NCBI GenBank assembly: GCA_009885895.1
Contig: VFJV01000122.1
Location: 1 to 33,482 of the forward strand
Length of the DNA: 33,482 bases
Source of the DNA: Gammaproteobacteria bacterium
Lineage (GTDB): Bacteria; Pseudomonadota; Gammaproteobacteria; UBA1113
Direction of reading: 5' to 3'
Part shown: piece after piece, positions 1-33,482 of the stretch
How positions within the stretch are numbered: position 1 is the stretch's first letter
Layout: every line of letters starts with the position of its first letter
Notes under the pieces: model-generated
What the model saw: only the letters and a program-made list of their open reading frames with translations
Databases searched by the model: none
What the model was told of the DNA's origin: nothing
Position numbers and translations under genes: made by a program

Positions 1-58
1 AAACTGTAAATAAAATAAACATAAGGAGTCGCCATGACGTAATTTAACGCATCATAAA

Positions 59-104
59 ACCGGCAATCTTAATTGTCGCTGACCGGCAAAGATAATTGAC
101 GTTT
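59..104. repeat. imperfect 23-bp direct repeat in non-coding DNA
   Basis: Two adjacent 23-base units start at 59 and 82. Both begin with ACCGGCAA and share AATTG in the middle; 17 of 23 positions agree. No gene is visible between 1 and 230. The only start codon behind a good ribosome site there (AAGGAG at 23-28, ATG at 34) opens a two-codon frame, ATG ACG TAA. The function of the repeat is unknown and it may be chance. Confidence 0.35.
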
Positions 105-230
105 GATAATCCGGCCTAAATTAGCCTAAGTGCCTGTTTTTCTGCAAAAAAGCTGTTTATGGATTTTCCAAGGCTGCTTGGGCAAGGATAAAGCATTAAA
201 ACTGAGTAAACGAGGCATTATTATTGTGGC

Positions 231-260
231 AAAAGCCCCCGAAGAAAGTATTAAGGGGGC
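231..260 (-). terminator. rho-independent terminator of the small gene at 280-513
   Basis: Read on the minus strand, a six-base all-GC stem (GCCCCC at 260-255 with GGGGGC at 240-235) encloses a 14-base loop and is followed by TTTT at 234-231. It lies 20 bases after the stop of the small minus-strand gene. This supports that gene being a separate transcription unit. Confidence 0.7.
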
Positions 261-279
261 GAAGGTAGGTTAACTTGAA

Positions 280-513
280 CTAGGCCTTTGGGGATGCAGT
301 ACTGATTGGAGTAACTTTCTCCATGAGAGCCTGAACCATTGCTTTGCTTGCGGCCTCACTATCTTTAGTTAGGGCGAAAAACCCGTCTCCCTTTTCTATT
401 TCTAGGCTTGCTGTTTCATGGGCCTTACTAACATCCACCATACAGAGTGCTACAGGAATAGCGTCCACGTTTCCTCTTGTAAAAAAACAAAATCTATTTT
501 GATTTGCAACCAT
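280..513 (-). CDS. small hypothetical protein (77 aa)
   Basis: I do not recognise this protein. It is 77 residues, soluble-looking, with no membrane segment or signal peptide; the second half is rich in Ala, Glu and Lys (SEAASKAMVQALMEKV) and looks helical. The start was placed at the second ATG (513) because GGGGAG lies 6 bases before it, whereas the ATG at 519 directly abuts that ribosome site. A clear terminator follows at 231-260. The ribosome site plus terminator argue for a real gene, but without a recognised homolog the call stays moderate. It is separated from the minus-strand gene upstream by about 190 bases, so it is probably monocistronic. Confidence 0.5.
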   Translation of the reverse strand: MVANQNRFCFFTRGNVDAIPVALCMVDVSKAHETASLEIEKGDGFFALTKDSEAASKAMVQALMEKVTPISTASPKA

Positions 514-656
514 GTTCATCTCCCCTTAAACTTTTTAACTTCGGCCCATCGACGTTTATTGCGCCATTTGCCATCTGAATATCGTTATTCTACCCTAACT
601 AAGCTTAAGGGAACATTAAAGATGGCAGGTTATTAAAAATATTTTCACCTTTTTTA

Positions 657-697
657 CATTAAAAACAGATAATTGCACCTAAATAGCGCAGTCTGTT
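657..697. terminator. weak bidirectional terminator after the mla operon
   Basis: Stem AACAGA (664-669) with TCTGTT (692-697). On the minus strand the stem is followed by a short T-run (A-run 661-665 on plus); on the plus strand by a T-run at 701-706. It lies seven bases past the stop of the last gene in the mla operon. The stem is short and the loop long, so this is tentative. Confidence 0.35.
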
Positions 698-703
698 GAT
701 TTT

Positions 704-1432
704 TTAAACCGTATATTTGGTCAGAATGCTATTTATCCATTTTTCTCGTGTAGAATAGGGGCGCTCATAGGGTGCAAAGGGCGATAGCACAGCATCCAAA
801 GCGCATATGATTTCTTTTAACGCCTGCAGCCCTTGAACACTTAAGCTCGCCTTAGCACCCTCGCTGGTTAATAAACGAATACGGCGTATCATCATTTCCT
901 TCATGGCAATGTTTTCTGGCGTAGGTTCATTCGTACACAAACCATAAATACCCTCTAAGTATCCCTGCCATTCGCTATTTAAAAACACATCCAGATCAGC
1001 TTGTTTTATTACCCCTGTTTCATCTACATATTCCGTCATCACATCGCTAAAAACGTCTAGCTCTTTCAGCTTAGCCAGATAATGCACTTTAAAATCTTCT
1101 GCTAAAGCCTTCGCCATCTCCTCAAAAGGCATATAGCGGTGCCAGGTGATTAAATCCTGCAGCAATAAAATGTGTCGTGAATGATAGTAGAATCTTGTTT
1201 GTGTTACCCACTCTTGCGTTCCTAGAAAAGAATGGACGGCCCTTTTTTCTTGCCATTCGTAAGAATGCTGTGGCAAACAACCTGCGTCAATATAAGCAAA
1301 AAATTCAGCCTCGCTTAGATCGCACGTTTTTAATAAGTGCTCTAAAGTACAATAATTTTGCTGCAAATAATTTTCTGTAGCCTTTTCTTCTTCCATTAAG
1401 GCCGGAACCTTAATTTGGGGTTTTGTTGGCAT
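704..1432 (-). CDS. DUF6058-like protein at the end of the mla operon
   Basis: The product has about 242 residues, is soluble and mostly helical, with no signal peptide. The N-terminal part, with YLQQNYCTLEHLL followed by FFAYIDAGCLPQHSYE, resembles the DUF6058 family, proteins loosely linked to natural-product biosynthesis; this is from memory of the family and is tentative. Its frame overlaps the end of mlaD by 23 bases, so it is very probably co-transcribed and translationally coupled to the mla genes. The start at 1432 (ATG) has AGGAAG 11 bases upstream; a GTG at 1444 directly abuts that site and is less likely. No mlaC or mlaB similarity is apparent: there is no signal peptide and no STAS-like pattern, although in many gammaproteobacteria those genes follow mlaD. 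Its role is unknown; the operon position suggests an envelope or lipid link, but that is inference. Confidence 0.55.
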   Translation of the reverse strand: MPTKPQIKVPALMEEEKATENYLQQNYCTLEHLLKTCDLSEAEFFAYIDAGCLPQHSYEWQEKRAVHSFLGTQEWVTQTRFYYHSRHILLLQDLITWHRYMPFEEMAKALAEDFKVHYLAKLKELDVFSDVMTEYVDETGVIKQADLDVFLNSEWQGYLEGIYGLCTNEPTPENIAMKEMMIRRIRLLTSEGAKASLSVQGLQALKEIICALDAVLSPFAPYERPYSTREKWINSILTKYTV

Positions 1433-1913
1433 TATCGCTATCACTTCCTGCTGTTTTGTCTTTATTCACACTAAATAATAACTGACCTATCATTTGCTCC
1501 AGTATAATAGCGGAATGCGTTTCGCTGATAACATCACCATTTTTTAAGAATTGATCTGCAAAGCCTGGCGTTAGGGAAATGTAATTTGCACCTAATAATC
1601 CAGCGGTAAGAATACTGGCCTCACTGTCATTAGGGATATAATGTGCGGTGTTATCCATACGCAAAATAACTGTGGCACGATAATTTTTAGGATCTAAAGC
1701 AATGCTCGCAACTTGGCCAACCTTAACCCCGGCCATCGTCACTGGCGCACGCACTTTTAAATCTCCAATGTTGTCGAATTGCGCCGTCACATCATAGGTC
1801 CGTTTCCCCTGATAGCGGGTTAAATTACTCACTTGAAATGCCAACATCACTAAGCCCGCTATAGCCAATAAAATAAAAAATCCGACCCATGTTTCTAATG
1901 CTTTTTGTCCCAC
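1410..1913 (-). CDS. mlaD: MlaD, MCE-domain substrate-binding subunit of the phospholipid transporter
   Basis: Inner-membrane-anchored periplasmic subunit of the Mla ABC system, which moves phospholipids between the membranes to keep outer-membrane asymmetry. Residues about 11-27 form one membrane helix (GFFILLAIAGLVMLAF). The MCE domain follows from about 39 to 116, with the typical sequences GDLKVRAPVTMAGVKVGQV and GLLGANYISLTPG. The hydrophobic segment IILEQMIGQLL at the C-terminal side corresponds to the helix that forms the central pore in the hexamer. At 167 aa the length is normal for the family. It starts with GTG one base after the mlaE stop, with GGAGG about 8 bases before it inside the mlaE tail. 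Its partners MlaE and MlaF are encoded immediately upstream in transcription order. Confidence 0.93.
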   Translation of the reverse strand: MGQKALETWVGFFILLAIAGLVMLAFQVSNLTRYQGKRTYDVTAQFDNIGDLKVRAPVTMAGVKVGQVASIALDPKNYRATVILRMDNTAHYIPNDSEASILTAGLLGANYISLTPGFADQFLKNGDVISETHSAIILEQMIGQLLFSVNKDKTAGSDSDNANKTPN

Positions 1914-1914
1914 C

Positions 1915-2697
1915 TTACCACCCTCCCATCATCATTGCTGTTAATACGAAATCTAAACCCAATACAATTAGCGACGAATATACGACCGTGCGTGTCGTGG
2001 CATGGCTAATGCCTTCTGCCGTAGGAACAGCAGAAGCGCCTTGATAAACCGCCATCCACGTAATGACCACACCAAATACGGCACTTTTAATAATACCATT
2101 CATCACATCTAAGCGGAAATCCACGCTAGATTGCATGTTATTCCAAAAAGCACCCGCATCCACACCCAACCACTGTACCCCGATTAGATTGCCACCATAG
2201 ATGGCTACAGCGCAAAATATAATGGTGAGTAAAGGCAAGCTGATAAAACCTCCCAATAAACGGGGCAACATAATGCGCCCTAAAGGATCGACCCCCATCA
2301 TTTCCATGGCATCTAACTGCTCTGTCGCTTTCATTAAACCAATTTCAGCCGTTAAGGCCGAACCCGCCCGCCCCGCAAATAATAAAGCGGTGACTACAGG
2401 TCCCAATTCACGCACTACACTTAAAGCAACCATTGATCCCAACGCGCTTGTAACAGCAAATTTGTTCAAGATGTTAAAACCTTGCAAACCCACAACCATA
2501 CCAATAAATAAGGCTGAAACTATAATAATAGGCAAAGACAAAACGCCCGAATTAAACAGGGCGTGCGCTAATAAATGCAATTTTTTACCCGTTCGAGGTT
2601 TGCGCCATACGGATTTAGACAAGAAGAAACTCGCCCTACCCAATTCAGTGCAAATAGAAAGCCCCAAGCGCCCTACTTTTTGAACAAATGTAATCAA
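1915..2697 (-). CDS. mlaE: MlaE, permease subunit of the phospholipid transporter
   Basis: The membrane permease of the Mla system, 260 aa with five to six hydrophobic segments. Family hallmarks are visible: VRELGPVVTALLFAGRAGSA followed by LTAEIGLMKATEQLDAMEMMGV, the cytoplasmic coupling region that contacts the ATPase. The start codon is TTG at 2697, overlapping the mlaF stop as TTGA; it is supported by AAGGAG seven bases upstream inside the mlaF end, and no ATG or GTG in frame gives a better N-terminus. Stop-start overlap with mlaF and a one-base gap to mlaD indicate a single translationally coupled operon. Confidence 0.95.
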   Translation of the reverse strand: MITFVQKVGRLGLSICTELGRASFFLSKSVWRKPRTGKKLHLLAHALFNSGVLSLPIIIVSALFIGMVVGLQGFNILNKFAVTSALGSMVALSVVRELGPVVTALLFAGRAGSALTAEIGLMKATEQLDAMEMMGVDPLGRIMLPRLLGGFISLPLLTIIFCAVAIYGGNLIGVQWLGVDAGAFWNNMQSSVDFRLDVMNGIIKSAVFGVVITWMAVYQGASAVPTAEGISHATTRTVVYSSLIVLGLDFVLTAMMMGGW

Positions 2698-3506
2698 TAC
2701 TGCTCTCCTTCACTACTTAATAAATCGGCCATAAAATCGCCTGCTGGAAAATGAAAGGGTACCACGCCATCGGGCAAGCCGTGCATAAATTGCTTTACAT
2801 GAGGATTATTGTCTGCCACCAACCTGGAAGGAGCACCTGCGCCTACAACCTGCCCTCCCGCTAAAACATAGAGATAATCCGCAATGCTGGCTGTTTCAGG
2901 CACATCGTGGGAGACAATAATGGAGGTGAGTTCTAAAGCATCATTAAGCTCTTTAATTAATTTAACCAATATACCCATTAAAATGGGGTCCTGGCCTGTA
3001 AACGGTTCATCGTACAGAATGAGCATTGGGTCTAAAGCAATAGCCCGGGCCAAAGCGACGCGCCTGGCCATACCACCGGATAGTTCATGGGGGTATAAAC
3101 CGCGTGCACCGCGCAAGCCTACCGCCTCTAATTTGAGCAGAACCACATCGCGAATCATGGATTCAGACAATTGCGTGTGTTCACGCAAAGAAAAAGCTAC
3201 ATTTTCATAGACGGTAAGATGGGTAAATAAGGCACCATTTTGGAACAGCATGCCCATTTTACGGCGGGTTTTGTACAATTCTTTTTGCGATAAGGTATTA
3301 ATGCATTGTTCGTCAAAATAAATGTGGCCACTACTAGGCTTAAGTTGTCCCGTTAAAAGGCGCAATAAGGTGGTTTTGCCTGTGCCGCTGGGCCCCATGA
3401 TGGCCGTGATCTTGCCTTGTTCGATAGTTAGACTGATGTTATCAAAAATACTTCGTCCATTATGCGCAAAAGAGACGTTTTCAACACGAATCAAAGCGTT
3501 CGACAT
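2694..3506 (-). CDS. mlaF: MlaF, ATPase subunit of the phospholipid transporter
   Basis: ABC ATPase that powers the MlaFED complex at the cytoplasmic face. Walker A GPSGTGKTT is at 38-46, Q-loop FQNGALF near 88-94, signature LSGGMARR at 142-149, Walker B LILYDEP near 162-168 and the switch histidine in IIVSHD near 200. All are intact, so it should be active. At 270 aa the length is typical. It is the first gene of the minus-strand operon mlaF-mlaE-mlaD-DUF6058-like. A good promoter lies 32 bases upstream (3538-3566). The neighbouring gene mutS is divergent. Confidence 0.95.
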   Translation of the reverse strand: MSNALIRVENVSFAHNGRSIFDNISLTIEQGKITAIMGPSGTGKTTLLRLLTGQLKPSSGHIYFDEQCINTLSQKELYKTRRKMGMLFQNGALFTHLTVYENVAFSLREHTQLSESMIRDVVLLKLEAVGLRGARGLYPHELSGGMARRVALARAIALDPMLILYDEPFTGQDPILMGILVKLIKELNDALELTSIIVSHDVPETASIADYLYVLAGGQVVGAGAPSRLVADNNPHVKQFMHGLPDGVVPFHFPAGDFMADLLSSEGEQY

Positions 3507-3537
3507 TGGCCTTTTCCTGTATTCATTTTATGTGCAG

Positions 3538-3566
3538 ATTATACAGAAAAGCATGGGGGGTAGCAA
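3538..3566 (-). promoter_or_regulatory. sigma70-type promoter of the mla operon
   Basis: On the minus strand, -35 TTGCTA (3566-3561), a 17-base spacer and a perfect -10 TATAAT (3543-3538). Predicted transcription start is near 3531, giving a leader of about 25 bases before the mlaF ATG. The spacer contains six consecutive C. The remaining part of this 198-base divergent region should hold the mutS promoter, for which I see no convincing match. Confidence 0.6.
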
Positions 3567-3704
3567 ACTAAGGTAAATAAGGAGCGCGTGATTGAAGCCT
3601 AAAAATCAAATGCACAGCGTATAGTTCATTTATTGCTCGAATCGTCTGGCAAAGCTAAATATGATATCTTATGCCCCATATTCCTACGAGTAGAGATAGC
3701 ATAA

Positions 3705-6137
3705 ATGAGCGATAACCATACCCCGATGATGCAGCAATATTTAGGCATTAAAGAACAATATAAAGATGTTTTATTATTCTATCGTATGGGCGATTTTTAC
3801 GAAATGTTTTTTGATGACGCCATTCAGGCCGCCCAATTACTCAATATAACCCTAACGCAACGCGGCCAATCTGCGGGAAAACCTATCCCCATGGCGGGGG
3901 TACCATTCCATGCCGTAGATAACTACCTCGTTAAATTAGTGCGTTTGGGTCAGAGTGTCGCCATCTGCGAGCAAATCGGCGAGACTACTGGTACTAAAGG
4001 GCCGATGAAACGTGCCGTAACCCGTATCATTACGCCAGGCACCTTAACCGAAGAAGTACTCTTAAATGCCAATGATGACAATATTTTATTAGCGTTGCAC
4101 CATGAAAAAGATTGTTTTGGTTTGGCATGGCTAGAATTAAGCCGTGGGCAATTTGAAATCAGCGAATTAGATAGCCTAGATGCGGTGCAAGCGGAATTAG
4201 CGCGCTTATGCCCCGCTGAAATATTGATAAATGGTGAGATGCGGGTGCCTGAATATTTGAAAGAATTTCATGTTAACAAACGCCCCCCTTGGGATTTTAA
4301 TTTAAGCAGCGCTCAAAAAATATTGCAACAACAATTTAAAGTAAGCACCTTAAAGGCATTTGATTGCGAACATTTACCCTTGGCGTTGATTGCTGCCGGG
4401 GCTTTATTACGCTATACCGAGCAAACGCAATGCACCACATTAACCCATTTGCAATCGTTGAAAGTAATTTCAAATGAAGATACGGTTATTATAGATGCGC
4501 ATAGTCGACGTAATTTAGAAATTAGTTCGAGTCTGCACGACAAACCATCGCATACACTGCGCGCTATTTTGGATAAAACCAAAACACCCATGGGTAGTCG
4601 CTTATTAAATCGATGGTTAAACCAACCTTTGCGTCAGCGCAAGATACTGGAACAACGGCTAGGATCCATACAATCCTTACTCACAACGCATAATGCCATC
4701 AGAGAATTGTTAACCCCTATAGGCGATGTGGAGCGTATTTTAACCCGTGTTTCTTTGAAAAGTGCGAGACCTCGCGATCTATTGAAATTAAAAGAAACCC
4801 TTTTGTCTTTGCCCGCATTAAAAAACAGCTTAAAAGAAAATGGCAGCGAATTATTAACCACCATCCAAAACAATATTCACCTATTTCCAAAGTTAAGCCT
4901 CACCTTGGCTAAAGCCATTGCCGAAGAGCCTGCGGCGCTCATACGCGACGGTGCTGTGATTGCCGATGGTTTTGATGAAACTTTAGATGAATTACGGCAG
5001 TTGAGCACCCATGCAGATTCTTTTTTAATACAGCTGGAACAAACAGAAAAACAGAAAACAGGATTAAGCTCTCTTAAAGTCGGGTTTAACAAAATACATG
5101 GGTTTTTCATTGAAATAAGTAGGGTTCAAGCGGAACAAGCACCACCACAGTATATGCGTAGACAAACGCTTAAAAATGCAGAGCGATTTATAACGCCTGA
5201 ATTAAAATCATTCGAAGATAAAGTGTTAAGTGCCGAGGCCAAAGCCCTAGCGCGCGAGAAAGAATTATACGATGCTCTATTGGATAGCATCAACGAGCAA
5301 TTACTCCCTTTGCAGCATTTAGCGGACGCATTAGCAGAACTGGATGTGTTAACGAATCTAGCCGAGCGCGCCTACAGTTTAGAACTGGTACGGCCCGTAC
5401 TCAGCGATGAACCGGGTATTATGATAAAACAAGGGCGCCATTTAGTGGTTGAAGCCTATTTGGAAGATCCTTTTATTGCCAACGACACACAGCTAACACC
5501 AGAAAATCGCTTGCAAATTATTACCGGCCCCAATATGGGTGGAAAATCAACCTATATGCGCCAAGTTGCCACCCTTGTTTTATTGGCGCAAATAGGCAGT
5601 TTTGTGCCGGCCCTACAAGCGCGTATAGGCTTAGTCGATCGTATTTTTACACGCATTGGCGCATCCGATAACCTTACCGAAAAACAATCTACTTTCATGT
5701 TGGAAATGATAGAAACATCCACCATTTTAAGACAGGCAACGCCCCATAGTTTAGTGCTCATGGATGAAATTGGCCGCGGCACCAGCACCTTCGATGGATT
5801 ATCGCTTGCTTATGCCTGCGCTGAATATCTAGCCGAGCACAATCAAAGCTTAACTTTATTTGCCACGCATTTTTTTGAGTTAACGCATTTGAGTGATAAT
5901 CTAGAGTGTGCCATTAATTTGCATGTGGGCGCTAGCGATAAAGACGGTTCTATTGTCTTTTTGCATCGCATAGAAGCAGGCCCTGCCAATAAAAGTTATG
6001 GTTTGCATGTTGCTCAATTAGCCGGCATTCCCGATATGGTTATTAATAAGGCTTATGCAAAGCTACAACAATTGGAATTGTCGAATCTCAAAAAAGACAT
6101 GCATGCTATTTTCAAGAATACTGAGATTGTACAATGA
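3705..6137 (+). CDS. mutS: MutS, DNA mismatch recognition ATPase
   Basis: Recognises mispaired bases and recruits MutL in methyl-directed mismatch repair. The mismatch-reading Phe-X-Glu motif is present near residue 32 in [11 protein letters not shown]. The C-terminal ATPase has Walker [10 protein letters not shown] at about 608-616, Walker B with signature [16 protein letters not shown] near 683-698, and the FATHFFEL switch segment. At 810 aa it is slightly shorter than the 853-aa E. coli protein and ends soon after the dimerisation region, so the extreme C-terminal tetramer-forming tail may be reduced. The start ATG has an AGAGA-like ribosome site. Its stop overlaps the next start as ATGA, so it is coupled with the squalene-synthase-like gene. 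Confidence 0.97.
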
Positions 6138-6928
6138 ACGATACACTAGCAACGCCTGGTAGCGATCTCTACTACAGCTGGCTCATTTTAGACAAGGCTA
6201 AAAAAGATGGCCTTATAAAATTGCATGGCTTTTGCAATACCTTGTCACACCTGTTGATTTTAAAAGAAAATGACATTTTTAAAATTAAATGGGCGTGGTG
6301 GCAGCAAGAACTGGGCCTCATGTTCCTGCAAAAAGCAACGCACCCTGACGCCTGTGCGATGCAGGATATCATTGCACGCTATAAATTACCCCCACCCCTA
6401 CTACAGGATTACCTGGACGGTGTGAAATTAACCCGCGAGCTGGATCACTGTTGTACCGAAGAAGATTTTAAAGCCTATAGCTATAGAACTCGCGGTATTA
6501 AGCAAAGCTTAGCGGCGTATATTTATGGCTTTAAGGATCCCAATGTCTTGCATTATTCCACTGCCATGGCTGCTGCGTTGAGTTTGATGGATGAAATAAT
6601 ACATCTAGGCCGCAATATCAAAAAAGACCGTGTCTTTTTACCTTTAACAGCATTGCCTTCTTGGGAAAATGTTTCTACCCTGGAAATTCAGAGTATTCTA
6701 AAGATGCAGGCACAAAAATCCTTGGCAGACTATCAATCTGCTTTATTGTTACTACCCGCTAATGAGCGCTATTCACAACACCCTTCGTTGATCGAAGCCA
6801 AGCTTAAGTCTAAACAGTTGTTGTTAAATGAAAAAGACTACTCTGCTCTATTAAGTAGCTACAGCGAATTAACACCGCTTAGAAAGTATTTGACTGCTTG
6901 GTGGTGTAGGCAGAGCTTAGGATCCTAA
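6134..6928 (+). CDS. squalene/phytoene-synthase-fold protein lacking catalytic aspartates
   Basis: 264 aa with the overall pattern of the squalene/phytoene synthase family: an N-terminal [22 protein letters not shown] segment (DLYYSWL at 11-17, GFC at 32-34), then [23 protein letters not shown], and [13 protein letters not shown] near 162-174. The two aspartate-rich motifs that bind Mg and prenyl diphosphate are not conserved. After GFC the sequence is NTLSHLL instead of a DD-containing motif, and the second region reads [12 protein letters not shown] near 151-162 instead of a RD..ED type. This suggests a non-catalytic member, as in the NDUFAF6 group (complex I assembly), rather than a true isoprenoid synthase. 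It starts inside the mutS stop (ATGA) and its last 12 bases overlap the convergent end of lpxB. Confidence 0.75.
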
Positions 6929-8053
6929 TAACGAAAAAATGCCTTTTGCCGCAGTTTCACTCGCATTGCAGCGCAGTTGCTGATGAACGCGTTCATATTC
7001 TTCTTTTAAAACTGCGCTTTTTTGCGGATCTTTAAAATAGGTTAATAAAGCCTCTGCCAAAACTTCGGGCTTAGCGTCTTCTTGCAAGATTTCAGGCACT
7101 AAAGGCTTGTCGGCCAATAAATTGGGTAAGCCTATATAGTTTACGTTGATTATTTTGCGTGCTATCCAAAAGCTAATAGGGGATGCCCTATAGGCTATGA
7201 CCATGGGTTTTTTATACAGTAAAGCCTCTAAGGTCACTGTGCCCGATTTTACCAACACCACGTCGGCCGCTGCCAATACGGTATGAGAATCGCCTAGCTG
7301 TATCATTACCGGAAAATTGGCCAGTAAATCCTCGCATTGAACTAAAAATTGCTGTTTTAATGCCTCATTAGGCAAAGCAACTATAAACTTTAAACGAGCA
7401 TCTTCTGCATAACACCGTTGTGCTGCTTCTAAAAAAGGGCGTGCCATATAGTTGATCTCAGCACTGCGGCTACCGGGAAATAAGGCAATGATCTTCGCAT
7501 CATTGTCTATATTTAATGTACGGCGCGCTGCATGAATATCAATATCGAATCCAATCTCATCAGCCAAGGGATGCCCTACAAACTGTACTTTCATTGCGTT
7601 TTTTTTGTAAAATTGGGCTTCAAATGGAAATAAAGTGAATAGCAAGTCAACGGCCCGTTTGATGCGGTGTATACGTCCAGAGCGCCAAGCCCAAACGCTA
7701 GGACTTACATAGTGTACCGTTTTTATAGATTGATTCTTAAGGCGTTCTTCCAAGTATAGATTAAAATCCGGGGCATCAATGCCTATAAAAACATCCACGT
7801 TGTTTTGAATAAATTGCGACAATAAAAAGCGTCGTGCCGATAATAGTTTGGGTAAATGTTTAATGACTTCTACAAAACCCATATGGGATAAAGCAGAAAA
7901 TGGATATAGGCTGTTAAATCCTATGGCTTCCATGCGCGGACCACCCACGCCTATAAATTGAATATCCTGTCGTATGGCCAACAAAGCCTGCATCAGACTT
8001 GCCCCTAGGATATCGGCAGAAGGTTCTAATGCAACTATCCCTATGATTAACAT
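6917..8053 (-). CDS. lpxB: LpxB, lipid-A-disaccharide synthase
   Basis: Glycosyltransferase (GT19) that joins UDP-2,3-diacylglucosamine and lipid X to form the lipid A disaccharide at the inner membrane. The N-terminus MLIIGIVALEPSADILGASL matches the family's GE.SGD.LGA motif, with Ala for the usual Gly in EPSAD. Other family patterns are FIGIDAPDFNL, YVSPSVWAWRSGRI, FPFEAQFY, FVGHPLADEI, ALFPGSRSAEI and KSGTVTLEALL. The start was put at the ATG at 8053, two bases after the lpxA stop, because it gives the normal N-terminus; an in-frame GTG at 8071 would add six residues inside lpxA. The length of 378 aa is normal. It is the last gene of the cluster, converging with the squalene-synthase-like gene; rnhB and dnaE, which follow in E. 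coli, are not here. Confidence 0.95.
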   Translation of the reverse strand: MLIIGIVALEPSADILGASLMQALLAIRQDIQFIGVGGPRMEAIGFNSLYPFSALSHMGFVEVIKHLPKLLSARRFLLSQFIQNNVDVFIGIDAPDFNLYLEERLKNQSIKTVHYVSPSVWAWRSGRIHRIKRAVDLLFTLFPFEAQFYKKNAMKVQFVGHPLADEIGFDIDIHAARRTLNIDNDAKIIALFPGSRSAEINYMARPFLEAAQRCYAEDARLKFIVALPNEALKQQFLVQCEDLLANFPVMIQLGDSHTVLAAADVVLVKSGTVTLEALLYKKPMVIAYRASPISFWIARKIINVNYIGLPNLLADKPLVPEILQEDAKPEVLAEALLTYFKDPQKSAVLKEEYERVHQQLRCNASETAAKGIFSLLGS

Positions 8054-8054
8054 A

Positions 8055-8828
8055 CTAACGGACAATACCACGCGCCGATGGGTTTTCTAAAGCGTGCAGC
8101 ATACAGGTGATTTCCGGATGAGCAACAATTTTTTCCTTAATCGCATCAATAGCTTCGGTGATCTTTAAGGCCTGACGAAAAATAATTTTATAGGCAGATT
8201 TAATTGCCGCAATTTGCTCTTCTGTAAAGCCACGGCGCTTTATACCCAGTGAATTAATACCAAAGGGCTCAGCAGGATCTCCAGAAACTAAGACATAAGG
8301 CAACACATCTTGACCTACCATCGCCGCGTGTGCAACAAAACTGTGCTCGCCTATAATGACAAATTGATGTATCGCAGAAAAACCACTCAATATTGCATAA
8401 TCGCGCACAATGACATGGCCGGCCAGAGTTGCGTTATTAGCAAAGATAATGTGATCTCCAACGATGCAATCGTGTGCAATATGCGCATAAGCCATCAATA
8501 AATTATGATTGCCCAGACGCGTTACATTCCCGCCTTGCTCAGTCCCTCGATTAATGCTCACAAATTCGCGTATGGAATTGCCGTCGCCAATCTCTAAGCG
8601 AGTTTTACCTCCTGCGTATTTCTTATCCTGAGGATCGCCACCAATAGAGGCATAGGGATGAACATGATTGTTCTTACCCAGTGTAGTCGGCCCTTCGATG
8701 CACACATGCGGGCCAATAATAGTTCCCGCGCCAATTTCAACATCAGCACCCACATAAGTCCAAGGACCTATGCTAACACTGCTATCAATTTTGGCTGTTT
8801 CATGAATAATTGCGCTTTTATGTATCAC
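8055..8828 (-). CDS. lpxA: LpxA, UDP-N-acetylglucosamine acyltransferase
   Basis: First enzyme of lipid A synthesis; transfers a 3-hydroxyacyl chain from ACP to UDP-GlcNAc. It is a left-handed beta helix made of hexapeptide repeats, seen throughout residues 1-190 (for example IHETAKIDSSVSIGPWTYVG). The catalytic histidine lies in LLMAYAHIAHDC. Family segments YASIGGDPQDKKYAG, VSINRGTEQGG and NSLGIKRRGF are all present, and a helical C-terminal domain follows. At 257 aa it is close to the E. coli protein. The start codon is GTG at 8828, overlapping the fabZ stop as GTGA; the product begins directly with the conserved IHKSAIIHETA. Confidence 0.97.
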   Translation of the reverse strand: MIHKSAIIHETAKIDSSVSIGPWTYVGADVEIGAGTIIGPHVCIEGPTTLGKNNHVHPYASIGGDPQDKKYAGGKTRLEIGDGNSIREFVSINRGTEQGGNVTRLGNHNLLMAYAHIAHDCIVGDHIIFANNATLAGHVIVRDYAILSGFSAIHQFVIIGEHSFVAHAAMVGQDVLPYVLVSGDPAEPFGINSLGIKRRGFTEEQIAAIKSAYKIIFRQALKITEAIDAIKEKIVAHPEITCMLHALENPSARGIVR

Positions 8829-9280
8829 GTTTTTTGCACCCTAGATCTAATACTCATAATTTCTGCACTACAGGCTTCTTGACCTTCTACGCTGGCCAAG
8901 GCATTCACCTTTAATACATCGCGTTTCATCTTCGTGATGGTGACTTCCAATTTTAGTTGATCGCCCGGAATAACCACGCGACGAAATCGGGCATTATCAA
9001 TTCCGGCGAATAAATACAATTCTTCACTGGAAACATCATTGCCATTGGTTAAAAAAGCCAATATACAGCCTGCTTGTGCCAAAGCTTCAACGATCAATAC
9101 CCCCGGCATAACAGGATTACCCGGAAAATGTCCAGAGAAAAAAGGCTCATTGAAACTCACATTTTTAATGGCCACTAAACGGTTTCCAGCCTCATATTCC
9201 AATACCCTGTCTACCAACATAAAAGGGAAACGATGCGGTAGGTAATTTAATATATCCGTTACTCTTAATAATTCACTCAT
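8825..9280 (-). CDS. fabZ: FabZ, 3-hydroxyacyl-ACP dehydratase
   Basis: Dehydrates 3-hydroxyacyl-ACP in fatty acid elongation, competing with LpxA for the same acyl-ACP pool. Hot-dog fold with the conserved LPHRFPFMLVDRV near residues 14-26, FFSGHFPGNPVMPGVLIVEA with its catalytic His and Glu, and the continuing ALAQAG. The start was chosen at the ATG at 9280 because AAGGA lies eight bases before it; the in-frame ATG at 9289 directly abuts that site. The chosen start overlaps the end of lpxD by eight bases, giving 151 aa, a usual length. The stop overlaps the lpxA start. Confidence 0.96.
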   Translation of the reverse strand: MSELLRVTDILNYLPHRFPFMLVDRVLEYEAGNRLVAIKNVSFNEPFFSGHFPGNPVMPGVLIVEALAQAGCILAFLTNGNDVSSEELYLFAGIDNARFRRVVIPGDQLKLEVTITKMKRDVLKVNALASVEGQEACSAEIMSIRSRVQKT

Positions 9281-10313
9281 GCAGCCCATCCTTTTTTTCT
9301 AATTGATTAACGCGTTTGGCCAGTTCATTTAAGTGTTTAAATTGTATGACATTTCTTGCCCACGCTTCGCGTGGCTCTAGAGGAATTCCAGAGGCATAAA
9401 TGCCCGGTTCTAAAATAGACTTACTCACTCCGCTCATCCCTAAAATAACCACAGCATCGGTGATTTCTAAATGTCCCGCGATACCGACTAGGCCTGCAAT
9501 GCGGCAATGACGTCCTATAGTCGTGCTACCTGCAACTGCAGTACAACCCGCAATGGCGGTGCCCATGCCAATTTTGACATTATGCCCAATTTGAATTTGA
9601 TTATCTAACTTAACACCATTGTGAATAATAGTATCGCCCAATGCACCACGGTCAACGGTGGTATTGGCGCCAATTTCTACGTCATCTCCTATCAGCACAG
9701 AACCCAATTGTTCTATTTTAACCCATTGCCCTTTTTCTGGGGCAAACCCAAAACCATCTGCACCTAAAACTACACCACTGTGCAAAATAGCCCGTTCACC
9801 TACCTGTGTATGATGATACAAGGTTACTCTGGCATGTAAATAACTATTATTGCCTATAGTACTGTGTGCACCAATAATACAAGCAGGACCTACGATCACA
9901 TTCTCCCCTACAACCGCACCCTCTTCTATTACAACGTGTGCGCCTATACTCGCGGTTTTCGCTATTTTTGCGCTTTTGTCCACAACCGAACTAGAGTGTA
10001 TACCCGCCGTGGAAGGTATTTTATAGGCAAATAAATGGCTTAATTTTGCATAGGCTAGGTAAGGATCGGGATGTATCAGTACAGCGGTATTTTCGTTAAC
10101 ATCGCCTGAGATCTCTATAGGGCTTATGATTGCAGCTGCCTGCGTTGTTGCCAAGTATTTTTTATACTTGCGGTGGCTAATGAAACTTAATTGCTTTTCA
10201 TTAGCGGTTTCAAGTGGGGCAAGACCGGTTATACGCCGATCTTGCCAACGACTATCCACCTTACAATCAATGATGCCTGCAATTTCTGCTAAACAATAAG
10301 ATCGTATACTCAT
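9273..10313 (-). CDS. lpxD: LpxD, UDP-3-O-acyl-glucosamine N-acyltransferase
   Basis: Third step of lipid A synthesis: adds the amide-linked 3-hydroxyacyl chain. The N-terminal uridine-binding domain includes KQLSFISHRKYKKYL. It is followed by a long hexapeptide-repeat beta helix from about 105 to 310, with the family sequences GADGFGFAPEKGQW, GANTTVDRGALGDTII and the catalytic-histidine region IQIGHNVKIG. The C-terminal helix ends with FKHLNELAKRVNQLEKK. At 346 aa it matches the E. coli protein. No strong ribosome site is seen before its ATG, so translation may depend on coupling with skp, whose stop is 9 bases upstream. Confidence 0.97.
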   Translation of the reverse strand: MSIRSYCLAEIAGIIDCKVDSRWQDRRITGLAPLETANEKQLSFISHRKYKKYLATTQAAAIISPIEISGDVNENTAVLIHPDPYLAYAKLSHLFAYKIPSTAGIHSSSVVDKSAKIAKTASIGAHVVIEEGAVVGENVIVGPACIIGAHSTIGNNSYLHARVTLYHHTQVGERAILHSGVVLGADGFGFAPEKGQWVKIEQLGSVLIGDDVEIGANTTVDRGALGDTIIHNGVKLDNQIQIGHNVKIGMGTAIAGCTAVAGSTTIGRHCRIAGLVGIAGHLEITDAVVILGMSGVSKSILEPGIYASGIPLEPREAWARNVIQFKHLNELAKRVNQLEKKDGLHE

Positions 10314-10322
10314 GAGGGCAAA

Positions 10323-10883
10323 CTAGGCAGACGCTTTCATTTGTGCAATCACAGATTTGGTAATATCCACGCGTTCGCTATGATAAGCCACATTTTCACG
10401 TTGGAAAATTAAATCCAAGTTTTGTTGCTTAGCCACTTTAGCCACCACATCATCGATGCGTTTTAAGACCTTAGACATAGCTTCATTTTGTGCGGCTTTA
10501 GCATCCTGGAAGTAATCCTGTTGCATACGCGCTAAGTCGCGTTGCTCCCTAGCAACCTTATCGCTTAGCGCGCTTTTATCGCTTGCACTCATAACCGCTG
10601 CATCACGTGACATTTTGTCTGTATCGGCCTTTAAGGTATTTTGCAAAGCGGTCATTTTATCCATTCGTGGCTTAAATTTGGCTTCTAGTTGCGTTTTTAA
10701 GGCTTGCATTTGCGGATCGGCCTTCAAAACCTGGCCCAATTCAATCACCCCAATTTTGGGTGAGGCCGCTACAGCAGCGGTATTTTCCGGCGAAGCACTG
10801 CTGTTCGCAGCAAAGCTTGTCGTTGCAAGCAGACCCATAGCCAATGTAGTCATGAGTGCTAAAGTTAGTTTTTTCATATTCAT
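10323..10883 (-). CDS. skp: Skp/OmpH-family periplasmic chaperone
   Basis: Periplasmic holdase that binds unfolded outer-membrane proteins on their way to the Bam complex. A signal peptide covers about residues 1-25 (KKLTLALMTTLAMGLLATTS, cleavage after SFA). The mature part begins near KIGVIELGQVLK, the usual opening of the family, and continues as a charged helical hairpin rich in Lys, Gln, Asp and Ala that would form the tentacles. The C-terminal NLDLIFQRENVAYHSERVDI is the returning strand of the trimer body. At 186 aa it is slightly longer than the 161-aa E. coli protein, mainly because of an Ala/Ser-rich linker (residues 26-42) after the signal. AAGGAG precedes the ATG by four bases. 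It lies between bamA and lpxD as in E. coli. Confidence 0.9.
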   Translation of the reverse strand: MNMKKLTLALMTTLAMGLLATTSFAANSSASPENTAAVAASPKIGVIELGQVLKADPQMQALKTQLEAKFKPRMDKMTALQNTLKADTDKMSRDAAVMSASDKSALSDKVAREQRDLARMQQDYFQDAKAAQNEAMSKVLKRIDDVVAKVAKQQNLDLIFQRENVAYHSERVDITKSVIAQMKASA

Positions 10884-10923
10884 TTGTCTCCTTGGTTAAT
10901 ATATACCCACTTTTTGTGTTAAG

Positions 10924-10959
10924 CATGGTACCTTTCCACTGAAAAATACCATGTTTTTT
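10924..10959 (+). terminator. hairpin with T-run between bamA and skp, oriented antisense to the operon
   Basis: Arms CATGGTA (10924-10930) and TACCATG (10947-10953) are followed by six T on the plus strand (10954-10959). All genes here run on the minus strand, where the hairpin is not followed by T, so it would stop antisense rather than operon transcription. A TTGACA box on the minus strand sits right beside it (10972-10967), at the bamA stop, with TATTTT 18 bases further on, a possible weak internal promoter for skp. Confidence 0.4.
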
Positions 10960-10972
10960 GAGCTCCTGTCAA

Positions 10973-13393
10973 TTACAAGAAGGAGGTTCCCGCTGAGAAT
11001 TGGAATACTTCGGTAATATCACCGGGTTGCTCATTCAGGGGTTTAGCCAAGCTAAATATGAGGTTCCCCATAGGTGTTTGCCATTGTCCTTGTAAACCGG
11101 CTGAATACCGTACGGGACCTGATTCGGAAGACGCCGGCGCACCGCCGTTCCAATTGTACACATTACCACCATCTAAAAAGGTCGTCACACGGAAACTATC
11201 TGGCGTTAAGGGGGTTGGAATAATGAGTTCCACACTACCCACCGCCATGCTATTACCACCAATGGTGGACTCACCGTATGGGCTGATTGATTTAGGACCT
11301 ATAGAAAAGCCCTGATAACCACGCACATAACCCGAGACACCTATACCACCAGCACCAAAGTTTTGATAAAAAGGCAAATATTGCGTGCCTAAAATACCAT
11401 CACCATAGCCAACTTCTCCACGTAGGGAAAGAATAAAACCGGATCCCAAAGGCTGATACACACGCCCCGTATAATCTAATTTATAATAGCTGACTTCATT
11501 GCTGCCAGCACCGGGCAAAGCCACATTGGCACTCAATGAATGCGAATAACCGCGTGTAGGAAACAGCGCCCTATCAAAACCACTATGCCCCCAGGCACTG
11601 CTTAAGTTAACATTATAAATATTCTCGTTGTGCGAGTAGACTAAAGGCTCGCCTGTGGCTGGATCTACCGGTTGATAGCCATTGTTAGAGCTGCGTATTA
11701 ACGGCAAGTTTAAGCTATAATTTTCCATAAAGTCGATAACACCATCACTGGCTTGATTACCCAAATTCAACAATGTTGCGCCATAACCTATACCTGCACT
11801 CAGATTATCAGATTCGCCCACAGGAAAGCTGAAAAACATTTTAGCGCCGTAATCATCCATTTGATACGCAATGCTATCGGTTAGGTTTTGATCCGTATCG
11901 TAACGATCGCCATAAAGACTAAAGCCTCTACCTACACCATCGATAGTGTAATAGGGGTTATAGTAAGTGACTGACAGGCTTTGCGCTCCCGTAGACACTT
12001 GCGCATTGGCGCCCACCGTTCTACCAGTACCTAAAAAGTTAGGTTGTGAATAGGCCGCATTCACCAACCAACCTAAGGTATTCGTATAACCCAAGCCCAT
12101 ACTCATCGTCGCCGAAGGCGCTTCTGTTACATTAAAATCCAAATCTACTTGATCGCTACTACCAGGCACCGGCGTATTATCAACCTTAACGGTCTTAAAA
12201 TACCCGGTGCGATTTAACTTTGTTTCAGATAATTTGGATTTAGACAAAGAATAAGGGGCATCCTCCTGTTGCCGCATCTCACGACGTAGGACATCATCTT
12301 CGGTTTTGTCATTACCATGGAAATTGATATCACGCACGTAGTAACGGTTTCCAGGGCTTAGCAAAAAGGTCACAAAAACTTGTTTTTTAGCCGCATCGAT
12401 TTCAGGCAAAGGTTCTACGCGTGCATATACATAGCCATCATTCGCCATAGTGTTATTCAGGGCTTGTGTGATATCGGTTATTTTTTTACGATTAAAAATT
12501 TCATTGGGCCCAAAATGTATAAACTTTTCAAACATTTCTTTAGGCTCAACAAAAGTTCCCGCTAATTTATAACCACTGACTGTAAATTGATCACCTTCGG
12601 TCACATGAATCAGTACGGTTACTTTTTGTTTATCGGGACTTAGCAATATTTCAGAGCTGTCAACTTTAAATTGCACATAGCCCTTGTTCATGTAAAAGGA
12701 GCGTAAATTTTCTAAATCACCATTTAGTTTTTCTTGTGAAAATTTGTCATCATCGGTTAAAAAAGAAAATAGGCCTGTAGTCGACAAAGTAAATTGTTTT
12801 AAAAGTTCTTTTTCTTTAAAGGCATGATTGCCAATGATAGAAATTGCACTGATCTTAGCAGCAGGCCCTTCGTGCACGGTAATATTAATGTTAACCCGGT
12901 TACTGGTTTCAGGGGAGACTTTGGCAGTAACCGTTGCATTGTAGTTGCCTCGGTTATAATATTCGCGCTGTAAAGAATCGCGTATACTTTCCAGTAAGGA
13001 AGGATCGTAAACACGCCCTTCGGCAAACCCTAAATCGGCGAGCGTCTTTCGCAAGGTTTTAGTTGGAATACTGGTGTTGCCACTGATTTTAAACTCACCA
13101 ATGGTTGGTTTTTCTACCACCTTAACAATTAATATATTTCCCTTTTGGTCCAGAGTGACATCGCTAAAAAATCCGGTTTTATAGAGGACCCGAATAATTT
13201 TAGCCGTATCAGACGTTTTAATGGTTTGCCCTATCTGTATAGGCAAATAATTTAATACAGTGCCTTCGTTAATTCGTTTTAAGCCTTGAATTTCAATTTT
13301 ACCGACCGTGAAGGATTCTTCCGCATAAGCGTGCGCACACATGGCCGTGAGCAATGCGGTAGAGATCAACGATAACCTAGGCACTTGTTTCAT
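10973..13393 (-). CDS. bamA: BamA, outer-membrane protein assembly factor
   Basis: Central Omp85 pore of the Bam complex, which folds beta-barrel proteins into the outer membrane. A signal peptide covers residues 1-24 (ending AHAYA). Five POTRA domains follow, beginning FTVGKIEIQGLKRI and running to about residue 420. The C-terminal 16-strand barrel contains the GYVRGYQG lid-loop motif. At 806 aa it is nearly the size of the E. coli protein (810). The last residues are FQFSAGTSFL; most outer-membrane proteins end in Phe or Trp, so the terminal Leu after Phe is unusual. AAGGAT precedes the ATG at good distance. The upstream gap to rseP holds a 129-bp palindromic repeat. Confidence 0.97.
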   Translation of the reverse strand: MKQVPRLSLISTALLTAMCAHAYAEESFTVGKIEIQGLKRINEGTVLNYLPIQIGQTIKTSDTAKIIRVLYKTGFFSDVTLDQKGNILIVKVVEKPTIGEFKISGNTSIPTKTLRKTLADLGFAEGRVYDPSLLESIRDSLQREYYNRGNYNATVTAKVSPETSNRVNINITVHEGPAAKISAISIIGNHAFKEKELLKQFTLSTTGLFSFLTDDDKFSQEKLNGDLENLRSFYMNKGYVQFKVDSSEILLSPDKQKVTVLIHVTEGDQFTVSGYKLAGTFVEPKEMFEKFIHFGPNEIFNRKKITDITQALNNTMANDGYVYARVEPLPEIDAAKKQVFVTFLLSPGNRYYVRDINFHGNDKTEDDVLRREMRQQEDAPYSLSKSKLSETKLNRTGYFKTVKVDNTPVPGSSDQVDLDFNVTEAPSATMSMGLGYTNTLGWLVNAAYSQPNFLGTGRTVGANAQVSTGAQSLSVTYYNPYYTIDGVGRGFSLYGDRYDTDQNLTDSIAYQMDDYGAKMFFSFPVGESDNLSAGIGYGATLLNLGNQASDGVIDFMENYSLNLPLIRSSNNGYQPVDPATGEPLVYSHNENIYNVNLSSAWGHSGFDRALFPTRGYSHSLSANVALPGAGSNEVSYYKLDYTGRVYQPLGSGFILSLRGEVGYGDGILGTQYLPFYQNFGAGGIGVSGYVRGYQGFSIGPKSISPYGESTIGGNSMAVGSVELIIPTPLTPDSFRVTTFLDGGNVYNWNGGAPASSESGPVRYSAGLQGQWQTPMGNLIFSLAKPLNEQPGDITEVFQFSAGTSFL

Positions 13394-13449
13394 AATTATC
13401 CTTATGTCTTAATATTCAGTAACGTTATAGCTTGTTCTAAAAATTATCA

Positions 13450-13578
13450 ATATACTCATAGCAGTTGCTTTCTAGGGGGTGTTGCCTTCGCCCATCTCGC
13501 AACAGTCATGTAGGGTACTACACTCCTGTTGCTCGAGGACTCGGCGCCTACCCTAAAAAGCAACTGCTATGAGTATAT
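13450..13578. repeat. 129-bp palindromic repeat, copy C, between rseP and bamA
   Basis: The outer arms at 13450-13477 and 13551-13578 are 28 bases each and pair with a single mismatch. Inside lies a second hairpin: GCAACAG (13499-13505) with CTGTTGC (13526-13532), and within it GTAG (13510-13513) with CTAC (13518-13521). The core from CGCCCATCTCGC to CTCGGCGCCT is nearly identical to the two tandem copies at 19548-19793. There is no open reading frame and no T-run to make it a simple terminator. It is read through in the rseP-bamA transcript. It is probably a REP- or MITE-like dispersed element. Confidence 0.85.
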
Positions 13579-13585
13579 AACGACG

Positions 13586-14947
13586 TCACTCCAAAAGACG
13601 CATGATATCGTTATAAGAGGCTAACATCAACAGTAAAAGCAGTATTGAAAAGCCTATTTTTATGCCTATTAGTTGGGCTTTTTCGGATAATGGCTTTCCA
13701 CGCGCTATTTCCAACAAAAAATAGAGCAAATATCCACCATCCAACACCGGAATGGGTAATATATTAACAATTCCCAAGCCTATGCTGATCAAGCCTATAA
13801 ATCCTAAATAAGCCGATAGGCCGGAATGTGCAACAATACCCGCCCCTTGTGCAATTCCTATAGGTCCGGCAATACCGCTGAGTCCTATTTTTCCAGTAAG
13901 CATTTTATACATTAAGTTAACGGATAAGCTAGTCATACCCCACATTTCGTGCCAAGCTGCTGGTATGGCGGCCACCGGCCCGTAACTTTTACGAATGAAT
14001 AGATCTTTGGGCAAAGACAATGCTTTGGCCCTAACCCCCAAATAGCCGCGCTCTTCACCTTGGTGATCAATTCGTTTGCCTAGGGCCACACTCAGGGACT
14101 GTTCCTCACCCTTACGCGATATAATCAAAGTTACCGTTTTCCCGCCTGAATCGGTGATATGCGCTAATAATTCGTGCCAATTATCGATCTTTGCCCCATT
14201 GACGCTTAAAATTTTATCATCGCGCAGCAAGCCTAGAGCCGCCGCTGGGCTGTTAGGCTCTATCTGATCAATAATGGCTGGAATATTAAGCTCGAAGGGA
14301 AATACCCCAAAGTCTTCTAAGATATCGATGTTGTCTTCATCTAAGCGTATACCCGATACATCAATCAAAATAGAATGCGCTAGCGCTTCCTTTGGCCCGC
14401 GCACCCACACCAGCAACGGCTTATCTTCCGCTAATTTGCCGTACAAGGCAATACGTATGTCTTGCCAGGAAGAAATTGCATCGTCATTAATAGCCACAAT
14501 GCGTTGCAAGGGTAAAAATCCCGCCTTAGCCGCTAAGCTATGGGGCACCACTTCACCAATGATAGGTTTGATTTGATGAACGCCTATTATGAGCATAAGC
14601 CAAAAGGCAAATAGGGCAAATATGAAATTAAACAGGGGGCCCGCCAAAACAATGGCTATGCGTTTAAAAACCGATTGCCGATTAAACGCAAAAGGACGTT
14701 CTGCTAAGCTTAGCCTGGATTCAGTTTCATCCAAAAATTTAACATAACCACCTAAGGGGATCGCGGACAGGACAATTTCTAAACCACTGCGTGTCACTTT
14801 ACGCCAGATAACTTTACCAAAACCAATGGAAAAACGCAGTGTTTTAACGCCGCAGCAGCGCGCAACAATAAAATGACCCCATTCGTGCACCGCAACCAAA
14901 ATGGAAATCGATACGAGAAATAAGAAAACTGAGATAATAATTGACAA
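13586..14947 (-). CDS. rseP: RseP, site-2 intramembrane zinc metalloprotease
   Basis: Cleaves membrane-bound anti-sigma factors (RseA type) within the bilayer during envelope stress, and also remnant signal peptides. The zinc site HEWGH is at residues 21-25 in the first membrane helix, and the third ligand is in PIPVLDGG with Asp403, close to position 402 in E. coli. Two PDZ domains lie between, near 110-205 and 210-295 (second: IEPNSPAAALGLLRDDKILS). Four membrane segments; 453 aa, essentially the E. coli length. The start codon is TTG at 14947 with AGGAG eight bases upstream. It sits between cdsA and bamA as in other gammaproteobacteria. Confidence 0.96.
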   Translation of the reverse strand: MSIIISVFLFLVSISILVAVHEWGHFIVARCCGVKTLRFSIGFGKVIWRKVTRSGLEIVLSAIPLGGYVKFLDETESRLSLAERPFAFNRQSVFKRIAIVLAGPLFNFIFALFAFWLMLIIGVHQIKPIIGEVVPHSLAAKAGFLPLQRIVAINDDAISSWQDIRIALYGKLAEDKPLLVWVRGPKEALAHSILIDVSGIRLDEDNIDILEDFGVFPFELNIPAIIDQIEPNSPAAALGLLRDDKILSVNGAKIDNWHELLAHITDSGGKTVTLIISRKGEEQSLSVALGKRIDHQGEERGYLGVRAKALSLPKDLFIRKSYGPVAAIPAAWHEMWGMTSLSVNLMYKMLTGKIGLSGIAGPIGIAQGAGIVAHSGLSAYLGFIGLISIGLGIVNILPIPVLDGGYLLYFLLEIARGKPLSEKAQLIGIKIGFSILLLLLMLASYNDIMRLLE

Positions 14948-14971
14948 CTGAGGTACTCCTGTTATGCCTGC

Positions 14972-15766
14972 CTACGACAATATCATCTGCCCAAAGGCAA
15001 AAAAAACCGATGCGGGCAGTAAACTGTCAATACGATCCAAAATACCCCCATGCCCCGGCAATAAATGCCCACTGTCTTTGACGTTATAAATGCGTTTTGC
15101 CATGCTTTCAACCAGATCGCCTAACACACAAACCAAAGCCGTAATGAAGAGTAATAAAAACCACCCCAAGGGCGCTTGATTATAGGGGTGAACCCAGAAT
15201 AAAAGTGCTAAGAATAGGACTATCGCGACTACTAATGCCCCGAGCAAACCTTCTACGGTTTTTTTAGGACTAATTTGCGCTGCTAGCGGTGTTTTTCCCC
15301 ACAAACGCCCGGAAAAATAGGCTGCAGAATCCATGACCCAGACAAGCCCTAATACAATAAGAACCCTTGTAGGCGAGGCTTCTTTTAATATCAGAAGCGC
15401 GTTTAGAAAAGCAACGAAGGCAAAGAGCGCGCTGATACCTCTAAGCCAAGCCCATCGTTGCCAAACAGCGACGCCCTTAGGATAACGGAATAAGGCCACA
15501 ATAAAGGCTATCCACACTACAACACCGCTTAAAATAAATAATTCAAAGGGTAAACACCAGGATAAAGCACACATCAATAACGTTAATAACACGTAGGCTA
15601 TTTTAATTTGTGTACTTTTAAAATTGGCCAGCAGACACCATTCCCAAGCAGCTAAGGCGACAATGCCACACCCCATCAAAAAGAAATAAAACAAGGGTAA
15701 AAAATAGATTGCCGCAATAACCAGTGGAATCAGTAGTCCTGCGGTTAATAAACGCTGTTTAAGCAT
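14972..15766 (-). CDS. cdsA: CdsA, phosphatidate cytidylyltransferase
   Basis: Makes CDP-diacylglycerol from phosphatidic acid and CTP, the branch point of bacterial phospholipid synthesis, in the inner membrane. About seven to eight hydrophobic segments are visible. The family signature is near the C-terminus: ISPKKTVEGLLGAL, then GDLVESMAKRIYNVKDSG, followed by LLPGHGGILDRIDSLL. At 264 aa it is a little shorter than E. coli CdsA (285). Its ATG lies inside the last codons of uppS (eight-base overlap), indicating coupling. There is a 24-base gap to rseP. Confidence 0.96.
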   Translation of the reverse strand: MLKQRLLTAGLLIPLVIAAIYFLPLFYFFLMGCGIVALAAWEWCLLANFKSTQIKIAYVLLTLLMCALSWCLPFELFILSGVVVWIAFIVALFRYPKGVAVWQRWAWLRGISALFAFVAFLNALLILKEASPTRVLIVLGLVWVMDSAAYFSGRLWGKTPLAAQISPKKTVEGLLGALVVAIVLFLALLFWVHPYNQAPLGWFLLLFITALVCVLGDLVESMAKRIYNVKDSGHLLPGHGGILDRIDSLLPASVFFAFGQMILS

Positions 15767-16484
15767 CTTCAGATCCTATTTGTTCGCTAATTTTACCAAA
15801 ACGCCGTTCACGGGAGGCATAAAACGCAATGGCCTTGTCTAATTCCGTTTCATCAAAATCAGGCCAATGTTTATTTGTGAAATAAAGTTCAGCATAGCTT
15901 AATTGCCACAATAAAAAATTACTCAAGCGTTGCTCCCCGCTCGTGCGTATGAATAAATCCGGATCGGGCCAGGCTGCTGTGGATAGGTGCTGGCTAATAA
16001 TACTATCCGTGATTTCAGCAGGTGTTAATTCATTCGCCGCTACTTTTTGAGCTAAATGCTGACAGGCTTGTTGTAGATCCCAACGGCCGCTGTAGTTAAA
16101 AGCGACTATCAGGGTCATTTTAGTATTATGTTGTGTTAAGGATTCAGCCTCTTCCATCGGGATTGAGAGATCGGCATGAACTTGCTGTTTATTGCCAATA
16201 AATTGTACACGAATGCCATTCTGGTGTAATCGCCCTATATCGCGACGCAAAGCCGTCAGAAACAAGCCCATAAGATAATTCACTTCATCCGTAGGACGCA
16301 GCCAATTTTCTATACCAAAAGCAAAGACCGTTAAATAGCCTACGCCGCGTTTAGCCGCAACTTCAATGATTGTTTTAAGTGTTTCTAGGCCTGCCTTATG
16401 CCCAAAGTGTCGCGGTTTGGCGCGATCCTTAGACCAACGCCCATTGCCATCCATGATAATGGCGATATGTTGCGGTAAATCCAT
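15759..16484 (-). CDS. uppS: UppS, undecaprenyl diphosphate synthase (cis-prenyltransferase)
   Basis: Extends farnesyl diphosphate with eight isopentenyl units to give the C55 lipid carrier for peptidoglycan and O-antigen. Hallmarks: IAIIMDGNGRWSKDRAKPR with the catalytic Asp12, GHKAGLETLK, FAFGIENWLRP, FNYSGRWDL, and DLFIRTSGEQRLSNFLLWQL followed by SYAELYF. All conserved regions are present, and 241 aa is a usual size. It starts five bases after the frr stop. In E. coli and many relatives dxr lies between frr and uppS; here there is no room for it. Confidence 0.97.
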   Translation of the reverse strand: MDLPQHIAIIMDGNGRWSKDRAKPRHFGHKAGLETLKTIIEVAAKRGVGYLTVFAFGIENWLRPTDEVNYLMGLFLTALRRDIGRLHQNGIRVQFIGNKQQVHADLSIPMEEAESLTQHNTKMTLIVAFNYSGRWDLQQACQHLAQKVAANELTPAEITDSIISQHLSTAAWPDPDLFIRTSGEQRLSNFLLWQLSYAELYFTNKHWPDFDETELDKAIAFYASRERRFGKISEQIGSEDA

Positions 16485-16489
16485 AACGC

Positions 16490-17047
16490 TTATACCTCAA
16501 GCAGCTCGGCTTCCTTGTGTGTGAAAATTTTATCAACTTCTTCGATGTACTTATCGGTTAGTTTTTGAATTTTATCTTGACCTTGACGCTCTTCGTCTTC
16601 GCCGATGGTTTTATCTTTTAAGCAATCTTTCAACTGCGCATTCGCATCACGGCGCACATTGCGCACAGCAACTTTGCTATTTTCAGCCTCTAATTTGACA
16701 TGACGAATCAGTTCTTTACGGCGTTCTTCGCTCAAAGGGGGTAAAGGTACGCGAATAACGGTGCCCACTGTAACGGGATTTAAACCCAAATCGGAGGTTA
16801 AAATGGCTTTTTCAACTGCAGCAACTATATTTTTTTCAAAGGGAGACACCATTATAGTACGAGAATCGGCTAAAGTGACATTCGCAACTTGATTTAAAGG
16901 CGTATCTGAACCGTAATAAGGCACCTTAATGGAGTCTAGTAGGCTAGGATGGGCGCGCCCGGTGCGCACTTTTAATAAAGTGGCGTGTAAATTTTCAATG
17001 CATTTTTTCATGCGTGTAGTCGCATCAGTATAAATAGTGTCTAACAT
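16490..17047 (-). CDS. frr: Frr, ribosome recycling factor
   Basis: With EF-G it splits the post-termination ribosome. At 185 aa it is exactly the E. coli length. Characteristic segments are LLKVRTGRAHPSLLDSIKV, YYGSDTPLNQVANVTLADSR, FEKNIVAAVEKAILTSDLGL and IRVPLPPLSEERRKEL, followed by the long C-terminal helix with VRNVRRDANAQLKD. GGAA lies eight bases before the ATG. It sits between pyrH and uppS in the conserved translation and envelope cluster. Confidence 0.98.
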   Translation of the reverse strand: MLDTIYTDATTRMKKCIENLHATLLKVRTGRAHPSLLDSIKVPYYGSDTPLNQVANVTLADSRTIMVSPFEKNIVAAVEKAILTSDLGLNPVTVGTVIRVPLPPLSEERRKELIRHVKLEAENSKVAVRNVRRDANAQLKDCLKDKTIGEDEERQGQDKIQKLTDKYIEEVDKIFTHKEAELLEV

Positions 17048-17072
17048 AATAGTAATTCCTTATGCAAAAATA

Positions 17073-17828
17073 TTAAGAGGTTACCGCCAGAGTCGATTGT
17101 GCTGAATGTATTAATGTTCCTTCATCTAGACCTAAGATAATGCTTTTTAACGCATGCGGCTTATTGATGTTAAAAACAATAATGGGCAATTGATGATCTC
17201 TGCACATACAAATTGCGGTAGTGTCCATAACGCGTAAATCTTTTTCGATGACTTCACGATAATTTAATTGGCTATAGCGTTTTGCCGTAGGCACCAAAGT
17301 AGGATCGTCGGTATAAACGCCATCGACCTTGGTTCCTTTTAGCAATAGATCGGCTCCCATTTCTATGCCGCGTAAACTTGCTGCCGAATCGGTGGTAAAA
17401 AACGGATTACCTGTACCACCCGAAAAAATAACCACCGTACGATGGCGCAGATGATAATCTGCCTTACGTATATCCATGGGATCGACCAAGCCCGTCATGC
17501 TAATGGCCGACATTACTCGGGTTTCTACGCCCGCACGTTCCATAGCATCACGCAACGCCAGCGCATTCATCGTTGTAGCGAGCATTCCAATGTGATCTCC
17601 CGTGACTCGTCCCAAGCCTACTTTGGCCAAAGCTTCGCCACGGAATAAATTACCACCACCCATCACCAACCCAACTTCAATACCCAGGCTGGCAATTTCA
17701 GTTACTTCGTTGGCAATGCGATCCAAAACCAGGGGGTCAATTCCAAATTGAGAATTTCCCATGAGTATCTCGCCGCTCATTTTTAACAATATACGGCTAT
17801 ACTTCGGTTTTTCGCGATTACCAAACAT
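17073..17828 (-). CDS. pyrH: PyrH, UMP kinase
   Basis: Hexameric amino-acid-kinase-fold enzyme that phosphorylates UMP to UDP, feeding nucleic acid, UDP-GlcNAc and CTP supply. Visible motifs: [13 protein letters not shown] (phosphate-binding Lys), [50 protein letters not shown] and [12 protein letters not shown]. The 251-aa length includes a short C-terminal extension after the usual GT.I region (ending [13 protein letters not shown]). AGGA precedes the ATG by six bases. It is located between tsf and frr. Confidence 0.98.
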
Positions 17829-17836
17829 AATAATTC

Positions 17837-18715
17837 CTATCCTTTTACTTGTGCCATCACTTCACTGGCAAAGTCCACCACTCGTTTTTCTACGCCTTCT
17901 CCGACTTCAAAACGCACGAAACTTTCAACTTCAGCGTTTTGAGCCGCCAACACTTTAGCGACTTTCACATTTTGATCTTTAACAAAAGCCTGACCTAAAA
18001 GGCTGACTTCATCTAAATATTTTTGGATGCGTCCATCGACCATTTTGGCAACGATATCGGCTGGTTTACCGCTTTCAGCCGCTTGTGCCGTATAGATTTC
18101 GCGTTCTTTTTCAATAAGCTGTGGAGAAACGTCGCTAGGAGAAACCACTAAAGGTTGTAAGGCCGCCACATGCATGGCTAAATCTTTGGCTAAAATCATT
18201 TCACCGCTTTTCATAGCAACCAATACGCCTATGCGATTACCGTGATTATAGGCACCAATTAAACCCTGGCTATTGACGAGAACGATTCGGCGAATATTAA
18301 TGTTTTCGCCTAGCTTTCCAATTAACGCTTGACGTTTTGCATCTACGCTTAACTGTTCAGTCGCGTCGAATAGAATGCCATTCAGTTTAGTGCTGTCGTC
18401 GGTGTTATTCTGTAAAGCCAATTTGGCAACCGTTTGTGTAAATTGTATAAAGTCTTCAGCTCGCGCCACAAAGTCAGTTTCACAATTCACTTCAACAATG
18501 GCCGCTTTACGATGGTCTGCACTCACCGCAAACGCAACTAAACCTTCGGCCGTAATACGATCGCCTTTTTTAGCGGCTTTAATGGCACCTTTTTCACGTA
18601 AAAGCTGGATAGCGGCTTCTATATCGCCGGTTTCCTTTAGAGCATTCTTGCAATCCATCATGGGAGCGCCTGTACGCTCCCGTAGTTCCTTAACTAAGCT
18701 TGCGGATATATTCAT
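17837..18715 (-). CDS. tsf: Tsf, elongation factor Ts
   Basis: Guanine-nucleotide exchange factor for EF-Tu. The N-terminal UBA-like domain contains the family signature [18 protein letters not shown]. Next come [14 protein letters not shown] and the core with [12 protein letters not shown] followed by the [12 protein letters not shown] helix. The second half has [11 protein letters not shown] and the C-terminal [13 protein letters not shown]. At 292 aa it is slightly longer than the E. coli protein (283). It starts six bases after the rpsB stop. Confidence 0.98.
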
Positions 18716-18721
18716 TTTTAA

Positions 18722-19492
18722 TTATACCCCTTCTTTCTTATCTGAGATGCTGGGTGCAGGTGCAACTACATCGATAGGCTTATCGCTAACGGATGCTACA
18801 GCCTGCGATGGTGTAGACAGGGCTTTAGCCTCTAAGATGACGTCTGCAACGGTTTTAGTGTAAAAACGAATGGCACGGCTTGCATCGTCATTGCCTGGAA
18901 TAACATAATCGATGCCGTCAGGGGAATGATTGGTGTCTACCACCCCTATAACTGGAATACCTAAACGTTGCGCTTCGGTAATAGCAATTTTTTCATTGCC
19001 TACGTCTATCACAAACAAAGCATCGGGTAAACCACCCATATCTTTAATGCCCCCTATACCGCGTTCCAATTTATCCATTTCACGCTGAAATTGCAGCGCT
19101 TCTTTCTTGGTAAAATACTCGAAAGAACCATCTTGCTTCATTTTTTCCAATTCACGATAACGCTTAATGAGTTGTCTCATGGTTTTATAATTGGTAAGCA
19201 TGCCGCCTAACCAGCGATAATCCACATAAGGCATACCGCAGCGCAAAGCTTCTTCTTTAATCGCCGCTTGTGCGGAATATTTAGTCCCCACAAATAAAAT
19301 TTTGCCGCGATGACTCACTTTAGATGAAATGAAATTCAAAGCATCGTGAAATAAAGGCAAGGTTTTTTCTAGGTTAATAATGTGAACCTTGTTGTGCACC
19401 CCAAAAATATAGAGCTCCATTTTAGGGTTCCAATAGCGTTTTTGGTGGCCATAATGGACACCGGCTTCTAACATATCTTTCATATTGATCAT
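18722..19492 (-). CDS. rpsB: RpsB, ribosomal protein S2
   Basis: Small-subunit protein S2. Signature segments: [75 protein letters not shown], and [18 protein letters not shown], then [19 protein letters not shown]. The length is 256 aa. The start at 19492 is supported by GGAG ten bases upstream; an ATG three codons later is an alternative. It is the first gene of the twelve-gene cluster. The only credible promoter I see is beyond the two tandem repeats, so the leader would be about 430 bases and would contain both hairpins. Ribosomal protein S2 is known in E. coli to control its own operon through the rpsB leader. Confidence 0.98.
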
Positions 19493-19547
19493 GAGTACAT
19501 TTCTCCAAAGGGGGTTTAGCCTCCACGCACCCGCACAACAAACCTCA

Positions 19548-19670
19548 TATTCTTCGCCTTTGACTTCTAGGCTTCGTTGCCTACGCCCATCTCGCGTCAG
19601 TCATGTAGAGTACTACACTCCTGATGCTCGAGAGCTCGGCGCCTCGCCTAGAAGCCAAATGCTGTGAATA
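19548..19670. repeat. palindromic repeat copy A (tandem with copy B)
   Basis: About 123 bases, an imperfect overall palindrome: the left TTCTAGGC pairs with the right GCCTAGAA. The inner hairpin is GCGTCAG (19594-19600) with CTGATGC (19621-19627), and the central GTAG/CTAC stem is also present. It is followed directly by copy B and related to copy C at 13450-13578. It lies in the predicted rpsB 5' leader. Confidence 0.88.
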
Positions 19671-19793
19671 TATTCTTCGCCTTTGACGTAGGCTTCGTTG
19701 CCTACGCCCATCTCGCGTCAGTCATGTAGAGTACTACACTCCTGATGCTCGAGAACTCGGCGCCTCGCCTAGAAGCCAAATGCTGTGAATATG
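19671..19793. repeat. palindromic repeat copy B (tandem with copy A)
   Basis: About 123 bases, head-to-tail with copy A. It differs from A by only a few positions: the left arm has GACGTAGGC where A has GACTTCTAGGC, and the right part has GAGAACTCGG where A has GAGAGCTCGG. The inner hairpin GCGTCAG (19715-19721) with CTGATGC (19742-19748) is unchanged. The near identity suggests a recent tandem duplication. Confidence 0.88.
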
Positions 19794-19860
19794 CTCTTCA
19801 CCTTACATGAAGAGCAAAATATTAGGCACCCTGCTGCACGTTATGGCACGTGTGTGTTAT

Positions 19861-19889
19861 TTGTACTTGTTAGACTCTAAAAATATAAC
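19861..19889 (+). promoter_or_regulatory. candidate distal promoter P1 of map-birA
   Basis: -35 TTGTAC (19861-19866), a 17-base spacer and -10 TATAAC (19884-19889). It would give a leader of about 70 bases before the map ATG. The -10 is good and the -35 weak. Confidence 0.35.
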
Positions 19890-19906
19890 AGGTACGATTC
19901 ACCGAT

Positions 19907-19935
19907 TTGCATGTTTCGGCAGGACTTTATATCAT
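19907..19935 (+). promoter_or_regulatory. candidate proximal promoter P2 of map-birA
   Basis: -35 TTGCAT (19907-19912), a 17-base spacer and -10 TATCAT (19930-19935). Predicted start near 19942, leaving about 24 bases before the map ATG. Its -10 overlaps the -10 of the divergent rpsB promoter by two bases, so the two could compete for RNA polymerase. Confidence 0.4.
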
Positions 19936-19954
19936 AGTACACAACAAAACTCAA
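19926..19954 (-). promoter_or_regulatory. candidate promoter of the rpsB-tsf-pyrH cluster
   Basis: On the minus strand, -35 TTGAGT (19954-19949), a 17-base spacer and -10 TATAAA (19931-19926). No comparable match lies between the tandem repeats and rpsB (19493-19547), so this is the best site for driving the cluster. Its transcript would run through copies B and A before rpsB. Confidence 0.45.
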
Positions 19955-19965
19955 CTGGCTATATA

Positions 19966-20736
19966 ATGATCACATTAATTAAAACGCCCTCAGAAATTGA
20001 AACCATGCGTATTCCGGCACGTTTGGCTGCAGAAGCCTTAGAAATGGTAACCCCCTATGTTAAACCTGGGGTTACTACGGATGAATTAAACCAAATTTGC
20101 CACGATTATATCGTCAATGAGCAACAGGCTTTCCCCTCCTCTTTAGGATACCATGGCTTTCCTAAGTCCATGTGTACATCAATTAACCACGTTGTATGTC
20201 ACGGGATCCCTAGCGATCGCATCTTAAAAAGTGGTGATATTTTGAATATAGATATCACGGTACTAAAAGACGGCTATCATGGCGATACCAGTAAAATGTT
20301 TCTAATCGGCAAAGTCAGTCTTTTGGCAGAACGATTGGTGCGCGTTACGCAAGAATGCCTGTATCGTGGCATTGCCGTTGTTAAACCTGGCTGCACAATA
20401 GGTGATATAGGTGCCGTCATTCAAGAACATGCCCATGCCAATCGTTTTTCTGTGGTACGTGAATATTGCGGCCATGGCATAGGACGTAACTTGCATGAAG
20501 ACCCGCAAATTTTACACTACGGCATAGCAGGTCAAGGCATGGTATTAGAGGAAGGGATGACTTTTACCATAGAGCCTATGATCAATGCAGGCAAAGCCGG
20601 CGTTAAGTTATTAAGCGATGATTGGACCGTAGTGACCAAAGATCACAGTTTATCGGCGCAATGGGAACACATTGTGTTGGTGACCAAAGATGGCCATGAA
20701 GTCTTGACTAGGCGCAGTGAAGAACCTTTGCTTTAG
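19966..20736 (+). CDS. map: Map, type I methionine aminopeptidase
   Basis: Removes the N-terminal Met from new proteins at the ribosome. All five metal ligands are visible: two Asp in ITVLKDGYHGDTSKMF and its preceding NID segment, His in GHGIGRNLHE, Glu in FTIEPM and Glu in QWEHIVLV. The frame is open upstream to an ATG at 19807, but the family N-terminus starts at MITLIKTPSEIETMR, so the ATG at 19966 was chosen. This gives 256 aa against 264 in E. coli; the residues upstream look like untranslated leader. No strong ribosome site precedes it. Divergence from rpsB is conserved in gammaproteobacteria. birA follows after two bases. Confidence 0.95.
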   Translation: MITLIKTPSEIETMRIPARLAAEALEMVTPYVKPGVTTDELNQICHDYIVNEQQAFPSSLGYHGFPKSMCTSINHVVCHGIPSDRILKSGDILNIDITVLKDGYHGDTSKMFLIGKVSLLAERLVRVTQECLYRGIAVVKPGCTIGDIGAVIQEHAHANRFSVVREYCGHGIGRNLHEDPQILHYGIAGQGMVLEEGMTFTIEPMINAGKAGVKLLSDDWTVVTKDHSLSAQWEHIVLVTKDGHEVLTRRSEEPLL

Positions 20737-20738
20737 CT

Positions 20739-21710
20739 ATGAATGATAACCTGCTCAAACTCACCGATTTGTTACACGATGGGAAATACCACGATGGGAC
20801 TTCTATAGGCGAAACCTTACAAATGACGCGCGCGGGTGTATGGAAGCTCATCAAAAAATTAAAACACTATAATCTACCCTTAAGCTCAGTTAAAGGTAAA
20901 GGCTATCGTTTAGAGCTCCCTTTTATTTTATTAGACCCTCAAAAAATAAGCGCATCATTAAATGAAAAATCCATACCTATTGAAGTTTTAGAAAAAGTCG
21001 ATTCTACCAATCTATACCTTAAACGCTATTGGCATAATAATAAGGATATTAGAGCCTGTATTGCCGAAATGCAGACCCAAGGTCGTGGCCGCTTAAATAG
21101 ACAATGGCATTCTCCTTTTGGCCAAAACATTTATCTCTCACTACTTTATCCCTTTCAAAAAGATGTCAGCGCATTATCGGGTTTAAGTTTGGTTGTCAGT
21201 TTAGCCCTATGTCATGCCATTGAAAATGTTGTTGGACAAAAAGAAAAAATTGGGATCAAATGGCCCAATGACATCATCGTTGCAACCCAAAAAATGGCGG
21301 GTATATTGACAGAAATTCAAGCCGAGTCTAACGGTTTTTGCCAGGTCATTATTGGAATTGGCCTTAACGTAAATATGCAAAAAAAAGAAAATGAAAATAT
21401 TACCCAAGCTTGGTCCTCGCTACAGCAATTAGGTGGCACTTATATTGATCGCAATATATTGTGTGCGGAAGTCATCCGTCAAACGCTACTCTATTTAGAG
21501 CGATTTTACCGCTCTGGTTTAACCCCTTTTTTAACCGAATGGCAACAGCGCGATGTCTTATCTCAACAACCCGTAACACTACTGTCAGGTACTCAAAACT
21601 ACAGCGGCATAGGGTATGGCATAGATGCCAACGGACATTTAGTCTTAAAAATGCAAGATGGTAGCGTGCAAAGCTTTTCCTCTGGGGATACAACGTTGAA
21701 AAAAAGTTAA
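20739..21710 (+). CDS. birA: BirA, biotin-protein ligase with N-terminal DNA-binding domain
   Basis: Attaches biotin to the carrier protein of acetyl-CoA carboxylase. The bifunctional form has an N-terminal winged helix (TSIGETLQMTRAGVWKLIKK, residues 21-40) that in E. coli represses the bio operon. The ligase domain has the biotinyl-AMP loop QGRGRLNRQW, KWPNDI with its Lys, and KMAGILTEI; the C-terminal SH3-like domain ends SGDTTLKKS. At 323 aa it is the E. coli size, and no lesion is seen. It starts two bases after map. Directly downstream are broken bioD and bioA pieces, so the intact ligase may now serve imported biotin, and the operator-binding domain may have lost its local target. Confidence 0.95.
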   Translation: MNDNLLKLTDLLHDGKYHDGTSIGETLQMTRAGVWKLIKKLKHYNLPLSSVKGKGYRLELPFILLDPQKISASLNEKSIPIEVLEKVDSTNLYLKRYWHNNKDIRACIAEMQTQGRGRLNRQWHSPFGQNIYLSLLYPFQKDVSALSGLSLVVSLALCHAIENVVGQKEKIGIKWPNDIIVATQKMAGILTEIQAESNGFCQVIIGIGLNVNMQKKENENITQAWSSLQQLGGTYIDRNILCAEVIRQTLLYLERFYRSGLTPFLTEWQQRDVLSQQPVTLLSGTQNYSGIGYGIDANGHLVLKMQDGSVQSFSSGDTTLKKS

Positions 21711-21905
21711 TGTATAAACGGCACTACCCCTAAACAGGGCGCATTAATCCACTGTTTTAAGGTTTCAATATTTTCAGCACGAGCCCCCTGTGTCAGGAAA
21801 GATGTCTTGTTCTATACCATTGGCCACCCAACCTAATAAAGGCACTTTCATTTGCTGTCTGTTTTGACAGGTTAAAATGGCATGATTCAAACAACCCAAT
21901 TTAAT
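21707..21905 (-). pseudogene. bioD: bioD remnant (dethiobiotin synthetase, C-terminal part, frameshifted)
   Basis: Translated on the minus strand, IKLGCLNHAILTCQ then VPLLGWVANGIEQ match the BioD C-terminal half (family pattern KLGC.NHA.LTA...GWVAN). About at 21795-21806 the frame shifts by one base and the match continues as FLTQGARAENIETLKQWINA followed by PCLGVVPFIH and a TAA at 21709-21707. Everything N-terminal to IKLG, including the ATP-binding P-loop, is missing; the similarity stops near 21905, only 25 bases from the start of a bioA remnant on the other strand. It is therefore a frameshifted, truncated relic. Its stop overlaps the birA stop in the opposite orientation. Confidence 0.8.
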
Positions 21906-21929
21906 TGCTTGATGTGTCAACTCTTTTCC

Positions 21930-22323
21930 GGAGGATGGTTGCCTTTTAGCGTCGTTTTAACCACGGATGCCATTTATCAATTATTTTATGATGTGAGCGA
22001 TCGCTCTAAAGCATTTTTGCATTCACACACTTACTCAGGCAATGCCCTAGGTGCCAGTTTAGCTTTAGCCACACTCACGATTATAGAAAGCGATAATGAC
22101 TGCGCCAGAGTGCGTAAGTTACAAGCTATTCTTTATGCGCATAGGAAAGAAATCGCTGACAAAACTCAGCTGTTACAGAATGTACGTGCCATAGGGGCTA
22201 TAGTCGCTGCTGATTTTGTCTTTGCCCACAATGAACAGTATAATCAACGTTTAGCGCAAAAAGCTGCCGAAATGGGTGCCTTAATACGCCCTATAGGCAA
22301 TACACTCTACTGGCTACCGCCTG
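21930..22323 (+). pseudogene. bioA: bioA remnant (DAPA aminotransferase, C-terminal part)
   Basis: An open frame from 21882 to 22517 contains, from 21930, GGWLPFSVVLTTDAIYQLF, SHTYSGNALGASLALATL, and later MGALIRPIGNTLYWLPP. This is the C-terminal part of BioA (adenosylmethionine-8-amino-7-oxononanoate aminotransferase). The similarity begins just after the PLP-binding lysine region (the K.L.GG junction), so the cofactor lysine and whole N-terminal half are absent and the piece cannot be active as that enzyme. After 22323 the reading stays open to 22517 but no longer resembles BioA. Beside the bioD relic and birA, it marks a lost biotin locus. Confidence 0.8.
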
Positions 22324-22559
22324 AATATTCCGCTACAAACCTTGCTAGATTTAAAGGATATTACGTTACAGGCGATGTAAATTACGTAATAAAATACGTT
22401 ATTTTTGCAGGTGTAGGAAAAAGAGAAAATACAGGTTCAAAACCCATAAATTTTCACTGTGCTTTTTATACGCTAAAGCCATTATTATCATTGCCTTATA
22501 CCTGGTTGTACAAGTAAAACGTTTATTAATGGCTTAAGCTATTGCGGAAAAAAAAACAA

Positions 22560-22607
22560 TATTAAAATACACTTTTGCACCTAAAAAGTGTATTTTAATA
22601 CTTTTTT
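22560..22607 (+). terminator. long AT-rich hairpin upstream of hipB, terminator or operator
   Basis: Perfect 17-base arms (22560-22576 and 22584-22600) with a seven-base loop, followed by CTTTTTT at 22601-22607. The shape fits a rho-independent terminator for transcription coming from birA or the bioA relic, but the stem is mostly AT. A perfect inverted repeat here could equally be an operator bound by HipB dimers, which are known to autoregulate hipBA. Confidence 0.5.
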
Positions 22608-22640
22608 GACCTGCAAATAGCTCTTCCTTCCGAAAAAGCG

Positions 22641-22656
22641 TGCTATAATACATATA
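22641..22656 (+). promoter_or_regulatory. extended -10 promoter of hipBA placing the start at the ATG
   Basis: TGCTATAAT at 22641-22649 is a perfect extended -10 element; no good -35 lies 16-18 bases upstream. The normal start, six to eight bases after the -10, falls at about 22656, the A of the hipB start codon. No ribosome site exists between the -10 and the ATG. This points to a leaderless mRNA. Confidence 0.55.
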
Positions 22657-22979
22657 TGAAAACATTAAAAGACAACCCTACATTGAACCCGCTGCTGTCC
22701 AAAGAGCTACATGATTTGGGCCAATGGCTACGCCTTTTGCGCTTAAAGCGGCATATTACGATTATAGGTATGTGTGAGCGAATCGGGGTAAAGAATCCTC
22801 GTACCGTCAGCAAAATTGAGAAAGGCGACGCTACGGTCTCCCTGGGCACTTTTGTTGCCTATTTAAATGTCTTGGGTTTGGCGGATCAGCTTTCCACTCG
22901 AATTTTGGGGGATTATATTCATGCCCTATCTATAGAAAAAAAGAAGTCTGCTTTTAGCGATAAGGAACTCGATTTTTAA
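22656..22979 (+). CDS. hipB: HipB-type antitoxin, XRE-family regulator
   Basis: 107 aa with one helix-turn-helix domain at about 22-75 (LGQWLRLLRLKRHITIIGMC, then ERIGVKNPRTVSKIEKGDAT). The VSKIEKGD..VSLGTF..YLNVLGLAD pattern is typical of the antitoxin partner of HipA kinases. It would neutralise the toxin and repress the operon by binding inverted repeats upstream. Its TAA overlaps the hipA ATG by one base (TAATG), securing coupled production. The ATG probably sits at the mRNA 5' end. The C-terminal tail (KKKSAFSDKELDF) is charged and likely flexible. Confidence 0.85.
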   Translation: MKTLKDNPTLNPLLSKELHDLGQWLRLLRLKRHITIIGMCERIGVKNPRTVSKIEKGDATVSLGTFVAYLNVLGLADQLSTRILGDYIHALSIEKKKSAFSDKELDF

Positions 22980-24178
22980 TGAAGACGGTGGTGGTTTATA
23001 TTTATTTAGAAGACGAATTCGTCCCCGCAGGGCTTCTAAACTTTGAAAATAAAGGCCGCTATTCTCAGTCCATATTCCGCTATGGTAACAAATATTTAAA
23101 ACGCAGCAATGCATTGAGCCTAGATCTCGTACAACTCCCCTTGCTGCCCAAAGAATTTGTCACGGAATCCGGTTTTGATATTTTTAATGGCCTTCGTGAT
23201 GCAGGTCCCGATCGCTGGGGGCGTTATTTATTAGATAAAAAAGAAAACTATGCTTTAGATGAATTAGACTATATCACGATGGTCGGTGCCGATCGTAGCG
23301 GTGCGTTGGCTTTTGCAGAACACGCCAAAGGCATTGTTCCGCCGCTAGCACACCGTTTAGATCTGAAACTGTGTGTGGAAGCGATAGAGCACGCTTTAAA
23401 CGATGAAAGCACGCCGGCATTAGAAGCCTATTTAAACTACGGGCCTTCTTTGGGCGGTGCGCGCCCTAAAGCAACCGTACTGTGGAATAATAAAGCGCAC
23501 GTGGCTAAATTTACCTTGTCACTGGATAAGAAAAATGAAGCATTAATTGAATACGCGACTATGTCCTTTGCCAAGCATTGCGGTTTAAATGTTCCACCCA
23601 TCGACAAAGCACAAATATCAGGCCGAGATGTATTCCTAATTGAACGCTTTGATCGTGTATTGCAAAACAACATAGAACGGCCTATTCCTTTCATGTCCGG
23701 ATTAACGGCAACAGGTTTACATGAACAGGATTATTCAAAGTGGAGTTATTTGTCTTTGTGCAATGCTATTAATAAATTTAGCAGCGATCCGAATAGGGAC
23801 AAATTAGAATTATTCAAACGCATGGTTTTTAATATTTTAGTTTTTAATAATGACGATCACATGCGCAACCATGGCTTTATCTATGTAGGCAATCAGCAAT
23901 GGGCGTTATCACCACTATACGATGTGGTGCCTGGAATCATCAATTCAGATGTTTACATGCTAGCAATGAATATAGGTGACAAGGGAAAAGAAGCCAGTCT
24001 AGAGAATGCGTTGTCAGCAGCGCGCTATTTTAACCTAAGCGATAGTAAAGCCAAACAGAGTATCGCCGAATTAGCCAATAATCTGAAGCACTGGGAGAAA
24101 CACTATAAAGAATGTGGTGTCAGCGAGCAAGATATCCATAAGTTGCGCCATTCGTTTTTTAGATTTAAAACTGCGTAG
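22979..24178 (+). CDS. hipA: HipA-type serine/threonine kinase toxin
   Basis: Toxin kinase of a type II pair; E. coli HipA phosphorylates glutamyl-tRNA synthetase and causes persistence, but the target here is unknown. The N-terminal subdomain has SGFDIFNGLRDAGPDRWGR. The glycine-rich loop GPSLGGARPKA (near 150-160) contains the serine that other HipA proteins autophosphorylate. Then come FLIERFDRV, the catalytic loop NILVFNNDDHMRNHGF, and the metal-binding LSPLYDVVP. All active-site segments are intact and 399 aa is within the family range (440 in E. coli). Base composition resembles the neighbours, and no transposase or integrase is nearby, though the pair sits right beside the decayed bio genes. 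Confidence 0.9.
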   Translation: MKTVVVYIYLEDEFVPAGLLNFENKGRYSQSIFRYGNKYLKRSNALSLDLVQLPLLPKEFVTESGFDIFNGLRDAGPDRWGRYLLDKKENYALDELDYITMVGADRSGALAFAEHAKGIVPPLAHRLDLKLCVEAIEHALNDESTPALEAYLNYGPSLGGARPKATVLWNNKAHVAKFTLSLDKKNEALIEYATMSFAKHCGLNVPPIDKAQISGRDVFLIERFDRVLQNNIERPIPFMSGLTATGLHEQDYSKWSYLSLCNAINKFSSDPNRDKLELFKRMVFNILVFNNDDHMRNHGFIYVGNQQWALSPLYDVVPGIINSDVYMLAMNIGDKGKEASLENALSAARYFNLSDSKAKQSIAELANNLKHWEKHYKECGVSEQDIHKLRHSFFRFKTA

Positions 24179-24186
24179 AGTCTATC

Positions 24187-24780
24187 TTACATCCCAGTAG
24201 GATAAGCTGCTAAATCAATAACCCCACTTTGCCTTATACTCTGAAATGCTTTCGCATATTCTTCCAGCACTTTGACCGAATAGCCTAAACGATCGCGGAT
24301 GCGCGTATCGTTTTCATTCTCGCTTTCTGGCGTGTTGAGGACTTGCTCTACTTGACGCACAATAGCGTGATCTGGAATATAACAAATGCGGCTGTTTTTA
24401 TAGCTGCTCATACGTAATTCAGCAATGGGGTAAGCACCGCCTAGGCCCGAGGATACGCTAACGAGCAATGCCGGTTTATGCGAAAATTCTTTTCCAAATG
24501 CAACAAATAAATTTTTCATTGCAGGAGGAACCATTCCATGCCATTCAGGAATAACGAAAATAAACGCATCGGCTTTGTTGAGTTCCTCGGAAAAAACTTC
24601 ACTTTGCGCTATATCCTGATCTTTTAGGCTATGAAAAGCCTCGTTATCCCACAATTTAGGTAATAACTCTTTAACGCTGTGTATAGACTGTTTAACGCGC
24701 ACTAAAGTACTAAGATATTGCGCTACTTTGGCCGATTGTGAATTGTGGCGCGAGCTGCCAACGACGATAGAGATAAGCAT
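24187..24780 (-). CDS. NADPH-dependent FMN reductase-family flavoprotein
   Basis: 197 aa with a flavodoxin-like fold. The N-terminal phosphate-binding loop is GSSRHNSQSAKVA (residues 8-20) and the flavin-contact segment FVIPEWHGMVPPAMKNLF replaces the usual PEYNGS..P..KN. VSVSSGLGG follows, as in the family. It probably reduces FMN, quinones or other acceptors with NAD(P)H; the substrate cannot be read from sequence. GGGGG about six bases before the ATG is the ribosome site. It follows the GTP-cyclohydrolase-II-like gene on the same strand after 52 bases but has its own candidate promoter, and it converges with hipA. Confidence 0.82.
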   Translation of the reverse strand: MLISIVVGSSRHNSQSAKVAQYLSTLVRVKQSIHSVKELLPKLWDNEAFHSLKDQDIAQSEVFSEELNKADAFIFVIPEWHGMVPPAMKNLFVAFGKEFSHKPALLVSVSSGLGGAYPIAELRMSSYKNSRICYIPDHAIVRQVEQVLNTPESENENDTRIRDRLGYSVKVLEEYAKAFQSIRQSGVIDLAAYPTGM

Positions 24781-24810
24781 ATTTTCCCCCTTTTAAATTA
24801 GAGCAAAGGC

Positions 24811-24839
24811 ATTGTAGCATAATACAATCTCACTATGAA
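24811..24839 (-). promoter_or_regulatory. candidate promoter of the FMN-reductase-family gene
   Basis: On the minus strand, -35 TTCATA (24839-24834), a 17-base spacer and -10 TACAAT (24816-24811). It overlaps the stop codon of the gene upstream. Each box is one or two bases off consensus. Confidence 0.4.
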
Positions 24840-25306
24840 GATGGCATAGCAACCTCTATGCCCCACTCCTGCAGCTGACGTACTTGCTCAGGATCATAAG
24901 AAAATAAGTGTATACTTTTAATCCCCATTGTTTTTAACATTTGCGCGGCAACCTTGTAACTGCGTAGTTCATTATAGTCCTCCTTATCACAGCCAGTTTG
25001 CCCTAAATAAAGAAGAATGCCACTATTTTCGCTAAAATAGTGTATTGTCTGCCACAATTTATCACTGCAAGCAAAATGTTCTGATTCAATTGCATTTCTT
25101 AAGCAGCCGCAATGTATTCCTATCATTGGTTTATCTTCAAAAACCGCCTTTTTAAAAGCAAGGGCAATATGTTCTTTATAGGAGCATAAGCCCTCGAAGC
25201 TATAGAAATAACAGTCTCCACTTTCTAAAGGAATGCGTACCTTTGTTTTGATTTTAGGGGCAGGCAAATGCAGGGTTTGCCTTGTTTTTCGCTTGACATA
25301 AACCAT
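24833..25306 (-). CDS. shortened GTP cyclohydrolase II-like protein, likely without that activity
   Basis: 157 aa. The order of segments follows RibA: VRIPLESGDCYFYSFEG with YKEHIALAF (residues 23-51), IGIHCGCLRN (62-70), SENSGILLYLGQTG (92-105) and LRSYKVAAQMLKTMGIKSIH (114-133), then LFSYDPEQVRQLQEWGIEV. Key features of true GTP cyclohydrolase II are altered. The three-cysteine zinc motif (C..11..CDC) is reduced to Cys68 and Cys80 followed by Ser-Asp; the RQEGR loop reads GQTGCD; about 25-30 residues after LRSY, a conserved active-site part of the family, are missing, as is the C-terminal tail. The frame is open and has AGGAGA before the ATG and a good promoter, so it is expressed-looking, not an evident wreck. 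It may be a binding protein or a new enzyme. Confidence 0.6.
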   Translation of the reverse strand: MVYVKRKTRQTLHLPAPKIKTKVRIPLESGDCYFYSFEGLCSYKEHIALAFKKAVFEDKPMIGIHCGCLRNAIESEHFACSDKLWQTIHYFSENSGILLYLGQTGCDKEDYNELRSYKVAAQMLKTMGIKSIHLFSYDPEQVRQLQEWGIEVAMPSS

Positions 25307-25365
25307 AATTATCTCCTGATATACAAAACCACACTAAACACTACAGGGGATAATTTATTAATTAT

Positions 25366-25394
25366 AGCATACATTAAATAATTTTCAGTGTCAA
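25366..25394 (-). promoter_or_regulatory. promoter of the GTP-cyclohydrolase-II-like gene
   Basis: On the minus strand, a perfect -35 TTGACA (25394-25389), a 17-base spacer and -10 TATGCT (25371-25366). An extended -10 TGCTATAAT overlaps it four bases downstream. The leader is about 50 bases, ending in AGGAGA before the ATG. Confidence 0.55.
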
Positions 25395-25421
25395 TTCTAA
25401 AGGAATGTTTCCGGCTAGCTC

Positions 25422-25451
25422 TTCACGTTCTTAGGTATATATTGGTATAAT
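25422..25451 (+). promoter_or_regulatory. promoter of tamA-tamB
   Basis: -35 TTCACG (25422-25427), an 18-base spacer and a perfect -10 TATAAT (25446-25451). Predicted start near 25458. It is back to back with the promoter of the minus-strand gene at 25366-25394. Confidence 0.5.
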
Positions 25452-25492
25452 GCACCATTATCCCTAAACCAAATGGATTTCTTCTATAAACT

Positions 25493-27295
25493 GTGCTTAA
25501 TTTAACCGCTACATCCAGCCATCCTCGTAGAAAGCACAACGTGTATCGATGTTTGCTATTCTGCTTATTGTTATCGGTACCACTAATGATGCAAGCAATC
25601 CCCACATTTACCTTTCAAGTTTTGGGTATAGCACAACCCGTTTTAGAAAATGTGCAAAAAAGCGTGGAAAGCTTGCCTAGACATTTGCCGGAAAAAGCCA
25701 GTGCCCAAGAAATAGCCGTTATTTTCGATCAAATTGACGATACAACTAAAAAAGCACTGGCACCCTATGGTTATTTTACACCTACTATTGTTGTAAAAAA
25801 ACACCTGGTTAAAAAAGATGCCTGGGCCATCACCATAAAAATACAGCTCGGGCCACAAACACACATCAATAACCTACATCTTGCTATCACGGGTGAGGGT
25901 GAAAAAAACAAAACACTACAACTGGCAATCAACGATTTCCCCTTAAAAAAAGGGATGCCTTTAGATACCGACTTATATGAAGAAAGCAAAAAGAAATTAG
26001 TGGCGCTCGCCAATACGGCGGGTTACATGTCCCCCACCTTTACCCAACATGAAATTGCCGTCAATAAAGAAACGCATCTAGCCAACATCAACTTAACCTT
26101 TGATACCGGCCCGCAATATTATTTCGGTGCAGTACACTTTAATCAAGAATTTTATCAGGATAGTTTTTTACAGTCTTTCCCACAATTTAAAGAAGGCGAC
26201 GTCTATTCACCCACAGCCGTATTGATGCTTCAAGAAAGTTTGAATGGAACGCCGTATTTTGCGAGCATTAATGTGGCACCAGAGCAGAATACAGACAGCA
26301 CCAATATCCCTATTGTGGTTGATTTAACACCCAGCAAGGCGAAAGCCTACAGTCTCGGTGTGGGTTATGGTACCGATACAGGGCCACGGTTAACGGGATC
26401 TTGGGAACAACGCCATATAACGGATACGGGGCAATACTTTAAAGCCTACATGCAATTGTCCACCGTACAAAGCACACTGGATATGCGCTATATTATTCCG
26501 GGAAAAGATCCTGTGAATGAACAATATTTTATAGGCGCAAGCTATCAGCAACAATCCCCCAACAGCAGCCAAGGCGAAACAGAAAAATTATCTGCGGGTA
26601 AACAACAATTATGGAAGAAGTGGACGGTTAGTTCCAGTTTAAGCTTGCAGCACGATCGCTATAGCTTATTAGGAGATCCTTACCGTGAAACGTCTATGTT
26701 ATTGCCTAGCGTTACCTTATACAAAACCAGTTATGATGATGTGGTTTTTCCTCGCAGAGGCTACAGTGCTAATTTGACCGTGCGTGGTGCGAGCACTGCC
26801 ACGTATAGCGATACCAATTTTGTGCAAGCCAAATTTTCACCTAAATTTATTTTAAGTCCTTTCGATTTTAGCCGCATCATATTACGCTCTGATTTAGGGT
26901 ATACTGCAGTAGCCGATCCGGCAACGATTCCCTTATCGCTACAATTTTCTGCCGGCGGTAGCGACAGCATACGCGGTTACAGTTATGAAGCCATAGGTCC
27001 TGGCCGTTATTTGTATGTAGGCAGTGCTGAATACCAACAACAGGTCTATAACGAGTGGTGGGCAACGACCTTCATAGATGCCGGTAATGTCATCAATAAT
27101 TTCGGTAATTCACAATATAATGTCAATGGAACGCGACTTCCAGACGCGAACTTATCCCAACTCATTAAAAGAAGTGTAGGCGTGGGCATTATGTATGCCT
27201 CTCCTGTAGGCCCCATCGAATTAACCGTGGCAAAACCCATTGCACATTCCGATAAAGGATTCTCTATTCAATTTATAATGGGAGGGAATATTTAA
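25493..27295 (+). CDS. tamA: TamA, Omp85-family outer-membrane translocation and assembly protein
   Basis: 600 aa. A hydrophobic signal segment (CLLFCLLLSVPLMMQA, residues 20-35) precedes three POTRA domains (about 40-270), with YGYFTPTIVV and GPQTHINNLHLAITGEGE typical of TamA. The C-terminal 16-strand barrel starts near AYSLGVGYGTDTGPRLTG, contains the GSDSIRGYSYEAIGPG lid-loop motif and ends FSIQFIMGGNI. With TamB it bridges the membranes for autotransporter insertion and, in current models, lipid transfer. The start is uncertain: GTG at 25493 has no ribosome site, while an in-frame GTG at 25541 has AGAAAG nearby and still leaves a signal peptide. The stop TAA overlaps the tamB ATG. Confidence 0.9.
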   Translation: MLNLTATSSHPRRKHNVYRCLLFCLLLSVPLMMQAIPTFTFQVLGIAQPVLENVQKSVESLPRHLPEKASAQEIAVIFDQIDDTTKKALAPYGYFTPTIVVKKHLVKKDAWAITIKIQLGPQTHINNLHLAITGEGEKNKTLQLAINDFPLKKGMPLDTDLYEESKKKLVALANTAGYMSPTFTQHEIAVNKETHLANINLTFDTGPQYYFGAVHFNQEFYQDSFLQSFPQFKEGDVYSPTAVLMLQESLNGTPYFASINVAPEQNTDSTNIPIVVDLTPSKAKAYSLGVGYGTDTGPRLTGSWEQRHITDTGQYFKAYMQLSTVQSTLDMRYIIPGKDPVNEQYFIGASYQQQSPNSSQGETEKLSAGKQQLWKKWTVSSSLSLQHDRYSLLGDPYRETSMLLPSVTLYKTSYDDVVFPRRGYSANLTVRGASTATYSDTNFVQAKFSPKFILSPFDFSRIILRSDLGYTAVADPATIPLSLQFSAGGSDSIRGYSYEAIGPGRYLYVGSAEYQQQVYNEWWATTFIDAGNVINNFGNSQYNVNGTRLPDANLSQLIKRSVGVGIMYASPVGPIELTVAKPIAHSDKGFSIQFIMGGNI

Positions 27296-30200
27296 TGCGG
27301 TGGATATTGAGTGTATTGCGTGCGCTGCGCGTCGTTCTTATGTTGTTATTGCTAGGCCTAACGGTATTACTCTATATTTTACTAGAAACCTCCTATGGTT
27401 TAAGGCTAGCCAACACCTTTTTACCCTTATTTTTACCCTTTACATTGCAAATTGACGCGCCCCGCGGAGCATTATTGGATACAATGTACGCGGACAAGGT
27501 TACCTACCGTGATAGTGTCGTCGACGTTGAGGTTACACATGGGTCACTGCGCTTAGATGCCCTACGCTTGCTTATGGGTGAAATTAAAGTAAACGATGTA
27601 ATCGCTGATGATGTACGTGTTATTATTCTAGAAAGTGCTGAGCCTACCACCTTGACGCGTGCAAAATTATTGGAAAATTTAACATTGCCTTTTTCGCTTA
27701 AACTGCGCAATAGCACTTTAAAGCATCTACTTGTGGGCGAAGATCACCAAAAGCCTTGGGTTGATGTGCAAAATGCCAAGGTATCCGCTTTAATGAATGC
27801 AGAGCCTCATTTTAGATTGAGTGCCAAATGGAGTGAAGGACAGTTGAACTTTATTCCGGATGTGCCTTTAAAGAGCGCAAATGGAAAATTTAGAATCGAT
27901 GGCAAATTACCTCATTACAGCGTTTCTTTTAATGCGCAATTGCAATTGGCTAATGAAAAAAACAAACTCACGTCTATAGTAGGCCGGGGTGATTTTTCAG
28001 GATTAATCCTGGATACCGTCAATTTACGTCAAGCAAGCAATAACCTTAATGCGCCTATGCAAGTGACTTGGCTGCCTTATTTTCAGTGGGCAATTCCTAA
28101 ATTAACCGGAAAAATTCACGGCTACCCTATCAACGGCCATATGGCCATGCGCGCCGATGGAAAGCGTTGGCAAATAGATAACAGTGAAATTAAACTTCAC
28201 GATGCCTCTTTGGAAATAGCCGGGCAATATAAACAAAACGGGAAATTTAGTTTTAAATTAGCCATTCCAAAAATGGAAACTTTAATAGCGGGCAGTAAAG
28301 GCCGTATTTTTTCAGAAGGTGTTTGGACTGGCACGGCGGCTAACCCCGAGATCAATGCTGTTGCAACGGCAAACGATGTCTATATCAACCCTAATGTATC
28401 GCTAAAACGCTTAGAAGGTCATTTAAATGCTAAGTCATTGTACCCTTCTGCACAGACTTATTGGCAACAATTTCACTTTGTAGCAGGCTTGCGTGCGGAT
28501 CAGATCCATCTTGCGAATCAGAGTTTAGATGAGGCCACTTTAAATTTTGATGGGGCCTTTGATGTAGTGCATGCCGCTTTATTGCATGCTGAAATTAAAA
28601 ACTTACAATTGAGCAACACCCCCATAGACTCCCTCATTGTAGACGTTCGCAACAAAGATGCCTATCAAAAAGCCAGTGTAGCATTGAATTGGGGTAGCAA
28701 AAAATTAACGGCGGTAATAAGTGGCGACTACAAAAATAAAATTTGGCAAGGCATGCTGGAAGATTTTAAGACTAATTTTAATGTGCATTTGCAAAAAAGA
28801 AATTCTATTTTAATAAGCCCAGATGAATTGAAAATAAACCCAATCTGTTTTAGTCTAAATCAAGCTAATCTTTGTGGCGATTTAACTTGGCAAAAAGACA
28901 AAGACTTCAATGCCAAAATGAACGGTAAAAATATCCCTATCACGACTCTCACTCAATTTTTCCTGCCCAAACAAAAAGTTGAGGGCACATTTTCTTTAGA
29001 AGCTAACATGACAGGTGATGGGCATTACATCCAAAGCGGCGATCTTCATTTTTCCTTATCAGACGGAAAATTAATTGACAATAGCGGCGATACACCCATA
29101 GCCATTCCTTTTCGCAAAAGCCATATGGATGTGAGTCTCTCTCAAAAGGGTCTGTCGCTTAATGGCGATTTAAACGTGTTGGACCAACCCCCCATCCGTT
29201 GGCAATTGTTGGCACCTAAACTTAATTTGGGCGATCCTAATTGGTTGGGCACCTCCATAGACGGTTATTTAGAATTTAGCACGCAACACCTGGCGATGAT
29301 AGCTAAATCCTACCCTCAATTACAAAACATGAAGGGAACCTTATCCGCGGATATTAAAATAAAGGGCACCTTGATAGAACCACAATTTTCAGGAGGTCTG
29401 CAGCTTAAACAAGGAGAATTAGATGTACCTTCCTTAGGATTGCATCTAAAGCCCATAGAATTTAGTGCGCAAGCACAAAATAATAAAATCACCTATGATG
29501 GGCACATCAACACTAATCCTGGGCTGATCAACATACAAGGCTATACCGATTTAAGTCCAAATAACCGCAAAACCGAGCTGCAGATTAATGGCAATGCGAT
29601 TACGGTTATGCGTACCACGGAATATCAAGTTAATGCAACACCAGAATTACATTTGACTTGGTTCAACCATCTTTTAAATGTAGAGGGTCAAATTACTATC
29701 CCGAGTGCACAGTTAAGCCCTATCGATTTAGGTGATACCGTAACGTTATCCAATGATGTTGTTTTTGTGGATGGGAAAGAAAAAAAGGAAAAAACAGATT
29801 TCTCCATACACAGTCATGTAAAGATCATCTTGGGAGATAAAGTCCTTCTGAATGTTAAAGGCTTAACGGCGCGTTTAACGGGCGCTGTAGATGTGCAAGA
29901 AAATGAAAACAGCGCGCAAACAACGGGGTTAGGGCAGATTAATATCATCGATGGTCGCTATAAAGCCCATGGGCAAGACCTAAAGGTACGTACTGGCCGG
30001 GCTATTTTCACTGGAGGCTCAGTGACCAATCCTGCTTTGTATGCGGAGGTCATACGCACCGTCAGCACCTATGTGACCGCAAATAACACGCCTACCTCCG
30101 GGCAAAAAACACAACAATCTTATGGTGCGCTACAAAGCGATGTTATTGTGGGTGCGCGCATTACCGGTACCGTCGATATTCCACAAATTACTTTTTTCTC

Positions 30201-30618
30201 TGAACCCGCAGGTCTGACTCAATCACAAATTTTATCCTATTTAGTATTAGGTAAAGGTGAATCGTCAGGCTCTGACTTTGATACCTCTATATTATTAAAT
30301 GCCATATCTTTTCTAGACATAGGGGGTAAAGAAAGCGCGGCAACAAAGAGTACACTGCAAAAAGGCTTGGGCTTAGATGAACTCGGCCTGCAATCGGGAC
30401 AAGAATATAGTAGCGAAAGCCAGTCTCTAGTCAATAACACTTCTTTGGTGTTGGGCAAAGCCTTATCGCCAAAATTGTTTGTAGACTACAGCATAGGATT
30501 GATTGAACCCATCAATATTTTACGCATACGGTATCAATTTGCAAAACATTTTATGCTACGATCTGAATCAAGCACCAATGCTCAGGGTATAGACGTGTTT
30601 TATAATATTGAGCGTTAG
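27295..30618 (+). CDS. tamB: TamB, AsmA-like bridge protein
   Basis: 1107 aa. One N-terminal membrane helix (VVLMLLLLGLTVLLYILLET, residues 13-32) anchors it in the inner membrane. A long beta-rich region of repeated short strands forms the groove of the bridge-like lipid transfer family. The C-terminal DUF490/TamB domain is present, with GLGQINIIDGRYKAHGQDL, GRAIFTGGSVTNPALYAEVI, SQILSYLVLGK and the ending IRYQFAKHFMLRSESS...GIDVFYNIER. Its ATG shares a base with the tamA stop. It is slightly shorter than E. coli TamB (1259). No terminator is seen in the nine bases before the convergent hpt. Confidence 0.92.
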   Translation: MRWILSVLRALRVVLMLLLLGLTVLLYILLETSYGLRLANTFLPLFLPFTLQIDAPRGALLDTMYADKVTYRDSVVDVEVTHGSLRLDALRLLMGEIKVNDVIADDVRVIILESAEPTTLTRAKLLENLTLPFSLKLRNSTLKHLLVGEDHQKPWVDVQNAKVSALMNAEPHFRLSAKWSEGQLNFIPDVPLKSANGKFRIDGKLPHYSVSFNAQLQLANEKNKLTSIVGRGDFSGLILDTVNLRQASNNLNAPMQVTWLPYFQWAIPKLTGKIHGYPINGHMAMRADGKRWQIDNSEIKLHDASLEIAGQYKQNGKFSFKLAIPKMETLIAGSKGRIFSEGVWTGTAANPEINAVATANDVYINPNVSLKRLEGHLNAKSLYPSAQTYWQQFHFVAGLRADQIHLANQSLDEATLNFDGAFDVVHAALLHAEIKNLQLSNTPIDSLIVDVRNKDAYQKASVALNWGSKKLTAVISGDYKNKIWQGMLEDFKTNFNVHLQKRNSILISPDELKINPICFSLNQANLCGDLTWQKDKDFNAKMNGKNIPITTLTQFFLPKQKVEGTFSLEANMTGDGHYIQSGDLHFSLSDGKLIDNSGDTPIAIPFRKSHMDVSLSQKGLSLNGDLNVLDQPPIRWQLLAPKLNLGDPNWLGTSIDGYLEFSTQHLAMIAKSYPQLQNMKGTLSADIKIKGTLIEPQFSGGLQLKQGELDVPSLGLHLKPIEFSAQAQNNKITYDGHINTNPGLINIQGYTDLSPNNRKTELQINGNAITVMRTTEYQVNATPELHLTWFNHLLNVEGQITIPSAQLSPIDLGDTVTLSNDVVFVDGKEKKEKTDFSIHSHVKIILGDKVLLNVKGLTARLTGAVDVQENENSAQTTGLGQINIIDGRYKAHGQDLKVRTGRAIFTGGSVTNPALYAEVIRTVSTYVTANNTPTSGQKTQQSYGALQSDVIVGARITGTVDIPQITFFSEPAGLTQSQILSYLVLGKGESSGSDFDTSILLNAISFLDIGGKESAATKSTLQKGLGLDELGLQSGQEYSSESQSLVNNTSLVLGKALSPKLFVDYSIGLIEPINILRIRYQFAKHFMLRSESSTNAQGIDVFYNIER

Positions 30619-30627
30619 GATCCCGAA

Positions 30628-31185
30628 TCACTCATCTTCGGTGGCCACTACAAAAATACCAGGTGCGTTGCGCAGGTACTCTTTATAGTCCATGCCATAG
30701 CCAAATATATAGCGATCTTCCACCTGCAAGGCGCGAAAATCTGCTTTTTTCAAACCTCCAGGCTCTCGTGTATGTTCTTTATCCACCAATACGGCGGTTA
30801 GTACTCTGGTAGCACCTTGTTCTTTACAATAATCAACAATAGCGGCTAAGGTTAAGCCTCCGTCTAGAATGTCATCAACGATGAGTACCGTTCTACCTTT
30901 AATATCAAAACTAGGACTCGCCTTCCATTGCAAATGGCCGCCTTTAGTCTCACCACGGTATCGCGTAGCGTGTACATAATGCAATTCTAAAGGAAAATCT
31001 AGACGCAATAATAAACTACCCATAGGCACTAAGCCGCCAATCATGACGCACAATAAAACAGGATTTTCATTGGCAATGATTTTATGGATTTCGCTGGCCA
31101 TAGCATCAATGGCCAATTCAACTTCTACACGGCGGTATAAACAAGTAGCACGCTGGTAAACTTCTTTAATATTTTCTGGTAACAT
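30628..31185 (-). CDS. hpt: hypoxanthine-guanine phosphoribosyltransferase
   Basis: Purine salvage: converts hypoxanthine or guanine with PRPP to IMP or GMP. The type I PRTase PRPP loop [14 protein letters not shown] is near 97-110; [19 protein letters not shown] is the family's N-terminal loop, and the base-contacting part is [20 protein letters not shown]. Length is 185 aa from the chosen ATG at 31185, which has AGGA eight bases upstream; an ATG at 31194, overlapping the nagZ stop, is three codons earlier and abuts that site. It is last in a four-gene operon. The salvage role fits a host-associated life but is common in free-living relatives too. Confidence 0.9.
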
Positions 31186-31190
31186 GATAT

Positions 31191-32144
31191 TCATCCTATT
31201 TTACGCCCATATAATGTTGTGATACTGTCGCTACGATCAAAGGTAGCGTCTATTGTAAAGGTTTGCAGACATTCTTCAATCCCTAGGTACTCATTACACA
31301 ATAATACCAAATCACAGCCCGCATTCAATGCGCTCTGTAACCGTTCGGGATAAGTGCCCATACCCTCAGCCCCACCCATTCCTAAATCGTCGCTGATGAT
31401 AACGCCTTTAAATTGACATTGCTGGCGCAAAATATCTTTCATCCAAATGGATGAAAAGCCAGCGGGTTTATCGTCTACTTTTGGAAAAACGATGTGTGCG
31501 GGCATTATGGCGTCCAATGCCTCTTCTTTTATTAGCTGCAAAAAGGGAATTAAATCGTCTGAGGCAATTGTATTGTACTCCCGGACATCCACGGGTAAGT
31601 CATCGTGCGAATCCACAGTGACATCGCCATGACCTGGAAAATGTTTGGCACAGGTTTTCATGCCCGCCCTATGTACACCATCACACCATGCCTTTGTCAT
31701 AGCGGCTACAATATCGGATTTTCGGTGAAAACTTCTATCGCCAATTAGACTTAGTTTATTTTTATTTAAGTCTACAACGGGAGCAAAGCTCATATCCACA
31801 CCTACCGCTAATAGTTCTTGTGCCATGCAAAACCCCCATTCATTGGTTTTTAGCACTGCACTTTGACGATCGCTTTCATACAGCGCGCCCAATTCCCCCA
31901 AGCTAGGTAAACGGGTGAAACCGTTGATAAAGCGTTGCACACGCCCGCCTTCGTGGTCTACCGAGACCCATAGTGAGGGAGATCGCAAGGCTTTAATTTC
32001 AGCCACCAATGCCCGCAATTGCGGCACATCGTTATAATTGCGGGCAAATAAAATTACGCCGCCCACCAAGGGATGTTGCAGACGTTGAGTATCTTCATGG
32101 CTTAGCACCAGGCCTTTTATACCTATAATCAGCGGGCCTAGCAT
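31191..32144 (-). CDS. nagZ: NagZ, beta-N-acetylglucosaminidase
   Basis: Cytoplasmic glycoside hydrolase family 3 enzyme of peptidoglycan recycling: removes GlcNAc from anhydro-muropeptides. Hallmarks: [26 protein letters not shown], and [18 protein letters not shown] with the acid/base histidine. The [12 protein letters not shown] segment carries the nucleophile aspartate. No signal peptide, as expected. Its 317 aa is slightly below E. coli NagZ (341). It starts at the last base of the DUF1820 gene stop and overlaps the region of hpt start, so it is fully coupled. Confidence 0.96.
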
Positions 32145-32491
32145 TATCGTTTATCCTTACCCGGATCGATATAAATGCTACTGGATAAAGGGGTGATTTT
32201 GTTTGTGGTTTGCGCACGTGCGGTGATTTTGCTGTTCGAAACTTTTTCAACTTCGTCGATGCGCAATACGGTGTGCATGGGGATATAGGTTCTTTTCACA
32301 CCTTTGAATTGTTCTTTTAATCGTTCTTCGCTAGGATCGACCACTACACTAGTCGTTTCACCAAAAACTAGATTTTCTACAATAATAAAACCAAACATAT
32401 CCGATTCGGCCACATTTTTGGCATACACTTCAACCACGTTGTCATTTTGAACAAAGGTGATTTTATACAGTATTGCGTTTATTTTACTCAT
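32144..32491 (-). CDS. DUF1820 family protein
   Basis: 115 aa. The sequence VEVYAKNVAESDMFGFIIVE, then FGETTSVVVDPSEERLKEQF followed by KGVKRTYIPMHTVLRIDEVEK, is the near-invariant core of the DUF1820 family found across gammaproteobacteria. No function is established for it. It is soluble, beta-rich, without signal peptide; the C-terminal tail (residues 95-115) is variable. It starts within the stop of the L,D-transpeptidase gene (four-base overlap) and its stop shares a base with nagZ, so it belongs to this envelope-recycling operon. Confidence 0.88.
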   Translation of the reverse strand: MSKINAILYKITFVQNDNVVEVYAKNVAESDMFGFIIVENLVFGETTSVVVDPSEERLKEQFKGVKRTYIPMHTVLRIDEVEKVSNSKITARAQTTNKITPLSSSIYIDPGKDKR

Positions 32492-32994
32492 TTAGCACCT
32501 TGTGTATTATTTGCGCTTATGAGGGTAACCAAGCACCCTTCTTCAACGGCATTAAAGAGATCGATTATATCTAAATTACGCATGCGTATACAGCCCTTAG
32601 AACCAGGATGGCCAATACTTGTGCTATCTGGAGTGCCATGTATGTAAATATGTCGATTACGCGTGTCGCATTGCCCAAAACGGTTATAGCCAGGCTCTAA
32701 ACCCATTAGCCAGAGTACACGCGTTAAAATCCAATCTCGCTCGGGTTCAGCCCTTTGCAATTCAGGCGTATAGATTTCACCCGTAGCCTCTCGGTATACA
32801 AACACTGTGTTTATAGGCACCTTATGCCCAATTTTACGATAAACCATATGCCGACCTAAGGGCGTTTTCCCGCTGCCCATTTCTTGGCCAATTCCGTTTT
32901 TGCCACTGGAAATGCTATAACGGGCTAGACAACTTTTGCCCTCGTATAACTCTAAAGTCTGTAAATTTAAATCAATTATAATCTCTTTGCTCAT
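32488..32994 (-). CDS. L,D-transpeptidase (YkuD-domain) protein without signal peptide
   Basis: 168 aa, nearly all a YkuD catalytic domain: IIIDLNLQTLELYEG at the N-terminus, SGKTPLGRHMV, YIHGTPDSTSIGHPGSKGCI with the following RMRN, carrying the catalytic His and Cys (pattern HG...S.GC.RM, here S-K-G-C in place of the more common S-H-G-C). Such enzymes cross-link peptidoglycan or attach proteins to it in the periplasm, but no signal peptide or membrane segment is visible. The ATG at 32994 was chosen because GGA lies seven bases upstream; a TTG at 33006 would add only four residues and no signal. It is the first gene of the operon with DUF1820, nagZ and hpt. Confidence 0.88.
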   Translation of the reverse strand: MSKEIIIDLNLQTLELYEGKSCLARYSISSGKNGIGQEMGSGKTPLGRHMVYRKIGHKVPINTVFVYREATGEIYTPELQRAEPERDWILTRVLWLMGLEPGYNRFGQCDTRNRHIYIHGTPDSTSIGHPGSKGCIRMRNLDIIDLFNAVEEGCLVTLISANNTQGAK

Positions 32995-33010
32995 GTATTT
33001 TTCCAAAAGG

Positions 33011-33019
33011 TGCTATATA
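33011..33019 (+). promoter_or_regulatory. candidate extended -10 element for wrbA
   Basis: TGCTATATA resembles an extended -10 with one mismatch; transcription would start about 27 bases before the wrbA ATG. A -35 at proper distance is not evident. The intergenic region is only 58 bases and must also serve the divergent L,D-transpeptidase operon. Confidence 0.3.
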
Positions 33020-33043
33020 CTCTACGCAATATCTGCCTACTAG

Positions 33044-33482
<439 letters not shown>

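Follow-up and report, generated by a model that had tools for sequence, protein, structure and literature searches.

The ribA-like gene and its surroundings

The window, by which we mean the whole stretch of 33,482 nucleotides analysed here (contig VFJV01000122.1 of a gammaproteobacterium), carries on its minus strand a short gene related to GTP cyclohydrolase II (GCHII, RibA), located between an FMN_red-family reductase gene and the divergently transcribed tamA-tamB pair. The features of this locus are the following:

24187..24780, minus strand: FMN_red-family reductase, 52 bp downstream of the shortened ribA and syntenic in G006, G007 and G008
24833..25306, minus strand: shortened RibA-like putative pseudoenzyme of 157 aa (from ORF, Pfam, dN/dS and fold)
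24833..24835, minus strand: early stop codon, with ~27 aa of tail missing relative to the full-length orthologue
24968..25003, minus strand: former RQEGR loop, residues 102-113, from the alignment: GQTGCDKEDYNE
24971..24973, minus strand: junction left by the 75-bp (25-aa) deletion in the active-site segment, in the same alignment columns in G007 (DNA alignment)
25058..25114, minus strand: former zinc/GTP loop, residues 65-83, from the alignment: HCGCLRNAIESEHFACSDK
25115..25306, minus strand: N-terminal part, residues 1-64, 47/64 identical between the window protein and that of G007
25313..25317, minus strand: ribosome binding site AGGAG, 6 nt before the ATG
25366..25394, minus strand: promoter-like TTGACA-17-TATGCT, overlapping TATAAT, 10/12 consensus; the -35 box is common to the ribD-ribA operon of relatives
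25493..30618, plus strand: tamA-tamB, the synteny anchor beside the shortened ribA

As stated in a preliminary description of this DNA, the ORF is intact and preceded by a good ribosome site; it has an ATG start and no internal stop. The Pfam family GTP_cyclohydro2 (PF00925) matched its product with 63 bits (cut-off 23.3, E=3e-17), in two separate stretches and with profile positions ~90-118 missing. All curated NCBIfam cut-offs for RibA were failed (NF001591, 79.6 vs 148 bits; TIGR00505, 44.7 vs 205.9 bits). Homology and fold place the protein in the GTP cyclohydrolase II superfamily; among solved structures, the GCHII enzymes 4rl4 and 2bz0 are closest to it in sequence. The strong promoter that had been proposed stands in part: TTGACA is present and the -35 box lies at the same place in five of five species, but a consensus scan by itself performed no better than chance (6 found vs 4.5 expected). 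The start region of the gene is also conserved, and the N-terminal part includes an extension of ~15-20 aa that is absent from E. coli RibA and present in the full-length orthologues. Rfam detected no RNA element anywhere in the window; among the same-genus species, the stretches searched contained an FMN riboswitch only in G006, upstream of ribD (L047 1678-1834).

The window genome (G000) was compared with the same-genus species among the 10 genomes that represent its order in the search set: G006, G007 (JAJXVU010000010, a 'Proteobacteria bacterium' bin), G008 and G009 (CAMFJO010000026, 'uncultured Legionellales'). Beside tamA-tamB, G006 and G008 carry ribD, a ribA of 210 aa, a WD40 gene and, further down, the FMN_red gene, and G009 carries ribD and ribA up to the contig end. 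A full-length, catalytically complete RibA is thus encoded downstream of ribD at this locus in three species. The G009 contig end (L044 1-46) is Nextera adapter sequence, which creates a false ribA C-terminus (LLYTSPSPRD). The ribD-ribA-WD40 operon (L042 5433-8903 and L043 4504-8072) encodes the start of the riboflavin pathway for a second time and, it seems, redundantly, in linkage with a WD40 gene, an arrangement that we take to be reminiscent of azapteridine biosynthetic operons. At the window and G007 loci ribD and the WD40 gene are absent, ribA is shortened and FMN_red comes next. Searches with the WD40 gene gave no match at 1e-20 in G000 or G007 and no relative at 1e-60 among 369 genomes of the class. 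According to their tamA and tamB identities the window species and G007 are the closest pair, and FMN_red identities leave G007 and G008 unseparated. Wherever that side of the locus was assembled, in four of four species, the FMN_red gene is found downstream, but it adjoins ribA only where the WD40 gene has been lost, in two of them. Its adjacency, offered in the preliminary description as a flavin-related link, results from that loss and gives no clue to function.

On the far side of FMN_red the window holds remnants of bioD (21716-21908, minus strand) and bioA (21900-22377, plus strand, frameshifted near 22321), 78-84% identical to intact genes of G007. In G007 a bioA-bioB-F-H-C-D cluster adjoins FMN_red, so the biotin operon was lost or moved here in the window species; a hipB-hipA-type toxin-antitoxin pair (22656-24178, plus strand) occupies the breakpoint of the lost cluster.

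Two shortened orthologues are known, those of the window and of G007. A class-wide search (369 genomes, E<=1e-16) revealed no further relative, in a set that does not contain G007 and hence has no outside positive control. The scan of genome contigs produced matches only in G007 and G009, plus one weak match of 15 residues. No relative was found in viral contigs, and phages and plasmids gave only distant RibA matches, with 25-29% identity among the matches listed.

Losses from the active site and the predicted fold

The segments of the shortened protein follow the same order as in standalone RibA, as had been proposed. Compared with the 210-aa orthologue, the window protein lacks 25 aa of the active-site segment, 1 aa of the zinc loop and ~27 aa of the tail, 53 residues in all, which agrees with the loss of the tail and of some 25-30 active-site residues described previously. 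The 25-residue gap spans from within RGIGLYNK to DTFEAN of the full-length orthologues and is identical in the two shortened proteins; both terminate just after GIEV and they are 63-65% identical, depending on the method. They also share eight derived residues at positions that are invariant across the three full-length proteins, among them the E53 equivalent (now Gly), the Q70 equivalent (now Lys) and an Arg in the RQEGR loop (now Cys). Since deletion, tail loss and derived residues are common to both, the simplest reading of the sequences is that catalysis was lost once, before the window species and G007 split, rather than twice.

The zinc loop of the window protein keeps the C54 and C67 equivalents and has lost that of C65; the E53 and Q70 equivalents are the substituted residues mentioned above, and a new cysteine appears at position 66. 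The motif CX2GX7CXC is broken: Phe replaces the middle Cys, and one residue is missing from the loop. The partial loss of the zinc-cysteine motif announced in the preliminary description therefore concerns only one of the three cysteines, with the new one placed two residues before the first, and does not extend to G007, which retains all three with the canonical CX10CXC spacing. The replacement of the RQEGR loop by GQTGCD (residues 102-107) was confirmed. Eighteen E. coli RibA residues at the GTP and zinc sites, checked against the 2bz0 alignment, served as reference. The window protein keeps 5 of them and the G007 protein 6, the full-length orthologues 15-16 and the RibBA domains of the family 16-17. 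The equivalents of R49, E53, Q70, E92, R94, Y105, T114 and K154 are lost or deleted in both shortened proteins. Within the GTP-contacting set (R49, E53, Q70, EGR 92-94, T114 and K154) the sole survivor is the Gly of EGR, in the window copy only. With the residues for GTP binding, ring opening and covalent catalysis mostly gone, the shortened protein, to judge from its sequence, cannot be a working GCHII.

AlphaFold2 modelled the window protein with a mean pLDDT of 78 from a 6-sequence alignment and the G007 protein with 82.5 from 18 sequences; confidence is low at the N-terminal residues and where the active-site loops used to be. In Foldseek searches, the structural comparison recommended at the outset, both models matched first the GCHII of H. 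pylori and E. coli (4rl4 and 2bz0, TM 0.66-0.70 by query length), followed by RibA2 of M. tuberculosis and RibBX of A. baumannii (6mnz; TM 0.53-0.56). The models thus predict that the GCHII scaffold survives and the loops do not.

Selection on the shortened gene

Pairwise dN/dS between the window species and G007 was 0.09 for the shortened ribA, compared with 0.11 for FMN_red, 0.13 for tamA, 0.12 for tamB and 0.16 for a DUF gene. On a five-species tree the two shortened tips jointly gave 0.091, and dN/dS=1 was rejected (2dlnL 92). With free branch lengths dN/dS=1 was not rejected for the window branch alone, where synonymous sites are saturated; branch lengths were for this reason fixed from 1,906 codons of the neighbours tamA, tamB and FMN_red, used as a clock. 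Under this clock dN/dS was 0.167 on the window branch, 0.136 on the G007 branch, 0.093 on the full-length branches and 0.27 on the stem, and neutrality was rejected on each tip (2dlnL 156 for the window, 163 for G007). Constraint on the 64 N-terminal codons (0.08-0.10, same clock) matches that in the full-length gene, and the remainder is somewhat relaxed (0.18-0.22 vs 0.086). Simulated under neutrality, the window branch is expected to accumulate 6.6 stops, and 0.1% of the runs were stop-free. By segment, the two shortened proteins are identical at 10/19 positions of the zinc/GTP loop and 15/18 of the scaffold segment 85-102. In the RQEGR loop they share 3/11 residues, compared with 11/11 between full-length orthologues. 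Judging from these identities, the active-site loops diverged freely between the two species and the scaffold did not.

These results bear on how the gene had been interpreted. Neither near-neutral evolution nor frame lesions, the marks of a pseudogene, were found. The idea of a 'catalytically rewired' enzyme was not borne out, as there is no evidence of new chemistry and the active-site loops are the freely diverging parts. The preliminary description also held that full-length RibA orthologues, with relaxed selection on this copy, would speak against a repurposed fold. Orthologues do exist and three of them are full-length RibA, but G007 shares the short form, and constraint is only mildly relaxed (0.14-0.17 vs 0.09 in full-length copies, with neutrality rejected). 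Being intact, deprived of catalytic residues and maintained by selection, the gene fits a repurposed fold better than a random relic, and we consider it very probable that it is selected and is not a GCHII.

Relation to RibBX and possible origin

In G007 the main riboflavin genes form a complete ribD-ribE-ribBA-ribH cluster, and the RibBA is intact, with 16 of the 18 key GCHII residues. In this RibBA (L045 3244-4503) the Glu of the GTP loop is replaced by Ser (HSSC for HSEC) and RQEGR reads QQEGR, changes that could bear on its GCHII rate. In the window assembly no match to full-length RibA/RibBA, RibB (PF00926), RibE or RibH was found, and the main rib cluster falls at a contig break: contig C164 (L085 1-608) ends inside the ribD of a cluster syntenic with that of G007, leaving ribE, ribBA and ribH unassembled. 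An assembly gap is consequently the most likely reason for the missing RibB, RibE and RibH, and RibBA is probably missing for the same reason.

Among known systems, standalone RibA (PF00925, TIGR00505, NF001591) shares with the shortened protein its fold, segment order and direct descent, as indicated by the syntenic full-length orthologues, and differs from it in the 5-6 of 18 key residues kept, the 25-aa deletion, the missing tail and the sub-cut-off scores. The RibBA of the same genus has a GCHII domain in common with it but is only ~28% identical, catalytically complete and encoded at another locus. The closest working analogue is RibBX of Shewanella, Acinetobacter and Aeromonas (PDB 6mnz), in which a DHBP synthase carries a fused X domain that is GCHII-like but dead, so a GCHII-fold pseudoenzyme is already known. 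RibX is reported to have no GCHII activity, yet to regulate its RibB domain (PMC10012899). The shortened protein and RibX are both GCHII-fold pseudoenzymes with zinc/GTP residues lost, a degenerated active-site segment and no C-terminal tail, kept beside an otherwise working riboflavin pathway. In RibBX-type proteins elsewhere in the class, the active-site segment of the X domain has degenerated in a like manner, and the domain has the same end point. The shortened protein differs in being free-standing, a 157-aa ORF without an N-terminal RibB fusion, and in having arisen independently within a single genus, by descent from a standalone RibA; the catalytic GCHII here sits in RibBA, the reverse of the arrangement in RibBX organisms. 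In the part of the literature covered we found no description of a free-standing, recently arisen GCHII pseudoenzyme at a syntenic locus with both states in one genus.

Comparison of the loci points to the following origin. The gene derives from the standalone GCHII of the ribD-ribA(-WD40) operon, which was redundant alongside the main ribD-ribE-ribBA-ribH cluster. As the comparison shows, the ancestor shared by the window species and G007 lost ribD and the WD40 gene, and its ribA shed its active-site segment and C-terminal tail. The remaining 157-aa protein has retained the GCHII scaffold and a promoter, and purifying selection has acted on it ever since. It may now serve as a partner without catalysis, in the manner of the RibBX X domain, binding the DHBP-synthase or GCHII part of RibBA and tuning flux into riboflavin. 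By analogy with RibX such partner binding is the most likely role; since GCHII forms homodimers, a mixed dimer with the GCHII part of RibBA would be natural, and the G007 RibBA provides a target. Shortened ribA and RibBA are seen together in one genome only (G007) and just two shortened orthologues are known, which counts against this model, as do the cysteines retained in G007, which could point to a metal-dependent role of the protein itself. We give the whole explanation, from redundant RibA to selected partner of RibBA, a probability of roughly 0.45. More tentatively, at somewhat below even odds, the protein would be a free-standing 'RibX': through a single deletion, a standalone GCHII would have been stripped of its active site and turned into a selected partner of RibBA acting in trans, in convergence with the fused X domain of RibBX.

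A selected pseudoenzyme might instead work outside riboflavin synthesis, in metal or nucleotide sensing, as a scaffold or through some small catalytic activity newly acquired by the GCHII fold. Purifying selection in spite of the absent GCHII residues, the three zinc cysteines of G007 and the two of the window protein with a new Cys nearby, and the conserved N-terminal extension foreign to canonical RibA make this a serious contender, though still short of an even chance. It has to accommodate, however, that the former chemistry loops diverge fastest between the two species, which makes a shared new active site there unlikely, and that the shortened proteins show no new domain or conserved motif.

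The gene could also be a redundant ribA drifting to loss whose frame is still open by chance. Its ribD and WD40 partners and 53 residues are gone, selection is mildly relaxed relative to full-length copies, the window copy suffered an extra codon deletion and lost a zinc Cys, and bioA and bioD show that real relics occur in this same window. Those relics, with a frameshift and fragments, also show that true decay here looks different, and we find a relic improbable given dN/dS far below 1 on both branches since the shared deletion, the near absence of stop-free outcomes in the neutral simulation and the conservation of the -35 box and start region. Least credible of all, to the point of being nearly dismissed, is a miniaturised GCHII that is still active: the Arg128 equivalent, one acidic residue at the place of Asp126 and two or three zinc cysteines do remain, but the eight equivalents listed above (R49 to K154) are gone in both species, the sister species has a separate RibBA, and E. 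coli RibA becomes inactive when any one of its zinc cysteines is lost, as stated in PMC10366380 (citing Kaiser 2002).

The conversion of an enzyme into a non-catalytic regulator usually has to be pieced together from distant relatives. At this syntenic locus a full-length enzyme and a shortened pseudoenzyme with shared breakpoints are found within one genus, and selection is measurable on both. How dead GCHII domains (RibX) act is described as unknown for RibBX, and the shortened RibA would offer a separate protein in which to ask this question.
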